The translations under genes and the position numbers were made by a program. Below, in pieces: positions 1-64,000 of a DNA stretch of 64,000 nt (the first letter of the stretch is position 1; each line of letters starts with the position of its first letter). Below the pieces are notes generated by a model, which had not been told where the DNA came from, ran no database searches, and saw only the letters and a program-made list of their open reading frames with translations. Source of the stretch: Streptantibioticus cattleyicolor NRRL 8057 = DSM 46488. Lineage in GTDB: Bacteria > Actinomycetota > Actinomycetes > Streptomycetales > Streptomycetaceae. The stretch lies in contig NC_017586.1 of the NCBI RefSeq assembly GCF_000240165.1, forward strand, positions 1,426,001 to 1,490,000. Direction: 5' to 3'.

Positions 1-705
1 CTCCCGGCCGGCGGTGCCGCCGTCCTGCCCGCCCTGCTGGCCGCCGCGCTGCCGCCGGGGACGGTACGCCTCGGGGTGCACGCGACCGCGGTGGCGGCCA
101 ACTCGGTCAGCACGGTGGAGTGCGGCGAACTGTCCTGCCGGGCGGCGGTGGTGGCGACCGGGGCGCGGGACGCCGAGGCGCTGCTGCCGGGGCTGCGGGT
201 GCCCGCGTTCCACCCGGTCACCGTGGTGCACCACGCCGCCGCCCGGCCGCCGTCGCACGACCCGGTGCTGCTGCTGCCGGGCCGGCGGGGCGGCCCGGTG
301 GCCAACACCATGGTGGCCAGCGCCGTCGACCCCTCGCGGGCCCCGGCGGGCCGGGCGCTGATCACCACCACCGTGCTCGGCGCCGCCGCCACGGTGCCCG
401 CCGACCGCCTCGACCGGGCGGTCCGTGCGCAGCTCGCCGAGTTGTACGCCGCCGACACCGCCGGCTGGGAGCTGCTCGCGGTCCACCACGACCCCGAGGC
501 GGTGCCCGCGATGCCGCCGCCGCACGACGTACGCCGCCCGGTGCGGGTGCTGGCCGGGCTCTACGTGTGCGGCGACCACCGGGACACCAGCACCGTGCAG
601 GGCGCCCTCTTCTCCGGCCGCCGCGCCGCCCACCACGTGATGCGCGACTTCGGCATCCGTCCCGGGTACGGCGACACCGCGCGCGATCTGCCGACGGCGG
701 CGTGA
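1..705 (+). CDS. FAD-dependent amine-oxidase/phytoene-desaturase-like oxidoreductase, C-terminal part
   Basis: The reading frame is open from the first base, so the 5' end lies outside the window. The visible 234 residues show a typical substrate-domain stretch followed near the C-terminus by a second FAD-contact motif, GLYVCGDHRDTSTVQGALFSGRRAA, in which a GD pair and a following helix contact the flavin, as in the amine oxidase/phytoene desaturase superfamily. The Rossmann GxGxxG motif would be upstream. The substrate cannot be told. The gene converges on the regulator at 710-2197 with a 4-base gap. The family call is firm from the C-terminal motif; the specific reaction is unknown. Confidence 0.75.
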   Translation, partial: LPAGGAAVLPALLAAALPPGTVRLGVHATAVAANSVSTVECGELSCRAAVVATGARDAEALLPGLRVPAFHPVTVVHHAAARPPSHDPVLLLPGRRGGPVANTMVASAVDPSRAPAGRALITTTVLGAAATVPADRLDRAVRAQLAELYAADTAGWELLAVHHDPEAVPAMPPPHDVRRPVRVLAGLYVCGDHRDTSTVQGALFSGRRAAHHVMRDFGIRPGYGDTARDLPTAA

Positions 706-709
706 CGGG

Positions 710-2197
710 TCAGGCTCCGACCACCCCCAGGGCCGCGGCGCGTTCGTGGAAGGCACGGGCGGCGGGTGCGTCGCGGTAGGGCTCCAGCCGGCGGCCGAAG
801 TCGCGTACGTACTCCAGGGCGCGCACCGAACGCATCTCGGACGCCTGCTGGAGGGCCTCGGTGGCCTGGGCGCACGCCTGGTCCAGCTCGCCGAGGCCGA
901 GCCGGGCGGTGGCCAGCACGGTGCGGCAGAAGACGCGGCTGCGCGCGTATCCGGGGGCGCGCAGTTGCAGCGAGCGTTCGGCGTGCTGCACCGCCTGCCG
1001 GTACTGCTGGAGGTCGCGGTGGCAGTGCGCGAACTCGTCGGCGAGCTGGGCCTCGTCGAAGAAGCGGGCCCAGAACGGCACGTCGTCCCCGGGGCGGGCG
1101 GCCTCCAGGGCGCGTTCGGCCCGGGCCAGCGCGGTGGCGCAGGCGCGGGCCTCGCCGAGCACCCCGTGGCCGCGGGCCTCGGCGGCGTGCAGCAGCGCCT
1201 GCACCACCGGCGGCGCCCCGCTGCCCACGCCCTGCTGGGCGACCCGGGCGAGCTGCACCGCCTCCCGGCCGTGCCCGAGGTAGACCGCCTGCCGGCTCAT
1301 GGTCACCAGCACGTAGCCGCCGTAGACCCGGTCGCCGGCGGCCTGCGACAGCCGCAGCGCCTGCACGAAGTACCGCTGGGCCAGGCCGTGCGCGCCGATG
1401 TCGTAGGAGGTCCAGCCGGCCAGCCGGGTCAGGTCGGCGGTGGCGGCGAAGAGCTTGCGGCCCAGCGTCTCGCCGTAACTGCCGCGCAGCATCGGCTCGG
1501 CCTCGTGCTCCAGGTAACGCACCAGGGCCTGGCGGGCGTGGCCGCCGCCGTAGGCGTTGTCGAGCGAGCGGAACAGTTCGCCGACCGAGCGCAGCGCGTG
1601 GATGTCGCCGGTGGTGACCCGGCGCCCCGGGCGGCCGTCGGTGCCGCGGCCGGCCGTCCGGCCCCGGTTCTGCGCGGGCACCCGGGGCGCGGCGCGGGCG
1701 GCGGACGTCCCGGGGTGGGCGTCGGGGCCCTGGGCGGCGGGGCCGTGCGCCACCCGTTCGTCGGCCCGGCCGATGAGCCAGTCGCGGCTGGGCACCACGA
1801 GCCCGGCCGGGGTGAAGGCGATCTTGCGCAGCTCGGCCTGGCCACCGGTGTCCTTGCGCCACAGCCCGCTGACGATGTCCACCGCCTCCTCCGGGGTGGC
1901 GGCGAACTCCAGCCCGGCGTAGACCGGCGCGCAGGCTTCCAGGCCGAGGTCCTGGGCGCTGAGCCGGCGGCCGAGCCGGCGGGTGAAGACCTCGGCGATC
2001 AGCGCGGGCGTGGTGCCGCGCGGCTGCTGGCCACGGAGCCAGCGGGTCACCGAGGTCTTGTCGTACCGCAGGTCCAGGCCGTGCTCGATGCCGAGCTGGT
2101 CGACACGGCGGGCGAGCCCCGCGTTGGAGAAACCGGCCTCGGCGATGAGCGAGGCGAGCTGGCGGTTGGGACGCCGCTGCGTGGGTCGGTCCGTCAT
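710..2197 (-). CDS. XRE-type helix-turn-helix regulator with TPR-like C-terminus
   Basis: This is a 495-residue putative cytoplasmic DNA-binding regulator. Residues about 10-60 form a lambda-repressor-like helix-turn-helix (NRQLASLIAEAGFSNAGLAR followed by TSVTRWLRG). After an Arg/Gly-rich linker near 150-190 comes an all-helical repeat region of TPR type, in which helices alternate around residues such as ALRLSQAAGD and RYFVQAL. I start it at the ATG at 2197 because GAGGAGG lies about 10 bases upstream; the frame stays open to 2398, but that extension is Pro/Ala-rich with no recognisable domain. It is divergent from lipB. Proteins of this design are common in Streptomyces; the target genes are unknown. 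Confidence 0.8.
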   Translation of the reverse strand: MTDRPTQRRPNRQLASLIAEAGFSNAGLARRVDQLGIEHGLDLRYDKTSVTRWLRGQQPRGTTPALIAEVFTRRLGRRLSAQDLGLEACAPVYAGLEFAATPEEAVDIVSGLWRKDTGGQAELRKIAFTPAGLVVPSRDWLIGRADERVAHGPAAQGPDAHPGTSAARAAPRVPAQNRGRTAGRGTDGRPGRRVTTGDIHALRSVGELFRSLDNAYGGGHARQALVRYLEHEAEPMLRGSYGETLGRKLFAATADLTRLAGWTSYDIGAHGLAQRYFVQALRLSQAAGDRVYGGYVLVTMSRQAVYLGHGREAVQLARVAQQGVGSGAPPVVQALLHAAEARGHGVLGEARACATALARAERALEAARPGDDVPFWARFFDEAQLADEFAHCHRDLQQYRQAVQHAERSLQLRAPGYARSRVFCRTVLATARLGLGELDQACAQATEALQQASEMRSVRALEYVRDFGRRLEPYRDAPAARAFHERAAALGVVGA

Positions 2198-2777
2198 GGG
2201 TGGCGCGGTCCCCTCCTCGGGAGGGCGGTGGGCGGTGGCTGGTCGGTCGCCGGGTCTCCCCGGGCCGGTACGGCCATCGGGCGGCGACCCGGCGGAGGGC
2301 GTCTCGGCGGCCGGCGGCGGTGCGGCGGACGCGGCCGACGGCGGGGGCGCGGTGGAGGGGGTCGGAGGTACGTCGGGCAGCGGCGTGCTGGAGGGCATGG
2401 GCGATACCGGTCGTCGAGGCGGCTTCGGACGGTGGCTCAGGACGGTGGGGGGTCGGTTCGGGGCTCTCTCGGAAGGGCTGCTCGGGGTGGCTGCGGGGGC
2501 TGCTTCGGGCTGGCGGGGGCGGGCACCGGAGGCGTGGCGCGGGGCCGGGGACGGCGCGAAGTACGGACCGGGGACGGCGCGAATCTAGCCGTCGCCACCG
2601 GCTCGTTCGTCCTCCGCGCCCCCTATTCGCCAGAACGGGTGAACCCTTTGCAGAGGTATCCACGGAATGCCTCCCTCCGCCGACCTTGGCGTGGTAATGC
2701 ACCATCCCCTTTCAACGTGCACGTATGACGGCCGTAGAGTGGCGTGGCGCGCGAAGAGCCGAGATCGAGGAGCCGCC
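2198..2777. other. Intergenic region between the divergent regulator and lipB
   Basis: This 580-base stretch holds the ribosome-binding site of the regulator on its left edge and a candidate lipB promoter on its right. The left 200 bases could encode a low-complexity N-terminal extension of the regulator. No RNA gene or repeat was seen. Confidence 0.4.
2711..2740 (+). promoter_or_regulatory. Candidate lipB promoter
   Basis: TTCAAC at 2711-2716 and TAGAGT at 2735-2740 are 18 bases apart, resembling a housekeeping sigma-factor promoter. It lies about 37 bases before the lipB start. This is a sequence match only. Confidence 0.35.
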
Positions 2778-3560
2778 GTGAGTGACCTGCGCTTCGTCCA
2801 CCTGGGATTCGGGGAGGACGCGGTCGAGTACCAGGAGGCGTGGCAGGAGCAGCGCCGGGTGCACGCCGCGCGTTTCGCGGACGAGGTCCCCGACACCGTC
2901 CTGCTGCTGGAGCACCCGCCGGTCTACACCGCGGGCCGCCGCACCGAGGACAGCGAGCGCCCGCTGGACGGCACCCCGGTGGTGGACGTCGACCGGGGCG
3001 GCAAGATCACCTGGCACGGCCCCGGCCAGCTCGTCGGCTACCCCATCCTCAAGCTGCCCCGGCCGGTCGACGTGATCGCCCACGTCCGGCGGCTGGAGGA
3101 GGCGCTGATCCGGGCCTGCGCCGAGCTGGGCGTGGCCACCACCCGGGTGGAGGGGCGCAGCGGGGTGTGGGTGCTGGGCGACCCGGTGGAGCAGCGTCCC
3201 GCGCTGCCCGGGCTCACCCTGGACTTCGATCCGCGGCTGCACGACGAGGAGTTCGACCCCCGGCTGTCCGGCCCCGAGTACGCCCCGTCCAACGCCGGTC
3301 AGCGCCGCGAGGACCGCAAGCTGGCCGCGATCGGCATCCGGGTCGCCAAGGGCGTGACGATGCACGGCTTCGCGCTCAACGTGAACCCGGACAACACCTG
3401 GTTCGACCGGATCGTGCCGTGCGGCATCCGGGACGCCGGGGTCGCCTCGCTCGCCGGTGAACTGGGCCGGGACATCACCGTCCAGGAGGTGCTGCCGGTG
3501 GTCGAGCGCCATCTGCGGGAGGTCCTGGAGTCCACGGTGCCGCTCCCCCGCGCCGTCTGA
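2778..3560 (+). CDS. lipB: Lipoyl(octanoyl) transferase LipB
   Basis: LipB moves the octanoyl group from octanoyl-ACP to lipoyl-domain lysines of the 2-oxoacid dehydrogenase complexes and GcvH. The 260-residue protein carries the LipB signature [12 protein letters not shown] (residues 73-84). It also has the conserved lysine in RKLAAIGI (Lys181) and the nucleophilic cysteine in VPCGI (Cys215). A segment of about 40 residues between GVWVLG and RKLAAIGI is longer than in E. coli LipB. The GTG start at 2778 follows GAGGAG and matches the beginning of the conserved fold (DLRFVHLG). lipA follows 126 bases downstream, giving the two steps of endogenous lipoate synthesis. Confidence 0.96.
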
Positions 3561-3686
3561 CCCGCCGCTCCCCCGCCGCCGGACGGGAATGACCCCGCCG
3601 GGGCGGGGGTTCAGGTGGACGGCAGGTCGCGTAAACCACGGGCGTACCCTGGTGTACGCCGAAGAATCGAAGCTAGGGAGCCGGAC

Positions 3687-4646
3687 GTGTCCGCTGTCGC
3701 ACCCGACGGCCGCAAGCTGCTGCGCCTGGAGGCCCGGAACAGCCAGACCCCCATCGAGCGCAAGCCCGAGTGGATCAAGACCCGGGCGAAGATGGGCCCC
3801 GAGTACACCGAGCTGCACGGCCTGGTGAAGCGCGAGGGCCTGCACACCGTGTGCCAGGAAGCGGGCTGTCCGAACATCTACGAGTGCTGGGAGGACCGCG
3901 AGGCCACCTTCCTCATCGGCGGCGACCAGTGCACCCGCCGCTGCGACTTCTGCCAGATCGACACCGGCAAGCCGCAGGCGCTCGACCGCGACGAGCCGCG
4001 CCGGGTGGGCGAGTCGGTGGTCACCATGGACCTCAACTACGCCACCATCACCGGCGTCGCCCGCGACGACCTGGAGGACGGCGGCGCCTGGCTCTACGCC
4101 GAAACGGTCCGGCGGATCCACTCCATGACCGCGGACCGGGAGGGCGGACGCACCAAGGTCGAGCTGCTGATCCCGGACTTCAACGCGGTGCCCGGACAGC
4201 TCGCCGAGGTCTTCTCGTCCCGCCCCGAGGTGCTCGCCCACAACGTCGAGACGGTCCCGCGGATCTTCAAGCGGATCCGCCCGGCCTTCCGTTACGAGCG
4301 CTCCCTGGAGGTGATCACCCGGGCCCGCGAGGCCGGGCTGGTCACCAAGTCCAACCTGATCCTCGGCATGGGCGAGGAGCGCGAGGAGATCAGCCAGGCG
4401 CTCCAGGACCTGCACGACGCCGGCTGCGAGCTGATCACCATCACCCAGTACCTGCGGCCGAGCGTGCGCCACCACCCGGTGACGCGCTGGGTGAAGCCGG
4501 CCGAGTTCGTGGAGCTGAAGGAGGAGGCCGAGGAGATCGGCTTCGCCGGCGTCATGTCGGGTCCGCTGGTGCGTTCCTCGTACCGGGCCGGGCGCCTGTT
4601 CCAGCAGGCGATGGAGGCCCGGGCGGCGGCGACGGCCTCCGTGTGA
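3687..4646 (+). CDS. lipA: Lipoyl synthase LipA (radical SAM)
   Basis: LipA inserts two sulfur atoms into protein-bound octanoyl chains using radical SAM chemistry. The 319-residue protein has both iron-sulfur motifs: C56/C61/C67 ([12 protein letters not shown]) for the auxiliary cluster that is consumed as sulfur donor, and C82xxxC86xxC89 (CTRRCDFC) for the SAM cluster. The terminal RSSYR motif, which supplies the serine ligand of the auxiliary cluster, is present near residue 305. The GTG at 3687 is preceded by AGGGAG at about -9. It acts directly after lipB. Confidence 0.97.
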
Positions 4647-4810
4647 GGCCCGTCGCGGGGTCCGGGCGGCCCGTGGTGGCGGGGGACGTCCGGTGGCATT
4701 CACACCCGTTTGACCGCCCCGTCACCACCTGGTAACACAATGTGGTGATCCTGGGTACGGGCACGTCCACGCCGTCCTGCCGTTCCCTCCACCCCCAAGG
4801 GAGACCGCCC

Positions 4811-5059
4811 ATGCAGGCGCACCCCGCACCGGCTCCGCCCCGCTCCGCCGTCACCGCGGCCTCCGGCGGCTTCGTCCTGGTCACCGGCGCACTGCGCGCC
4901 GTGGAATCGCTGCTGCTGCGCGGCGGCCAGCGGACGGCCCGCCGCAACGCGTGGACCGCGGTGCTGGAGGACCGCAAACGGGCCCGGGCGCGCCGCGAGG
5001 CCCAGTCCGTGCTGGACCGCCTCGGACGCGGCTACGACGCGGGCCCCGAGGCGCGCTGA
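4811..5059 (+). CDS. Small conserved actinomycete protein downstream of lipA
   Basis: This 82-residue protein begins at the ATG at 4811 behind AAGGGAG. It is Ala/Arg-rich. A mildly hydrophobic stretch (residues about 12-35, SGGFVLVTGALRAVESLLL) is followed by a basic helical tail that looks like a short coiled coil (LEDRKRARARREAQSVLDRL). A small protein at this place after lipA is also what I recall in S. coelicolor. No function is known to me. Confidence 0.65.
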   Translation: MQAHPAPAPPRSAVTAASGGFVLVTGALRAVESLLLRGGQRTARRNAWTAVLEDRKRARARREAQSVLDRLGRGYDAGPEAR

Positions 5060-5137
5060 CCGCGGCGCCGCCGGACGGCGGCGGGCCGTCGCCATCCGGT
5101 GGCGCCCGACCCGTTCCGGCCACGTATCCTTTGCGGC

Positions 5138-5827
5138 ATGGCGAGGAAGGAAACATCCGAGAACCCCGGTCGGCTGAAGCAGATCGGGCTGACCTATCAG
5201 ATGACCCGGAAGGTCGACCCCAAGGTCGGCCTCGTCGTCGCGGCTGTGGGAATCGTCACCTTCGGTGTCGTCCTCGCCATCGGCTTCCTGATCGGTCACC
5301 CGGTCTACGCGGGGATCCTCGGCTTCCTGCTGGGCTTCCTGGCGGCGGCGGTGCTCTTCGGCCGGCGTGCCGAGCGGGCCGCGTTCGGCCAGATGGAAGG
5401 TCAGCCGGGGGCCGCGGCGGCGGTGCTGCAGAACGTGGGCCGCGGCTGGACGGTCACCCCGGCGGTGGCGGTGACGCGCAACCAGGACGTGGTCCACCGC
5501 GCGGTCGGCCGCGCCGGGATCGTGCTGGTCGGCGAGGGCAACCCCAACCGGGTCAGGGGCCTGCTGGCGGGCGAGAAGAAGAAGATGGCCCGGATCGCGG
5601 TGGACGCGCCGGTGACCGACCTGATCGTGGGCGACGGCGAGGGCCAGGTGCCGCTGCGGAAGATCCGCACGACGCTGATGAAGCTGCCGCGCGTGCTGCC
5701 CGGCCCCAAGGTCACCGAGGTCAACGACCGGTTGCGGGCGCTGGGCGACCTGATGAGCAACATGCCGGTGCCCAAGGGGCCGCTGCCGAAGAACGCGCGG
5801 ATGCCGCGGGGCGGGAAGATGCGCTGA
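5138..5827 (+). CDS. DUF4191 family membrane protein
   Basis: This 229-residue protein has a basic N-terminus (RLKQIGLTYQMTRKVDPKVG). Two adjacent transmembrane helices follow at residues about 28-70. The rest is a long soluble domain that ends in a very basic tail (LPKNARMPRGGKMR). That architecture and its position between lipA and glnA match the actinobacterial DUF4191 family. The role is unknown; the soluble part is probably cytoplasmic. The start at 5138 gives the short N-terminus MARKETSEN seen in relatives. An 18-bp stem-loop follows the stop. Confidence 0.85.
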   Translation: MARKETSENPGRLKQIGLTYQMTRKVDPKVGLVVAAVGIVTFGVVLAIGFLIGHPVYAGILGFLLGFLAAAVLFGRRAERAAFGQMEGQPGAAAAVLQNVGRGWTVTPAVAVTRNQDVVHRAVGRAGIVLVGEGNPNRVRGLLAGEKKKMARIAVDAPVTDLIVGDGEGQVPLRKIRTTLMKLPRVLPGPKVTEVNDRLRALGDLMSNMPVPKGPLPKNARMPRGGKMR

Positions 5828-5858
5828 GGGCGACCGCGGCGCACCGCGATCACGGAGT

Positions 5859-5897
5859 CGGGCGGGAGGTCCGGGAGGTTCCCGGACCGCCCGCCCG
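5859..5897. terminator. Bidirectional hairpin between convergent DUF4191 and RDD genes
   Basis: The arms 5859-5876 and 5880-5897 pair over 18 bases with one mismatch and a 3-base loop. The hairpin sits between two converging genes, where a shared terminator is expected. There is no U-tract, as is usual in Streptomyces. Confidence 0.55.
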
Positions 5898-5917
5898 TCC
5901 CATGTCCGGGGCCCGGC

Positions 5918-6388
5918 TCAGATGCGTACCTGGACGGCGTGGACGGCCTTGTCGTGCAGGCCGCGGCCGTCCCGGTCCCACATCGCGGCGGGGATCACCA
6001 GGAGGAGCAGGATCGTACGCAACACGACCGCGACGGGCCCCAGCCGGCCGCCGCCGAGGCGTACCAGGCGCAGGCCCAGCAGCCGTTTGCCGGGGGTGCT
6101 GGCGGCGGTGGCCAGCGTGACCACGCTGAGCACGCCGAAGACGACGAAGGCCCAGTTGCTGACGTCGGAGGCGGCGCGGCCCCGGGCGAGCAGCCCGTAG
6201 GAGACCAGCAGGCACAGCGCCCAGTCGATGACGAGCGCCGCGAGCCGCCGGCCCACCGGCGCGATCGAGCCCGGCCCGTCCTGCGGCAGCCCGAGGCGTT
6301 CACCCCGGTAGCCGAAGTCGGCGCCCATCTGCTCGGCCGCCGCGCGCGGCCCGGACAGCCACGAACCCAGAGCTTCCCGTTTGTCCAC
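5918..6388 (-). CDS. RDD family membrane protein
   Basis: This 156-residue protein contains an RDD-type membrane domain: the [13 protein letters not shown] motif (Arg and Asp near residues 48-54) opens the first helix. Further hydrophobic segments lie near residues 80-100 and 125-145, and the conserved [11 protein letters not shown] stretch lies between them. It ends with a short charged tail ([11 protein letters not shown]). The N-terminal 40 residues are soluble. RDD proteins are of uncertain function; some have been linked to ion transport. It is divergent from glnA. Confidence 0.85.
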
Positions 6389-6476
6389 CCGTCAACGGTA
6401 ACCGCACGGCGTCCGGCCCCCGCGCGGAGGGGGCCCGCGGTGTCGCTTTCGGGCGGTAAACCGGCCCTCGGTCCGG

Positions 6477-6514
6477 TTAACGTCGGCGAAACAAATGGGT
6501 CATCCTCGGGAAAT
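6477..6514 (+). promoter_or_regulatory. GlnR box upstream of glnA
   Basis: The sequence reads TTAAC-n6-GAAAC-n6-GTCAT-n6-GAAAT. This is the full four-part spacing of the actinomycete GlnR operator (GTnAC-n6-GAAAC repeated twice). The elements are at 6477-6481, 6488-6492, 6499-6503 and 6510-6514. It lies about 97 bases before the glnA start, so GlnR control by nitrogen status is likely. The GTnAC half-sites are imperfect while the GAAA halves are well kept. Confidence 0.75.
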
Positions 6515-6610
6515 GCCCGCTCCATAAGGTCGAGACAGCGTGCGCCACCGCACTGGCCGCACGGAACAGCAAACCCGTGCCGAGCCAGGCCCGGGCCGAG
6601 GAGGAGTTGG

Positions 6611-8020
6611 ATGTTCCAGAACGCCGACGAGGCCAAGAAGTTCTTGCGGGACGAGGACGTCAAGTTCGTCGACGTCCGGTTCTGCGACCTGCCGGGTGTC
6701 ATGCAGCACTTCACGGTACCGGTGCAGGCGTTCGACCCGTCCGAGGAGCTGGCCTTCGACGGCTCCTCGATCCGCGGCTTCCAGGCCATCCACGAGTCCG
6801 ACATGGCGCTGCGCGCGGACCTGTCCACCGCCCGCGTGGACCCGTTCCGCAAGGACAAGACGCTCAACATCAACTTCTTCATCCACGACCCGATCACCGG
6901 CGAGCAGTACAGCCGCGACCCGCGGAACGTGGCGAAGAAAGCCGAGGCGTACCTGGCCTCCACCGGCATCGCGGACACCGCCTACTTCGGCCCGGAGGCG
7001 GAGTTCTACGTCTTCGACAGCGTCCGCTTCGAGACCAGCGCGAACCAGTCCTTCTACCACATCGACTCCGAGGCCGGCGCCTGGAACACCGGTGCCCTGG
7101 AGGACAACCGCGGCTACAAGGTCCGCTACAAGGGCGGCTACTTCCCGGCCCCGCCGGTCGACCACTTCGCCGACCTGCGCGCCGAGATCTCCCTGGAGCT
7201 GGAGCAGGCCGGGCTCCAGGTCGAGCGCCAGCACCACGAGGTGGGCACGGCCGGCCAGGCGGAGATCAACTACAAGTTCAACACCCTGCTGGCCGCCGCC
7301 GACGACCTGATGCTCTTCAAGTACATCGTCAAGAACGTCGCCTGGCGCAACGGCAAGACCGCCACCTTCATGCCCAAGCCGATCTTCGGTGACAACGGCT
7401 CCGGCATGCACGTCCACCAGTCGCTGTGGAGCGGCGGCGAGCCGCTGTTCTACGACGAGACCGGCTACGCGGGGCTGTCCGACACCGCCCGCTACTACAT
7501 CGGCGGCATCCTCAAGCACGCCCCGTCGCTGCTGGCCTTCACCAACCCGACGGTCAACTCCTACCACCGTCTGGTCCCCGGCTTCGAGGCCCCGGTCAAC
7601 CTGGTCTACTCGCAGCGCAACCGCTCCGCCGCGATGCGCATCCCGATCACCGGCTCCAACCCGAAGGCCAAGCGCGTCGAGTTCCGCGCCCCGGACCCGT
7701 CCAGCAACCCCTACCTGGCCTTCTCCGCCCTCCTGCTGGCCGGCCTGGACGGCGTCAAGAACAAGATCGAGCCGGCCGAGCCGATCGACAAGGACCTCTA
7801 CGAGCTCGCCCCCGAAGAGCACGCCAACGTCCCCCAGGTCCCCACCTCCCTCCCGGCCGTCCTCGAAGCCCTCGAGGCCGACCACGAATACCTCCTCCAG
7901 GGCGGCGTCTTCACCCAGGACCTCATCGAGACCTGGATCGACTACAAGCGCACCAACGAAATCGCCCCCATCCAACTCCGGCCCCACCCGCACGAGTTCG
8001 AGATGTACTTCGACATCTGA
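6611..8020 (+). CDS. glnA: Glutamine synthetase type I (GlnA)
   Basis: It makes glutamine from glutamate, ammonia and ATP as a cytoplasmic dodecamer. The 469-residue protein has the GS beta-grasp ([14 protein letters not shown]), the N-terminal DGSSIRGF motif, the metal/ATP site ([10 protein letters not shown], then [12 protein letters not shown]) and the glutamate-binding [11 protein letters not shown]. The adenylylation tyrosine, Tyr397 in DKDLYEL, is present, marking it as a GSI-beta enzyme controlled by GlnE, which is encoded at 27381-30380. The ATG at 6611 follows GAGGAG. The GlnR box at 6477-6514 supplies transcriptional control. Confidence 0.98.
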
Positions 8021-8038
8021 GCGGGCCCCACCCTGAAC

Positions 8039-8062
8039 GCCGCCGCCCGCACGGGCGGCGGC
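8039..8062 (+). terminator. glnA terminator
   Basis: GCCGCCGCCCG (8039-8049) pairs with CGGGCGGCGGC (8052-8062), followed by CTTTCG, 18 bases after the glnA stop. The stem is very strong with a short U-rich tail. Confidence 0.7.
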
Positions 8063-8288
8063 CTTTCGCCGTTGGTCGTGCAACTCGGCGCCGGCGTCCG
8101 GACAGCCGGCTGTCCGGACCGGAGCATCGGTCCAGAAGGAGCGGGCCTTCCGCGAGCGTATGCCTTGCCTTCCCGGGTGTCCTGGTACCAGCTGATCACG
8201 TCGTCCTGCACCGCTTCCGTGCCGGCGGACAGTCGCTCTTCCCATGGAACCGGACTCGTCACGGTGCCCCCGGATCGGTAGCTCTCGT

Positions 8289-8648
8289 CTACTCCCAGCC
8301 GGCCAGCGACACCTCGGTGCCTCCGGCGAGGTATCGGTGGAGCGCACTGGCGGTGCTCTCCACGAACTCCTCGGGGATGGCGTCGGCGTCGACCCAGCGG
8401 ACCTGGGCGTGCTTGCGCGGTTCGCGGTTCTCGGGTTCGCCGGACCACTCGTGGGCGGCGAAGACGACGGTGAGGAAGCCCGTTGAGGGCTTCGACGCCC
8501 CAGGCGCCGTGGATGATGTGGGCGACCTTGAGGGACTCGGGCCTCACCGTGAGGCCGGTCTCCTCTCGAGCGCCGGCCTGAGAGCCGGGGAGCGGTCGCC
8601 GGTCTGCTGGGCCACGGTGTTCCCTTCGTCGGGCGGGTTGTTGGGCAT
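8289..8648 (-). pseudogene. NUDIX hydrolase remnant
   Basis: On the minus strand, one frame reads AREETGL followed by VRPESLKVAHIIHGAWGVEA. After a frameshift near 8480, the next frame reads FLTVVFAAHEWSGEPENREP and continues to a proper C-terminus and stop at 8289. The first part keeps only the end of the Nudix box (REETGL); the preceding G-x5-E part and the N-terminal half are missing. The in-frame ATG near 8648 leads into a short frame that stops early. This is a decayed MutT-like pyrophosphohydrolase. The left edge is exact and the right edge approximate. Confidence 0.65.
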
Positions 8649-8853
8649 GTTGGGCGAGGGCCTCGCGAGCGCGGCGGGCGAGATCGGCGGCACCGGGCAC
8701 TTTGCGTCGCCGGTATACGGCGAGGGTGGAGCGGATCGATGTGATCGCCTTGCGGGTGCGGGTGGAGGTCATGCCTTCCATGAGGACCAGGGCCTGGGCC
8801 CAGGCGGCGACCGCTTCGTCGGCGCGGGTCCGGGCGACCAGGCCCGCGCGAGG
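8627..8853 (-). pseudogene. C-terminal fragment of an XRE/TPR-type regulator
   Basis: The minus strand encodes TRADEAVAAWAQALVLMEGM, then SIRSTLAVYRRRKVPGAADL. This resembles the last TPR helices and tail of the large helix-turn-helix regulators common in Streptomyces. There is no upstream DNA-binding part, and the frame runs into the NUDIX remnant. Edges are approximate and the family call is by pattern only. Confidence 0.4.
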
Positions 8854-8956
8854 GTGTGGATCGGAACAGCGCTGAGCAAGGACGGCCAGCACGACTGTGC
8901 GACCCAGGTCATGCAGGCCGCGACCCGCGACTTCGAAGACCTCACCGACCCGATGA

Positions 8957-9259
8957 CTGGTCGGTGGCCCACCAGAATTCGCCCTCGCCCGCCGCGGCGC
9001 CGGCGACCTCACCCAGGCCCTGCACTTCATCGACATCGCCCGCGACAGCGGGACGACCGACTCACCGATGCAACGCGTGCGACTGGACACCGCTCATGGC
9101 CACATCCTGCTCTCCGATGCGGCGACCCGGGATGATGGACACCTCATCCTCGACCAGGCCGCCAAGGTGGCCGCGCAGTACGGACTCGTGCACCAACTGC
9201 GCAGCATCGAGGGCATCAAGGCCATGGGCAAGGGGCCGACCGGCCCCCGGCAACGGTGA
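8957..9259 (+). pseudogene. Second regulator-like C-terminal fragment
   Basis: After a stop at 8954 the plus strand is open to 9259. It encodes helical repeats (ALARRGAGDLTQALHFIDIA, later HLILDQAAKVAAQYGLVHQL) of the TPR-like type found at the end of XRE regulators. No start codon or DNA-binding domain belongs to it. It ends 14 bases before the YdcF-like gene and so may be the stump of an ancestral upstream gene. Confidence 0.4.
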
Positions 9260-9273
9260 CCAGGGAGATACGC

Positions 9274-9942
9274 GTGACCAACGACCAGCAGGGCATCACC
9301 GCGGACCATTGGCGCCAGGCCAAGCTGATCTGGGACTACCACCAGATGCACCACGAGCTGCGGCCCGTCAACGTGGCGATCGGACTGGGCAGCCACGACC
9401 TCGGCGTCGCCGCCCACGCCGCCGAGCTGTATCACTCCGGGCTCTTCCCGACCCTGGTGTTCACCGGCGGCAACAGCCCCACCACCGCCAATGTCTTCCC
9501 GCGCGGCGAGGCCGTCCACTTCCGCGAGCACGCCATCGACCTCTGCGTCCCCGCCGAGGCGATCCTGCTGGAACCGAACGCGGCCAACACCGGCCAGAAC
9601 ATCGACCTCTCCCGCGAGGTGCTCGCCGCCGCCGGCATCCGCCCCAAGACGGTGCTGCTGGTCTCCAAGCCCTATATGGAAAGGCGGTCGTTCGCGACCG
9701 CCCGCAAGCTGTGGCCCGACGTCGAGATCCTCTGCGCGTCGGAGCCGCTGGAATTTGACGACTACCTCAAGTCCATCGGCGACGAGAAGCTCGTCCTGGA
9801 CATGCTCGTCGGCGATCTCCAGCGGGTCATCGAGTATCCGAAGCTCGGATTCGCCATCGAACAGGAGGTCCCGGAGAACGTGCATGCCGCGTACGAATCC
9901 CTCGTCTGCGACGGCTTCACCAGCCGCCTCATCACCACCTGA
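9274..9942 (+). CDS. YdcF/SanA-like DUF218 protein
   Basis: This 222-residue protein has the DUF218 (ElyC/SanA/YdcF) fold markers: NVAIGLGSHDLGVAAHAAEL near the start, then PTLVFTGGNS, the motif LEPNAANTGQNI and KTVLLVSKPYMERRS. There is no signal peptide or transmembrane helix, so it is the cytoplasmic YdcF type rather than the membrane-bound ElyC/SanA type. Members bind nucleotide or S-adenosylmethionine-like ligands, but their reaction is not settled. The GTG at 9274 follows AGGGAG; a GTG at 9256 is possible but lacks such a site. It stands alone beside decayed genes. Confidence 0.82.
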   Translation: MTNDQQGITADHWRQAKLIWDYHQMHHELRPVNVAIGLGSHDLGVAAHAAELYHSGLFPTLVFTGGNSPTTANVFPRGEAVHFREHAIDLCVPAEAILLEPNAANTGQNIDLSREVLAAAGIRPKTVLLVSKPYMERRSFATARKLWPDVEILCASEPLEFDDYLKSIGDEKLVLDMLVGDLQRVIEYPKLGFAIEQEVPENVHAAYESLVCDGFTSRLITT

Positions 9943-10239
9943 CCTGCCCACCCGGCGGGCGGCCCGCCCTCATCCGGGACGCCCTCCCCCAGGCCCTGCA
10001 TCCGGTGCTGGACGCCTTCACCACCGGACGGACCGCGACGGTCGCCGAGACGCCCACCCGCGTCTTGCTGGACCTTCTCGGTCGACAGGGCCAAGTCCTC
10101 ACTCACCAGCAACCGTCCGCCCGCCCGGCCGGGCCGCTCCATCCGGCTCGCCGCCCTGGTCACCGCGACCGGCGCCCGCGCGTATCCGTGCGGGACCGCT
10201 GGCACGGGCCGGCAGGGGCCCGGAGCCGCGGCACCGGGC
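9943..10239. other. Intergenic region after the YdcF-like gene
   Basis: One plus-strand frame reads LIRDALPQALHPVLDAFTTG from about 9975, which could be the trace of a helical protein, but it has no start and does not match anything I know. Nothing else was recognised. Confidence 0.3.
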
Positions 10240-11022
10240 TCAGAGGGTCTTCACCGTCCCCCCGTCGATCACATAGTCCGCTCCCGTGATGTTGCCGGCG
10301 ACGTCGGAGAGGAGGAAGGCGATGAGGGCGGCGACTTCGCGGGGTTCGGTGATGCGGCCGGTGGTGATGTCGAAGGCGGCGGGGAGGTGGTGGAGGAAGG
10401 TGGAGTGGTCGGTGTTGGCGGCGGCGGCGACCTTGCCGCCGAAGCCGTCGGGGTCTTCCCAGATGGAGGTGCGGACGACACCGGGGGAGACGGTGTTGAC
10501 GCGGACGCCGTGGGGGCCGAATTCCTCGGCGAGGGATTTGCCGAGGGCGGCGAGGGCGGCCTTGGCGGCGCTGTAGGCGACCGGACCGGCGGCGGGGAGG
10601 CGGGAGTTGATGGAGGAGACGTTGACGATCGATCCGCGGCGCTCGACGAGGCTGGGGAGGGCGGCGCGGGTGGTGCGGACCGCGCTGAGGAGGTTGAGGC
10701 CGAGGACGCGGGTCCACTGGGTGTCGTCGGTGTCGAGGAAGCCGACGGGCTCGACGTCGTCCCCGCCGCCGACGTTGTTCACCAGCAGGTCGATGCCGCC
10801 GAGTTCGGCGAGGGCGGCCTCCATGAGGGTGGCGACGCCGTCGGCGGTGCTCAGGTCGGCCGGGACGGCGTGGGCGCCGGTGGCCTTCAGTTCGGGGGTG
10901 ATGGTGCGGGCGGCGCCGACGACGCGGACGCCCTCGTCGGTCAGGGTCCGTACGGTGGCCAGGCCGATGCCCCGGCTGGCGCCGGTGACGACGGCGGTCT
11001 TGGCGGTGAGGTCGAGGCGCAT
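10240..11022 (-). CDS. Short-chain dehydrogenase/reductase
   Basis: This 260-residue cytoplasmic NAD(P)-dependent oxidoreductase shows the classical SDR pattern: TGASRGIG near residue 13, the NNVGG motif near residue 87, a catalytic serine in SIVNVSSINS, and YSAAK. It ends with SDVAGNITGADYVIDGGTVK, the usual C-terminal signature of the FabG/glucose-dehydrogenase type. The ATG at 11022 is preceded by GGAG. It lies downstream of the TetR gene in the same direction, separated by a terminator, and carries its own palindrome in front. The substrate is unknown. Confidence 0.9.
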   Translation of the reverse strand: MRLDLTAKTAVVTGASRGIGLATVRTLTDEGVRVVGAARTITPELKATGAHAVPADLSTADGVATLMEAALAELGGIDLLVNNVGGGDDVEPVGFLDTDDTQWTRVLGLNLLSAVRTTRAALPSLVERRGSIVNVSSINSRLPAAGPVAYSAAKAALAALGKSLAEEFGPHGVRVNTVSPGVVRTSIWEDPDGFGGKVAAAANTDHSTFLHHLPAAFDITTGRITEPREVAALIAFLLSDVAGNITGADYVIDGGTVKTL

Positions 11023-11029
11023 GACGCTC

Positions 11030-11043
11030 CAGTTCTTGAACTG
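11030..11043. promoter_or_regulatory. Palindrome before the SDR gene, candidate TetR operator
   Basis: CAGTTC and GAACTG flank a TT centre at 11030-11043, just before the SDR ribosome-binding site. On the minus strand it contains TCAAGAAC, a core shared with the palindrome before the TetR gene. A direct repeat of TGTGGGTA lies just beyond it (11042-11062). Confidence 0.45.
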
Positions 11044-11064
11044 TGGGTACAAAATGTGGGTATG

Positions 11065-11089
11065 AAAAGCCCCCGGCGCGGCGGGGGCT
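11065..11089 (-). terminator. Terminator of the TetR gene
   Basis: AGCCCCC and GGGGGCT flank an 8-base loop, and read on the minus strand the stem is followed by TTTTC. It lies 17 bases beyond the TetR stop and separates TetR transcription from the SDR gene. Confidence 0.7.
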
Positions 11090-11105
11090 CAAGGGGCTTC
11101 GCGGC

Positions 11106-11684
11106 TCACAGGGAGTCGAGCAGCGCGTCGATCGTCCGGGTGAGCCGGTCTGGCCCTTCGGCGACGCGGGCCATCAGCCGCAGGCCGACGACGGTGGTGA
11201 GCAGCAGGCTTCCCAGCGCGGCGGCGTCGCGCCCGGGGGCGATCTCACCGGAGCGCCGGCCTTCGTCGATCAGCGCGCTGAACGCGCCCTCGGTGCGGTC
11301 GAGCATGCGCCGGACGAGTTCGGTGGCCACCTCGTCGGTGCCGGCGAGTTCGGCGGCGGCGTTGACGGCCATGCAGCCCCGGCGGTGCGGGTCGGCGAGG
11401 TCGGCCTCCACCAGGTACGTCAGCACGTTGCGCAGGCGTTCCTTGACGGAGCCGGGCTCCTCGATCATGCCGACCAGCGCGGCGGCCTGGCTGTCGCGGT
11501 AGCGGCGCAGCGCCCGCTCGTACAGGCCGTGTTTGCTGCCGAACGTGTTGTAGAGGCTGCCCTTGCCGATGCCGAGCGCGTCCACCAGGTCCTGCGGGGT
11601 GGTCCCGGCGTATCCCTTGCGCCAGAACACCTCCATGGCCTGCTCGACGGCGTGGTCCGGATCGAACTGCTTGGGCCTTCCCAT
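11106..11684 (-). CDS. TetR/AcrR family repressor
   Basis: This 192-residue regulator opens with GRPKQFDPDHAVEQAMEVFW and has a TetR helix-turn-helix at residues about 25-50 (TTPQDLVDALGIGKGSLYNT). A ligand-binding helical domain follows, of the type called TetR_C (RGCMAVNAAAELAG). It probably represses itself through the palindrome at 11704-11725, and perhaps the SDR gene through a related site. The single cysteine in RRGCM is conserved in this subgroup in my recollection. The effector is unknown. Confidence 0.9.
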   Translation of the reverse strand: MGRPKQFDPDHAVEQAMEVFWRKGYAGTTPQDLVDALGIGKGSLYNTFGSKHGLYERALRRYRDSQAAALVGMIEEPGSVKERLRNVLTYLVEADLADPHRRGCMAVNAAAELAGTDEVATELVRRMLDRTEGAFSALIDEGRRSGEIAPGRDAAALGSLLLTTVVGLRLMARVAEGPDRLTRTIDALLDSL

Positions 11685-11703
11685 GTGCGGAACGCTACCA
11701 CGG

Positions 11704-11725
11704 TTCTTGACCTTGGAGTCAAGAA
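11704..11725 (-). promoter_or_regulatory. TetR promoter/operator
   Basis: TTCTTGAC (11704-11711) and GTCAAGAA (11718-11725) are perfect inverted arms around a 6-base centre. On the minus strand TTGACT at 11722-11717 can serve as -35 with TAGCGT 19 bases further as -10, so a bound repressor would cover the promoter. It lies 20-41 bases before the TetR start. Confidence 0.6.
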
Positions 11726-11999
11726 ACCGGGGCCGATCATCGAGCGAGCCCGCCGACCACGCCCCAACGCACGGTCGGCGGGCCCGCGTTCAGGGTCCGG
11801 CCGGATCGGCCGGAGGAGGCGGAACCGGGCGGGATTCCCGCTCCGACACCGGAAAAGCCGCTTAGATGGCGTAACACCCGCTTAGGTGACGGAATTCCCG
11901 CCCCGGCCCCGCCCCGAACCGGCCCCCGTTCCGGGTCCCGTCCGCCGACCACCCACCCCATGAACCCCTCCCCCCACCCCCGCCCGCCATCATGGGCGG
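11726..11999. other. Intergenic region between TetR and the rhomboid-like gene
   Basis: The stretch separates two divergent genes. It contains two loosely repeated CCGCTTAG words near 11858 and 11879, but no gene or convincing regulatory element beyond the TetR operator. The downstream gene has only a weak ribosome-binding site (GGGCGG). Confidence 0.3.
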
Positions 12000-12599
12000 A
12001 TGACCGGATCCGGACGACGTGTGCCGTGGGCCGCGCCGGCGTACTCGGGGGCGGTGGCGTTGAGCGGGTACGCGACGGCGCGGCTGGCCCCGGAGCGGCG
12101 GGAGCGTGTGCTGCGCGCCCATTCGACCAACGTGGACAACCTGCGCGCCGGGCGCTGGTACACCCTGGTGACCAGCGCGTTCTTCGTGGAGGAGCCGCTG
12201 GGGCCGGGGTTCGGCGCGGTGTTGCCGCTGGCGCTGGGGCGGGCGGAGGCGGCGTGGGGGGTGCGCCGGACGGCCGCGGTGTTCGCGCTGGGGCACGTCG
12301 GCGCGAGCCTCCTGGTGTACGCGGGGCTGCGGGCCGCCGGGGTGTCGGGGCGGACCGCGCGGGCGGTGGACGTCGGACCGTCCTACGGGTTCAACGCGGT
12401 GCTGGCCGCGCGGGCCGCCTCCGTACCCCACCCGGCGGCGCGGGCCGCCGCCACGGCGGGGCTGCTCGCGCTGGGCGTACGCCCGTTGCTGCGGCGCGGC
12501 AGGACGTTCACCGACGCCGGGCATCTGGCGGCGCTGGTACTGGGGGCCGGCGCGGCGACGCTGCGACGCCGTCACCGCTCCCATGGTCACGCTCAGTAG
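12000..12599 (+). CDS. Rhomboid-like integral membrane protein
   Basis: This 199-residue protein has about five hydrophobic segments. The stretch NLRAGRWYTLVTSAFFVEEP resembles the rhomboid L1 region entry, AVFALGHVGASLLVYAGL resembles a rhomboid transmembrane helix, and DVGPSYGFNAVLAARAA sits where the GxSG serine helix would be, with DAGHLAAL as a possible histidine helix. The expected GASG serine motif is replaced by PSYGF, so it may be an inactive rhomboid-like protein or a protease with a different local sequence. It stands alone upstream of the insertion-sequence relics. Confidence 0.65.
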   Translation: MTGSGRRVPWAAPAYSGAVALSGYATARLAPERRERVLRAHSTNVDNLRAGRWYTLVTSAFFVEEPLGPGFGAVLPLALGRAEAAWGVRRTAAVFALGHVGASLLVYAGLRAAGVSGRTARAVDVGPSYGFNAVLAARAASVPHPAARAAATAGLLALGVRPLLRRGRTFTDAGHLAALVLGAGAATLRRRHRSHGHAQ

Positions 12600-12613
12600 C
12601 ATCATGCCCTCAT

Positions 12614-12990
12614 TGAGCACTGTGCATCGTGAAGTCGCAGGTCACGGGGCTGGTGTGCGTGAGCCTCGGGAGGCTCGTGCTGGTCGCGGGCGGATGACTT
12701 CGGTGTAGATCATTGGTCAGCGGGTTATTTCGCGGTTCGTCAGGACCAGCAGGGCCCTGACCAGCGTGGTCGCCCACTTCGGGGCGGTGCGGACCTTGCC
12801 CAGGACGCTCCAGTTCTTCAGGTGGGCGAAGCCGTGCTCGACCGGAACCCGACCGTGGCCAGTGCCTTGTTGGACGGTTTCTGGCCGCGGGTCAGGGGCC
12901 GGTTCCGGGCCGCCTTGTAGTCGCAGATCACCGCCGGGTCGGTGTCAGGAGGACCGTCGTCGAGGCCGATGAACCCAAGGTCGGCTGAAG
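12614..12990 (-). mobile_element. Truncated relic of the IS5-like element (copy 1)
   Basis: The sequence is a diverged copy of 16303-16680, covering one terminal inverted repeat (TGAGCACTGTGCATCGTGAAG) and the 3' third of the transposase on the minus strand. Shared words include GTTCTTCAGGTGGGCGAAGC and GTTGGACGGTTTCTGGCC. Frameshifts and stops break the coding frame, and homology ends near 12990. It lies in the same orientation as the intact copy on the other side of the caspase cassette. Confidence 0.75.
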
Positions 12991-13260
12991 CCCTGGTCGA
13001 CCAGGGCCTGCTCCACGTTGTCGGTGTTGGCGGCGACCTTGTCCAGCAGCACGATGCCGACGGCGTTCTCGTAGGCCCACGCGGTCACCACGACCACCGC
13101 GATGTCCCGTTACCGCAGCGCAGGCGGGTCCGACGGTTTGGAGAGTGACTTGGTAGCCGAGTCGGTTGAGCCCAGGACAGCCTTTCAGCCCCGGATTGCC
13201 GTGGCGGGTCTTGCCGGTGGGCTGTTTGCCGGTCGGCGCGTCCATGATGCGGCCAGACAC
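12991..13260 (-). mobile_element. IS110-type transposase tail and unplaced transposon debris
   Basis: On the minus strand LNRLGYQVTLQTV (about 13120-13170) matches the C-terminal LNMLGYQVSLQSAEAV of the IS110 transposase at 56540-57775, so it is the stump of a related element. The adjoining 12991-13110 encodes a fragment (AYENAVGIVLLDKVAANTDN) that looks like further transposase-type debris but was not assigned. Confidence 0.5.
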
Positions 13261-13410
13261 TTCGCCGGTTGTCGCACATCAGCCATGTCACAACCGTCAC
13301 TTGGCCTCTGCGTAACTGATGAGTAGTGGGACTTCTTCCGGGGCAAGGGGCTAGTATCGGCGGCTCTAGAGATCGCCGGCGCGGGTACCCAGGGGGAGGG
13401 AAACAGCGGC

Positions 13411-13833
13411 GTGCAGGTGAAGATCGTTGTCCAGAGCGAAGATGGTGACCAGTCGCTGACTTCCCTCTATCGCTGGCTCGCGGAGGACCCCGAGGTGACC
13501 CGCGACGCGTCAATCCTCCTGGTGGCCACACCGCCCGGGGCCGGGGAGATGGGCGGGGCGTTCGAGGTCATCAACGCGGTTCTCACCCACGCGATCGCTC
13601 TCGGCGGACTTGTGGTGTCCTGCGCAGCCTGGCGCGCTTCGCGTACCCATGCCCCCGTGATACGCATCGAACGGGACGGGGTGACAGTCACGGTCGAGGA
13701 CGACTCGCCGGACACCGTACGCCGCGTCATCGACGCCCTCGGCGGCCCGGCCCTGCAGGCGGCGCAGGAAGATGATCCGGTGGCCGACGAGGTGCACGGT
13801 GCCGTCGACGGGCATGAGCCGGGGCCGCAGTAG
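13411..13833 (+). CDS. EACC1 (effector-associated constant component 1) protein
   Basis: This 140-residue protein has the EACC1 pattern: SLYRWLAEDPEV near residue 18, then ILLVATPPGAGEMGGAFEVI, a long hydrophobic helix (ALGGLVVSCAAW), and a final beta hairpin VIRIERDGVTVTVEDDSPDT. EACC1 was described computationally as the constant small partner of variable effectors, including caspase-like peptidases, in bacterial conflict systems. The GTG at 13411 follows GGGAGGG. The stop is 2 bases before the caspase ATG, so the two are surely co-translated. Whether it senses, tethers or restrains the caspase is not known. Confidence 0.85.
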   Translation: MQVKIVVQSEDGDQSLTSLYRWLAEDPEVTRDASILLVATPPGAGEMGGAFEVINAVLTHAIALGGLVVSCAAWRASRTHAPVIRIERDGVTVTVEDDSPDTVRRVIDALGGPALQAAQEDDPVADEVHGAVDGHEPGPQ

Positions 13834-13835
13834 CC

Positions 13836-16043
13836 ATGGCGGTGCTGCCGGATCCCGGCTCCTCGCAGGCACTGCTCATAGGGGTGCACACCTACGACGG
13901 GATGGAGGACCTGTCCGCCGTCGAGCGTAATCTGACCGGACTTCAGCAGACTTTGGCCGACCGGGAGGTGTGGGGCCTTCCGCCCACGCATTGCACGGTG
14001 CTGTCCCAACCATCCAGCGCACAGGCTGTACTGGACGCTCTCGGCCGTGTCGCCGCACGCGCCACTGACACCCTGGTCGTCTACTACGCCGGCCACGGGC
14101 TCACCGACCCTGTCACCGATGAGCTGTACCTGGGGTTACCCGGATCGGACCCGGAACGCACCTACAGTGCCCTGCCGTACGACTGGGTGCGCCGTGCCAT
14201 GCTGGACCCACGGGTACGGGCCCGGCGCAAGGTGATGATCCTGGACTGCTGCTACAGCGGCCGGGCCCTGGTGGGCGGCATGAGCACCGCCACCGAAGCC
14301 GCCTCGCAAGTCGCCGACCACGCGCTCATCGAGGGCACCTGTCTGCTCGTGGCCTCCTCGGCGACCCGCAAGGCCCTGTCTCCGCCGGGCGAGCGGTACA
14401 CCGCCTTCACCGGCGAGCTGATCACCCTCCTGGCCGAGGGCGTGAGGGGCGGTCCGCCTCTGCTCGACATGGACACCGTCTACCGCCAGCTGTACATCGC
14501 ACTGGCTGCCAGGGGCAGACCGCTGCCGCAGCAGCGCAACCTCAACACCGGCGGCCTGATCGCCCTCGCCCGCAACCGCGCCCACGTGTCCGCGCCGCAC
14601 GCATCACCGGCCGCCCGGCGGCCGCAGCCCACCGAAGAGCCGTCGTCCGCACAGCCAGAGCCCTCCACGAAGCCGCAGACCGCGCAACAGCAGACCACGG
14701 AGAAGCCGCCGCGCGCCCGGCCGGAACCCGCCGCCGCTCAGCCGCGCCCTGCGCAACCACAGGATCCTCGGCTGCAGCTGGTCCCACAGCAAGCGGCCCC
14801 GGACGCGGGGCAGGCGGCTCGCGCTACCTCGTCCCCGCCGAAGGCGCCGACGGAGGCTTCCCGGAGTTCTTCTCCTGCGACTGCCGGGGAGGCTGCCCGA
14901 GGCTCCGCCGTCGGCTCCACCCCACTCGTCGGCCTGGCCGCCGCACCGGTCCCCCGCCGCCAGGGCACGAACCAGCCGCCTCCCCCGAAGCCGAGGCATC
15001 GTTGGCTACGACGTCGCACCTTCATCCTCGGAGGTATGGCCCTGGCGGCGGGCGGAACCGCCGCAGCCGTCTACGCCCTTGAGGATCCGTCCGTACCGCC
15101 GCCGGCTTTCTCGCTCAACAGCCCTGTGTCATCCATCGGCTTCAGCCCAGATGGCCGCACGCTGGCCGCCGGGGGCCAGGACGCGACCGTACTGTTGTGG
15201 GACGTAGCCGCCCGCAAACAATCTGCCCTGCTTGTCGGCCCGAGCTCGTACAACGTCAACGCCCTGGCCTTCAGCCCTGACGGCAAGCAGCTGGCCACCG
15301 CGAATGACGACGGCACCATCCGGCTGTGGAATCTCGCGGAGCGCACCAGCACTGCTCTGAGCAACGATCGGTATACCGGCGCCATCATGTCGGTGTCGTT
15401 TACCCCGGATGCGAGAACCCTAGTGTCCAGCACCGCCCAGTCCAGCGGCACCTATATCCAAGTATGGAATATCGCCACCCGCGCCCTGGCTACCGTCCAG
15501 ACAACAGACTCCTCCAGCGATGGAAGTTCCTATTTTACTGCGTTGAGCCCCAACGGCAGGACAGTGGCCGGGCTCGGATTCGGTGACCAAAATGTCGTTG
15601 GCAAAGTTCGCCTGCTCGATCTAGCTTCGCATTCAGCGAGACCCGACAACTTCTTGGCCGATGTCGCACGGGGGACCTGCGTGGGCTTCGCCCCGGACGG
15701 CCGGATCATCGCCACCGGTACCGCCGAGACCAACACCATCCAACTGTGGAGCGTTGCCGCACTCGCGTCTGCCAGCAGCGACAGCGAGAGTTCGGCCCGG
15801 CCCGTCCGCATCCTGACAGGGCACCAACAGGCTGTGACATCCGTGGCATTCAGCCCGGACAGCAAGAGGCTGACAAGCGGCAGTAAGGACAAAACAGTCC
15901 GGGTTTGGGATGCAGCCACAGGAAACGTGTTGTCTAACTTCACGGGGAACAATGGAGCAGTCAACTCGGTGGCATTCGGCCACGACGGGAAGACTCTCGC
16001 CGCAGGCGGCCAGGACAAGGGCGTACGGCTATGGCAACTGTGA
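13836..16043 (+). CDS. EACC1-associated caspase with TM helix and seven WD40 repeats
   Basis: This 735-residue protein has three parts. Residues 10-250 form a caspase-like peptidase with the His of YYAGHG (His87) and the Cys of LDCCYSG (most likely Cys139), both intact. Residues about 250-390 are a Pro/Ala/Gln-rich linker. One transmembrane helix lies near 395-416 (FILGGMALAAGGTAAAVYAL). Residues 425-735 contain seven WD40 repeats, enough for one closed propeller. The basic residues before the helix suggest a cytoplasmic peptidase and an external propeller that may sense a target. Leu101 is encoded by TTA (14136-14138), implying bldA-dependent translation. Codon use is less GC-extreme than in the core genes. 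Confidence 0.9.
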   Translation: MAVLPDPGSSQALLIGVHTYDGMEDLSAVERNLTGLQQTLADREVWGLPPTHCTVLSQPSSAQAVLDALGRVAARATDTLVVYYAGHGLTDPVTDELYLGLPGSDPERTYSALPYDWVRRAMLDPRVRARRKVMILDCCYSGRALVGGMSTATEAASQVADHALIEGTCLLVASSATRKALSPPGERYTAFTGELITLLAEGVRGGPPLLDMDTVYRQLYIALAARGRPLPQQRNLNTGGLIALARNRAHVSAPHASPAARRPQPTEEPSSAQPEPSTKPQTAQQQTTEKPPRARPEPAAAQPRPAQPQDPRLQLVPQQAAPDAGQAARATSSPPKAPTEASRSSSPATAGEAARGSAVGSTPLVGLAAAPVPRRQGTNQPPPPKPRHRWLRRRTFILGGMALAAGGTAAAVYALEDPSVPPPAFSLNSPVSSIGFSPDGRTLAAGGQDATVLLWDVAARKQSALLVGPSSYNVNALAFSPDGKQLATANDDGTIRLWNLAERTSTALSNDRYTGAIMSVSFTPDARTLVSSTAQSSGTYIQVWNIATRALATVQTTDSSSDGSSYFTALSPNGRTVAGLGFGDQNVVGKVRLLDLASHSARPDNFLADVARGTCVGFAPDGRIIATGTAETNTIQLWSVAALASASSDSESSARPVRILTGHQQAVTSVAFSPDSKRLTSGSKDKTVRVWDAATGNVLSNFTGNNGAVNSVAFGHDGKTLAAGGQDKGVRLWQL

Positions 16044-16302
16044 ATAGCCACGAAACTGAGAACTTGCCGAAGACACATGCTGACGGAAGACTCAAGACTG
16101 CGAAGCTGTGACGGTGCGTTGGATCTTATGTGGGCTGGTGGTGTTGTGGTTGGAGCGAGAAGGACTTCTGGATTTCTGGGGCCCGTCTTTTCTTTTCTTG
16201 GATTGATTTGTATGAGTTTCGCGGTGCTGTGGGCTTCCGAGAAGCAGGGCTTGATCAAGTTCCTGGAGCGTCCGGGTCGCCTGTGACGCCCAGGATTCGG
16301 TG
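16044..16302. other. Lower-GC spacer between the caspase gene and the insertion sequence
   Basis: The stretch 16125-16240 is unusually T-rich for this genome. Reading frames of up to 74 codons exist on both strands, but none has a ribosome-binding site or a recognisable domain. It could hold the caspase terminator or be leftover mobile DNA. Confidence 0.35.
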
Positions 16303-16403
16303 TGAGCGGTGTGCAAGCTGAAGTTGCTTCACGGGGCTGGTGTGCGTGGGCATCGGGATGCTCGTGGTGGTCACTGGCAGGTGACTTTGGTGAAGGTCGT
16401 CGG

Positions 16404-17243
16404 TCATCGGGCGACTTCGCGGTTCGTGAGGACAAGCAAGGCCCGGATCAGGGCGGTCGCCCAGGCGGGGTCGGTGCGTACCTTGCCGAGGACGCGCCAG
16501 TTCTTGAGGTGGGCGAAGCCGTGCTCGACGGGTGCCCGGACGGCTGCCAGTGCCGTGTTGGACGGTTTCTGGCCTCGCGTCAGGGGTCGGTTCCGGGCGG
16601 CCTTGTAGCCGGTGATCACCGCCGGGTCGGCGTCGGGGCCGCCGTCGTCGAGGCCGACGAATCCCAGGTCGGCGATGGCTCCGAGTCCGACTTCCCGCAG
16701 TTTCTGGGTGAGCTTGTCGTGCCGGCAGGCGGTGATCTCCGAGGTGCGCCCGGGGCGGGCCGCCGAGACCCACAGCAGTCGGCCCCGGTCGTCGGTGAGG
16801 GCGATCACGAGCAGGCCGTGGCATTTATTCTTTCCGGAGTAGTTCCTCCGGTTCTCGGCCCCGGTGCGCCGCCGGGTACGTATCACCGAGCCGTCCAGCA
16901 GTACGATGCCGCCGCCCTTTCGGGCGATCTTCTTCAGGGCCCGGTCCAGGCGTGGGGCGCGGGCGGCGAGCAGGCCGACGACCTCCCGGACCCATCGGGT
17001 CACGGTGGTGCGGTGCACTCCGTTGCCGTCGGCCAGGTCGCCGGGCCGCTGGTCACAGCGCAGCACCGCCAGCACGATGGTGGCGATCTTCCCTGCGGGC
17101 AGGGCGCGCCACCGCGAGCCGATCTTCTTGAGGTGGCCGCGCAGCAGGTCGGCGAGCCAGTTCAGGGTGGCACGCGACAGCGGCAGGCGGGCGGTGTAGA
17201 CAAGGCCGTCAGGGCCCTCGACGGAACTGTTGTTTTTCGTCAC
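16404..17243 (-). CDS. IS5-family-like DDE transposase
   Basis: This 279-residue transposase has an N-terminal helix-turn-helix (VHRTTVTRWVREVVGLLAAR, about residues 77-96) and a DDE catalytic core: Asp117 in VLLDGSVIRT, Asp192 in IADLGFVGLDD, and Glu240 in APVEHGFAHLKNWRVLGKVR. The second Asp and the Glu are 48 residues apart. The Y/R-rich stretch RRNYSGKNKCHG is the usual substrate-strand motif of this group. It appears intact. The relic at 12614-12990 is a truncated relative. Confidence 0.9.
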   Translation of the reverse strand: MTKNNSSVEGPDGLVYTARLPLSRATLNWLADLLRGHLKKIGSRWRALPAGKIATIVLAVLRCDQRPGDLADGNGVHRTTVTRWVREVVGLLAARAPRLDRALKKIARKGGGIVLLDGSVIRTRRRTGAENRRNYSGKNKCHGLLVIALTDDRGRLLWVSAARPGRTSEITACRHDKLTQKLREVGLGAIADLGFVGLDDGGPDADPAVITGYKAARNRPLTRGQKPSNTALAAVRAPVEHGFAHLKNWRVLGKVRTDPAWATALIRALLVLTNREVAR

Positions 17244-17294
17244 ACAAACTCAACTGCCGTCGGCGGACCGTCAGTTACGGGCACCCCCGCGCGA

Positions 17295-17741
17295 CTACGG
17301 ACGTGCCCTGAACCGCCCGTCGCCGCGCTTGTGCAGCCAGCCGCGGTCGGCGAGCTTGGTCATCTTCGCCCGTAAAGGTTCCAGCTTGCCGCGCACCGAG
17401 GCGTCCAGACCCAGCCGCTCGCCGACCGCCCTGACCTGCACCGGGCCGTCGGCCTCCCGCACGATCGCCAGGATCTTGCGGTAGTCGCCGGGCAGCACGC
17501 CCTCGTCGGCCGCGTCGCTGCGGTGCGGGATGAGCAGGACTGCCCGCCCGGCCACCTTTACCGATACCGGAGCGACAGCCCCGGCGTCGGCCCGGACCTG
17601 CTCGGCCAGGCGGTTCAACACCCGCTCCGCGACCGCCAGTTCATCCCGCCCGGCCTGGACCTCCTGGAGCTGCTTGGCCAACTCTTCCGCGAGGGCGTCC
17701 AGTTCGCTCCGGCGGGCGGTGATCCACTGCCGCTCCTGCAT
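17295..17741 (-). CDS. Coiled-coil/winged-helix accessory protein of the insertion sequence
   Basis: This 148-residue protein starts at the ATG at 17741 behind GGGAGGG. Residues about 8-55 are a long charged helix likely to form a coiled coil (ELDALAEELAKQLQEVQAGR). The C-terminal 70 residues look like a winged-helix domain: DYRKILAIVREADGPVQVRA, then GKLEPLRAKMTKLADRGWLH, with the end pattern of a wing (KRGDGRFRARP). It is read in the same direction as the transposase and lies within the same inverted repeats. A DNA-binding helper or regulator of transposition is plausible but unproven; it could instead be a captured passenger. Confidence 0.65.
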   Translation of the reverse strand: MQERQWITARRSELDALAEELAKQLQEVQAGRDELAVAERVLNRLAEQVRADAGAVAPVSVKVAGRAVLLIPHRSDAADEGVLPGDYRKILAIVREADGPVQVRAVGERLGLDASVRGKLEPLRAKMTKLADRGWLHKRGDGRFRARP

Positions 17742-18063
17742 CCCCGCGCCCTCCCGCGTTCTCACGGCGTGCCGACCTGCTGACGGATCGTAGGCGAGGG
17801 CCAGTCGTGGGCGCAGCCGAACCCGGCATCCCGCCGGAGCCGGACCTGCCCGATGATCTACGCCATGGTCATCGGCCGCCAACCAGCACGAGTACCCAAC
17901 TCGACATTCACACCAGCCCCGTGACCTGCGGCTTCACGATGCACACCGCTCATTGTGCGACGGGGGTACGACAACGCGCCCCCGCCGGGCCTCCACCCGC
18001 CGAGCCGGAACCGGTCCCCGGCGGTGACCATCACCTCCAACCCTCGTTCAACCTTGCGTGGAC

Positions 18064-20031
18064 ATGGAGCAGGCAACCCCAGCCGCGCCGGAGGCGGACG
18101 TCGAGCCGGTGGACGTCGAGGACGCCGAAGCGGCGCTGATCGAGCACTATCCGCGGCTGGTCAGGATCGCGTACCTCACGCTGCCCGCGACCATGGGCCG
18201 CCACCGGCGGGTGCTGCTGGCGCACCGGCTGGTGCAGCGGGCGCTGCCGCGTACCCGGCGGGCGGCGGCGGACGAGGGCGGGCCGGGCGACCCGGCGTAC
18301 GCGCTGGTGCGCCACGAGGTGCTGCACGGCGCGCTGGCGTACGGCAGGCGGCGTACCGGGGTGTGGCGGCTGCCGCGCGCGGTGCTGGTGGCCGCGCCGC
18401 TGCCGCCGCAGGTGGTGGGGTTGCGGCTCTTCCCGCGGGCGGGCGGCTCCGAGGAGCTGGCGCTCGACCGCGCGCTGGCGGAGTTGGACGCGCCGGCCCG
18501 GGCGGCGTACGCGCTGGCCGCGCTGGAGCGGCTCTCCGACGACGAGGTGGCGGCGCTGCTCGCGGAGGCCGGGGCGGAGGCGCCGCACAAGGCGGTGCAA
18601 GAGGCCGGCCAGGTGCGGGTGACCCGGGCGGACGGCGGTACGGCGGACCCGGCGCGGCTGCTGGCGTCGGCGGAGTTCGATCCGTGCACGGTGCAGGTGC
18701 GGCCGACGGATCTGATGCGCCGGCGGCAGCACGTGCGCCTCGGGGCCGCCGCCGCGGTGGCCGCGCTGGCGGCGGTGGCGCTGCTGGGGGTGCCCGGGGA
18801 CGACGGCGCCGGGTTCGGCGCGGCCGGGCCGCTGGGGCCGCAGCAGGCCGCGCTCAACCGGGCGCTGGACCCGGCGCTGGTGGTGCGCGCGGCGCCGGAC
18901 GCGTGGCGGCGCAGCGGGCGGCTGGACTTCACCGACTGGCCGGCCCGCGGCGACCGCACCGACGACCAGGAGCTGTTGCAGCGCGCGCTGGCGGTGTGGG
19001 CGCGGCCGGGGCCGTCGGTGCGCGTCACGACCACCGCGGGCACCCCGGCGACGCCGCCGGTGGCCTCGCCCCGGCTGCTGTACGCCGGTGATCTGGACGG
19101 CGCCGGGGTGGTGCTGCTCCACGACGGGCTGCGGCTGGTGCGGTACGCCGAGCCGGTGGACGGCGGCGGCGCCCCGGCGCTGGACTTCGCCCGGGTGGAC
19201 GGGGCGTCGGCGGCCTCGGCGTCGGCCGTGGTGGTCGGCCGTACCGAGCGGGGCGCGCGCTTCCTGACCGCGCCCTGGACGGACGACACCACCGTGCGCG
19301 ACCTCCTCGACCCGTCGGCCGCCGCCCACGGGCTCAAGCGCTCGCCGGACGGGGTGACCGCCCCGGTGCCGATGCCCGCGGCGGACGGCAACTGCGCGTC
19401 GGCGTCGGCGCGTTGGCCGGTGCTGCGGCTGACCGGGCAGCCGGGCGTGCCCGATCGCGGCCCGCTGCTCCTGACCGACCTCGGCGACCTGACCCCGGTG
19501 CACCTGACGTACGCCTCCGGGGCGGGCGCGCGGCTGGAGGAGGCCGACGGCGACCAGGCGCGGGCGGCGTGGGCGCACACGGTGTGCCGGCTGCCCGCGG
19601 TGCGCGGCCAGGGGGTACGGGCGGTGGGCGACTGGGCCTTCGCCGAGCAGCGGCTGCCGGACGACGCGGGCACCGCCTCCTGGCTGTGCACCAGGGCGGA
19701 CACCTGGGACGGCGACAGCCATGTGCTGGTGCAGTTCCTGCCGCCGGGCGGGTCGGCGGCGGCACCGGCGGCGACCGCGGCGCGGTCCGACGCCACCCCG
19801 GCGTGCGGGCCGGTGGCGCCGCAGGTGCTCGCCGGGGTGCTGTGGAAGTCGCCGGCGAAGCGGTGGTACCTGCTGGCCGCGGGGAGCCCGGAGGTCACCT
19901 CGGTCACCGCCTCCGGCGGCGCGGGCCGCACCGCGAGCGGCCACACGCTGACGGCGCCCGCGCAGCCGTCGGAGCGCCCGGCGATCACCGGGCGGCTGGC
20001 GGACGGCGGCACGCTGCCCGCGCTGAAGTGA
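18064..20031 (+). CDS. Membrane protein with sigma-factor-like helical N-terminus
   Basis: This protein of about 655 residues has an N-terminal all-helical domain (EAALIEHYPRLVRIAYLTLP at about 25-44, and a later ELALDRALAELDAPARAAYA) that looks like regions 2 and 4 of an ECF sigma factor without an obvious DNA-binding helix. A transmembrane helix follows near residues 222-240 (GAAAAVAALAAVALLGVPG), then a 400-residue, presumably extracellular, domain rich in Gly and Ala with a few cysteines. The ATG at 18064 or GTG at 18058 can be the start; neither has a strong ribosome-binding site. The exported domain was not recognised. Confidence 0.7.
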   Translation: MEQATPAAPEADVEPVDVEDAEAALIEHYPRLVRIAYLTLPATMGRHRRVLLAHRLVQRALPRTRRAAADEGGPGDPAYALVRHEVLHGALAYGRRRTGVWRLPRAVLVAAPLPPQVVGLRLFPRAGGSEELALDRALAELDAPARAAYALAALERLSDDEVAALLAEAGAEAPHKAVQEAGQVRVTRADGGTADPARLLASAEFDPCTVQVRPTDLMRRRQHVRLGAAAAVAALAAVALLGVPGDDGAGFGAAGPLGPQQAALNRALDPALVVRAAPDAWRRSGRLDFTDWPARGDRTDDQELLQRALAVWARPGPSVRVTTTAGTPATPPVASPRLLYAGDLDGAGVVLLHDGLRLVRYAEPVDGGGAPALDFARVDGASAASASAVVVGRTERGARFLTAPWTDDTTVRDLLDPSAAAHGLKRSPDGVTAPVPMPAADGNCASASARWPVLRLTGQPGVPDRGPLLLTDLGDLTPVHLTYASGAGARLEEADGDQARAAWAHTVCRLPAVRGQGVRAVGDWAFAEQRLPDDAGTASWLCTRADTWDGDSHVLVQFLPPGGSAAAPAATAARSDATPACGPVAPQVLAGVLWKSPAKRWYLLAAGSPEVTSVTASGGAGRTASGHTLTAPAQPSERPAITGRLADGGTLPALK

Positions 20032-20103
20032 CCGCGTAGCCCTGGGCGTTACGTCCGGAACGCCCCCGTACCGCCGGGCACGCCACGGGCCCGGCGGTGC
20101 AAC

Positions 20104-20150
20104 TTCTTGCTGAAACTTGCTTGCAGACTCTTTCGCAAACTCTTGCAGCG
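20104..20150 (+). promoter_or_regulatory. MalR operator repeats before malE
   Basis: CTTGCAG occurs at 20120-20126 and 20142-20148, 22 bases apart, with the related CTTGCTG at 20105-20111. TTTCGCAAA lies between the last two. Such CTTGCAG repeats are, as I recall, the MalR-binding feature in front of malE in S. coelicolor. They begin about 148 bases before the malE start, in an A/T-richer patch suitable for a promoter. Confidence 0.6.
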
Positions 20151-20251
20151 CTGTTAACTTCCTGCCCAGCCCGGGGCCGCACAGGGACGGCGGCGCCGCG
20201 ACCCATCAGCGGTGGCGTGGCGGGCGTACCCCCTTCCAAGGAGTGACAGGT

Positions 20252-21538
20252 ATGCGACGTGGCATATCGGCCGTCGCGCTGGCCGCGGCCGTCGCGCTCG
20301 GGGCCACCGCGTGCGGCGGCGGAAGCGGCGACGGCGACGCCGCCGCCAAGGACCCGGCGAGCGTGAGCGGGTCGATCACCTACTGGGACACCTCGGACGC
20401 GACCAACGAGGCCCCGGCGTACCAGGCGCTGATCGCCCAGTTCGAGGCCGCGTACCCGAAGATCAAGGTGCATTACCAGAACGTGCCCTTCGGTGACGTG
20501 GAGAACAAGTTCAAGTCCTCGGCGCAGAGCGGCAAGGGCGCCCCCGACGTGATGCGCGCCGACGTCGGCCTGATCCCGGAGTACGCCTCGCTGAGCTACC
20601 TGGCGCCGCTGGACCACACCGCGGCGCTGACGGACACCGGTGACTTCCTGCCCGGGCCGCTGAACACCACGCAGTACAACGGCAGGACCTACGGCGTCCC
20701 GTCGGTCACCGACACCCTGGCCCTGCTGTACAACAAGAAACTCCTCCAGCAGGCGGGCATCGCCAAGCCCCCGGCCACCTGGGACGAGCTGATCGCGGAC
20801 GCCAAGGTCCTCAAGGAGAGGACCGGGGCGGCCGGCACCTACGTCAACCCGGACACGTACTTCCTGCTGCCGCTGCTGTTCGGGGAGGGCGCCGACCTCG
20901 CCGACCCCAAGGCGAAGAAGATCACCGTCAACTCGCCGCAGGCGGTGAAGGCGGTCACCATGGCGAAGAAGATCTACGACACCTCCTCGCTGCCGGTGGA
21001 CTTCGCCAACGCCTACGACAACATGCAGGCGGCCTTCAAGAACGGCAAGGTGGCCATGTTGATCCAGGGCCCCTGGTCGGTCCCGGACGACCTGACCGGC
21101 TCGGCGTTCAAGGGCGACGAGGCCAACCTCGGGTACGCGCCGGTGCCGGCCGGGAGCACCGGGACGGCGGCGGCCCCCACCGGCGGCCACGACCTGGTGG
21201 TCTACGCCGGCTCGAAGAACCTGGCGGCGAGCTACCTGTTCACCCGGTTCATGACGTCGGCTCAGAGCCAGCGGTTCATCGCCCGGAAGAACGGGACGCT
21301 GCCCACCCGCGCCTCGGCGTACACCCCCGAGGTGCTCAAGGACCCGAAGATCGCCGGCTTCCGGCCGATCATGAAGACCGCCCGCAACCGGGTGTCGCTG
21401 CCGCAGGTGGGCAGCTTGTTCGTGCCGCTCCAGCAGGAGTACGTGAAGATCCTCCAGGGCCAGGAGCCGGTCGCCAAGGGGCTGGACGACGCGGCCGGCC
21501 AGTTCCGGAAGCTGCTGCCGGGCTTCACCGTCGGGTAG
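20252..21538 (+). CDS. malE: Maltose/maltodextrin-binding lipoprotein MalE
   Basis: It is the extracellular solute-binding protein of the maltose ABC importer. The 428-residue precursor has a lipoprotein signal peptide with lipobox GATAC and lipid-bearing Cys21. The family-1 binding-protein core follows (ITYWDTSDATNEAPAYQALI, VPSVTDTLALLYNKKLLQQA, then MLIQGPWSVPDDL). The ATG at 20252 follows AAGGAG. malF lies 135 bases downstream. The identity as MalE, and not another sugar-binding protein, comes from the neighbouring malF, malG, aglA and malR. Confidence 0.93.
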   Translation: MRRGISAVALAAAVALGATACGGGSGDGDAAAKDPASVSGSITYWDTSDATNEAPAYQALIAQFEAAYPKIKVHYQNVPFGDVENKFKSSAQSGKGAPDVMRADVGLIPEYASLSYLAPLDHTAALTDTGDFLPGPLNTTQYNGRTYGVPSVTDTLALLYNKKLLQQAGIAKPPATWDELIADAKVLKERTGAAGTYVNPDTYFLLPLLFGEGADLADPKAKKITVNSPQAVKAVTMAKKIYDTSSLPVDFANAYDNMQAAFKNGKVAMLIQGPWSVPDDLTGSAFKGDEANLGYAPVPAGSTGTAAAPTGGHDLVVYAGSKNLAASYLFTRFMTSAQSQRFIARKNGTLPTRASAYTPEVLKDPKIAGFRPIMKTARNRVSLPQVGSLFVPLQQEYVKILQGQEPVAKGLDDAAGQFRKLLPGFTVG

Positions 21539-21673
21539 CCGGAACGCCGACCCGGTCGGCCGGGGCCCCGTGCCGGGGTCCACGCGCCCGGCCGGCCGGG
21601 CCGGTCACCATCCCCAGCCGTCGCTGTCGAGAGCGCCGCGTGATCGCCGCGCCGCGGAGAAGAGCCGAGAAGT

Positions 21674-22609
21674 ATGAGGTCGTTGAAGTCGCTGAGACGG
21701 TCCTGGGACAGGCACTGGTACGCCTGGGCCATGGTCGCCCCGGTCGTGGTGGTGATCGCCGTGCTGGTGCTCTACCCGCTCGGCTACGGCGCCTACCTGT
21801 CGCTGACCAACGCCAACGAGACCAACGTCGCCAAGGACATCGGCGTCAACCACGTGCCGGCCACCTTCCACTTCGTGGGGCTGGACAACTACTGGCAGGT
21901 GCTCTCCGGCGGTGACGGCGACTTCTACGCGCGGCTGGAGTGGACGCTGATCTGGACGGTGGCCTGCGTGGTGTGCCACTACTGCCTGGGGCTGGGGCTG
22001 GCGCTGCTGCTCAACCGGCCGGTCAAGTTCCGGCTGCTGTACCGGATCGCGCTGATCCTGCCGTGGGCGGTGCCCTCGTTCATCGGGGTCTTCGCCTGGC
22101 GGCTGATGTTCAACACCCAGTTCGGTGTCTTCAACTCCCTCATCACCCACCTCGGGCTGCCCGCCCAGGACTGGCTGGGCACCTCGCTGGCGCAGAAGTT
22201 CGCGGTGGTGATCGTCAACGTCTGGGCGGGCGTGCCGTTCATGATGGTGGCGCTGCTCGGCGGACTCCAGGCGGTACCGGGCGAGTTGTACGAGGCGGCG
22301 GAGATGGACGGCGCCTCGCCCTGGCAGCGGTTCCGCGACGTCACCCTGCCGGGGCTGCGGCCGGTGAGCAACACGGTGATCCTGCTGGGCGTCATCTGGA
22401 CGTTCAACCAGTTCAACATCATCTTCCTGCTGCTGGGCAGGAACACCAGCGGGGACACCGACATCCTGGTGACCTACGCCTACCGCAGGGCGTTCTCGGG
22501 GGTGTCGGACTACTCGGGGGCGGCGACCTACGGGATGGTCATCCTCTCCCTCCTGCTGGCGTTCTCCACCTTCTACCGCCGCCACCAGCTCAAGACCGAG
22601 CAGGCGTAA
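21674..22609 (+). CDS. malF: Maltose ABC transporter permease MalF
   Basis: This 311-residue inner-membrane permease has six predicted helices and the EAA loop EAAEMDGASPWQRFRDVTLP near residue 206, which docks on the ATPase. It is shorter than E. coli MalF and lacks that protein's large periplasmic P2 domain, which is normal for Gram-positive bacteria. No ATPase gene is nearby; in Streptomyces the shared ATPase MsiK is encoded elsewhere. malG follows after 15 bases. Confidence 0.93.
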   Translation: MRSLKSLRRSWDRHWYAWAMVAPVVVVIAVLVLYPLGYGAYLSLTNANETNVAKDIGVNHVPATFHFVGLDNYWQVLSGGDGDFYARLEWTLIWTVACVVCHYCLGLGLALLLNRPVKFRLLYRIALILPWAVPSFIGVFAWRLMFNTQFGVFNSLITHLGLPAQDWLGTSLAQKFAVVIVNVWAGVPFMMVALLGGLQAVPGELYEAAEMDGASPWQRFRDVTLPGLRPVSNTVILLGVIWTFNQFNIIFLLLGRNTSGDTDILVTYAYRRAFSGVSDYSGAATYGMVILSLLLAFSTFYRRHQLKTEQA

Positions 22610-22624
22610 GGAGCCGGACCACCC

Positions 22625-23530
22625 ATGAGTGCCACAGCGGAAAGCGTCCCGGCGGCCACCGCGCGGGCGGGCCGGGGACCGGCGGCCCGGCGGGTCGTGC
22701 GGCGGCGCGGCGAACGCGGCCGGGCCGCCTCCGTCGCGCTGCACGCCACCTTGATCGTGGCCGCGCTGATCGCGGTCTTCCCGGTCGCCTGGATCCTGTT
22801 CGTCTCGTTCGGCCCGAAGACCGCGTGGCAGGACCCGGGCCAGGTACTGCGCCACCCGGGGCTGGGCAACTACGTGCGGGTGCTGACCGCCACCGACTTC
22901 CCCAAGTGGCTGGGGAACTCGCTGCTGGTGTCCGGGTCGACCACGGTGCTGGGGGTGCTGATCTCGGCGAGCGCGGGGTACGCGATCTCCCGGATGCGGT
23001 TCCCCGGCCACCGCCAGCTGATGTGGACCTTCCTGATCACCCAGATGTTCCCGGTGGCCGTGCTGATGGTGCCGCTGTACAACCTGCTGGCGGCGCTGGG
23101 GCTGATCGACTCGTTCGTGGGGCTGGTGCTGACCTACTGCACCATCTCGGTGCCGTTCTCGGCGTGGATGCTCAAGGGGTACTTCGACACCATCCCCAAG
23201 GACATCGACGAGGCCGGGCGGATGGACGGGCTGACCCCGTTCGGCACCTTCTGGCGGCTGGTGCTGCCGCTGGCCCGGCCGGGGCTGGCGGTCACCGCCT
23301 TCTACAGCTTCCTGACCGCGTGGGCCGAGGTCGCCTACGCCTCGCAGTTCCTGAGCAACGACCACTACACGCTGGCGGTCGGGCTGCGGACGTTCACCTC
23401 GGAACTGCGCGCCGACTGGGCGCTGCTGACCGCCGCCTCGGTGATCGTCACCATCCCGGCGGCCGGTGTCTTCCTGCTGGTGCAGCGCCATCTGGTGGCC
23501 GGGCTGACCGCGGGCGGCACCAAGTCGTGA
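22625..23530 (+). CDS. malG: Maltose ABC transporter permease MalG
   Basis: This 301-residue permease has an N-terminal basic tail (ARRVVRRRGERG), six membrane helices, and the EAA loop EAGRMDGLTPFGTFWRLVLP near residue 196. It pairs with MalF to form the translocation channel. It sits 15 bases after malF behind GGAGCC and 53 bases before the alpha-glucosidase start, consistent with a single maltose operon. Confidence 0.93.
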   Translation: MSATAESVPAATARAGRGPAARRVVRRRGERGRAASVALHATLIVAALIAVFPVAWILFVSFGPKTAWQDPGQVLRHPGLGNYVRVLTATDFPKWLGNSLLVSGSTTVLGVLISASAGYAISRMRFPGHRQLMWTFLITQMFPVAVLMVPLYNLLAALGLIDSFVGLVLTYCTISVPFSAWMLKGYFDTIPKDIDEAGRMDGLTPFGTFWRLVLPLARPGLAVTAFYSFLTAWAEVAYASQFLSNDHYTLAVGLRTFTSELRADWALLTAASVIVTIPAAGVFLLVQRHLVAGLTAGGTKS

Positions 23531-23583
23531 GCAACGCAGCCAAGCAGTGATCCGATTCCGCACCGAGCTTGTTGGGGTACGTC

Positions 23584-25287
23584 ATGACCACTCAGTATCT
23601 GGACACCGTTCCCGGCCAGGCGGTTCCGCCAGGTGAGGCGGGGGCGCGCCGCGGCTGGTGGCGCGGCGCCGTCATCTACCAGGTGTACCCGCGCAGTTTC
23701 GCGGACGGCGACGGGGACGGCATGGGCGATCTGCCCGGCGTCCGGGCCCGCCTGCCGTACCTGCGCGACCTGGGGGTGGACGCGGTGTGGCTCTCGCCGT
23801 TCTACGCCTCCCCGCAGGCGGACGCCGGGTACGACGTGGCCGACTACCGGGCGGTGGACCCGATGTTCGGCACCCTCACCGACGCCGACGACCTGATCCG
23901 CGAGGCGCACGCGCTGGGGCTGCGGGTGATCGTGGACGTGGTCCCCAACCACTGCTCGGACCAGCACGAGTGGTTCAAGCGGGCGCTGCGCGAGGGGCCG
24001 GGGTCGCCGTCGCGGGAGCGTTTCCACTTCCGGCCCGGCCGCGGTGCCGACGGCCAACTGCCGCCCAACGACTGGGAGTCCATCTTCGGCGGCCCGGCGT
24101 GGACGAGGGTCACCGAGCCGGACGGCACCCCGGGCGAGTGGTACCTGCACCTGTTCGCGCCGCAGCAGCCGGACTTCGACTGGGACCACCCGGCGGTGCG
24201 CGACGAGTTCCGTTCCATCCTGCGGTTCTGGCTCGACCTGGGGGTGGACGGCTTCCGGATCGACGTGGCGCACGGCCTGGTCAAGGCGCCCGGGCTGCCG
24301 GACATCGGCCACGGCGGGCAGTTGAAGCTCCTCGGCAACCAGGTGCTGCCCTTCTTCGACCAGGACGGGGTGCACGAGATCTACCGCAGCTGGCGCCTGG
24401 TGCTCGACGAGTACTCCTCCACGGGCGCCGGGGACGCGCTGCCCGGCGAGCGGATCGCGGTGGCCGAGGCGTGGACGCCCACCGTGCGGCGCAGCGCGCT
24501 CTACCTGCGCCCGGACGAACTGCACCAGGCGTTCAACTTCGAGTACCTGTCGGCGGATTGGGACGCGGCCGCGCTGCGGAAGGTGATCGACGACTCGCTG
24601 GCCGCGATGAACGCCGTGGGCGCCCCGGCCACCTGGGTGCTCTCCAACCACGACGTGGTGCGCCACACCACCCGGCTGGGCACCGGCGACCCCGCACGCG
24701 ACCTGGTCCGCGCCCGGTCGGCGACGCTGCTGATGCTGGCGCTGCCGGGGTCGGCCTACCTCTACCAGGGCGAGGAGCTGGGGTTGCCGGAGGTCACCGA
24801 CCTGCCGGACGCGGTGCGCCAGGACCCGGCGTTCTTCCGCGGCGCGGGCCAGGACGGCACCCGGGACGGCTGCCGGGTGCCGCTGCCGTGGTCCGGTGAC
24901 GCGCCGCCGTACGGGTTCGGTCCGGTGGCGGGCGGGCCGAGCTGGCTGCCGCAGCCGCCCGAGTGGGCCCGGCTGAGCGTGGCCGCGCAGGACGGCGACC
25001 CGTCCTCGACGCTGGAGTTCTACCGCGCCGCGCTGGCGGTGCGGCGGGAGCATCCGGCCCTGGGCGCGGGCGAGTCGGTGCGGTGGCTGCCGGCGCCGGA
25101 AGGGGTGCTGGAGTTCCGCCGGGACGCCGAGGAGGGTTCGTTCGGCTGCGCGGTCAACCTCACCGAGGACGCGGTGCGGTTGCCGGTGCGCGGACGGGTG
25201 CTGCTGGCCTCCGCCGAGGTGGCGGTGGCGGACGGCGCCGACGAGGTGCTGGTACCGGCCGACGGCGCGATCTGGTGGGCGATCTGA
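23584..25287 (+). CDS. aglA: Alpha-glucosidase, GH13 family
   Basis: It hydrolyses imported maltose and maltodextrin in the cytoplasm, as there is no signal peptide. The 567-residue enzyme starts with the GH13 oligosaccharide-glucosidase pattern (VIYQVYPRSFADGDGDGMGD) and has all catalytic residues: the nucleophile Asp227 (GFRIDVAHGL), the acid/base Glu295 (VAEAWTP) and the transition-state stabiliser Asp357 (LSNHDVVRH). DVVPNHCSD is the conserved region I. The C-terminal 80 residues form a beta domain. Its product glucose feeds glycolysis; regulation should follow malE. Confidence 0.94.
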   Translation: MTTQYLDTVPGQAVPPGEAGARRGWWRGAVIYQVYPRSFADGDGDGMGDLPGVRARLPYLRDLGVDAVWLSPFYASPQADAGYDVADYRAVDPMFGTLTDADDLIREAHALGLRVIVDVVPNHCSDQHEWFKRALREGPGSPSRERFHFRPGRGADGQLPPNDWESIFGGPAWTRVTEPDGTPGEWYLHLFAPQQPDFDWDHPAVRDEFRSILRFWLDLGVDGFRIDVAHGLVKAPGLPDIGHGGQLKLLGNQVLPFFDQDGVHEIYRSWRLVLDEYSSTGAGDALPGERIAVAEAWTPTVRRSALYLRPDELHQAFNFEYLSADWDAAALRKVIDDSLAAMNAVGAPATWVLSNHDVVRHTTRLGTGDPARDLVRARSATLLMLALPGSAYLYQGEELGLPEVTDLPDAVRQDPAFFRGAGQDGTRDGCRVPLPWSGDAPPYGFGPVAGGPSWLPQPPEWARLSVAAQDGDPSSTLEFYRAALAVRREHPALGAGESVRWLPAPEGVLEFRRDAEEGSFGCAVNLTEDAVRLPVRGRVLLASAEVAVADGADEVLVPADGAIWWAI

Positions 25288-25321
25288 CATGGCGGTGGCC
25301 CGTCGCCTACCCTCGGGGACT

Positions 25322-26449
25322 GTGACCGCACGGCTGGCCGACATCGCAGCGCAGGCGGGGGTAAGCGAGGCGACGGTCAGCCGGGTGCTCAACGGGAAGC
25401 CGGGGGTCTCCGCGGCCACCCGTCAGTCCGTGCTGGCCGCGCTGGATCTGCTCGGCTACGAGCGTCCGGTGCGGCTGCGGCAGCGCAGCGCCGGGCTGAT
25501 CGGGCTGATCACCCCCGAGCTGGACAACCCGATCTTCCCCGCCTTCGCCCAGGTGATCGGGCAGGCGCTGACCCGGCAGGGGTACACCCCGGTGCTGGCG
25601 ACCCAGACGCCCGGCGGCTCGACCGAGGACGAGCTGGTCGAGATGCTGGTCGAGCGCGGGGTCAGCGGGATCATCTTCGTCTCGGGGCTGCACGCCGACT
25701 CCACCGCCGACCGGGGCCGTTACGAGCGGCTGCGCGGTCAGGGCGTCCCGTTCGTGCTGATCAACGGCTTCGCCGAGGGGGTGCGGGCACCGTTCGTCTC
25801 CCCCGACGACCGGGGGGCGGTACGGCTCGCCGTCACCCATTTGGCGGCATTGGGGCATGATCGTATCGGTCTGGCGGTGGGGCCGAAGCGGTTTGTTCCG
25901 GTCATGCGCAAAATCGAGGGGTTCACACAGAGCATGCGGGAGGTGCTGGGCGTGACCGGTGAGGCCGCCGAGCGGCTGATCCAGCATTCGCTGTTCACCC
26001 TCGAAGGCGGCCGGGCGGCGGCGTCGGCGCTGGTGGACGCCGGCTGCACGGCGGTGGTGTGCGCCTCGGACCTGATGGCGCTGGGCGCGATCCGCGCGGT
26101 ACGCGAACGCGGGCTGCGGGTCCCCGAGGACGTCTCCGTCGTAGGTTTCGACGACTCCCCGCTGATAGCGTTCACCGACCCGCCGCTGACCACGATCCGG
26201 CAGCCGGTGACGGCGATGGGCCAGGCCGCGGTGCACGCGCTGCTGGAGGAGATCGGCGGAACGCCCGCCCCGCACAGCGAGTTCGTGTTTTTGCCCGAAC
26301 TTGTGGTACGGGGTTCAACCGCGGCCGTTCCGGGGGGCGCCGCCGGGGGCGGGCAGCCCGGTGGTGCCAAGGGCGAGCGGCGCGTCGCGGGCGAAGAACA
26401 GCCGTCACCCCGGGGTACCGCGGATGTCCGCGACCCGACCGGGGGGTGA
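25322..26449 (+). CDS. malR: LacI-family maltose repressor MalR
   Basis: This 375-residue repressor has a LacI helix-turn-helix at the N-terminus (RLADIAAQAGVSEATVSRVL) with the hinge helix GKPGVSAATRQSVLAAL. A periplasmic-binding-protein-like sensor domain follows (SVVGFDDSPLIAFTDPPLTT near the end). A 40-residue Gly-rich tail goes beyond the usual end. The GTG at 25322 gives the typical VTARLADIA beginning. It follows aglA by 34 bases on the same strand. It should bind the CTTGCAG repeats before malE and be released by maltodextrin. Confidence 0.92.
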   Translation: MTARLADIAAQAGVSEATVSRVLNGKPGVSAATRQSVLAALDLLGYERPVRLRQRSAGLIGLITPELDNPIFPAFAQVIGQALTRQGYTPVLATQTPGGSTEDELVEMLVERGVSGIIFVSGLHADSTADRGRYERLRGQGVPFVLINGFAEGVRAPFVSPDDRGAVRLAVTHLAALGHDRIGLAVGPKRFVPVMRKIEGFTQSMREVLGVTGEAAERLIQHSLFTLEGGRAAASALVDAGCTAVVCASDLMALGAIRAVRERGLRVPEDVSVVGFDDSPLIAFTDPPLTTIRQPVTAMGQAAVHALLEEIGGTPAPHSEFVFLPELVVRGSTAAVPGGAAGGGQPGGAKGERRVAGEEQPSPRGTADVRDPTGG

Positions 26450-26485
26450 TCGGTGCCACGGCGCCGTCTGGCAGACTGTCCACCT

Positions 26486-27367
26486 ATGGGGGAACCGACA
26501 GCGAAGATCCTCGATGGCCGTACGGCCGGTCAGTCGCGCTCCACCGGTTCCATCGACGCCGATGGAACAGTGAGTGAGGACCGCCGTACGGAAGACCGTC
26601 ACACCTTCCTCGCCACGGTCCGCCGCCCCCGCCGCCCCCGGTTGTGGTTCGAGATCCTGCTGATCGGCATCAGCTACTGGGTGTACTCCCTGGTGCGCAA
26701 CGCGGTGCCGGAGCAGGAGAGGTCCGCGATGCGCCACGCCGACCAGATCTGGCACATCGAGCACGTGCTGGGCATCGCCGTCGAACAGCACATCAACCAC
26801 GCGGTGAACTCCGTGACGTGGCTGATCGTGGGGATGAACTACTACTACGCCACGCTGCACTTCGTGATGACCATCGGGGTGCTGGTGTGGCTCTTCCGGC
26901 GCCATCCGGGGCGTTACGCCTCGGCACGGCTGACCATCTTCGCCACCACCGGTTTCGCCCTGGTGGGGTTCTACTTCTTCCCGCTGGCCCCGCCGCGGCT
27001 GATGCACCACGCCCGGTTCGTGGACACGGTGGCGGTCCACCACACCTGGGGTTCGATGGCCTCGGGGGATCTGGCGCACGTCTCCAACCAGTTCGCCGCG
27101 ATGCCCTCGATGCACATCGGCTGGTCGCTGTGGTGCGGCATCACCATCGCCACGCTGGCCCGCCCGGTGTGGGTCAGGGTGCTGGGACTGCTGTATCCGG
27201 TGACCACGCTGGTGGTCATCATCTCCACCGCCAACCACTTCTGGCTGGACGCGATCGGCGGGGTGCTCTGCCTCGGCGTCGGCTTCGGGGTGTCGTTCGC
27301 GGTCTACGGCCGGGTCACCTACCGGCTGCCGCGGCACGTACCGCAGCCGGCCGCCGCCCACCTGTAG
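26486..27367 (+). CDS. PAP2-type membrane phosphatase/phosphotransferase
   Basis: This 293-residue membrane protein has about six helices. Its active-site motifs are of the inositol phosphorylceramide-synthase-like PAP2 subtype: AMPSMHIGWSLW (motif C2-like with SMH) and STANHFWLDAIGG (C3-like with His and Asp). The N-terminal 45 residues are hydrophilic. The substrate may be a lipid phosphate. The ATG at 26486 is preferred; GTG codons at 26453 and 26570 are alternatives. It converges with glnE across a 13-base gap. Confidence 0.85.
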   Translation: MGEPTAKILDGRTAGQSRSTGSIDADGTVSEDRRTEDRHTFLATVRRPRRPRLWFEILLIGISYWVYSLVRNAVPEQERSAMRHADQIWHIEHVLGIAVEQHINHAVNSVTWLIVGMNYYYATLHFVMTIGVLVWLFRRHPGRYASARLTIFATTGFALVGFYFFPLAPPRLMHHARFVDTVAVHHTWGSMASGDLAHVSNQFAAMPSMHIGWSLWCGITIATLARPVWVRVLGLLYPVTTLVVIISTANHFWLDAIGGVLCLGVGFGVSFAVYGRVTYRLPRHVPQPAAAHL

Positions 27368-27380
27368 CGGGCGGCGGGGC

Positions 27381-30380
27381 TCACCCCTCGTACTCGTAGA
27401 AGAGCCGTTCCACCACGCCCCGGGCGCGGCGGGTGGTGCGGCGGTAGTCGTCGACCAGTTCGCCGGCGTGGCCGGGGCCGTAGCCGAGGTGGCGGCCGAC
27501 GGCGGCCAGCTCGCGGCCGTCGCTGGGGAAGGTGTCGCCGGGGCGCCCGCGGACCAGCATGACGGCGTTGCGCACCCGGGTGGCGAGCACCCACGCCTCG
27601 TCGAGGACGGCGGCGTCGTCGGCGGCGACCAGCCCGGCGGCGCGGGCGGCGGCCAGCGCCTGGCGGGTACGGGTGGTGCGCAGCCCCGGCAGTTCGGAGC
27701 CGTGCCGCAGTTGCAGCAGTTGCACCGTCCACTCCACGTCCGACAGGCCGCCGCGGCCGAGCTTGGTGTGGGTGGTGGGGTCGGCGCCGCGCGGCAGCCG
27801 TTCGGACTCCATGCGTGCCTTCAGCCGCCGGATCTCCCGTACCGCGTCCTCGCTCAGGCCCCCCGAGGGGTAGCGCAGCGGGTCGATCAGCTCGATGAAG
27901 CGCCGCCCCAGCTCCTCGTCCCCGGCCACCGGGGTGGCCCGCAGCAGGGCGTGGCTCTCCCAGGTCAGCGACCAGCGCCGGTAGTAGGCGGCGTAGGAGG
28001 CCAGGGTGCGCACCAGCGGGCCGGACTTGCCCTCCGGACGCAGGTCGGCGTCGATGACCAGCGGCGGGTCGGTGGTGGGGATCTGGAGCAGCCGGCGCAG
28101 CTCGTTGGCGGTCTTCAGGGCGGCCCGGGTGGCCTGGTCGTCGGCGACCCCGGGCAGCGGTTCGTGGACGAACAGCACGTCGGCGTCGGAGCCGTAGCCG
28201 AGTTCCCGTCCCCCGTAGCGGCCCATGCCGATGACGGCGAACCGGGTGGGCAGCGGCTCCCCGCCGCCGACCGCGTCGATGGCGGCCTGGAGGGCGCCGG
28301 CGAGGGTGGCGGTGGTCAGGTCGGTGACGGCCGAGCCGACGGTGTCCACGGCGGCGCCCGCCCCGCGCTCGGCACGGAGCGCACCGGTGATGTCGGCGGC
28401 GGCGACCCGGAACAGTTCGCGCCGGCGCACCCCGCGCACCGCGGTGACCGCCGCCTCCGGGTCGCCGGCCCGGCCGACCGCGGCGCGTACCTCCTGCTCC
28501 AGCGCCTCCCGGGACCGCGGGCGCAGCCCCTCCGGGTCGCCGAGCAGCGCCACCGCCTCGGGGGCGCGCAGCAGCAGGTCGGGGGCGAGCCGGCCGGAGG
28601 AGAGCACCCGGGCCAGGTTCTCCGCGGCGGCCCCCTCGTCGCGCAGCAGCCGCAAGTACCAGGGGGTGCGGCCGAGGGCGTCGGAGACCTTGCGGAAGCC
28701 CAGCAGTCCGGCGTCCGGGTCGGCGGAGTCGGCGAACCAGCCGAGCAGCACCGGCAGCAGGGTGCGCTGGATGGCGGCCTTGCGGCTCACCCCGGAGGCG
28801 AGCGCCTCCAGGTGGCGCAGGGCGGCGGCCGGGTCGTGGTAACCCAGCGCGGTCAGGCGCTGCCGGGCGGCGGCCGGGCCGAGCCGTACCTCGCCGGGCT
28901 GCAACTGGGCGAAGGCGTCCAGCAGCGGGCGGTAGAAGAGCTTCTCGTGCAGCCGCCGCACCTCGACCGCGTGGCGCTTCCACTCCTTGGTCAGCTCGGC
29001 GACCGGCTCGGCCCGGAAGCCCAGGGAGCGGCCGAGGCGGCGCAGGTCCTCCTGCTGTTCGGGGACGAGGTGGGTGCGGCGCAGCCGGTGGAGCTGGATG
29101 CGGTGCTCCATGGCGCGGAGGAACTGGTAGGCGGCGTCCAGCGCGGCGGCGTCGGCCCGGCCCACGTAGCCGCCGTCGGCGAGCCGGGCGAGCGCGGTGA
29201 GGGTGGTGGGGCTGCGCAGGGTGGTGTCGGTGCGGCCGTGCACCAGTTGCAGCAGCTGGACGGCGAACTCCACGTCCCGCAGGCCGCCGGGGGCCAGTTT
29301 CAGCTCGCGTTCGACGTGGGCGGGCGGGATGTTGGCCACCACGCGGCGGCGCATCTGCTGGACGTCGGCGACGAAGTGGTCGCGGTCGGCGGCCTGCCAC
29401 ACCATGGGGGTGACGGCCTCCATGTACGCCTCGCCCAGCGCCTGGTCGCCGGCGACCGGGCGGGCCTTGAGCAGCGCCTGGAACTCCCAGGTCTTCGCCC
29501 ACCGCCGGTAGTACGCCAGGTGGCTGCTGAGGGTGCGCACCAGCGGCCCGTTCTTGCCCTCGGGGCGCAGGTTGGCGTCCACCTCCCAGATGGTGCCCTC
29601 GGCGGTGGTGGCCGAGCAGACCCGCATCATCCGGGCGGCGAGGCGGGTGGCGGCCCGCAGCGCGCGCTGTTCGTCGCCGTCCCCGGCGGCCTCGGCGACG
29701 AAGATGACATCGACGTCGGAGACGTAGTTGAGCTCATGTCCGCCCGCCTTGCCCATGGCGATCACCGCGAGCCGGCAGGCTTCGGCGTCCGCGGGTGCCT
29801 CGCCGCGGGCGATCTCCAGGGCGGCGCGCAGCGTGGCGGTGGCCAGGTCGGCGAGTTCGGCGGCGGTCTCGGCCAGGGAACTGGTGCCGCAGACGTCGCG
29901 GGCGGCGACCCCCAGCAGGCAGCGGCGGTAGGCGGCGCGCAACGCGTCCTGCGGGGTGGCGGTGCCTGCTTCGGCCATGGCGTGGCGCAGCGCCTGGCCG
30001 AATTCGTCCACGCCCGGGTGGAGGTCGGCCGACTCGTAGGTGACCAGGGAGTGCCAGTCGAGGGGGTGGCGGGCGAGGTGGTCGCCGAGCGCCTCGGAGG
30101 CGCCGAGTACGCCGAGGAGCCGGTCGCGCAGGGGCTTCGCGGCGGTGAGGGTGTCGAGCAGGGTGCGCCGCTCGCCCTCGTCGAGGGCTTCGGCGAGGCG
30201 TCGCAGGCCCCGCAGGGCGAGGTCGGGGTCGGCGGTGGCGCCCAGCGCGTCCAGCAGCACCGGGTCCGAACGCACCCCGGCCAGCTCCGCCGCCTCCAGC
30301 TCCCGCTCGGCGCCGGCCGGTTCGGTGAACCCGTGCCGCAACAGCCTGCTGAACGTACTGCTGCGCCGCCCTTCCAGCAT
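27381..30380 (-). CDS. glnE: Bifunctional glutamine synthetase adenylyltransferase/deadenylylase GlnE
   Basis: GlnE adds AMP to, and removes it from, Tyr397 of GlnA, tuning activity to nitrogen supply. The 999-residue protein has the expected two nucleotidyltransferase domains, each with the G-x-E-L-x-Y-x-SD-x-D signature: GHELNYVSDVDVIFV near residue 218 (removal) and GRELGYGSDADVLFVHEP near residue 730 (addition). A helical regulatory domain follows each. The ATG at 30380 starts at MLEGRRSSTF; the frame is open further upstream but without a good start. Both target and modifier are in this window. Confidence 0.96.
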   Translation of the reverse strand: MLEGRRSSTFSRLLRHGFTEPAGAERELEAAELAGVRSDPVLLDALGATADPDLALRGLRRLAEALDEGERRTLLDTLTAAKPLRDRLLGVLGASEALGDHLARHPLDWHSLVTYESADLHPGVDEFGQALRHAMAEAGTATPQDALRAAYRRCLLGVAARDVCGTSSLAETAAELADLATATLRAALEIARGEAPADAEACRLAVIAMGKAGGHELNYVSDVDVIFVAEAAGDGDEQRALRAATRLAARMMRVCSATTAEGTIWEVDANLRPEGKNGPLVRTLSSHLAYYRRWAKTWEFQALLKARPVAGDQALGEAYMEAVTPMVWQAADRDHFVADVQQMRRRVVANIPPAHVERELKLAPGGLRDVEFAVQLLQLVHGRTDTTLRSPTTLTALARLADGGYVGRADAAALDAAYQFLRAMEHRIQLHRLRRTHLVPEQQEDLRRLGRSLGFRAEPVAELTKEWKRHAVEVRRLHEKLFYRPLLDAFAQLQPGEVRLGPAAARQRLTALGYHDPAAALRHLEALASGVSRKAAIQRTLLPVLLGWFADSADPDAGLLGFRKVSDALGRTPWYLRLLRDEGAAAENLARVLSSGRLAPDLLLRAPEAVALLGDPEGLRPRSREALEQEVRAAVGRAGDPEAAVTAVRGVRRRELFRVAAADITGALRAERGAGAAVDTVGSAVTDLTTATLAGALQAAIDAVGGGEPLPTRFAVIGMGRYGGRELGYGSDADVLFVHEPLPGVADDQATRAALKTANELRRLLQIPTTDPPLVIDADLRPEGKSGPLVRTLASYAAYYRRWSLTWESHALLRATPVAGDEELGRRFIELIDPLRYPSGGLSEDAVREIRRLKARMESERLPRGADPTTHTKLGRGGLSDVEWTVQLLQLRHGSELPGLRTTRTRQALAAARAAGLVAADDAAVLDEAWVLATRVRNAVMLVRGRPGDTFPSDGRELAAVGRHLGYGPGHAGELVDDYRRTTRRARGVVERLFYEYEG

Positions 30381-30619
30381 GGCCCGCCCTCCGTTCGATC
30401 GCCCCCGCGAGCCTATCCGTCCGGGGCGCGCCAGGGGACGGCGGTGGCGGGTACGCGCCGCGGGCGCCGGGCGGAATCCGTACCGCCGGGCGCGCGGGCG
30501 TACCCGAGGCTTTCCCAGATCTTCACCCACGCGGCACAGCGGTCGCGGGCCGGTCGCCCTACGCTGACGCTGCTCCGCCGCGCTCAGCTTCCTTTCCCCC
30601 CTCGACATGGAGGCCCGCA

Positions 30620-31495
30620 GTGCTCCGCAGCTCTTCCGCAAGGACCCGCCGCACCCTGACCGCCGTCGCCTCCGCGTTCGGCCTCGCCGCCGCGTGGACC
30701 GGGCTCGGCGCCGCCCCGGCGCACGCCCAGGCCGTACCGGCGCCGGACCACGTGATCGTGGTCGTCCTGGAGAACCACGGCTACGACCAGGTCATCGGCA
30801 ACTCCAGCGCCCCGTACATCAATGCGCTGGCCACCGGGGGCGCCAACCTGAGCAACATGCACGCCGAGACCCACCCGAGCCAGCCCAACTACTACGACCT
30901 GTTCTCCGGCTCGGACCAGGGCATCACCACCGACGCCTGCGTCACCCCCGGCTTCAGCTCCGCGGCCAACCTCGGCTCCGAACTCCTCGCCGCCGGCAAG
31001 CGGTGGGCCAGCTACAACGAGAGCCTGCCCAGCCAGGGTTCGACGGTGTGCACCAGCGGTGAGTACGCCCGCAAGCACAACCCGTGGTTCGGCTTCTCCA
31101 ACGTGCCCACCTCCACCGCGTACACCTTCGCGCAGTTCCCCACCGACTACACCACGCTGCCGCCGGTCTCGTTCGTCATCCCCAACCTCTGCGACGACAT
31201 GCACGACTGCTCGGTAAGCACCGGCGACACCTGGCTCAAGAACCACCTCGGCGCCTACGCGACCTGGGCCAAGAGCCACAACAGCCTGCTCGCCGTCACC
31301 TTCGACGAGGACGAGGGCACCACCCCCAACAACATCCCCACCGTCCTGTACGGCCAGCCCGTCAAGGCCGGCAGCTCCTCCGCCGCCTCCTACGACCACT
31401 ACAGCCTGCTGCGCACCATCGAAGACATGAACGGCCTGCCCACCCACGCCGGCAACGCGGCCTCCGCCTCGGACATCACGGACATCTGGAACTGA
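30620..31495 (+). CDS. Secreted phosphoesterase/acid phosphatase (phospholipase C-like fold)
   Basis: This 291-residue protein has a Sec signal peptide (RRTLTAVASAFGLAAAWTGL, cleavage near PAHA-QA). The mature domain has the phosphoesterase-family pattern of bacterial phospholipase C and acid phosphatases: VIVVVLENHGYDQVIG near residue 46, HAETHPSQPNYYDLFSG, FVIPNLCDDMHDCSVSTGD and VTFDEDEG. These histidine and aspartate-rich motifs bind metal. The GTG at 30620 follows ATGGAGG. It is divergent from glnE. No clear PHO box was found upstream. Confidence 0.88.
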   Translation: MLRSSSARTRRTLTAVASAFGLAAAWTGLGAAPAHAQAVPAPDHVIVVVLENHGYDQVIGNSSAPYINALATGGANLSNMHAETHPSQPNYYDLFSGSDQGITTDACVTPGFSSAANLGSELLAAGKRWASYNESLPSQGSTVCTSGEYARKHNPWFGFSNVPTSTAYTFAQFPTDYTTLPPVSFVIPNLCDDMHDCSVSTGDTWLKNHLGAYATWAKSHNSLLAVTFDEDEGTTPNNIPTVLYGQPVKAGSSSAASYDHYSLLRTIEDMNGLPTHAGNAASASDITDIWN

Positions 31496-31515
31496 CACAA
31501 CGTCAGTAAAATCCC

Positions 31516-31551
31516 CCGCCGCGCCGCCTCGTCATCGGGGCGGCGCGGCGG
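31516..31551. terminator. Bidirectional terminator between phosphoesterase and glnA2
   Basis: CCGCCGCGCCGCC (31516-31528) pairs perfectly with GGCGGCGCGGCGG (31539-31551). Read on the minus strand the stem is followed by GGGGGATTTT, suiting glnA2, whose stop is 6 bases away. Confidence 0.65.
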
Positions 31552-31556
31552 CGCGC

Positions 31557-32918
31557 TCACAGCACCGGCAGGTTCTTCCTCAGCTCGAACGGGGTGACCT
31601 CGGAGCGGTACTCCTCCCATTCCTGCTTCTTGTTGCGGAGGAAGAAGTCGAAGACGTGCTCGCCGAGGGTTTCGGCGACGAGTTCGCTGCGTTCCATCAG
31701 GGTGATGGCCTCGCCGAGGTTCTGCGGGAGGGGTTCGATGCCGAGGGCGCGGCGTTCGGCGTCGGAGAGGGCCCAGACGTCGTCGTCAGCGCCGGCCGGG
31801 AGTTCGTAGCCTTCCTCGATGCCCTTCAGGCCGGCGGCGAGGAGGACGGCGTAGGCGAGGTAGGGGTTGGCGCCGGAGTCGAGGGAGCGGACCTCGATGC
31901 GGGTGGAGACGGTCTTGCCGGGCTTGTACATCGGCACCCGGATCAGCGCGGAGCGGTTGTTGTGGCCCCAGCAGATGTACGAGGGGGCCTCGCCGCCGGC
32001 GCCGGCGGTGCGCTGGGAGCCGCCCCAGATGCGCTTGTAGGAGTTGACCCACTGGTTGGTGACGGCGGAGATCTCGCCGGCGTGGCGCAGCAGGCCGGCG
32101 ATGAACGAGCGGCCCACCTTGGACAGTTGGTACTCGGCGCCGGACTCGTGGAAGGCGTTGCGGTCGCCCTCGAAGAGCGACAGGTGGGTGTGCATCCCGG
32201 AGCCGGGGTACTCCGAGAACGGCTTGGGCATGAAGGTGGCCTGGACGCCCTGTTCCAGCGCGACCTGCTTCATCACCAGCCGGAACGTCATGATGTTGTC
32301 GGCGGTGGAGAGCGCGTCGGCGTACCGCAGGTCGATCTCCTGCTGGCCGGGGGCGCCCTCGTGGTGCGAGAACTCCACCGAGATGCCCATCGACTCCAGC
32401 ATGGTGATGGCCTGGCGGCGGAAGTCCTGGCCGACGTGCTGCGGGGTGTGGTCGAAGTACCCCGAGGAGTCGCCGGGGGTGGGCCGGCTGCCGTCCACCG
32501 GCTTGTCCTTGAGCAGGAAGAACTCGATCTCGGGGTGGGTGTAGAAGGTGAACCCGAGGTCGGAGGTCTTGGACAGGGTGCGCTTGAGCACGTACCGCGG
32601 GTCGGCGTACGAGGGCGAGCCGTCCGGCATGAGGATGTCGCAGAACATCCGGGCGGTGCCGGGCGACTCCGCGCGCCACGGCAGGATCTGGAAGGTGCCC
32701 GGGTCGGGCTTGGCGAGCATGTCGGACTCGTAGACCCGGGCGAAGCCCTCGATGGCCGAGCCGTCGAACCCGATGCCCTCGTCGAACGCCTGCTCCAGCT
32801 CGGCCGGGGCCACCGCGACGGACTTGAGGAAGCCCAGCACGTCGGTGAACCACAGGCGGACGAAGCGGATGTCCCGCTCCTCCAGCGTCCGGAGGACAAA
32901 CTCCTGCTGCTTATCCAT
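31557..32918 (-). CDS. glnA2: GlnA2, glutamine-synthetase-like (probable gamma-glutamylpolyamine synthetase)
   Basis: This 453-residue GSI-fold protein has the GS signatures (GFDGSAIEGF, FFLLKD, HHEGAPGQQEIDLR, GSGMHTHLSL). It differs from the true glutamine synthetase: the adenylylation tyrosine is absent (DDDVWALSD in place of DKDLYEL), so GlnE should not modify it. The closest named relative I recall is S. coelicolor GlnA2 (SCO2241), reported to glutamylate polyamines. I chose the ATG at 32918; another in-frame ATG at 32927 follows GAGG and is equally possible. It is divergent from nadE. Confidence 0.9.
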   Translation of the reverse strand: MDKQQEFVLRTLEERDIRFVRLWFTDVLGFLKSVAVAPAELEQAFDEGIGFDGSAIEGFARVYESDMLAKPDPGTFQILPWRAESPGTARMFCDILMPDGSPSYADPRYVLKRTLSKTSDLGFTFYTHPEIEFFLLKDKPVDGSRPTPGDSSGYFDHTPQHVGQDFRRQAITMLESMGISVEFSHHEGAPGQQEIDLRYADALSTADNIMTFRLVMKQVALEQGVQATFMPKPFSEYPGSGMHTHLSLFEGDRNAFHESGAEYQLSKVGRSFIAGLLRHAGEISAVTNQWVNSYKRIWGGSQRTAGAGGEAPSYICWGHNNRSALIRVPMYKPGKTVSTRIEVRSLDSGANPYLAYAVLLAAGLKGIEEGYELPAGADDDVWALSDAERRALGIEPLPQNLGEAITLMERSELVAETLGEHVFDFFLRNKKQEWEEYRSEVTPFELRKNLPVL

Positions 32919-33180
32919 GATCCTCATATCCTCGCAGGTCAGACGGCTTGTTCACCGGGCTTGGGGGACACTGGGGGTCACCAGTATCGCGGAGACGAGT
33001 TTCCGGCACGTTACGCACTATTTGCCACACCTTGCGATGCCCTTTGCACGGTCCGGTCCCCCTCTCCGCGTTCACCGCCATTGTGGAACACGGATGCGGT
33101 ATCCACGTACGTGCCGTACGGGTGCGATCCGCCGTGCTCCCCGGGGGTCATCGCGTCGGATGGACGATTACGCTGGGGCC

Positions 33181-34935
33181 GTGCCTCAACTTCGTCTCGC
33201 CCTCAATCAGATCGACAGCTGCGTCGGCGACCTCGCCGGGAACACCGAATCGATCGTGCGCTGGACCCGGCACGCGGCCGAGCAGGGCGCGCATCTGATC
33301 GCGTTCCCCGAGATGGCGCTGACCGGTTACCCGGTGGAGGACCTGGCGCTGCGGCCGTCCTTCGTCGAGGCGTCCCGGGCCGCGCTCACCGCGCTGGCCG
33401 CCCGGCTCGCCGCGGAGGGGCTCGGCGAGGTCCCGGTGGTCGTCGGCTACCTCGACCGCAGCGAGAAGGCGCAGCCGCGGTACGGGCAGCCGGCCGGCGC
33501 CCCGCAGAACGCCGCCGCCGTCCTCCACCGCGGTGGCGTGGTGCTCTCCTTCGCCAAGCACCACCTGCCCAACTACGGCGTCTTCGACGAGTTCCGCTAC
33601 TTCGTGCCCGGCGACACCCTGCCGGTGATCCGGGTGCGCGGCGTGGACGTGGCGCTGGCGATCTGCGAGGACCTGTGGCAGGACGGCGGCCGGGTGCCCG
33701 CCACCCGTACCGCCGGGGCCGGGCTGCTGCTGTCGGTCAACGCCTCGCCGTACGAGGTGGCCAAGGACGACACCCGGCTGGAGCTGGTGCGCAAGCGGGC
33801 CCAGGAGGCCGGCTGCACGCTGGCGTACCTGGCGATGATCGGCGGCCAGGACGAGCTGGTCTTCGACGGGGACTCCATCGTGGTCTCGGCGCAGGGCGAG
33901 GTGATCACCCGGGCCCCGCAGTTCGAGGAGGGGTGCGTCCTGGTCGACCTGGACCTGCCGGCCGCCGCCGCGCAGCCGCCGTCCGGGGTGGCCGACGACG
34001 GGCTCACCATCGACCACCGGATCGTCTCGGCCGAACCCCTGCCGCCCTACGAGGCCCAGGTCACCGGCGAACTGGCGGCCCGCCTCGGCGACGACGAGGA
34101 GATCTACACCGCGCTGGTGGTGGGGCTGCGCGCCTACCTGGCCAAGAACGGCTTCCGCAGCGTGCTGATCGGCCTGTCCGGCGGCATCGACTCCGCGCTG
34201 GTCGCCGCCATCGCCTGCGACGCGGTCGGGGCCCGGCACGTGTACGGGGTCTCCATGCCCTCCCGCTACTCCTCGGAGCACTCCAAGGACGACGCGGCGG
34301 AACTGGCACGGCGCACCGGGCTCAACTTCCGTACGGTGCCGATCGGGCCCATGTTCGACGCGTACATGGGCCGGCTCGCGCTGACCGGGCTCGCCGAGGA
34401 GAACCTCCAGGCACGCCTGCGCGGCACCACCCTGATGGCCCTGTCCAACCAGGAGGGCCACCTGGTCCTCGCCCCCGGCAACAAGTCCGAGCTGGCCTGC
34501 GGCTACTCCACGCTCTACGGGGACGCGGTGGGCGGCTTCGCGCCGATCAAGGACGTACTCAAGACCAAGGTCTGGGAACTGGCCCGCTGGCGCAACCACG
34601 CCGCCGCCGAACGCGGCCAGATCCCGCCCGTCCCGGAGAACTCCATCGCCAAACCCCCCTCCGCCGAACTGCGCCCCGGCCAGGTCGACACCGACTCCCT
34701 GCCGGACTACGAACTCCTCGACCGGATCATCGACCTGTACGTCGAGCAGGACCAGGGGTACGAGGCGATCGTGGCGGCGGGGTTCGCACCCGAGACGGTG
34801 ACGCGGGTCCTGCGCCTCGTGGACACGGCGGAGTACAAACGGCGGCAGTACCCGCCGGGTACGAAGATCACCCCCAAGGGCTTCGGCAAGGACCGCCGCC
34901 TCCCGGTGACAAGCCGCTGGCGCGAGGGCGTCTGA
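33181..34935 (+). CDS. nadE: Glutamine-dependent NAD+ synthetase NadE
   Basis: It amidates nicotinic acid adenine dinucleotide to NAD, using glutamine. The 584-residue protein has an N-terminal nitrilase-type glutaminase with the triad Glu44 (FPEMALTGYP), Lys126 (FAKHHLPNYG) and Cys162 (AICEDLW). The C-terminal ATP-pyrophosphatase synthetase domain shows GLSGGIDSALVAAIA near residue 330. The GTG at 33181 fits the start seen in relatives (PQLRLALNQID); an in-frame ATG at 33160 would add seven residues. Its TGA is also the first three bases of the inverted repeat at 34933. Confidence 0.95.
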   Translation: MPQLRLALNQIDSCVGDLAGNTESIVRWTRHAAEQGAHLIAFPEMALTGYPVEDLALRPSFVEASRAALTALAARLAAEGLGEVPVVVGYLDRSEKAQPRYGQPAGAPQNAAAVLHRGGVVLSFAKHHLPNYGVFDEFRYFVPGDTLPVIRVRGVDVALAICEDLWQDGGRVPATRTAGAGLLLSVNASPYEVAKDDTRLELVRKRAQEAGCTLAYLAMIGGQDELVFDGDSIVVSAQGEVITRAPQFEEGCVLVDLDLPAAAAQPPSGVADDGLTIDHRIVSAEPLPPYEAQVTGELAARLGDDEEIYTALVVGLRAYLAKNGFRSVLIGLSGGIDSALVAAIACDAVGARHVYGVSMPSRYSSEHSKDDAAELARRTGLNFRTVPIGPMFDAYMGRLALTGLAEENLQARLRGTTLMALSNQEGHLVLAPGNKSELACGYSTLYGDAVGGFAPIKDVLKTKVWELARWRNHAAAERGQIPPVPENSIAKPPSAELRPGQVDTDSLPDYELLDRIIDLYVEQDQGYEAIVAAGFAPETVTRVLRLVDTAEYKRRQYPPGTKITPKGFGKDRRLPVTSRWREGV

Positions 34936-35539
34936 CGGTTCGCTCGCGCTGGCGGTCAGCCATTACGTGGTGGCCGGTTCGCCCGTTTCAGGGTTCCGGG
35001 GTGGCCCCCTTCACCCCTGCCCGGTGGGTGGTTGGTGAGGTTTTGGTTTGGTTCGGCACCGGGTGGGTTCGCCTACTGCCGGTACGGGGTCGGGGGCGCG
35101 CCGGGGGTGACTCCTCGCTCCAGGTATCCGCCACAGCTTGGCTCCGGCTACTGGGTCGCTGCGGGGACACCCCCGGCACACCCCCTTGTGCCGTCGTGCG
35201 GGTGCCTCTCTTCGCGGGTGGGGTGAGAAAGGAGGTTGGGGTCACCCCGATCTTTTTCTCACCCCCTCCGTGCCGCAGCGCGGAACGCAACAGAACGGGG
35301 GCGTGCAGGGGTGTCCCCGCAGCGACCCAGCGGGGCGGCGGAGAGCCGACAACGAAACGCGGAGCGAGGAGTCACCCCGGAGGGCCCCCGGAAACCCAGG
35401 AAGACAGTGCGCATCCCGCACTGTACGAACACAGCCACGGGTGGGTGGGGGGAAACAGCTGTGACGCCAGCCAGGACGAAACGAAATCGGGCGCACCCCG
35501 AGGAGGTAATGGCTGACCGCCAGCGCGAGCGAACCGTCA
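34933..35539. repeat. About 600-bp imperfect palindrome between convergent genes
   Basis: The ends 34933-34965 and 35507-35539 are a perfect 33-bp inverted repeat. Further perfect inner pairs are 35104-35121 with 35361-35378 (18 bp), 35151-35173 with 35308-35330 (23 bp) and 35220-35230 with 35255-35265 (11 bp). All are centred within 35236-35243. The left end coincides with the nadE stop codon and the right end with the stop of the MFS gene. No gene lies inside. It resembles a long-hairpin or MITE-like element, or an extreme bidirectional terminator. Confidence 0.85.
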
Positions 35540-35604
35540 GCCACGACGAGACGGGATCGGGCGCGCCCGGGGGAGGTAATCGCTGACGCCAGCGGGAGCG
35601 GACC
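35475..35604. repeat. Two tandem copies of a 70-bp unit at the 3' end of the MFS gene
   Basis: Starting from GACGAAAC at 35475 and GACGAGAC at 35545 the sequence repeats at a 70-bp period, sharing ATCGGGCGC and GGAGGTAAT words and ending in GCCAGCGnGAGCG. The second copy encodes the last residues of the MFS protein (read antisense), so repeat DNA has entered its 3' end. Confidence 0.7.
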
Positions 35605-36739
35605 GGTCGAGGCGGCCGGAGACGGCCGCGACGGCGAGACCGGTTACCGCGAGGGCGGAGCCGACAAGCGCCGGCGACGTCCACCCCCACCCCGCACTGA
35701 TCGCCACCCCTCCCACCCACGCCCCACCCGCGTTGGCCAGGTTGAACGCCGCCTGGTTGGAGGCCGAGGCGAGGGTCGGGGCGTGCCGGGCCTTGCGCAT
35801 CACCATCATCTGGAGCGGGGTGGTGGTGGCGAAGCCCACCATGCCCAGCAGGACGACGGCGACCAGCGCGGTGACCTCGTGGCGTACCGCCACCGGGAAG
35901 AGCAGCAGGACGGCGGCGAGCGCGGCGAGCGAGCCGTAGAGGGTGGGCCGCAGCGCGTGGTCGGTGAGCGGGCCGGCGATCAGCGCGCCGAGGGTCATGC
36001 CGACCCCGAAGAGCGCCAGCACGAAGGTGACCGTGGTCGCGGTGACTCCGGTGACCTCGGTCATCATCGAGGCGAGGTAGCTGTAGACGGCGAACACCCC
36101 GGCGAAGCCGAAGACCGTGGTGACCAGGGCGAGCAGCACGTGCCGGTCGCGCAGCGCGCCGGCCTCGCCGCGCAGGCCGCCGACGCGTTCGGCCGGCAGC
36201 ACGGGCACCAGCGCGGCCAGGGCGGCCACCGCGACCACGCCGATCACGGCGACCACCGCGAAGGTGGCCCGCCAGCCGACGTGCTGGCCCAGCAGCGTGG
36301 CCACCGGTACGCCGAGCACGTTGGCCACGGTCAGGCCCAGGAACATCCGGGCCACCGCGCGGGCGCCGCGTCGTTCTTCCACCAGGCGGGCGGCGACCAC
36401 GGCGCCGACGCCGAAGAAGGCGCCGTGCGGCAGCCCGGCGAGGAACCGGGCGGCGGCCAGCGTGCCGAAGCCGGGGGCGACGGCGGAGGCCAGGTTGCCG
36501 ACGGTGAACAGCGCCATGAGGAGCACCAGCATCCGGCGGCGCGGCAGCCGGGCGCCGAGCGCGGTGAGCAGCGGGGCGCCGACCACCACGCCGAGCGCGT
36601 AGGCGGAGACCAGGTAGCCGGCGGTGGGGACGGAGGTGTGCAGGTCGGCCGCCACGTCGGGCAGCAGGCCCATCATGACGAACTCGGTCGTGCCGATGCC
36701 GAAAGCACTCATGGCCAATGCGAGCAGGGCCACAGGCAT
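35537..36739 (-). CDS. MFS drug/sugar efflux transporter (DHA1, AraJ-like)
   Basis: This 400-residue transporter has 12 predicted helices and the DHA1 pattern: MSAFGIGTTEFVMMGLLPDV in helix 1 and a GARLPRRRMLVLLM loop (motif A) between helices 2 and 3. The GGEGA-type exporters of arabinose or chloramphenicol share this start. The ATG at 36739 follows GGAGGT. The last 20 residues (GVSDYLPRARPIPSRRG) are hydrophilic and are encoded by the tandem repeat, so the ancestral end was probably earlier. The substrate is unknown. Confidence 0.88.
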   Translation of the reverse strand: MPVALLALAMSAFGIGTTEFVMMGLLPDVAADLHTSVPTAGYLVSAYALGVVVGAPLLTALGARLPRRRMLVLLMALFTVGNLASAVAPGFGTLAAARFLAGLPHGAFFGVGAVVAARLVEERRGARAVARMFLGLTVANVLGVPVATLLGQHVGWRATFAVVAVIGVVAVAALAALVPVLPAERVGGLRGEAGALRDRHVLLALVTTVFGFAGVFAVYSYLASMMTEVTGVTATTVTFVLALFGVGMTLGALIAGPLTDHALRPTLYGSLAALAAVLLLFPVAVRHEVTALVAVVLLGMVGFATTTPLQMMVMRKARHAPTLASASNQAAFNLANAGGAWVGGVAISAGWGWTSPALVGSALAVTGLAVAAVSGRLDRSAPAGVSDYLPRARPIPSRRG

Positions 36740-36913
36740 GAAGGGGCTACCTCCGGGAGCTGAGCTGAGGGGATTAGGTTCCGATACGGAACAAACTCTT
36801 CCCCATGCTCTATTCCGGCAGGTGAACGTCGCAAGTCGAGCACGTCACGGCTGCCCGGCGGCCCGTACGGACCACTCTTGGCGCCCCGCCGGACCCGGCC
36901 CCGTCGCGCCGGC

Positions 36914-37939
36914 TCAGCCCTCCACCCGCAAGGTCGCCGCCACCGGCAGGTGGTCGCTCCCGGTGTCCGGCAGCACCCGGGACCGGGTGGGCACCACGCC
37001 CTTGACCATGATCTGGTCGATGCGGGCCATCGGGAACGCGGCCGGCCAGCTGAAGCCGAAGCCGTCCCCGGCCGCCCCCTGCGCGGACCGCATCTGGGCG
37101 GTGAGCGGGGCGAGGCTGCGGTCGTTCATGGTGCCGTTGAGGTCGCCGAGGAGGACCACCCGGGGCAGCGGCTCGGCGGAGATGGCGCGTCCGAGCGCCG
37201 CCGCGCTGGCGTCCCGCTGGTCGGCGGTGAAGCCGCCGTGCAGTTGCACCCGTACCGAGGGCATGTGGGCGACGTAGACCGCCACGTCGCCGTGGGGCGT
37301 GGTGACCGTGGTGCGCAGCGCCCGGACCCAGCCGAGCCGGATGTCGACCGGGGCGGTGTCGTGCAGCGGGTACTTGCTCCACAGCGCGACCGTGCCCTCC
37401 ACCGCGCGGTACGGGTAGGCGGCGGCGAGCCCGTGCTCGTACACCGGCAGCGCCTGGCCGGTCAGCTCCTCCAGGGCGACCACGTCGGCGCCGGCGGCGG
37501 CGACGTCCTTGGCGGTCGCGGCCGGGTCGGGGTTGCCGGCGTTGACGTTGTGGGTGACCACGGTGAGGTTGCCGCCGGTGACGGACTTGTCGGCGATCAG
37601 CCCGCCGAAGAGGTTGAGCCAGACCACGGCGGGCACCAGCAGCGCCGCCAGCGCGGTGGCCGAGCGGCGCAGCAACGCGCAGACCAGCAGCACCGGCACC
37701 GCCAGCCCCACCCAGGGCAGGAAGGTCTCCAGCAGGCTGCCGAGGTTGCCGACGGTGTTGGGGACGGCGGCGTGGCAGAGCATGACCAGGCCGGTCAGCA
37801 GGGCGAGGGCGGCCGGGATCCAGCCGCGCCGCCAGGTGCCGCCGTCCCGCCAGCGGCTGCCGGGGCGGGACGTTCCCGGGCGACCGCCGCGCGGTCCCGG
37901 GCGGTCCGCCACGTCGTCCGCCGTGTACGCCTGCGCCAT
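36914..37939 (-). CDS. Membrane-anchored endonuclease/exonuclease/phosphatase family protein
   Basis: This 341-residue protein has three N-terminal transmembrane helices (residues about 40-115). The EEP (DNase I-like) domain follows, with the hallmark residues in THNVNAGN, ALEELTGQ, HMPSVRV, LLGDLNGTMND and GSDHLPVAATL. The domain should face outside. Members include extracellular nucleases and sphingomyelinase-like enzymes; the substrate here is unknown. The ATG at 37939 was chosen. It is separate from the MFS gene by about 170 bases. Confidence 0.88.
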   Translation of the reverse strand: MAQAYTADDVADRPGPRGGRPGTSRPGSRWRDGGTWRRGWIPAALALLTGLVMLCHAAVPNTVGNLGSLLETFLPWVGLAVPVLLVCALLRRSATALAALLVPAVVWLNLFGGLIADKSVTGGNLTVVTHNVNAGNPDPAATAKDVAAAGADVVALEELTGQALPVYEHGLAAAYPYRAVEGTVALWSKYPLHDTAPVDIRLGWVRALRTTVTTPHGDVAVYVAHMPSVRVQLHGGFTADQRDASAAALGRAISAEPLPRVVLLGDLNGTMNDRSLAPLTAQMRSAQGAAGDGFGFSWPAAFPMARIDQIMVKGVVPTRSRVLPDTGSDHLPVAATLRVEG

Positions 37940-38294
37940 GGGCCGTCCTCACTCATTGTCCGCCTGGAGTGCGCGCCGGGCCCGGGCCGAGCCGGGGTCC
38001 AGGGCCCGCGTCCCCGACCCTAGGGGATCGGCCGGGCGCCTGCCGTGGCGCGCTCATGGTGGTGTGACGTACCGCCTCGCACGGCCAGTTCCGCTTCCGC
38101 CGGGCTGCCACGGCTTCGTCACAAAACGCTCATACAACGCGTCACCGGCCCGGCCGTCATGCCGGTGGCGTCCCGCTCACCCGTACCGGTGGCGGCGCCC
38201 CCGGGGTTCCGGCCGCCGCCCCGGCGTGTCAGCATGGAGGCGATCCGGGGACGCCGTCAGGGCGCCTCGAGACGACGAACAGGAGCCGTTGGCC
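37940..38294. other. Intergenic region before panB
   Basis: This 355-base divergent spacer contains the panB ribosome-binding site (CAGGAG at about -13). No repeat, RNA gene or confident promoter was seen. Confidence 0.3.
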
Positions 38295-39176
38295 ATGACG
38301 CACGTTCAGGCTGCCGCAAAACCTTCCGGTGCTCCCTCCTCCGACAGCAGCAAGGCGCTGTACGGGGGCACGGGCACCCGGCGCGTCACCGTCCGCGACA
38401 TCGCCGCCGCCAAGCGCCGCGGTGAGAAGTGGCCCATGCTGACCGCCTACGACGCGATGACCGCGTCGGTCTTCGACGAGGCGGGCATCCCCGTCCTGCT
38501 GGTGGGCGACTCGATGGGCAACTGCCACCTCGGGTACGACAGCACCGTGCCGGTGACGATGGACGAGATCACCATGTTGTCGGCCGCGGTGGTGCGCGGC
38601 ACCAGCCGGGCGCTGGTCGTGGCCGACCTGCCGTTCGGCGCGTACCAGGAGGGCGCCGTGCAGGCGCTGCGCAACGCCACCCGGCTGGTGAAGGAGGCCG
38701 GGGTGGGCGCGGTGAAGCTGGAGGGCGGCGAGCGCTCGGCCCACCAGATCGAGCTGCTGGTCTCCTCCGGCATCCCGGTGATGGCGCACATCGGGCTCAC
38801 CCCGCAGTCGGTCAACGCCTTCGGCGGCTACCCGGTGCAGGGGCGCGGCGAGGAGGCCGCCCAGCAGTTGCGGCGGGACGCCAAGGCGGTGCAGGACGCC
38901 GGGGCGTTCGCGGTGGTGCTGGAGCTGGTCCCGGCCGAGCTGGCCGCCGAGGTGACGGCGGCGCTGCACGTGCCGACGGTGGGCATCGGGGCCGGTCCTG
39001 ACTGCGACGCGCAGGTGCTGGTGTGGACGGACATGGCGGGCATGACCGGCGGCCGGACGCCGCGCTTCGTCAAGCGGTACGCGGCCCTGCGCGAGGTGCT
39101 CGGCGACGCGGCGAAGGCGTTCGCCGAGGACGTGGTCTCGGCCGCCTACCCGGCCGAGGAGCACAGCTTCCACTGA
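38295..39176 (+). CDS. panB: 3-methyl-2-oxobutanoate hydroxymethyltransferase PanB
   Basis: PanB makes ketopantoate, the first committed step of pantothenate and coenzyme A synthesis, using methylene-tetrahydrofolate. The 293-residue protein shows the family landmarks MLTAYDAMTASVFDEAGIPV, LVGDSMGNCHLGYDSTVPVT (metal-binding aspartate), AVKLEGGER and MAHIGLTPQSVNAFGGY. The N-terminal 30 residues are an extra low-complexity leader common in actinomycetes. The ATG at 38295 follows CAGGAG. It is monocistronic, with a terminator 21 bases downstream. Confidence 0.96.
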   Translation: MTHVQAAAKPSGAPSSDSSKALYGGTGTRRVTVRDIAAAKRRGEKWPMLTAYDAMTASVFDEAGIPVLLVGDSMGNCHLGYDSTVPVTMDEITMLSAAVVRGTSRALVVADLPFGAYQEGAVQALRNATRLVKEAGVGAVKLEGGERSAHQIELLVSSGIPVMAHIGLTPQSVNAFGGYPVQGRGEEAAQQLRRDAKAVQDAGAFAVVLELVPAELAAEVTAALHVPTVGIGAGPDCDAQVLVWTDMAGMTGGRTPRFVKRYAALREVLGDAAKAFAEDVVSAAYPAEEHSFH

Positions 39177-39196
39177 CCCCGCCGGGGTGAGCAGCA

Positions 39197-39256
39197 CGAC
39201 GGCTTCCGCCGTACGTCCGGGTGTCCTGTTCCGGCGACGTACGGCGGGAGCCGTCG
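39197..39256 (+). terminator. panB terminator
   Basis: CGACGGCTTCCGCCGTACGT (39197-39216) pairs with 39237-39256 over 20 bases with a single G-T wobble, around a 20-base loop, and is followed by TTCG. Confidence 0.7.
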
Positions 39257-39278
39257 TTCGCTCGACCCGGGCGGTGTG

Positions 39279-39857
39279 ATGCGCGAGGATTTGGTCGTGG
39301 ACGGCGGCCGTCCTTCGGGTTGCGACCCGGAGGAGGAGCTGATGCGGGCCCTGTACCGGGAGCACGCGGGCGCGCTGTACGCCTATGTGCTGCGGCTGGT
39401 CGGCGGTGACCGGTACGCCGCCGAGGACGTGGTGCAGGAGACGCTGCTGCGGGCGTGGCGCAACGCCGCGCGGCTGAGTCCGGTGCCGGGGCGGCGGGCG
39501 GGGGCGTCCTCGACCCGTTCGCTGCGGCCGTGGCTGGTGACGGTGGCCCGGCGGGTGGTGATCGACGGCTACCGCTCGCGGCGGGTGCGTCCGCCGGAGG
39601 CGGGTCCGGCGGCGCTGGAGCAGATCCCGGCCGAGGACGAACTGGACCGGGCGCTGCGGCTGATGACGCTCTCCGACGCGCTGGGCGAGCTGTCCGAGGC
39701 CCACCGCCAGGTGCTGGTGGAGACGTACTTCAAGGGGCGCACCGCCAACGAGGCGGCGGCCGAGCTGGGGGTGCCGCCGGGCACCGTCCGCTCCCGGATC
39801 TTCTACGCGCTGCGCAGTCTGCGGGTGGCGCTGGAGGAACGGGGGGTGACCTCGTGA
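39279..39857 (+). CDS. ECF sigma factor (SigK/SigL-like)
   Basis: This 192-residue sigma factor has region 2 (ALYREHAGALYAYVLRLVGG, then YAAEDVVQETLLRAWRNA) and region 4 (GELSEAHRQVLVETYFKGRT, then ELGVPPGTVRSRIFYALRSL). It directs RNA polymerase to a small regulon. A GTG directly before the chosen ATG (39276) would add one residue. Its last codon overlaps the GTG of the anti-sigma gene, so the two proteins are made together. The inducing signal is unknown. Confidence 0.93.
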   Translation: MREDLVVDGGRPSGCDPEEELMRALYREHAGALYAYVLRLVGGDRYAAEDVVQETLLRAWRNAARLSPVPGRRAGASSTRSLRPWLVTVARRVVIDGYRSRRVRPPEAGPAALEQIPAEDELDRALRLMTLSDALGELSEAHRQVLVETYFKGRTANEAAAELGVPPGTVRSRIFYALRSLRVALEERGVTS

Positions 39858-40537
39858 CCGCCGCGCACCACCACGATCCCCATGTGGACGTCGGCGCCTA
39901 CGCGTTGGGGGTGCTGGACGAGGCCGACGCGGAGCGCTTCGAGCGCCATCTGGCGGTGTGCGGGCGGTGCGCGGCGCGGCTGGAGGAGTTCGGCGCGCTG
40001 GTGCCGGTGCTGGCCGAGCTGGGGCAGGCGGGGGTGCCGGAGCCGCCGGACGCCGGTCTGCCGGACCGGCTGCTGGCGCGGGTGGCGCAGCACCGGCGGG
40101 CCGGGCGGCGGCGCCGGTGGCTGACGGCGGTGTCGGCGGCGCTGCTGATCGTGGCCGGGCCGACCGCCGCCGTACTGGTCGCCGGGGAGGGCGCGCCGCC
40201 GACCGCGGTCTCCACCGCCGCGGTGCGCCACGCGGCGACCGATCCGCGCACCGGGGTCTCGGCGGTGGTCGGGGTGACCGGCTTCCCCTGGGGGTCCCGG
40301 ATCGATCTGCGGCTGTCGGGGGTGTACGGGCCGCTCACCTGTCGGCTGGTGGTGGTGGGGCGGGACGGCGGACGGGAGACGGTCGCCAACTGGCGGGTGC
40401 CGCCGGCCGGTTACGGCACCGACGACCAGCGCCGGTCGCTGGAGGTGAGCGGGGCGACCACGATGACACCGGCCGGCATCGCCCGGTTCACGGTGGTGAC
40501 CGACCAGGGGCGGGAGCTGGTGTCGGTCGCCGGGTGA
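39854..40537 (+). CDS. Zinc-type anti-sigma factor
   Basis: This 227-residue protein has an N-terminal anti-sigma domain (HHDPHVDVGAYALGVLDEAD) with the zinc motif H-x3-C-x2-C in HLAVCGRC near residues 33-40. One transmembrane helix follows near residues 94-115 (WLTAVSAALLIVAGPTAAVL), then an extracytoplasmic beta domain. This is the RskA-like layout: it would hold the adjacent ECF sigma factor at the membrane until regulated proteolysis or redox change. The GTG start overlaps the sigma stop by four bases (GTGA). A site-2-protease-like gene lies about 2 kb downstream. Confidence 0.9.
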   Translation: MTAAHHHDPHVDVGAYALGVLDEADAERFERHLAVCGRCAARLEEFGALVPVLAELGQAGVPEPPDAGLPDRLLARVAQHRRAGRRRRWLTAVSAALLIVAGPTAAVLVAGEGAPPTAVSTAAVRHAATDPRTGVSAVVGVTGFPWGSRIDLRLSGVYGPLTCRLVVVGRDGGRETVANWRVPPAGYGTDDQRRSLEVSGATTMTPAGIARFTVVTDQGRELVSVAG

Positions 40538-40618
40538 GGTACCGCGGCCGTCGGCGGGGCGTCGGCGGTGTAGGTGTCCTGTCGGCGGCGTGTCGGCGCG
40601 GTCGGCGACGGTTGGGGC

Positions 40619-41623
40619 ATGACACGAAGCAGGACGAGCGGGGCCGCGGTGGAAGTGCGCGGCCTGGTCAAGACCTTCGGGCCGACCAGGGCGCTGGACG
40701 GGGTGGACCTCACGGTGCGCCCGGGCACGGTGCTCGGCGTACTCGGTCCCAACGGGGCCGGCAAGACGACGCTGGTACGGATCCTGTCCACGCTGATCCG
40801 GCCGGATTCCGGTACCGCTCGGGTGGCCGGGTACGACGTGGTACGCGAGCCGCGCCGGCTGCGCCGGGTGATCGGGCTGACCGGGCAGTACGCCTCGGTG
40901 GACGAGAAGCTGTCGGGGTTCGAGAACCTGTACATGATCGGGCGGCTGCTCGACCTGTCCCGCAAGGACGCCCGGGCCCGCGCCGGCGAGATGCTGGAAC
41001 GCTTCTCGCTCACCGAGGCCGCCCGGCGCCCGGCGGCGCAGTACTCCGGCGGCATGCGGCGCCGCCTCGACCTGGCCGCGTCCATGATCGGCCACCCGGC
41101 GGTGCTCTACCTGGACGAGCCGACCACCGGCCTGGACCCGCGGACCCGCAACGAGGTGTGGCAGGAGGTGCGGCGGATGGTCACCGACGGCGCCACCGTG
41201 CTGCTGACCACGCAGTACATGGAGGAGGCGGAGCAGCTCGCCGACGAGCTGACCGTCGTCGACCGGGGCCGGGTGATCGCCGAGGGGCGGGTCGCCGAGC
41301 TGAAGGCGAAGGTGGGCGGCCGGACGCTGGTCGTCCGTCCCGCCGACCCGGTCGTCCTGCCGGCGATGCGGGACGCGGTGGCCGACGCCGGGCTGGACGG
41401 CATCGCGGAGGCGCTCACCGTCCCGGCCGAGGGCACGCTGCACGTACCGATCGTCAGCGACGAGCAGTTGACCGCGGTGGTGGCGCTGCTGGGCGCGCGG
41501 GGCTTCGCCCTGGCCGGTGTGGACACCCGGCTGCCCAGCCTGGACGAGGTGTTCCTGGCGGTGACCGGTCAGCGGCCGGCCGAGGTGGCCGGCGGCGCGG
41601 ACGAGAAGGAGGCGGCGGCATGA
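40619..41623 (+). CDS. ABC transporter ATP-binding protein, DrrA type
   Basis: This 334-residue ATPase has Walker A (GPNGAGKTT), the signature YSGGMRRRL and Walker B (VLYLDEPTTGLDP). The 100-residue C-terminal extension (VVRPADPVVLPAMRDAVADA and beyond) is typical of DrrA-like drug-export ATPases. It works with the permease that starts at 41620, overlapping by four bases. The exported compound is not known; self-resistance to a natural product is one possibility. Confidence 0.93.
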   Translation: MTRSRTSGAAVEVRGLVKTFGPTRALDGVDLTVRPGTVLGVLGPNGAGKTTLVRILSTLIRPDSGTARVAGYDVVREPRRLRRVIGLTGQYASVDEKLSGFENLYMIGRLLDLSRKDARARAGEMLERFSLTEAARRPAAQYSGGMRRRLDLAASMIGHPAVLYLDEPTTGLDPRTRNEVWQEVRRMVTDGATVLLTTQYMEEAEQLADELTVVDRGRVIAEGRVAELKAKVGGRTLVVRPADPVVLPAMRDAVADAGLDGIAEALTVPAEGTLHVPIVSDEQLTAVVALLGARGFALAGVDTRLPSLDEVFLAVTGQRPAEVAGGADEKEAAA

Positions 41624-42417
41624 GCGCGACGGTGACGGCCGGCGAGGGACGGATCGGGCCGCGCGGCACCCTGCGCCACATCGGCGCGCTGGCCCGGCGC
41701 AACCTGCTCCAGATCAAGGCGGACCCGGAGTCGATGCTGGACGCCCTGCTGATGCCGGTGATCCTCACGCTGCTGTTCGTCTACGTCTTCGGCGGCGCGA
41801 TCTCCGGCAGCCGGCACTCCTACGTCGGCTACGTGGTGCCGGGGCTGCTGGCGATGATGGGCATCAACATCGCGATGGCGGTGGGCACCGGCATCAACAC
41901 CGACTTCAGGACCGGGGTGATGGACCGGTTCCGCACGATGCCGATAGCCCGTTCCTCGGTGCTGGTCGCCAAGATCGTGGTGGAGGCCGGCCGGATGGTG
42001 GTGGCCATGGCGATCCTGCTGGGCATGGGGTTCCTGCTCGGCCTGGACGTGCGCACCGACGCGCTCCATCTGCTGGCCGCGGTCGGGCTCGCCCTGGTCT
42101 TCGGCGCCTCGCTGATGTGGATCTTCATTCTGCTGGGGCTCACCATGAAGACCGCGCAGGCGGTGCAGGGGGCGGCGATGCTGGTGCTGATGCCGTTGCA
42201 GTTCGGCAGCTCGATCTTCGCCCCGACGCGCACGATGCCGGGCTGGCTGCGGGCGTTCACCGAGGTCAACCCGTTGTCCAACCTGGCCGACGCCAGCCGC
42301 GGGCTGGTCAACGGCGGTCCGGTGGGGCACGCGGTGTGGGTCACCCTGGCGTGGGCGGTGGGCATCACGGCGGTGACCGCGCCGCTGGCCGTGGCGAGGT
42401 TCCGCAAGAAGGTGTGA
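41620..42417 (+). CDS. ABC-2 type permease, DrrB type
   Basis: This 265-residue membrane protein has six predicted helices in the ABC2 layout: the conserved NLLQIKADPESMLDALLMPV entry to helix 1, a VVPGLLAMMGIN loop, DRFRTMPIARSSVLVAKIVV, and a final VNPLSNLADASRGLVNGGP. The ATG overlaps the ATPase stop (ATGA), so both are co-translated as one exporter. Confidence 0.93.
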   Translation: MSATVTAGEGRIGPRGTLRHIGALARRNLLQIKADPESMLDALLMPVILTLLFVYVFGGAISGSRHSYVGYVVPGLLAMMGINIAMAVGTGINTDFRTGVMDRFRTMPIARSSVLVAKIVVEAGRMVVAMAILLGMGFLLGLDVRTDALHLLAAVGLALVFGASLMWIFILLGLTMKTAQAVQGAAMLVLMPLQFGSSIFAPTRTMPGWLRAFTEVNPLSNLADASRGLVNGGPVGHAVWVTLAWAVGITAVTAPLAVARFRKKV

Positions 42418-42503
42418 GCGCGGGGCGGCGCCGGGTCGGACCGCCCGGCGCCGCCCCAGTAGGCTCGGGGGTTTCCGGCCGATGTGGTGAGGGAGTGACG
42501 CCG

Positions 42504-43304
42504 ATGCCTTCGTGGTCCGCCGCGCGGTCGGCAGGTGACGGTCGCCGGGTGAGCCCGGTGTTCTGGGGCATCCTGGCGGTGCTGGCGGTCTCCGGCTGGG
42601 GGGTGTGGTCGGCCCCGGCGGCGCAGGGCGGCGGGCGCGGGGTGCGCTTCGCGCTCTTCGTGTTCGTGGTGAGCGGCTGGCTGGTCTCGCTGTGCCTGCA
42701 CGAGTACGCCCACGCGCGCACCGCGCTGCACGGCGGCGACACCTCGGTGACCGCCAAGGGCTATCTGACGCTCAACCCGCTGCGCTACACCCATGCCGCG
42801 CTCAGCTTCGTGCTGCCGGTGCTCTTCGTGATCCTGGGCGGCATCGGGCTGCCCGGCGGCGCGGTCTACATCGAACGGGGCCGGATCCGCGGCCGGTGGC
42901 GGCACAGCCTGGTCTCGGCGGCGGGGCCGCTGGTCAACGCGGTGCTGGCGGTCGTCCTCGCGCTGCCGTTCTGGCTGGGGGCGACCTCGTGGGCGCCGCC
43001 GCAGTTCCTGGCCGCGCTCGCCTTCCTGGCGCTGCTCCAGGTGACCGCGGCCATCCTCAACCTGCTGCCGGTGCCGGGGCTGGACGGGTACGGGGTGGTG
43101 GAGCCGTGGCTGTCACCGGGTGTGCGGCGGCAGATCGAGCCGTTCGCGCCCTTCGGGATGATCGCGGTCTTCGGCTGCCTGTGGTGGGTGCCGCGGATCA
43201 GCCACTGGTTCTGGCAGCTGGTGGACGCGGTGCTGCGGGCCTGCCACGTACCGCCCGGGTACTGGTCGGCCGGGTACGAGCTGTTCCGCTTCTGGCAGCG
43301 GTGA
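42504..43304 (+). CDS. Site-2-protease-like M50 metallopeptidase
   Basis: This 266-residue membrane protein has about six helices. The zinc motif HEYAH (His66, Glu67, His70) sits in the second helix, and LLPVPGLDGYGVVEPW supplies the third metal ligand (Asp in LDG). This is the compact M50B type without a PDZ domain. Such proteases cut membrane anti-sigma factors, and the RskA-like protein at 39854 is close enough to be a candidate substrate, though this is only proximity. The ATG at 42504 follows GGGAG. Confidence 0.9.
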   Translation: MPSWSAARSAGDGRRVSPVFWGILAVLAVSGWGVWSAPAAQGGGRGVRFALFVFVVSGWLVSLCLHEYAHARTALHGGDTSVTAKGYLTLNPLRYTHAALSFVLPVLFVILGGIGLPGGAVYIERGRIRGRWRHSLVSAAGPLVNAVLAVVLALPFWLGATSWAPPQFLAALAFLALLQVTAAILNLLPVPGLDGYGVVEPWLSPGVRRQIEPFAPFGMIAVFGCLWWVPRISHWFWQLVDAVLRACHVPPGYWSAGYELFRFWQR

Positions 43305-43327
43305 GCGTCTTCCGGCAGCGGTGGGCG

Positions 43328-43537
43328 TCAGCCGGTCGTCGCCGCCCGGTCGGCCCTGCCCTTGCGCAGGTAGTACCAGGCCATGTTGGACGAGACGCCG
43401 GCCAGCAGGATCCAGACCACGCCCAGGAAGCTACCCCGGACGAAGGAGACCACGGCGGCGGCCACGGCCAGTACGCAGACGAGGGCCGCGAAGATCGCGA
43501 GCCGGCTGGTCGGGCGGGGCGGCGGCGTGGCGGGCAT
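43328..43537 (-). CDS. Small two-helix membrane protein
   Basis: This 69-residue protein has two hydrophobic helices (IFAALVCVLAVAAAVVSFVR, then FLGVVWILLAGVSSNMAWYY) and a basic C-terminus. The ATG at 43537 follows AGGAG at a good distance. No family name is known to me. Confidence 0.65.
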   Translation of the reverse strand: MPATPPPRPTSRLAIFAALVCVLAVAAAVVSFVRGSFLGVVWILLAGVSSNMAWYYLRKGRADRAATTG

Positions 43538-43635
43538 CGGGGTCGGCTCCTGTCCGTGACGGGCGGCGGGGGTGCCCCCGCGGGGCTTTCGCCGGTCCAT
43601 TGTCCCCCATGCCCCCGCAGCCGCCCCGGGCGGGC

Positions 43636-44352
43636 TCACACGTCGGCCAGCCGCAGCCCCGCGTGCGCCTTGTAACGGCGGTTGACCGAGATCAGGTTGG
43701 CCACCAGCGACTCCACCTGGTGGGCGTTGCGCAGCCGGCCGGCGTAGACGCCGCGCATGCCGGGGATGCGGGCGGCGAGCGCCTGGACCACGTCGGTGTC
43801 GGCGCGGCTGTCGCCGAGCACCATCACGTCCGTTTCGATCTCGGCGACCGAGGGGTCCTGCAAGGTGACCGCGGACAGGTGGTGGAAGGCGGCGGTGACC
43901 CGGGAGTCCGGCAGCAGGGCGGCGGCCTGCTCGGCGGCGCTGCCCTCCTCCGGGCGGATGGCGTAGGCGCCCTGCTTGTCGAAGCCGAGCGGGTTGACGC
44001 AGTCCACCACGAGCTTGCCGGCCAGGTCGGCGGCGAGCGCCTTGAGGGTGGCCGCGTGGCCCTCCCACGGCACGGCGACGATCACCACGTCGCTGGCGCG
44101 GGCGCATTCGTCGTTGGCCAGGCCCCGGACGCCCCGGCCCAGTTCCGCGGCGGCGGCGCCGGCCCGTGCGGCGTCCCGGGAGCCGACGATGACCTGCTGG
44201 CCCGCCGCGGCCAGCCGGTAGGCCAGCCCGCGTCCCTGGTCCCCGGTGCCGCCGAGGACGCCGACGACCAGGCCGGAGACGTCCGGCAGCGCCCAGGGGT
44301 CCTTGGGCTTCGGCTTGCCGCCGGTGGCGGCGGAGTTCGCATCGGTAGTCAT
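43636..44352 (-). CDS. npdG: F420-dependent NADP reductase (NADPH:F420 oxidoreductase)
   Basis: This 238-residue cytoplasmic enzyme transfers hydride between NADPH and coenzyme F420. It opens, after a 28-residue leader, with the Rossmann motif VVGVLGGTGDQGRGLAYRLA and keeps the family pattern (VIVGSRDAARAGAAAAELG, then VDCVNPLGFDKQGAYAIRPE, and AAFHHLSAVTL). The final KAHAGLRLADV is typical. It supplies reduced F420 to F420-dependent reductases in actinomycetes. Confidence 0.92.
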   Translation of the reverse strand: MTTDANSAATGGKPKPKDPWALPDVSGLVVGVLGGTGDQGRGLAYRLAAAGQQVIVGSRDAARAGAAAAELGRGVRGLANDECARASDVVIVAVPWEGHAATLKALAADLAGKLVVDCVNPLGFDKQGAYAIRPEEGSAAEQAAALLPDSRVTAAFHHLSAVTLQDPSVAEIETDVMVLGDSRADTDVVQALAARIPGMRGVYAGRLRNAHQVESLVANLISVNRRYKAHAGLRLADV

Positions 44353-44403
44353 GACGCGATCCTGCCATCGGGGCGGGCCGGCTCCGGTGCCGGGGCGCGC
44401 GGG

Positions 44404-44646
44404 TCAGGGCTGCTGCTCGCCGGGTTCCTCCCCGGAGGCGCCCGCGTCGTTCCAGCGGGGGTCCCGGCTCCACTCCTCGTCGCGTTCGGCGGCCTTCTCC
44501 ATGGCGCCGGACGCCTCGGCCGGGGTGGCGTACGGGCCCATCCGGTCCTTGGCGGGGCACTCCGGGCCCTCCTCCACCTTGCGGTGCTCCAGGCAGTAGT
44601 ACCACTCGCCGGGTTTGCCGGTGCCGCGGCGCTTGAACAGTGCCAT
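44404..44646 (-). CDS. Small conserved actinomycete protein
   Basis: This 80-residue hydrophilic protein begins [20 protein letters not shown], with two cysteines (YYCLEH and GPECPAK) that could bind metal, and ends in an acidic tail. The ATG at 44646 follows GAGGAG; a GTG at 44652 is less likely. It has the look of a short conserved protein found before map in relatives, but I do not know a function. Confidence 0.65.
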
Positions 44647-44747
44647 GCCCACTCCTCACGTGCGGGTCGTCCTGCCGGTCATCTTCCCCGCACGCGCGGG
44701 TTCGCGCGCCGGGGCGCCGATTCTCCGCCGCCGATAGACTCGCCGGT

Positions 44748-45605
44748 ATGTCTGGCCAGTCTCCCCTCGTTCCCGGCACCCTCTCCCCCACCCGCAAGGT
44801 GCCCGCGTCGATCCCGCGTCCGGAGTACGTGGGCAGGCCCGCGCCGACGCCCTACACCGGGCCGGAGGTGCAGGACGCGGAGACCGTCGAGAAGATGCGG
44901 ATCGCCTCGCGGCTGGCGGCCCGGGCGATGGAGGAGGCGGCCAAGGCGGTCAAGCCGGGCACCACCACCGACGAGCTGGACCGCATCGCCCACGAGTACC
45001 TGTGCGACCACCAGGCGTACCCCTCCGACCTGGGCTACCGGGGCTTCCCCAAGTCGATCTGCACCTCGCTCAACGAGGTCATCTGCCACGGCATCCCGGA
45101 CTCCACCGAGCTGCGCGACGGCGACATCGTCAACCTGGACGTGACCGCCTACATCCACGGCGTGCACGGCGACACCAACGCCACCTACCTGTGCGGCGAG
45201 GTGGACGAGGAGTCGCGGCTGCTGGTGGAGCGCACCCGCGAATCGCTGGCCCGGGCCGTCAAGGCGGTGCGGCCGGGCCGGCAGATCAACGTGATCGGCC
45301 GGGTCATCGAGTCGTACGCCAAGCGCTTCGGGTACGGCGTGGTGCGCGACTTCACCGGGCACGGCATCAACACCTCGTTCCACTCCGGGCTGATCGTGCC
45401 GCACTACGACGACCCGCGGGCCACCACGGTGATGCGGCCGGGGATGACGTTCACCATCGAGCCGATGCTGACGCTCGGCACCCACGAGTACGACGTGTGG
45501 GAGGACGGCTGGACGGTGGTCACCAAGGACCGCAGGCGCACCGCCCAGTTCGAGCACACGCTGGTGGTCACCGACACCGGGGCGGAGATCCTGACGCTGC
45601 CCTGA
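44748..45605 (+). CDS. map: Type I methionine aminopeptidase
   Basis: It removes the initiator methionine from nascent proteins. The 285-residue protein has the five metal ligands of the family in [20 protein letters not shown] (two Asp), [11 protein letters not shown] (His), [11 protein letters not shown] (Glu) and [10 protein letters not shown] (Glu). An N-terminal extension of about 40 residues with the [13 protein letters not shown] pattern is that of the longer actinomycete isoform, which can bind SH3-like partners. A -10-like TAGACT lies only 7 bases before the ATG at 44748, with no ribosome-binding site, suggesting a leaderless transcript. Confidence 0.95.
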
Positions 45606-45678
45606 CGGGGGCGCGCGGGGCCCGGGTAGGGTGACTGCCCGTTCCCCTGCCCCGGTTCCCCGAAGGAGTCCGCGTCCC

Positions 45679-46698
45679 ATGACCGCGCCGTCCGCGCATC
45701 CCCGGCCGTTCCGACGGCTGCGCCGCCGCCTGCCGGCCGCGGCGGCCGTGCTGCTGCTGGCCACCGGGGCCGGCGGATGCGTCACGGTCCACGGTGAGCG
45801 GGCGTTGCTGCCGGCCACCGGCAAGGCGGACGCGGAGCGTACGGTGCGCCACTTCGTGGAGGCCACCAACGTGGCCAACGGCAAGCTCGATCCGGGGCCG
45901 GCCGGACAGGTGGAGACCGGGGCGCTGGCGCTGATCGACGGCGCCGGGCTCAAGGCGCGGCACGTCAACCACCCGGCGGGCAACCCCGGTTACCAGCCGC
46001 TGGTCTTCCACGACACGCGGTACCTGATACCGCGGCAGCGCGGCTGGCCGAAGTGGTTCGTGGTGGACACCGCGGAGAACCGGGACGCCTCCCGCTGGCT
46101 GCTGGTGTTCACCCGCGGCGGCTCGCACGAGGCGTGGCGGGCGTCGTACCTGAACGTGGTGGCCCCCGCCGAGCTGCCGGTGTTCGCCACCGACGGGGAC
46201 GGTTACGCCGAGCCGGTGGGTCCCACCGCGCAGGGGCTCGCGGTGCAGCCGGGGCAGTTGGGGGCCCGCTACACCGACTACCTCCAGCACGGGGAGAAGG
46301 GCGCGGCGCTCTTCGCGGGCGGGGCCTGGACGTCGGGGCTGCGCCAGACGCGGCGCACCCGGTACGCGCCGACCCCGGAGGTCTACACCCAGTTCGCCGA
46401 CGAGGCGGCCGATCCGGCGCAGTATCCGCCGGTGGCGCTGCGGCTGGCGGACGGCGGGGCGCTGGTCTTCTTCACCACGCACCACCTGATGCGGCAGACG
46501 GTGGCGCACGGGCCGGTGAAGGTCACCGATCCGCAGATCGCCGCGTTGCTGACCGGCACGCCGGGCAAGTCGGTGACGCTGGTGGACCTCGCCGAGCAGG
46601 TGGTGCGCGTCCCGCCGGAGGCGACCGGGGGTGCCGCCAACCACCAGGTGACCTTCCTCAACCGGATCGAGGGGACGGTTTCGGCCAGCGGGCGGTGA
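45679..46698 (+). CDS. Putative lipoprotein of unknown function
   Basis: This 339-residue precursor has a twin-arginine-rich signal (RRLRRRLPAAAAVLLLATGAG) and a lipobox GAGGC, with Cys34 as the likely lipid-bearing residue. The mature domain has NTF2-like and beta-rich segments (RHFVEATNVANGKL, WFVVDTAENRDASRWLLVFT, VALRLADGGALVFFTTHH). It looks like an actinomycete surface lipoprotein family, but I cannot name it. The ATG at 45679 follows AAGGAG. It converges with, and overlaps by 41 bases, the next gene. Confidence 0.8.
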   Translation: MTAPSAHPRPFRRLRRRLPAAAAVLLLATGAGGCVTVHGERALLPATGKADAERTVRHFVEATNVANGKLDPGPAGQVETGALALIDGAGLKARHVNHPAGNPGYQPLVFHDTRYLIPRQRGWPKWFVVDTAENRDASRWLLVFTRGGSHEAWRASYLNVVAPAELPVFATDGDGYAEPVGPTAQGLAVQPGQLGARYTDYLQHGEKGAALFAGGAWTSGLRQTRRTRYAPTPEVYTQFADEAADPAQYPPVALRLADGGALVFFTTHHLMRQTVAHGPVKVTDPQIAALLTGTPGKSVTLVDLAEQVVRVPPEATGGAANHQVTFLNRIEGTVSASGR

Positions 46699-47473
46699 GC
46701 CGGCCGGGGGCGCGCGGCGGTTCCCCGGTCAGAGCGCGGCCGGGGGCGTCGTGGGGTGCCGGTGCGGCCTTACGGGCGGTGGTGGCGCAGGCGTCGGTGA
46801 GGACGGCGAGCAGCGGCAGCGGGTCGGGCAGCGGCAGGTCGGGCGGGCGGACCCAGGTGACCGCGGTGCCGTCGGGCAGCGCCGCGGGCGGCACCAGGAC
46901 GTACGAGCCGCGGCAGTGCCAGCGCAGGCCCGGGTGTTCGTCGAGGGTCTCGGGGTGGCAGTCGAGTTCGCACGGCCACCACTCCTCCTCGTCCTCGGGG
47001 TGGCCGCGGGTGGCGGTGAAGAACAGCAGCCGGTCGTCCCCGTAGGCGGCGACCGGGCCGGTGGGGGTCGGCTCGGCGGCCAGGCGCTCCAGGGCGAGCC
47101 GGCCGGCGTCCGCGGGGACGTCGAGGACGTCGTGGTTGCGGCCGGTGGCGGTGATGAAGTTGGCCGCCGGATGCCCCCGCAGCCAGCGGGTGACCTGGCC
47201 GTGGTCGGTGGTGGCCTGGGTCTGCCAGGCGAACGAGACCGGGTGCATGCCCGGGGTGGGACAGCCGACGCGGTCGCAGGAGCAGCGGGAGCCGGATTCG
47301 GCCGAGGGGTGGGCGGCGGGGGCGAGCGGGAAACCGGCGTCCGCCGAGGCGAGCAGGAGGGCCTCGCGTTCGGCCGCGGCGGCCGGGCCGCCACGGCCCC
47401 TGCCGCGCTGCCCGGTGCCCAGGGCCCCGGGGTGGCGCCGCAGCCACCGCGCCAGCATGCTCCTGCGTTCCAT
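46658..47473 (-). CDS. Bifunctional DNA primase/polymerase domain protein (PrimPol-like)
   Basis: This 271-residue protein has the Prim-Pol pattern: ASADAGFPLAPAAHP, a CSCDRVGCPTPGMHP cysteine cluster of the kind found in these proteins, then WLRGHPAANFITATGRNHDV and RWHCRGSYVLVPPA. It has the primase/polymerase domain alone with no helicase. The ATG at 47473 reads MERRSMLARWLRR. Its 3' end overlaps the lipoprotein gene. Function in the chromosome is not known; stand-alone PrimPol proteins are common in Streptomyces. Confidence 0.8.
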   Translation of the reverse strand: MERRSMLARWLRRHPGALGTGQRGRGRGGPAAAAEREALLLASADAGFPLAPAAHPSAESGSRCSCDRVGCPTPGMHPVSFAWQTQATTDHGQVTRWLRGHPAANFITATGRNHDVLDVPADAGRLALERLAAEPTPTGPVAAYGDDRLLFFTATRGHPEDEEEWWPCELDCHPETLDEHPGLRWHCRGSYVLVPPAALPDGTAVTWVRPPDLPLPDPLPLLAVLTDACATTARKAAPAPHDAPGRALTGEPPRAPGRLTARWPKPSPRSG

Positions 47474-47731
47474 AGAGCCCCTCTCGTCAGCGAGCGTGCG
47501 CCCGTCCCCTCTCACCATCCTGCTCCTCGCGCGGCCGTCACGTGAACGCGGGGTGGTGAGCGGGTGGCCGGATCCCTCGTGTGAGGGATGGCGCGGCGGG
47601 GACGGACGGGTAGGCTGTTTCCGACAGCGTGTCGGTAAAAGTCGTGGCGGCCCAGGCCGTGACGGCCCGGACGCCGCGACGGCCACCTGCCGTGGCGGCG
47701 GGATTGTGGAGGCCCCGCAGTGGAGGCTCTG

Positions 47732-48385
47732 ATGTCCGCCACCCCGTTCTCGGTACGCATCCGCGAGGCCACCCAGGCCCAGCACACCGAGGCCGAGGGG
47801 TCGGCCTTCATGGGCGACCTGCTCGCCGGGAAGCTGGGGGTGGCCGCCTACGCCCGCTACACCGAGCAGCTGTGGTTCGTCTACCGGGCGCTGGAAGCGG
47901 CGGCGCCGCGGCTGGCCGGCGACCCGGTGGCCGGCCCCTTCCTCCGCCCCGAACTGCCCCGGGTGACCGCGCTGGAGCGGGATCTGGCGCATCTGGGCGG
48001 CCCCGGCTGGCGGGCGGCGGCGAAGCCGCTCCCGGCCACCGCGGCCTACGCGGCGCGCGTCACCGAGGTCGCCCGCGACTGGCCGGCCGGTTACGTGGCC
48101 CACCACTACACCCGCTACCTCGGCGACCTCTCCGGCGGCCAGGTGATCCGCGGCGTCGCCGAGCGCACCTGGGGGTTCACCCGCAAGGGCGACGGGGTGC
48201 GGTTCTACGTCTTCGACGCGATAGCCAACCCGGCTGCGTTCAAGCGCGAATACCGCGAGGCGCTGGACGCGTTGCCGGTGGACGAGGTGGAGAAGCGGCG
48301 GATGGTCGAGGAGTGCCGGCGCGCCTTCGCCCTCAACACCGCGCTCTTCGCGGACCTGGGCGCGCTCTTCCCGCTGACCGCGTGA
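47732..48385 (+). CDS. Heme oxygenase
   Basis: This 217-residue cytoplasmic enzyme opens heme to biliverdin, CO and iron. The proximal heme ligand is His18 (REATQAQHTEAE), and the distal helix has the glycine-rich YLGDLSGGQVIRG. KREYREALDALP and the C-terminal ECRRAFALNTALFADL also fit. The ATG at 47732 follows GGAGG at -8; a GTG at 47720 is an alternative. It is single, and no iron box was identified. Confidence 0.93.
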   Translation: MSATPFSVRIREATQAQHTEAEGSAFMGDLLAGKLGVAAYARYTEQLWFVYRALEAAAPRLAGDPVAGPFLRPELPRVTALERDLAHLGGPGWRAAAKPLPATAAYAARVTEVARDWPAGYVAHHYTRYLGDLSGGQVIRGVAERTWGFTRKGDGVRFYVFDAIANPAAFKREYREALDALPVDEVEKRRMVEECRRAFALNTALFADLGALFPLTA

Positions 48386-48559
48386 GGGCCCCGTACGTCA
48401 ACAACCGCTGACGATACATCAGTTGCCGGACGAGGCCGAGAACCACCCGAACGGATCGCTGTATTCCGGGCGCGCAGGGTGGACGATTTGTGCGCGTACG
48501 TACGCGCCTCACGCAACGCCTTACGTGAGCGCCGGATCGTCAACCGCGAGGAGCTCGCA

Positions 48560-49375
48560 TTGCGCACGCACCGTGTCGCCACCCCTCGGCGCTACCTGAT
48601 GTGCCCGCCGACGCACTACCGGGTCAGCTACTCCATCAACCCCTGGATGGACCCGGACAAACCGGTGGACACCGCGCTGGCGGCGGTGCAGTGGGAGCAG
48701 CTCCGCGACCGCTACCTGGCGCTGGGCCACACCGTCGAGGAGCTGGAGCCGGTGCCGGGGCTGCCCGACATGGTCTTCGCGGCCAACGGCGCCACGGTGG
48801 TGGACGGCAGGGTGTTCGGGGCCAAGTTCGCCAACGCGGAGCGGCGCGGCGAGGCCCCGGCCCACCTGGCCTGGTTCCGGGCGCACGGCTACCCGGCCAT
48901 CCACGAGCCGGAGCACATCAACGAGGGCGAGGGCGACTTCGCCGTCACCGCCTCGTGGCTGCTGGCCGGCACCGGGTTCCGCAGCAGCCCGGCGGCGCGG
49001 GCCGAGGCGCAGGAGTTCTTCGGCCGCCCGGCCATCGGCCTGGAGCTGGTGGACCCGCGCTACTACCACCTGGACACCGCGCTCGCCGTGCTCGACGGCG
49101 ACGAGGTGATGTACTACCCGCCGGCCTTCAGCCCCGGCAGCCGGGCCGTCCTCGCCCGGCTCTTCCCCGACGCGCTGCTGGCCGGCGAGGAGGACGCGGC
49201 GGCGCTCGGCCTCAACGCGGTCAGCGACGGCCGCCACGTGCTGCTGCCGCAGAACGCGATCGGCCTGTTCGAGCCCTTGCGGGAGCGCGGCTTCGAGCCG
49301 ATCGGGATGGACCTGTCGGAGCTGGGGAAGGCCGGCGGCAGCGTGAAGTGCTGCACGATGGAGCTGCGCGACTGA
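48560..49375 (+). CDS. ddaH: Dimethylarginine dimethylaminohydrolase DdaH
   Basis: This 271-residue member of the amidinotransferase/DDAH superfamily turns N-omega-methylated arginines into citrulline. It carries VFAANGATVVDGRVFGAKFA (Asn/Asp substrate site), HINEGEGDFAV, the catalytic histidine in YYHLDTALAVL, and the nucleophilic cysteine near the end (SVKCCTMELRD). I set the start at the TTG at 48560 because GAGGAG lies six bases before it; longer frames upstream to 48479 lack such a site. Confidence 0.9.
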   Translation: MRTHRVATPRRYLMCPPTHYRVSYSINPWMDPDKPVDTALAAVQWEQLRDRYLALGHTVEELEPVPGLPDMVFAANGATVVDGRVFGAKFANAERRGEAPAHLAWFRAHGYPAIHEPEHINEGEGDFAVTASWLLAGTGFRSSPAARAEAQEFFGRPAIGLELVDPRYYHLDTALAVLDGDEVMYYPPAFSPGSRAVLARLFPDALLAGEEDAAALGLNAVSDGRHVLLPQNAIGLFEPLRERGFEPIGMDLSELGKAGGSVKCCTMELRD

Positions 49376-49427
49376 CGGCCGCGAGGCGGCGGCACGGCAG
49401 GGCGCGGCACGGCGGAAGAGGGGTCCG

Positions 49428-50969
49428 ATGCCCGAACGTCCTTCCTACGACGTGGTGATCGTCGGCGGCGGCCACAACGGCCTGGTGGCCGCCGCCTATC
49501 TGGCCCGGGCGGGCCGCAGCGTGCTGGTGCTGGAGCGGCTGCCCCGGGTCGGCGGGGCGGCGGTGTCGGCACCGGTGTTCCCCGGGGTGGACGCGCGGCT
49601 GTCGCGCTACTCGTACCTGGTGAGCCTGCTGCCCCGGCGCATCGTGGACGACCTGGGGCTGCGCATCACGCTGCGGCGCCGCCGGATCTCCTCGTACACC
49701 CCGGACGGGCGCGGCGCGGGGCTGCTGGTGGACGAGGCGGACGCGGAGCGCACCCGGGCCTCGTTCGCCCGGGTGACCGGCTCTGAGCGGGAGTTCGAGG
49801 CGTGGCGGCGGTTCTACGCGATGACCCGGCGGGTGGCCGAGCGGGTCTTCCCGACGCTCACCGAGCCGCTGCCGACGCGGACGGAGCTGCGCCGCCGGGT
49901 GGCCGAACCGGCGGCGTGGGAGGCGCTGTTCGAGCGTCCGCTGGGTGAGGCGGTGGAGGCCGCGTTCGCCGACGACCTGGTGCGCGGGGTGGTGCTCACC
50001 GACGCGCTGATCGGCACGTTCAGCCACGCGCACGACCCGTCGCTGCGGCAGAACCGCTGCTTCCTGTACCACGTGATCGGCGGCGGCACCGGCGAGTGGC
50101 GGGTGCCGGTGGGCGGGATGGGGGCGGTCACCGGGGCGCTGGCGGCGGCGGCCCGGTCGGCGGGGGCCGAGATCGTCACCGGGTGCGAGGTGACCGGGGT
50201 GGCCACCGACGGCCGGCGGGCCGAGGTGAGCTGGGACGGCGGCCGGGCCGGGGCGCGGTACGTGCTGGTGAACGCGGCGCCGCGGACGCTCGCCGGGCTG
50301 CTGGGCGAGGCCCCGCCGGAGCCGGCGGCCGAGGGCGCCCAGCTCAAGGTCAACATGGTGCTGCGGCGGCTGCCGCGGCCGGCCGATCCGGCGGTGCGGC
50401 CCGAGGAGGCGTTCGCCGGCACCTTCCATGTCGGCGAGTCCTACGGCGAGTTGGCGACCGCCTACCGGCAGGCGGCGGCCGGCCGGGTGCCGGAGGCGCC
50501 GCCGTGCGAGCTGTACTGCCACTCGCTGACCGATCCGTCGATCCTCTCCCCCGCGCTGGCCGCCTCCGGCCACCACACGGTGACCCTCTTCGGGCTGCAC
50601 GCCCCGGCGCGGCTCTTCGCCGCCGACCCGGCGGGGGCCAAGGCGGCGCTGCTCAAGGCGGTGCTGGCCCGGCTGGACGCGGTGCTCGCCGAGCCGGTCG
50701 AGGGGTGCCTGGCCACCGACGCCGAGGGGCGGCCGTGCCTGGAGGCGAAGACCCCGCCGGAGCTGGAGGCCGAGGTGGGGCTGCCCGGCGGCCACATCTT
50801 CCACGCCGACCTGGCCTGGCCCCACGCCACCGAGGCCACCGGGCGGTGGGGCGTGGAGACCCGCCACGCCAACGTGCTGCTGTGCGGGGCGGGCGCGGTG
50901 CGCGGTGGCGGGGTGAGCGGCGTCCCCGGCCACAACGCGGCGATGTCAGTGCTGGAGCGGCCCGTCTGA
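49428..50969 (+). CDS. Phytoene-desaturase-like FAD oxidoreductase
   Basis: This 513-residue flavoprotein starts with VVIVGGGHNGLVAAAYLARA, the dinucleotide-binding motif, and continues VLERLPRVGGAAVS. The C-terminal half has GMGAVTGALAAAARSAGAEI (FAD contact) and ANVLLCGAGAVRGGGVSGVP, with HNAAMSVLE at the end. It is the CrtI/CrtO-type family found in most actinomycetes without other carotenoid genes. The substrate is not known, and no other carotenoid gene is nearby. It overlaps the Rsm22-like gene by 24 bases. Confidence 0.88.
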   Translation: MPERPSYDVVIVGGGHNGLVAAAYLARAGRSVLVLERLPRVGGAAVSAPVFPGVDARLSRYSYLVSLLPRRIVDDLGLRITLRRRRISSYTPDGRGAGLLVDEADAERTRASFARVTGSEREFEAWRRFYAMTRRVAERVFPTLTEPLPTRTELRRRVAEPAAWEALFERPLGEAVEAAFADDLVRGVVLTDALIGTFSHAHDPSLRQNRCFLYHVIGGGTGEWRVPVGGMGAVTGALAAAARSAGAEIVTGCEVTGVATDGRRAEVSWDGGRAGARYVLVNAAPRTLAGLLGEAPPEPAAEGAQLKVNMVLRRLPRPADPAVRPEEAFAGTFHVGESYGELATAYRQAAAGRVPEAPPCELYCHSLTDPSILSPALAASGHHTVTLFGLHAPARLFAADPAGAKAALLKAVLARLDAVLAEPVEGCLATDAEGRPCLEAKTPPELEAEVGLPGGHIFHADLAWPHATEATGRWGVETRHANVLLCGAGAVRGGGVSGVPGHNAAMSVLERPV

Positions 50970-51983
50970 CCCGCCGGGTTCCCGCGGCGCCTGGGCCGGC
51001 GGCCAGGGGTCGCCCCAGCCGGCGTCGCGGGCGTCGCGGTAGGTGGCGCCCTGCCGTTTGGAGACGGTGACCCGGCGCAGCCCCTCGTCCCGGGTGCACA
51101 GGTCGAGCAGCACCTGTCCCTTGCGGATCTGCGGGTGGCGCACCACGCGGGACGGGGCGGGGCGGCCGGGCAGGCGGGCGGCGGCGACGTAGGAGAACTT
51201 CTCGTCCTCGTGGCCGAGCGTGCCGCCCTTGACCTGGCGGTGCAGCGAGGAGCGGGCGACCCGGGCGGCGAAGTGGCACCAGTCGTTCCCGGCCATCGGG
51301 CAGGCGGCGTCGTGCGGGCAGGGGGCGAGCACCGTGAAACCGGCGTCCACCAGCGCCTGCCGGGCCTGGAGCACCCGGGCGTAACCGGCCGGGGTGCCCG
51401 GCTCGACCACCAGCACGGCGCGGGCGGCGGGCACCACGGCCCGCAGCAGCGCGTCGCGGTCGGCCTCGGTGAGTTCGCCGAGCAGGTAGGAGACGGTGAC
51501 GAGGTCGGCCTCGGGGACCTCGGGGGCGCCGCCGACGCCCTGCCGGCGCCACTGGGCGGAGCGCAGCGCCGGGTGCGGGGCGGCGGCGGCCAGCGACCGG
51601 CCGAGGTCGAGCGCCGCCTGCGACCAGTCGAGCACCGTGGTGCGGTGGTCGCCGTCGGGCCAGGCGTCGGCGACGGCCCAGGTGGCGGCGCCGGTGCCGC
51701 CGCCGAGGTCGACGTGGACGCGCGGCGCCCAGTCGCCGGCCCGGGCGCGGAACGCCGCCAGCGCCGAGCGCACCGCCTCGAAGGTGGCCGGCATCCGGTA
51801 GGCGGCGTACGCGGCCACGTCCGCCGCGTCACGCAGCACCGGGGCGTCGGTGGGGGTACGCCCCCGGTAGTTCGCCATCAGCCGCTCGACGGCGCGTGCG
51901 GCCTCCCGTGACGGCAGCCCGTCCAGGGCGGCGGACAGGGCGGTACGCAGCTCGTCACCGAGCGTGGCAGTGGGGACGTTCAC
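50946..51983 (-). CDS. Rsm22-like small ribosomal subunit methyltransferase family
   Basis: This protein of about 345 residues has a SAM-binding motif (VHVDLGGGTGAATWAVADAW) and a cysteine set typical of Rsm22/mitochondrial ribosome assembly proteins (APCPHDAACPMAGNDWCHF). Those cysteines bind an iron-sulfur cluster in relatives. The C-terminus has KGQVLLDLC and RRVTVSKRQGATYRDARDAG. The GTG at 51983 gives VNVPTAT; the ATG at 51992 adds three residues. It probably acts on the small ribosomal subunit. Confidence 0.9.
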   Translation of the reverse strand: MNVPTATLGDELRTALSAALDGLPSREAARAVERLMANYRGRTPTDAPVLRDAADVAAYAAYRMPATFEAVRSALAAFRARAGDWAPRVHVDLGGGTGAATWAVADAWPDGDHRTTVLDWSQAALDLGRSLAAAAPHPALRSAQWRRQGVGGAPEVPEADLVTVSYLLGELTEADRDALLRAVVPAARAVLVVEPGTPAGYARVLQARQALVDAGFTVLAPCPHDAACPMAGNDWCHFAARVARSSLHRQVKGGTLGHEDEKFSYVAAARLPGRPAPSRVVRHPQIRKGQVLLDLCTRDEGLRRVTVSKRQGATYRDARDAGWGDPWPPAQAPREPGGSDGPLQH

Positions 51984-52025
51984 GCCGTCCACCCTACGTG
52001 GCCGCCGGGACGGCGGCTGCGTCCC

Positions 52026-53147
52026 CTAGGCGGGCCGCCGGGGACGGTGGCGGGCGAGCGCGGTGGCCACCGCGGCCCGTACCGCGTTCCCCCGCCGCCA
52101 GGTGCGGCAGGGGTGGACGGCGTTGGCGAGGAGCACCACGTAGTGGCCGGTGGCCGGGTCGAGGACGAGGCTGGTGCCGGTGAAGCCGGTGTGTCCGGCG
52201 GTGCCGGGGCCGGACAGCTCGCCCATGTACCAGGGCTGGTCGAGTTCGAACCCGAGGCCGTGCGGCCGGCCGGGCAGACCGTGGTCGGCGGTCAGCTGCC
52301 GTACGGTACGCGGCTGGAGGATCCCGGCGCCACCGTCGAGCAGCGCGCGGCAGAGCAGGCCGAGGTCGGCGGCGGTGGAGAAGAGCCCGGCGTGCCCGGC
52401 GACGCCGCCGAGGGCGTGGGCGTTCTCGTCGTGCGCGGTGCCGTGCAGCATGCCGCGGTCGGCCTTGGCCCAGGGGCGGCGCTGGTCCTCGGTGGCGGCG
52501 GTGCGCGGCAGCCAGGAGGCGGGCGGGCGGAAGCGGGTGTCGGCCATGGCGAGCGGCCCGGTGACGCGGTCGCGCAGCAGGGTGTCGAGCGGGGTGCCGG
52601 TGACCCGTTCCAGCAGCAGCCCGAGGGTGATGAAGTCCAGGTCGGAGTAGCGGTAGGCGGTGCCCGGCCGGGTCAGCGGCTCCTCGGCCCACAGCGGTTC
52701 CAGCCGGGCGCTTCCGGTGGGGTGGTCGTAGAAGGGCAGCTCGGCGCGGAGTCCGGAGGTGTGCGTCAGGAGCTGACGCGGCGCCAGCTCGTGTTTGCCG
52801 GCCGCGCCGAACTCCGGCAGCGCGGCGGCGACCGGCGCGTCCAGGTCGAGTTCGCCGCGTTCGGCCGCCTGCACGGTGAGGATCGCGGTGCACAGTTTGG
52901 TCAGCGAGGCGAGGTCGAAGACGGTGTCGGCGCGCACCGGCAGCCACGCGTCGCGCGGCAGCTCCACGCCCTCGTCGCGCACCGGGTCGTACGCCGCGTA
53001 CCGCACCGCCCACCCGGCCGTCTCGCACACCTCGTCGCCGCCGGCCGCCCCGGCGAGCACCACCGCCCCCGCGCACCACGGATGGCCGGAGGGCGGCGGC
53101 TCCACCGCGGCGCGCAGGGCGGTTCGCAACTGGCCGCGCAGGGTCAT
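52026..53147 (-). CDS. Serine hydrolase of the beta-lactamase/PBP fold (class C-like)
   Basis: This 373-residue protein has the S-x-x-K nucleophile (DLASLTKLC, Ser81 and Lys84), the Y-x-[ND] motif YSD in GTAYRYSDLDF and the third motif HTGFTGTS. No signal peptide is visible, so it is likely cytoplasmic or an esterase. It may be a peptidase, esterase or carboxypeptidase; a true beta-lactamase is less likely. Its ATG overlaps the stop of the upstream MFS gene by four bases, so the two are coupled. Confidence 0.88.
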   Translation of the reverse strand: MTLRGQLRTALRAAVEPPPSGHPWCAGAVVLAGAAGGDEVCETAGWAVRYAAYDPVRDEGVELPRDAWLPVRADTVFDLASLTKLCTAILTVQAAERGELDLDAPVAAALPEFGAAGKHELAPRQLLTHTSGLRAELPFYDHPTGSARLEPLWAEEPLTRPGTAYRYSDLDFITLGLLLERVTGTPLDTLLRDRVTGPLAMADTRFRPPASWLPRTAATEDQRRPWAKADRGMLHGTAHDENAHALGGVAGHAGLFSTAADLGLLCRALLDGGAGILQPRTVRQLTADHGLPGRPHGLGFELDQPWYMGELSGPGTAGHTGFTGTSLVLDPATGHYVVLLANAVHPCRTWRRGNAVRAAVATALARHRPRRPA

Positions 53148-54478
53148 CCCCCGACGGTAGCGCTCCGGTCGGTGCGCCAGGGGCGGCACAGGCCGAGGAA
53201 GCACACCATGGCCACGACCGCGCAGCCGAGCTGCACCAGCGCCATCGGCACCGCGGTGTGCGCCCCGGCGATGCCGACCAGCGGCGAGGCGACCGCGCCG
53301 ATCAGGAACTGCGCGGTGCCCAGCAGCGCGGAGGCGGAACCGGCCGCGTTCGGGGTACGCATCAGCGCCTGCGCGTTGGTGTTGGGCATCGCCAGCCCCA
53401 TCGCCGACATCAGCACGAAGAGCCCGACGGCCACCGGCACCAGCCCGACCCGGCCGAAGACCCCCGAGGTCATCAGCAGCAGCGCCACCGCGGCCACCGT
53501 GATCACCGCCAGCCCCACGCCCAGCGCCCGGTCCAGCGACACCCGCCCCACCAGGAACTTGCCGTTGAACTGGCCCACCGCCACCAGGCCGACCGAGTTG
53601 ATCCCGAACAGCAGGCTGAAGGTCTGCGGCGAGGCGCCGTAGATGTCCTGGACGACGAAGGAGGAGGCGGAGACGTACGCGAAGAGCGCGGCGAAGGCGA
53701 AGCTGCCGGCCAGCAGGTAGCCGGTGAACGGCTTGTCGGCCAGCAGGGCGCGCATGGTGGGCAGCGCCTCGCCCACCCCGCCCTCGTGCCGGCGGCCGGC
53801 CGGCAGCGTCTCCGGCAGGCGGCGCACCACGAGCAGGGTGAGCAGCGCGCCGACGACGGTGAGCACCACGAAGACCCCGCGCCAGTCGGTGAAGCGCAGG
53901 ATCTGGCCGCCGATGAGCGGGGCGACCACCGGCGCCACCCCGGAGATCAGCATCAGCGTGGAGAAGAAGCGGGCCATCGCCTGTCCGTCGTACAGGTCAC
54001 GCACGACCGCGCGGGCGATGACGATGCCGGCCGCCCCGGCCAGCCCCTGCAACAGCCGGAAGGCGATCAGCAGCTCGGTGTTGGGCGCGAAGGCGCACAC
54101 CGCGGTGGCCAGGACGTAGCTCACCATGCCGGTGAGCAGCGGGGTGCGCCGGCCCCACTTGTCGCTCATCGGGCCGACGACGAGCTGGCCGAGGGCCATC
54201 CCGAGCAGACACGCGGTCAAGGTGAGCTGCACGGTGGCCGGCGGGCTGCCGAACGCCTTGGTGACGGCGGGCAGCGCGGGCAGGTACATGTCCATCGACA
54301 GCGGCGGCAGCGCGGTCAGTCCGCCCAGGACCAGGGTGACCAGCAGCCCGGACCGGCGTGCCGAGTCCCGCGACACCCCTGCCTCGTGCGCCTGGTGCCC
54401 GTTGTCGTCGGATATTCGGTCGTGTTCGCGGGGGGTTTCGGCCGCGGTGGGGCCGGGCTCGGTCATCTCGGTCTCCAT
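53144..54478 (-). CDS. Bcr/CflA-type MFS drug exporter
   Basis: This 444-residue transporter has a hydrophilic N-terminus of about 40 residues and then 12 helices. The DHA1 signature SMDMYLPALPAVTKAFGSPP and the loop motif VVGPMSDKWGRRTPLLTGMV (motif A) are present. The ATG at 54478 gives METEMTEP; a second ATG lies 12 bases on. The coupling to the serine hydrolase gene suggests a shared job, perhaps detoxifying an antibiotic, but this is inference. Confidence 0.9.
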   Translation of the reverse strand: METEMTEPGPTAAETPREHDRISDDNGHQAHEAGVSRDSARRSGLLVTLVLGGLTALPPLSMDMYLPALPAVTKAFGSPPATVQLTLTACLLGMALGQLVVGPMSDKWGRRTPLLTGMVSYVLATAVCAFAPNTELLIAFRLLQGLAGAAGIVIARAVVRDLYDGQAMARFFSTLMLISGVAPVVAPLIGGQILRFTDWRGVFVVLTVVGALLTLLVVRRLPETLPAGRRHEGGVGEALPTMRALLADKPFTGYLLAGSFAFAALFAYVSASSFVVQDIYGASPQTFSLLFGINSVGLVAVGQFNGKFLVGRVSLDRALGVGLAVITVAAVALLLMTSGVFGRVGLVPVAVGLFVLMSAMGLAMPNTNAQALMRTPNAAGSASALLGTAQFLIGAVASPLVGIAGAHTAVPMALVQLGCAVVAMVCFLGLCRPWRTDRSATVGG

Positions 54479-54574
54479 GCTTGCGGCAACACGTGGGTGA
54501 CCTGCCGGGATTCCGGCGTGTTCGATTCGTTACCCGAGGGCGGCCGGACCCGAACGCCGGGGCGCCGCCGAAGG

Positions 54575-54874
54575 TCACGCGGAGGCGAGGTCGCTGATCC
54601 GGCGGGCGAGGTCGAAGTCACCCTCGGTGAACGTCTCGTTGGCGTCGTGCGCCGTGATGGCGACGGTCAGCCGGTCGCGTTCCAGGACGATCCGGGCATA
54701 ACGGCCGTCGGACTCCTGAAGACGGGCGATCTGCTGCACGAGCCGGGCGGCCACCAGGTGCGGCAGCCGGTGGACGAGGCAGAGCGTGCGGCCGTCCGCG
54801 CTCAGCTCCCAGCCGGGCAACTCGGCGAGGCGGTCCGCTATCTCCTTGTGCGACAACGGGTCGGGGATCGTCAT
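54575..54874 (-). CDS. Pterin-4a-carbinolamine dehydratase-like protein
   Basis: This 99-residue protein has the size and the end pattern of PCD/DCoH (LTVAITAHDANETFTEGDFD, then LARRI). The usual active-site pair HHP is not there; that stretch reads ESDGRYARIV. Only the later histidine in AHD remains. It may be a non-catalytic relative. It has a good start but no operon partner; the two IS110 elements lie just upstream. Confidence 0.7.
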   Translation of the reverse strand: MTIPDPLSHKEIADRLAELPGWELSADGRTLCLVHRLPHLVAARLVQQIARLQESDGRYARIVLERDRLTVAITAHDANETFTEGDFDLARRISDLASA

Positions 54875-55087
54875 CGGGTGCTCCGTAAGTTGTTAGGCGG
54901 CCCGGGAGGGCCGGATGTGGCTGATCGGGTCCTGCCAGTCGTGGCTCGAAGGGAGTGGCCGTCCGGTTCTCCGGGGCGCCCTGGCTGCTGATTGAGATGC
55001 GCGCGCCTTGCGCGGTCGCTGTTTACGGAGATGACAGCGGGGTGTTCCTCGGGCCGACGGCAGTTCACGCGGAACGAGGAGGGGCGA

Positions 55088-56290
55088 GTGAGCGAGCGGC
55101 GAGCCCAGGTCTGGGCCGGCATCGACGCCGGCAAGGGCCATCACTGGGCGGCGGTGGTCGACGAGAGCGGCCCGACCGTGTGGTCGAAGAAAATCGACAA
55201 CGACGAGACGGCGATCCTGGCCGCGCTCGGTGAGATCCTCGACCTGGCCGAGAAGGTCCACTGGGCAGTGGACATCTCCGGTACCTCCTCCGCGCTGCTG
55301 CTGGCTCTGCTCGCGGCCCACGGCCAGCAGGCCGTCTACGTGCCCGGACGGACCGTCAACCGCATGTCCGGCGCCTACCGGGGCGAGGCCAAGACCGACG
55401 CCCGCGACGCCTACGTCATCGCCGAAACCGCCCGTCACCGCCGGGACTTGGCCGCCATCGACGTGCCCGTCCAGCTCGCGGCCCACCTCGCGCTGCTGAC
55501 CGGCCACCGCACGGACCTGGTCGCCGACCGCGTACGGATGATCAATCGGCTCCGCGACGTGCTGACCGGCATCTTTCCCGCCCTGGAACGAGCCTTCGAC
55601 TACTCGGCCCACAAGGGCGCCCTGGTCCTGCTGACCGGCTACCAGACCCCGGCCGCGATCCGCCGCCGAGGACGGACCCGCCTGACGGCCTGGCTGGCCA
55701 ACCGCGGTGTCCGCGGCGCCGACGCGGTGGCCGCCACCGCACTGGAAGCCGCTGAGGCCCAGCACACCGCGCTGCCCGGCGAGGACATCGCCGCAGCGAT
55801 CGTCGCCGACCTGGCTGCGCAGATCCTGGCCCTGGACGACCGCCTCAAGCGCATCGACAAGCAGATCCGCGACACCTTCCGCGCCCATCCTCAGGCCGAG
55901 ATCATCGAGTCCCTGCCCGGCATGGGGCCGATCCTCGGGGCGGAGTTCGTCGTCGCGGCGGGCGACCTCACGGCTTACGCCGACGCCGGCCACCTCGCCT
56001 CGGCGGCCGGGCTGGTGCCCGTCCCGCGTGACTCGGGCCGGCGGACCGGCAACCTGCACCGGCCCAAGCGCTACAGCCGCCGCCTGCGCAGGGTTTTCTA
56101 CCTGTCCGCGCAGACCAGCATCATCCGCGAGGGTCCTAACCGGGACTTCTACCTCAAGAAGCGCGGCGAAGGCTGCAAGCACGTCCAGGCGATCATTGCG
56201 CTCGCCCGCCGACGGGCCAGCGTCCTGTGGGCACTCCTGCGCGACGGACGGGCCTTCACCTCCGCCCCGCCTGCCGCGCAGGCGGCTTGA
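55088..56290 (+). CDS. IS110 family transposase (first)
   Basis: This 400-residue DEDD recombinase starts WAGIDAGKGHHWAAVVDESG with the first catalytic Asp, and has the C-terminal Tnp20-like part (ESLPGMGPILGAEFVVAAGD) whose serine helps recombination in this family. The GTG at 55088 follows GAGGAGGGG. It is unlike the second IS110 transposase beside it. The 210-base noncoding DNA in front may be the left end of the element. Confidence 0.93.
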   Translation: MSERRAQVWAGIDAGKGHHWAAVVDESGPTVWSKKIDNDETAILAALGEILDLAEKVHWAVDISGTSSALLLALLAAHGQQAVYVPGRTVNRMSGAYRGEAKTDARDAYVIAETARHRRDLAAIDVPVQLAAHLALLTGHRTDLVADRVRMINRLRDVLTGIFPALERAFDYSAHKGALVLLTGYQTPAAIRRRGRTRLTAWLANRGVRGADAVAATALEAAEAQHTALPGEDIAAAIVADLAAQILALDDRLKRIDKQIRDTFRAHPQAEIIESLPGMGPILGAEFVVAAGDLTAYADAGHLASAAGLVPVPRDSGRRTGNLHRPKRYSRRLRRVFYLSAQTSIIREGPNRDFYLKKRGEGCKHVQAIIALARRRASVLWALLRDGRAFTSAPPAAQAA

Positions 56291-56539
56291 CTCAGTCATT
56301 GAGTGATCCGATCTCCTGACGGCGACTCCCCAAAGGGGAGAAAATCGGGTTACGGCCGTCCGGCTGACGTCGCGGAATCTTGGTGCCACCGGAACCCGAC
56401 ATTGAGTAGGACGCCGGGGACCCGTCGTCAGGCACCCGGAAGTGTTGCTTCGAGCATGTGCATCAGATTCTTTTGCCTGCTTGGTCCCCGCCGGACGGCT
56501 GCTGCACAACAGCACACCGCGCGAGGGGAGGACCGGGGC
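56291..56539 (+). mobile_element. Noncoding left end of the second IS110 element, candidate bridge-RNA locus
   Basis: This 249-base spacer between two IS110 transposases contains a perfect CTCCCC-AAA-GGGGAG hairpin (56326-56340) followed by AAAA, and a less GC-rich stretch at 56440-56520. IS110-type elements are known to encode a structured guide (bridge) RNA in their noncoding ends, so one is expected here or in the 210 bases before 55088. Borders of both elements are not determined. Confidence 0.4.
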
Positions 56540-57775
56540 ATGGACGTTGTCCACGAACGATGCGCCGGGATCGATATCGGCAAGGCGGACGTGAAGGTCT
56601 GCGTCCGCGTTCCAGGGCCGGGCAAACGGCGCCGGAAAGAGGTACGCACCTTCTCCACCATGACCCGTGACCTGCTGGCGATGCGGGACTGGCTGATCGC
56701 CGAGGGCATCACCGTGGTCGGCATGGAGGCCACCGGCTCGTACTGGAAGCCGGTGTTCTACCTGCTGGAGAACGACATCGGGACCTGGCTGCTCAACGCC
56801 CGGCACATGAAGAACGTCCCCGGCCGCACCGACGTCGCCGATTCCGAGTGGATCTGCAAGATGGTCGAACACGGCCTGGTCCGGCCCTCGTTCGTCCCGC
56901 CGCCGGAGATCCGGCAGCTGCGGGACCTGACCCGCTACCGCACCGAGGTCATCCGCGAACGCACCCGCGAGGCCCAGCGGCTGGAGAAGCTTCTCGAAGA
57001 CGCCGGGATCAAGCTCTCCGCCGTCGTCTCCGACCTGCTGGGCAAGTCGTCCCGCGCGATGCTGGAGGCCCTGATCGCCGGAGAACGCGACCCGCTGGTC
57101 CTGGCGGAGATGGCCAAGGCCAGCATGCGAGCCAAACGCGCGGTCCTGGCCCAGGCGCTGACCGGCCGGTTCACCGACCACCACGCGTTCCTGGCCCGCA
57201 CCATGCTCGACCGCATCGGCGCGGTAACCGCGACCGAGGCCCGGCTGAGCGAGGAGATCACCCGCCAGCTCGCCCCCTTTCGCCGACAGGTCGAGCTGCT
57301 GACGACGATCCCGGGCGTCAACGCCAAGTCCGCCGAGGTGATCCTCGCCGAGATCGGCGTGGACATGAGCCGTTTCCCCACGGCTGCCCACCTGGCCTCG
57401 TGGGCCGGGATGTGTCCGGGCAACCACGAGTCCGCCGGCAAGCACACCTCCGGCAAGTCCCGCCCCGGCGACCCCTGGCTCAAGGGCGCCCTCGGGCTCG
57501 CCGCAACAGCAGCCGCCCGCACCAAGGGCACCTACCTTGCCGCCCGCTACAAACGCATCGCAGTCCGCCGCGGCAAGAAACGCGCACTGGTCGCCATCGG
57601 CCACACCATCCTGACCCCGATCTGGCACATGCTCACCAACGACGCCGAATACGCTGAACTCGGAGGCGACTACTTCGTCCAACGAACCGGCCGGGCCAGG
57701 CAGACGCGGCGCCTGGTCAGCCAGCTCAACATGCTCGGCTATCAAGTGTCCCTCCAATCAGCGGAAGCGGTCTGA
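56540..57775 (+). CDS. IS110 family transposase (second)
   Basis: This 411-residue recombinase has the N-terminal DEDD domain (CAGIDIGKADVKVCVRVPGP with the catalytic Asp, then VVGMEATGSYWKPVFYLLEN) and the C-terminal helix-hairpin part (TIPGVNAKSAEVILAEIGVD). It ends with LNMLGYQVSLQSAEAV, matched by a relic near 13120-13170. The ATG at 56540 was chosen. It appears intact. Together with the first IS110 it separates the PCD-like gene from the SDR gene at 57859. Confidence 0.93.
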   Translation: MDVVHERCAGIDIGKADVKVCVRVPGPGKRRRKEVRTFSTMTRDLLAMRDWLIAEGITVVGMEATGSYWKPVFYLLENDIGTWLLNARHMKNVPGRTDVADSEWICKMVEHGLVRPSFVPPPEIRQLRDLTRYRTEVIRERTREAQRLEKLLEDAGIKLSAVVSDLLGKSSRAMLEALIAGERDPLVLAEMAKASMRAKRAVLAQALTGRFTDHHAFLARTMLDRIGAVTATEARLSEEITRQLAPFRRQVELLTTIPGVNAKSAEVILAEIGVDMSRFPTAAHLASWAGMCPGNHESAGKHTSGKSRPGDPWLKGALGLAATAAARTKGTYLAARYKRIAVRRGKKRALVAIGHTILTPIWHMLTNDAEYAELGGDYFVQRTGRARQTRRLVSQLNMLGYQVSLQSAEAV

Positions 57776-57858
57776 CCTGCGGGGGTGGTTGATTTTCGAA
57801 TCAGACTCCCTCCGAAGGGCCTGTGACCGCATGGTCCCACCGCCTACGCTGCGTGCGC

Positions 57859-58614
57859 ATGAGCGAAATTCAGAAGACCGCGGTGGTCACCGGGGCCGGC
57901 TCGGGCATCGGCCGCGCGGTGGCGCTGGCGCTGGCCGGGGCCGGCTGGCGGGTCACGCTCGCCGGCCGCCGCGCCGAGGCCCTGCGCGAGACCGCCGACC
58001 TCGCCGGCCCCGGCGCCCCGGTCGCCGTCCTCCCCACCGACGTCACCGTCCCCGAGCAGGTCGACGCCCTGTTCACCGCGGTACGGGAACGCTTCGGCCC
58101 GCTCGGACTGCTCTTCAACAACGCCGGCACCGGCACGCCTGCCGTCCCCGTGGACCAACTCCCCTACGACACCTGGCGGTCCGTGGTCGAGGTCAACCTC
58201 AACGGAGCCTTCCTCTGCGCCCAGGCGGCCTTCCGCGCCATGAAGAACCAACACCCGCGAGGTGGCCGGATCATCAACAACGGCTCCGTCTCCGCCCACG
58301 TCCCCCGCCCCGACAGCATCGCCTACACCGCCACCAAGCACGCCGTCACCGGCCTGACCAAGTCCCTCTCCCTCGACGGCCGCCCCCACCGGATCGCCTG
58401 CGGCCAGATCGACATCGGCAACGCCGCCACCGACATGACCGCCCCCATGCGCGACGGCATCAAGCAGGCCGACGGCACCGTACGCCCCGAACCGGTGATG
58501 GACGCCGCGGACGTGGCACGCACCGTGGTGCACATGGCGTCCCTGCCCCTGGAGGCCAACGTGCAGTTCGCGACGGTGATGGCCACGTCGATGCCGTACA
58601 TCGGCCGGGGCTGA
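57859..58614 (+). CDS. Short-chain dehydrogenase/reductase
   Basis: This 251-residue enzyme has the cofactor motif [11 protein letters not shown] near residue 11, NNAGTG near residue 91, a serine in [10 protein letters not shown] and YTATK. It ends with [20 protein letters not shown], a tail seen in a subgroup that lacks the usual DGG end. The Asn before the Ser (NGSVSA) is notable but fits the fold. The ATG at 57859 was chosen. Its substrate is unknown, and it lies just after the IS110 pair. Confidence 0.9.
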
Positions 58615-59177
58615 GGGGCCCCGGCCCCGGGGTGGCCGGCTACCGCCGGGGTTCGCCCCCGAGGGGGTGTCGGGGGCACGGGAACCGGTGCGGGGCGGAC
58701 CCGCGCGGAGACGCCCCGGCGCACCCGGGTGCACGGCAGCGGTGGCTGGACGACGGGCGTCGACGGCGCCACGGGGTGGCAGGGCACCCGGCGGAGCGGG
58801 CCTCGACCACGTGGAAACGCCCGGAGGCACCCGAGCCGGTGCGGCGCAGGCGCCCCGTGAGAAGCCGAGGCAACCGACCTCGACCGCGCCACGGGGCAGC
58901 GAGGCACCTGGCGGAGCGGGCCTCGACCACGCGAGGCCGCCGGAGGCACCCGAGCCGATGCGACGCAGGCACCCCGCGAGAAGCCGAAGCAACCGACCTC
59001 GACCGCGCCACGGGGCAGCGGGGCAACGGGGCAGCGGGGCACCCGGCGGAGCGGGCACGTCGACTCGGCAAGAAGCGCCCGGCCGTAACGTCGACGCGGT
59101 GGAGCGCCCCGTCCCGCGGGCGGGTGGTTTCCCCGGAACCCGGGAACACCTCGCCCGGGGTCGGCGTTGGGCCCGGC
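58615..59177 (+). repeat. Gene-free spacer with 120-bp tandem repeats
   Basis: Two near-identical 120-bp units occupy about 58771-59010, and a partial third lies near 59030-59056. Each contains GCGGAGCGGGCCTCGACCAC, GGAGGCACCCGAGCC and AACCGACCTCGACCGCGCC. Open frames cross the array on both strands but have repeat-like, compositionally biased translations and no ribosome-binding sites, so I call it noncoding. The function is unknown. Confidence 0.7.
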
Positions 59178-60068
59178 ATGACGACGAATTCCGTGGCCGC
59201 GCGGGACACGGCCACCGAGGTGCTGCGGTACACCGCGTTCTCCGCCGACCCGGCCGGCGGCAACCCGGCCGGGGTGGTGCTCGACGCCCGGGGGCTCGAC
59301 GACGCCGCGATGCAGCGGATCGCCGCCGGGATCGGCTACTCGGAGACCGCCTTCGTCACCCCCGGTCCGACCTGCTCCGCCGAACGCGACGTCACCGTGC
59401 GGTACTTCAGCCCCGTGGCGGAGGTGCCGTTCTGCGGCCACGCCACCATCGCCACGGCGGTCGCGCTGGCGGAACGGGCGGGCGAGGGCACGTTCACGTT
59501 CGCCACCCGCGCCGGTGAGGTGCCGGTGTCGGTGGTCCGGGACGCCTCGGGCGCGTTGTACGCCACGCTGTCCAGCGTCGATCCGTACGTGGAGCCGATC
59601 GCCCCCGCCGACCTGGCGGAGGCGCTGGCGGCGCTGCGCTGGCCGGTCTCCGACCTCGACCCGGCGCTGCCGTCCCGCGTCGCGTACGCCGGCGCCCGCC
59701 ACCTCGTGGTGGCCGCCGCCACCCGGGAACGCCTCGCCGACCTCGACTACGACTTCGCCCGGCTGGCCGCCGTGATGACCCGACTCGGCCTGACCACCGT
59801 GCAGTTGGTGTGGCGCGAGTCGCCGGAGGTCTTCCACGTCCGCAACCCCTTCCCGGTCGGCGGTGTGGTGGAGGACCCGGCCACCGGTGCCGCCGCGGCG
59901 GCGTTCGGCGGCTATCTGCGCACCCTCGGCCTGGTCGGCACGGACGCCTCGCTCACCCTGTTCCAGGGCGCCGATCTGGGCCGTCCGAGCCGGCTCACGG
60001 TCGAGTTGCGCCCCAGCGACCCGCGGGTTCATGTCAGCGGCACGGCAACGCGGTTGACGCCCGGCTGA
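59178..60068 (+). CDS. PhzF family isomerase/epimerase
   Basis: This 296-residue protein has the two-lobed PhzF fold: FSADPAGGNPAGVVLDARGL, the catalytic glutamate in GYSETAFV (Glu56), PFCGHATIATA in the first lobe and DPATGAAAAAFGGYLRTLGL in the second. PhzF makes phenazine precursors, but most members are isomerases of unknown substrate, and no phenazine genes are near. The ATG at 59178 was chosen. Confidence 0.9.
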   Translation: MTTNSVAARDTATEVLRYTAFSADPAGGNPAGVVLDARGLDDAAMQRIAAGIGYSETAFVTPGPTCSAERDVTVRYFSPVAEVPFCGHATIATAVALAERAGEGTFTFATRAGEVPVSVVRDASGALYATLSSVDPYVEPIAPADLAEALAALRWPVSDLDPALPSRVAYAGARHLVVAAATRERLADLDYDFARLAAVMTRLGLTTVQLVWRESPEVFHVRNPFPVGGVVEDPATGAAAAAFGGYLRTLGLVGTDASLTLFQGADLGRPSRLTVELRPSDPRVHVSGTATRLTPG

Positions 60069-60196
60069 GCCGAACGGGCGAACGCGCCGGGCACGCCAGG
60101 CGTGCCCGGCCCCTTCCGGCGGGCGGCGGGGGCAACCCTTGTGGGGTTTACCGCCACCGCGGTGACCCACCGCCCACCAGGAAGGAAGAGCTTCCG

Positions 60197-60625
60197 ATGC
60201 GCAACCCTGCTCGCCTGATGTGCACCGCACTGGCGGGACTGGCGCTGGCCACGCTGCCGGTCCCGGCCGGCGGCGCCGAACCCGGGGACACCGGCCGGAT
60301 CACCGTCGACCCCGTCGGCCACGTCACCCCGGCCGGTGACGTCCGCCTCTCCGGCACCTACCGCTGCTACGGCGACGGCTCCGAAGACCCCGTCTTCGTC
60401 AGCTCCACCCTCAAGCAACACGGCGCCAACCAGTCCGTCGGCGGCACCAACGCCCGCTGCGACGGCCGCGTCCACCGCTGGGTCAACGAAGAACACCAGC
60501 AATGGACCGCCTTCACCCCCGGCCCCTCCCGCGTCGAGGCCCACATCCTCCGCCTGAGCGAGCGCAGCGGCCTGCCGCTCCCGGCGTTCCTGGCGTCGAG
60601 GGAGAGGACGGTGGTGTTGCGGTAG
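60197..60625 (+). CDS. Secreted DUF6299-like protein
   Basis: This 142-residue precursor has a signal peptide (MCTALAGLALATLPVPAGGA, cut near GGA-EP). The mature domain has two cysteines (GTYRCYGDG and NARCDGRV) likely to form a disulfide in an immunoglobulin-like beta fold. This fits the small secreted DUF6299 family of Streptomyces. The ATG at 60197 follows GGAAGAG. No function is known to me. Confidence 0.75.
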   Translation: MRNPARLMCTALAGLALATLPVPAGGAEPGDTGRITVDPVGHVTPAGDVRLSGTYRCYGDGSEDPVFVSSTLKQHGANQSVGGTNARCDGRVHRWVNEEHQQWTAFTPGPSRVEAHILRLSERSGLPLPAFLASRERTVVLR

Positions 60626-60638
60626 CCCCGCGCGGGGC
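60625..60638. terminator. Possible short hairpin between convergent genes
   Basis: GCCCCGCGCGGGGC is self-complementary and lies at the DUF6299 stop, between it and the convergent HATPase gene. It is short and its role as terminator is uncertain. Confidence 0.35.
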
Positions 60639-60698
60639 GGTGGTCACCGGAGTCTTGCCGCACCAACGTTTTCGCGGGGCAACGGAGTCGGACACACG

Positions 60699-61151
60699 TC
60701 ACAGCGCCCCATGCAGATCCAACTCCACCCGCACCGTCTTGCCGACCGGCACCCGCTCGACCACCGTCCACCGGTCCGCCAGCGCCTCGACGAGCACGAG
60801 CCCCCGCCCGCGCTCGGCGAGGGCGCTCGGCACCGTGACCGTACCGGGCGCGGGCAGCCACCGCTCCGACCTGGTGTCGGAGACCTCGATCCGGACCGTC
60901 CCCGCCACCAGCGCCAGCCGCACCTCGAAGTCCCGCCCCGGCACCCGCCCGTGCGTCACCGCGTTCGCGGCCAGCTCCCCCACGATCACCCCGGCCGCCT
61001 CTACCACCCGCGTACCGGGCCCCGTCCCCCACTCCTCCAGCCGTTTCACCACCACCCGCCGGGCGAGTCGCGCCCCGAGCCGGGTCGCGCTGAAACACTG
61101 GCTGAACACCCGTACGGTGACGGCATTCTGGCTGGAAAGAGACGCTGTCAT
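60699..61151 (-). CDS. HATPase (serine-kinase/anti-sigma regulatory) protein
   Basis: This 150-residue protein has the GHKL ATP-binding fold: VVEAAGVIVGELAANAVTHG (N-box, with E and N), IEVSDTRSERWLPAP (G1-box-like) and ALAERGRGLVLVEALADRW (G2). It is of the stand-alone RsbW-like type found next to XRE/DUF397 genes in Streptomyces, and that pair lies at 61303-62444, divergently. The ATG at 61151 is used. The target is unknown. Confidence 0.88.
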   Translation of the reverse strand: MTASLSSQNAVTVRVFSQCFSATRLGARLARRVVVKRLEEWGTGPGTRVVEAAGVIVGELAANAVTHGRVPGRDFEVRLALVAGTVRIEVSDTRSERWLPAPGTVTVPSALAERGRGLVLVEALADRWTVVERVPVGKTVRVELDLHGAL

Positions 61152-61302
61152 GGGCCCAATCTGGCCCGGACGCCCCCGGTTCACCAGCCCCACCCCGCGT
61201 ACGCCGCGTCAGCGTACACGCACGCACGGTAGACAGTACCGGTGACCGTCCGTAACCATGAACGCCTGCCGCAGACGGTACGGGTACAGGAGGTCGCCGA
61301 CG

Positions 61303-62187
61303 ATGGGCGAGGACACGGTGGGGCCGGACGACAACACACACTCCGTGGCGGACGCGGCCACCCCGTCCCCCTGCCGCGGCGAACCCGAACCCTCCGACAG
61401 TCTGCGCACCTTCGGCGCCGTCGTCCAGGCCCTCCGCGAACACGCCGGCCTCACCCGCGAACAGTTCGCCGCCCTCGTCCGCTACTCCAAACACACCGTC
61501 GCCTCCATCGAACTCGGCCGCCGCATGCCCGACGCCGCGTTCACCGAACGCGCCGAAGAACTTCTCGGCAACACCGGCGCCCTCCGCAAAGCCGCCCAAC
61601 ACCTCGCCCACCAACCCGGGTTGGCGACGTGGTTCCGCCGGTGGGCGAGGCTGGAGGCGGTGGCGGTCAGTCTGTACACGTACGAGTGCCGGGTGGTGCC
61701 GGGGCTGTTGCAGACGGAGGCGTACGGGAGGACGTTGTTCGAGAACCAGTTGCCACCACTGGGTGACGAACAGATCGAGGCCCAGTGGGCAGCGCGAGCG
61801 GAACGGCAGCGGTTGCTGTGGGAACGACCCAACACCACGTACAGCTTCATCCTGGAGGAACACCTGTTCCTGCGGCGCACCGGCGGGGTAAGCATCACGC
61901 AAGAGCTGATCGACCACATCCTGGCCATCGCGGAACAGCGGAACGTCGAGATCCAGGTCATGCCTCTGGTGAGGGAAACGCATGCGGGACTGGCAGGCCC
62001 GATGCAGTTGCTGGAGACGCAGGAGAGCAGGTGGTTCGCCTACAACGAGGGCCAGCGTGGCGGGCTGTTCGTCTCCGACCCCAAGGAGACCAGCATCCTG
62101 CAACGGCGGTATGCCAGGATGCGTTCGCAGGCTCACACGCTCGAAGACTCCGTGAGTCTGTTGCGGCGAATGCGAGGAGCGCTATGA
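61303..62187 (+). CDS. XRE-family regulator with DUF5753 domain (Scr1-like)
   Basis: This 294-residue protein has a helix-turn-helix near residues 38-90 (QALREHAGLTREQFAALVRY, then HTVASIELGRRMPDAAFTER), and a C-terminal DUF5753 domain (SLYTYECRVVPGLLQTEAYG, then AEQRNVEIQVMPLVRETHAG). Such proteins act with a DUF397 partner. The ATG at 61303 follows AGGAGG. It overlaps the DUF397 gene by four bases (ATGA). In this family the pair often controls development or antibiotic production. Confidence 0.92.
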   Translation: MGEDTVGPDDNTHSVADAATPSPCRGEPEPSDSLRTFGAVVQALREHAGLTREQFAALVRYSKHTVASIELGRRMPDAAFTERAEELLGNTGALRKAAQHLAHQPGLATWFRRWARLEAVAVSLYTYECRVVPGLLQTEAYGRTLFENQLPPLGDEQIEAQWAARAERQRLLWERPNTTYSFILEEHLFLRRTGGVSITQELIDHILAIAEQRNVEIQVMPLVRETHAGLAGPMQLLETQESRWFAYNEGQRGGLFVSDPKETSILQRRYARMRSQAHTLEDSVSLLRRMRGAL

Positions 62188-62444
62188 GCAGCAGCGAACT
62201 GGCCTGGTTCAAGAGCAGCTACAGCAGCAGCGGGGACGGCGACTGCATCGAGGTGGCCGTCTCCTGGCGCAAGTCGAGCTACAGCAGCGGTGGGGACGGC
62301 GACTGCATAGAGGTGGCCGCGTGCCCCTCCCTCGTCCACGTACGCGACTCCAAGGACAAAGAGGGCCCCCAGCTCACCTTCTCCCCCTCCGCCTGGTCGG
62401 ACTTCGTCGCGTTCGCGGCGGGGGCACCGTACGCGGAGAGGTGA
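62184..62444 (+). CDS. DUF397 protein with duplicated core
   Basis: This 86-residue protein starts with the DUF397 pattern WFKSSYSSSGDGDCIEVA, which is then repeated as WRKSSYSSGGDGDCIEVA before the usual end (VHVRDSKDKEGPQLTFSPSA). The N-terminal unit is thus present twice, and each copy carries a cysteine. DUF397 proteins partner XRE regulators, which fits the upstream overlapping gene. The normal length is 60-70 residues. Confidence 0.9.
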   Translation: MSSSELAWFKSSYSSSGDGDCIEVAVSWRKSSYSSGGDGDCIEVAACPSLVHVRDSKDKEGPQLTFSPSAWSDFVAFAAGAPYAER

Positions 62445-62704
62445 GCCAGCGCCCCCCTGCTGACTGGGACGGGGCCGGGCTGGCGGGCTGCACTCGTGGC
62501 GCTCAACGACGCCTGGACGCCCGGTTGGGTCGCAACCACCCCCGGGCAGACCAGGGAGCAGGCCGTCCTCCAGTGCTGACGGCCCCGGTCCGACCCCATC
62601 GCGACGACTCTATGCGGTGGGTCTGACAACCCGGCCGGGTACGCATGCGCGCAGTTCGCCGCGGGAACAGGAGCGGCAGACGAGTCGAGCGGTACGCCGG
62701 GAAA
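62445..62704. other. Intergenic region after the DUF397 gene
   Basis: About 260 bases separate DUF397 from the hairpin at 62705. No gene, repeat or regulatory motif was recognised. Confidence 0.3.
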
Positions 62705-62736
62705 GCAGCGGGTGTCCATGCACGGACACCCGCTGC
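62705..62736 (-). terminator. Terminator of the DUF6086 gene
   Basis: GCAGCGGGTGTCC (62705-62717) pairs perfectly with GGACACCCGCTGC (62724-62736). Read on the minus strand the stem is followed by TTTC. It lies 9 bases after the DUF6086 stop. Confidence 0.75.
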
Positions 62737-62744
62737 AACTGCTG

Positions 62745-63089
62745 CTACAGGAGCTTGTCCCGCGCCTCGGTCAGATACCGCCGCTCCTGCTCAGTGGTCA
62801 CGGCCAAGGTGCCGCCTCCCTTCTCCACTAGCATGATCGACAGCGGAAGAATGCCGTCCAGCATGATGCTCATAGCCGGGTGGCCGACCTCAATGCGGTA
62901 AGCAAGCATCTTTTGCACCAGCACCTCGAAGACCGGCATGTCGATATAGGACTCGTCGGCACCCGGAGTAAGCCCGCTCGGCACTTTCAGTACCGCAGCG
63001 GCAGCCTCGAGCATGCCCACATAGAGTTCACCCACCCGTGACGCCGGATTCCAGACGGTCTCGTCGCCCACTTCGAAGTAGTAGCTCAT
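62745..63089 (-). CDS. DUF6086-like protein, probable toxin immunity protein
   Basis: This 114-residue cytoplasmic protein opens MSYYFEVGDETVWNPASRVG, which I recognise as a DUF6086-like pattern, and continues with a helix-rich middle (GELYVGMLEAAAAVLKVPSG). Its ATG overlaps, by two bases, the stop of the truncated upstream frame that looks like a toxin end. That arrangement is the classic order toxin-immunity. The family name is recalled and its immunity role is inferred from position. Confidence 0.65.
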   Translation of the reverse strand: MSYYFEVGDETVWNPASRVGELYVGMLEAAAAVLKVPSGLTPGADESYIDMPVFEVLVQKMLAYRIEVGHPAMSIMLDGILPLSIMLVEKGGGTLAVTTEQERRYLTEARDKLL

Positions 63090-63304
63090 GACGGCCACTT
63101 TAGCCGGATGTCCACGCCCGGGAACTCGGCTCTCAACTCTCTGATCCTCTGCTCCACCAGGGCCCGCAGGCCAGGGTTGGCCGTGTTCACGGCAGGGTCG
63201 GTGAACCAGACCCCGATGGGCGCGTGCTCGTAGTGCTTGATGTAGCGCTGGGCCTCGATGTAGCTCCGCAGCTTCTTGTCAACCTGTTTGTTGACCCACC
63301 TGTC
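63086..63304 (-). pseudogene. C-terminal stump of a polymorphic toxin-like gene
   Basis: An open frame on the minus strand encodes DRWVNKQVDKKLRSYIEAQR, then HAPIGVWFTDPAVNTANPGL, and ends LRAEFPGVDIRLKWPS with a TGA that overlaps the immunity ATG. It has no start: the upstream part is replaced at 63305 by an IS3 end. The sequence looks like the end of a nuclease-type toxin, but I cannot name the fold. The remaining piece is 72 residues. Confidence 0.6.
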
Positions 63305-64000
63305 TGAGCTGCCCCGACTTTCGTAGAGTCCGCGATCGTGTGATCAAGCGGTCTGTGGGACTTGCTCCGGTCTCGCCCAGTACGCCTGTTCGTACTCGTC
63401 GGGTGGCAGGTAGCCGAGGGCGGAGTGGAGTCGTTCACCGTTGTACCACGCGACCCACTGGAAGACGGCCCGCTCGACTTCGTCGAAGTCCCGCCACGGG
63501 CCCTGATGCTCGATCAGTTCGGCCTTGAATGTGCCATTCAAGGCCTCGGCCATCGCGTTGTCGTACGAATCGGCGACGGAGCCCACGGACGCGGAGGCGC
63601 CGGCCTCGGCCAATCGCTCCGTATAGCGAATGGACACGTATTGCGACCCGCGGTCGCTGTGATGAATGAGGCCGGCGTCCTTCTTGATCTGCTGCCGCCA
63701 CAGCGCCATCTCCAGTGCGTCCAGCGGCAGGTCCGTGCGCATGTGGGTGGCGGCCTGCCAGCCCACGATCCGGCGGGAGTACGCGTCCAGGACGAACGCC
63801 ACGTAGACCCAGCCCGACCACGTGCGGATGTAGGTCAGGTCCGCCAACCACAGCTGGTTCGGCCGCTCGGCGGTGAACCGCCGGTTGACCAGATCCGGCG
63901 GACGCGGCGCGGTCGGCTCGGGGACCGTGGTGCGACGACGTTGCCCGCGGATGACGCCCTCGATCCCGAGCTCCCGCATCAGCCGCTCGACCGTGCAGCG
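63305..64000 (-). mobile_element. IS3-family element, right end, continues beyond the window
   Basis: The end begins with TGAGCTGCCCCGACTTTCGT at 63305, resembling an IS3-type terminal repeat. Its transposase is at 63344-64000. The other end is outside the window. It has cut the toxin-like gene. Confidence 0.75.
63344..64000 (-). CDS. IS3-family transposase OrfB (partial)
   Basis: The visible 218 residues contain the rve integrase core: the first catalytic Asp in WLADLTYIRTWSGWVYVAFV, the second in LIHHSDRGSQYVSIRYTERL and the Glu in AMAEALNGTFKAELIEHQGP. The end is WYNGERLHSALGYLPPDEYE, a typical IS3 tail. The frame is open to the window edge, so the N-terminal helix-turn-helix and orfA are outside. 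It reads as intact here. Confidence 0.93.
   Translation of the reverse strand, partial: RCTVERLMRELGIEGVIRGQRRRTTVPEPTAPRPPDLVNRRFTAERPNQLWLADLTYIRTWSGWVYVAFVLDAYSRRIVGWQAATHMRTDLPLDALEMALWRQQIKKDAGLIHHSDRGSQYVSIRYTERLAEAGASASVGSVADSYDNAMAEALNGTFKAELIEHQGPWRDFDEVERAVFQWVAWYNGERLHSALGYLPPDEYEQAYWARPEQVPQTA

Follow-up and report, generated by a model that had tools for sequence, protein, structure and literature searches.

A multicopy intergenic repeat of facing hairpin cassettes in Streptantibioticus cattleyicolor, with related hairpins in other streptomycetes

The REP/BIME sequences of Escherichia coli are dispersed intergenic hairpins that lie near the 3' ends of genes and are joined in inverted order into mosaics. 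A REP unit is about 20–65 nt long and carries a GTAG or GGAG tetranucleotide at the foot of its hairpin; gene conversion was reportedly proposed for the enterobacterial REP/BIME by Higgins et al. in 1988. Imperfect hairpins also characterise the attC sites of integrons, which combine a conserved base with unpaired bases and a variable top, and which are recognised as folded single strands. Further, larger stem-loop repeats, the Ype, Efa, NEMIS, ERIC and Bor families, are described in one survey as intergenic and multicopy, several of them lying close to gene 3' ends (PMC1590033).

The repeat described here was found in a 64,000-nucleotide stretch of the genome of Streptantibioticus cattleyicolor NRRL 8057 (contig NC_017586.1, positions 1,426,001–1,490,000), hereafter the window, whose first letter is position 1. 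It lies between two convergent genes, both recovered by our home-made gene caller: nadE (33181–34935, plus strand), which encodes an NAD synthase with a CN_hydrolase domain (PF02540, 1e-65; PF00795, 1.7e-28), and an MFS transporter gene (35537–36733, minus strand; PF07690, 3.2e-45), the ATG open reading frame of which runs to 36739. A palindrome of ∼600 bp had been noted at this junction in a sequence-only reading, and inverted-repeat search and RNA folding confirm that it is real; the predicted fold of 34925–35545 reaches −409 kcal/mol, compared with −309 ± 7 kcal/mol for 20 shuffled sequences (z −13.7). Its outer arms are indeed perfect, with 100% complementarity between 34932–34966 and 35506–35540, and are 35 nt in length rather than the 33 nt first given. 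The TGA codons of nadE (34933–34935) and of the MFS gene (35537–35539, minus strand) both fall inside these arms, as had been seen, but judged by its repeat content the element continues past the MFS stop. Perfect inner pairs of 18 nt (35104–35121 with 35361–35378) and 23 nt (35151–35173 with 35308–35330) exist as described, the former as part of longer 39-nt arms at 77% and the latter of 40-nt arms at 80%, whereas a supposed 11-nt pair was not recovered as such, the pair nearest the centre being one of 16 nt at 88% (35215–35230 with 35255–35270). The common centre attributed to all these pairs is only approximate; the outer arms are centred at 35236 and the inner arms at 35240.5–35242.5.

Read along the plus strand, the window copy begins with a left end module that starts with the left outer arm, the remainder of this module and the left outer segment together occupying 34967–35088 and being well conserved among copies from about 35014 onwards. 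The left hairpin cassette follows (35089–35188), with a basal stem formed by 35092–35114 and 35163–35185 and a variable insert at about 35122–35151. A centre (35189–35292), which leaves 144 nt between the detected cassette motifs, separates it from the right cassette (35293–35393, minus strand), which faces the left one. In the right outer segment is a small hairpin, ACAGTGCG/CGCACTGT (35404–35424); the surrounding 27-nt pattern, when up to 3 mismatches are allowed, occurs 29 times in the genome. The right end module (35465–35540), identified by direct and inverted repeat matches, includes the right outer arm and is doubled; its second copy (35535–35587, 83% identical to 35465–35517) runs into the MFS coding sequence from its 3' end and accounts for roughly the final 16 residues of that protein. 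The window has no Rfam 15 match at gathering scores, and seven related loci have none at E ≤ 0.5. Elsewhere in the window, a 42-nt inverted repeat (79%) at 39176–39277 extends from the last base of an open reading frame that we take to be panB-like to the next reading frame; it is likely to be an ordinary intergenic hairpin.

A search of the two contigs of the S. cattleyicolor genome, C2 (6,282,967 bases) and C1 (1,812,548 bases), establishes firmly that the element is a multicopy hairpin repeat, with about 40 scattered copies. The 28-nt pattern of the left cassette, at up to 3 mismatches, occurs at 42 places, all on C2 and none on C1 (p = 2.4e-5 under uniform placement over both contigs), with none for the reversed control, and exact matches to the cassette motif number 84, 42 in each direction, again with none for the control. 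Both cassettes are present in 40 of the 42 copies, that of the window included, with ends of varying extent. Of the two remaining places, one (L149) has just a left half and the other (L150) an internally deleted copy; L149 is also counted, with L044, L056, L151 and L152, among the additional diverged or partial copies. One copy, L067, is split by a transposase gene (L067:4690–5451; DDE_Tnp_1, HTH_Tnp_4). The scored copies are 81–92% identical to that of the window. The element is more than an ordinary terminator, as the sequence-only reading held. Long palindromes are prone to misassembly, but 40 two-half copies with one common architecture, different flanks and about 8–19% divergence from the window copy, together with homologues in other genomes, make it virtually inconceivable that the palindrome is an assembly artefact or a fresh, one-off inverted duplication. 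A plasmid-borne homologue was also sought; the one match in the plasmid records, which may omit S. cattleyicolor, has 8% coverage and is likely to be due to chance.

Each copy consists of two facing copies of one hairpin cassette of ∼100 nt, with a centre between them and end modules outside, so that the palindrome was correctly read as an inverted pair. In the S. cattleyicolor copies the basal stem of the cassette is nearly invariant and the insert of ∼33 nt is variable; the cassette also has an asymmetric internal loop, with TC on one side and TGC on the other. The outer ends differ between copies. The inserts fall into 28 distinct alleles on the left and 30 on the right, 3 of them identical between the arms. 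Homogenisation from arm to arm within a copy was considered and rejected, the similarity of left to right insert within copies (0.740) being no greater than that of permuted pairs (0.733; p = 0.35). Pairing between the two halves shows no covariation (r2 of 0.028 for mirror sites and 0.031 for other left–right pairs of sites), and the 600-bp hairpin therefore looks like a by-product of two facing hairpins of ∼100 nt.

The orientation of neighbouring cassettes, defined as those less than 450 nt apart, was read with an orientation-diagnostic pattern, as a looser cassette pattern matches the hairpin in both orientations and is unreliable for this purpose. Overall, 60 neighbouring pairs are facing, one is direct and none is back-to-back, although most of the facing pairs are copies within one genome and so are not independent: S. 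cattleyicolor contributes 39 (from 44 loci), genome G191 contributes 11 (from 14 loci), and a set of 50 loci (L248–L297, from 20 genomes by count) contributes 10, in G006, G031, G117, G141, G066 and G153, as well as the direct pair. The 24 loci from genus g13 contain no neighbouring pairs. Where both cassettes of an S. cattleyicolor copy pass the diagnostic pattern (39 copies) their spacing is 144–148 nt, and in several genomes the spacing is specific to the lineage. Locus L293 has a back-to-back pair at a greater distance, 1.7 kb, with an intervening reading frame that on visual inspection resembles a hydrolase rather than a transposase.

Cassettes of this kind also occur in other streptomycetes. 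An initial search of relatives gave matches at E ≤ 1 in 60 of 61 genomes, mostly short, and only L012 and L019 of the 13 loci read from it looked cassette-like. The covariance model R1, built from 29 sequences with 17 base pairs and without the inner stem, matches 26 of the 200 family genomes, S. cattleyicolor included, a distribution that is a lower bound given the strict filters and the 20 candidates scored per genome. A 76-nt motif match that recurs in many genomes of genus g9 is probably coding and was not counted. Single cassettes lie between hemD and hemB in three genomes (G138, G102 and G117; loci L251, L259 and L260) and beside hemB in a fourth (L275 in G078); the inner stem of L259 (G102) differs from those of the other three at compensated positions. 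Immediately downstream of nadE, S. ferralitis carries a different repetitive stretch rich in G+C (L069, about 6765–7150); a GGGGCGCGGGGAACTGCGCGAC module within it is also present near cassettes of G105 and, in reverse complement, of G074.

The basal stem is nearly invariant across genera, and in an alignment of S. cattleyicolor and genus-g13 cassettes (A1) just one of 17 pairs has a double change (covariation term −0.11), a negligible signal because the stem hardly varies. Covariation was shown for the inner stem in the cassettes of relatives, not for the inner part of S. cattleyicolor's own. Among 22 chosen relatives' cassettes, 21 of them distinct, tested against a structure drawn from these same sequences, double changes occur at 9 of the 12 inner pairs and the inner helix is 79.0% paired. 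Over the whole structure 87.1% of cells are paired, compared with 77.8% in shuffled sequences (reached in 0 of 500 shuffles) and at most 58.4% when the structure is slid, and 52 cells are double-changed where shuffling gives 18.5 (0 of 500). Two further measures are weak: the number of pairs with a double change is 11 against 8.8 (37 of 500 shuffles as high) and that of further pair types 26 against 23.4 (62 of 500). At least 7 of the 12 pairs can form in 48 of 68 distinct inserts (L224–L237 and L248–L297), and among these 48, which were kept for the pairing statistics because they pair, the inner stem is largely genome-specific.

This near-invariance of the basal stem across genera, the facing geometry and the confinement of the repeat to C2, where copies span 0.30–5.55 Mb of 6.28 Mb, would all suit a chromosome-organising or recombination site with a putative dedicated binding protein. 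Such a site is nevertheless improbable, given that the copies are irregularly spaced, with one gap of 870 kb, that both orientations are used alike (20 forward and 22 reverse for the left cassette), and that 174 of the 200 family genomes have no match to the model under strict filters.

The sequence-only reading suggested a MITE-like element. A MITE would be a non-autonomous DNA transposon moved in trans, with either the facing cassettes or the end modules as terminal inverted repeats. The facing inverted repeats are multicopy, and their spacing is lineage-specific in several genomes; moreover, the stops of nadE and the MFS gene are only 97 bp apart in S. parmotrematis, with no element between them, although the gene ends differ there and the insertion point is therefore not exact. 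No consistent target-site duplication, however, is present in the 14 copies with both end modules, assuming these modules to be the true ends: nine of these have no flank repeat, and in the others the longest measures 3 (three copies), 4 or 7 (one copy each), for a mean of 1.4 compared with 0.8 for random. Of 136 families in the flanking proteins of S. cattleyicolor (86 of 94 scanned), the 25 commonest include no transposase, and neither do the 25 commonest in those of its relatives (116 of 140 scanned); the one known transposase gene is the DDE_Tnp_1 reading frame that splits L067, which was scanned apart from the other flanking proteins. As the outer ends also vary between copies and many relatives' cassettes have no detected partner, we regard a MITE in the strict sense as rather unlikely. 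Mobilisation of a REP element by a RAYT/Y1 transposase is very improbable; the repeats resemble REP/BIME in being intergenic mosaic hairpins at 3' ends, but PF01797, the Y1/RAYT transposase family, has no match in the S. cattleyicolor genome, and elsewhere it matches in 2 of 19 searched carrier genomes as against 4 of 19 genomes without a model match.

The convergent setting of the window copy is not general. Among the 40 copies whose best match exceeds 450 nt, as classified with the home-made gene caller, 22 lie between tandem, 10 between convergent and 8 between divergent genes, proportions close to those of the background gaps (182, 52 and 55), and a preference for convergent genes was accordingly rejected. 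Their position relative to gene ends is more distinctive: elements of at least 400 nt lie a median of 15 bp from the neighbouring gene where they face its 3' end (n = 45), but 123 bp where they face its 5' end (n = 39). This proximity to stop codons is consistent with a selected bidirectional terminator or mRNA-end stabiliser, in which the facing pair would give the same hairpin to transcripts from either side. It follows from the facing architecture that such transcripts meet a sense cassette first; the predicted folds are very stable, and 34800–35700 contains three weak terminator-like sites, two of them inside the element, where 0.6 are expected. The 8 long copies between divergent genes do not fit this role, and the relatives' cassettes show little strand bias. 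In 71 cassettes from 22 other genomes, taken from the R1 matches with those at contig edges and some others left out, 27 are co-directional with tandem genes and 20 antisense to them, with 18 convergent and 6 divergent; when cassettes whose partner was detected by the loose pattern are set aside, the numbers for the remaining 62 are 23, 19, 15 and 5. A strand-specific RNA element was rejected on the same tandem counts. Mismatches at inner-stem positions 1–11, in sequences that are not independent, are about as commonly C-A/A-C (13) as G-T/T-G (9), and so give no sign of a sense-RNA bias. Selection as a terminator or stabiliser is thus a possible but doubtful account of the repeat.

The copies themselves are mosaics. 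Alignment of 40 copies gives 426 core columns: 249 are the same in every copy, 49 are deviant in a single copy, and many carry common alternative alleles at intermediate frequency. The haplotypes of successive blocks combine nearly freely, with exceptions such as L038 and L046, which have all nine blocks in common. Linkage across 80 sites falls steeply with distance, with r2 values of 0.447 at 1–3 bp, 0.239 at 4–10 bp, 0.217 at 11–20 bp and 0.067 at 21–40 bp, beyond which it is 0.027 (41–80 bp), 0.036 (81–160 bp) and 0.027 further away (0.026 when shuffled). A mosaic scale of less than 40 bp is shorter than expected from ordinary bacterial recombination. Alternatively, the block haplotypes could arise if each block were restricted to a few permissible variants.

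Comparison of the S. cattleyicolor copies with the 24 genus-g13 cassette loci identifies few firmly shared loci: for two of them both flanks agree, for one the evidence is an inversion junction and for one it is a single flank. Both flanking genes of L042 are found at a cassette locus of S. ferralitis (L243), and those of L053 at cassette loci of S. ferralitis (L245) and genome G034 (L167). For L063 a single flank agrees, with that of L162. At one S. ferralitis cassette (L157) a flank of L039 is joined to a flank of L046, as after an inversion; the two flanking genes of L039 also occur at L166 of Streptomyces sp. RPT161, with other genes intervening. The S. cattleyicolor locus L150 and a relative's locus L159 have flanking genes in common, yet their cassettes are on different sides of one of these genes, and this pair was not counted. 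Within S. cattleyicolor, L039 and L046 (about 4.081 and 4.087 Mb on C2) are oppositely oriented, which would fit an inversion, by recombination between the copies, of the ∼4.5 kb that separates them. At the compared shared loci the best match of each S. cattleyicolor cassette is another of its own (0.97–1.00), whereas the relatives' cassettes at these loci score 0.57–0.83 against them (wrong-strand scores of 0.19 and 0.47 being left out). The presence of a genome's own version at these few loci points to concerted evolution, and we infer that the copies are kept alike by gene conversion; no recombination event was observed. Because firm shared loci are few, independent insertion into hotspots may also be their source.

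We conclude that the element is probably one copy of a mosaic intergenic palindromic repeat, BIME-like in kind and not tied to a Y1/RAYT enzyme. Its basic unit is the ∼100-nt hairpin cassette, with a near-invariant basal stem, a TC/TGC internal loop and, in most relatives, an inner stem that differs in sequence between lineages but stays paired; in S. cattleyicolor the units come as facing pairs of almost constant spacing, with end modules on either side. The copies may be kept alike by gene conversion over short tracts or by template switching, either of which could occasionally give rise to inversions. The hairpin may be selected as a folded strand, in DNA or in RNA of either strand, and a putative protein could recognise it through its invariant base. 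Sites just after stop codons would be tolerated because promoters are spared, and a repeat placed there may block read-through or protect mRNA ends irrespective of its orientation.

A bolder suggestion, which we offer tentatively, is that the cassettes belong to a hairpin class extending across the Streptomycetaceae, in which a putative protein would read the folded DNA through the invariant stem and TC/TGC loop, the inner stem would act as a type tag and the facing pair as a functional two-part site, and the same machinery would copy blocks of less than ∼40 bp, so homogenising the repeats within a genome. In either case, streptomycetes have interspersed hairpin-pair repeats of their own. One stem in these keeps its pairing although its sequence is replaced from lineage to lineage, and the repeats offer a concrete case in which to study how intergenic repeats remain uniform. 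With about forty dispersed inverted copies in one genome, they could in addition serve as substrates for inversions and assembly breaks.

The hairpin-pair family is apparently undescribed before; no description of facing cassettes, a lineage-specific paired inner stem or mosaicism of very short range was found in open-licence PubMed Central literature. No streptomycete family figures among the stem-loop repeats in the relevant parts of PMC1590033, and the word Streptomyces is absent from the main text of a 2008 follow-up survey (PMC2267715). Like the Ype, Efa, NEMIS, ERIC and Bor repeats, the present family is intergenic and multicopy. The closest likeness is in kind to REP/BIME, which likewise consist of palindromic units between genes, close to 3' ends, that are assembled into mosaics, although the streptomycete cassette is larger, at ∼100 nt, has a near-invariant basal stem and a lineage-specific inner stem, occurs as facing pairs whose spacing hardly varies within a genome and, in S. 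cattleyicolor, is unaccompanied by the Y1 match that would correspond to a RAYT. With MITEs it has in common its short length, copy number and inverted repeats, but it differs in its variable ends, in having neither a consistent target duplication nor a partner transposase that could be found, and in the partnerless cassettes of relatives and the loci common to different species. The streptomycete cassette, finally, is like integron attC sites in being an imperfect hairpin with a conserved base, unpaired bases and a variable top, and it may likewise be recognised as a folded strand; this would seem to be a resemblance only.
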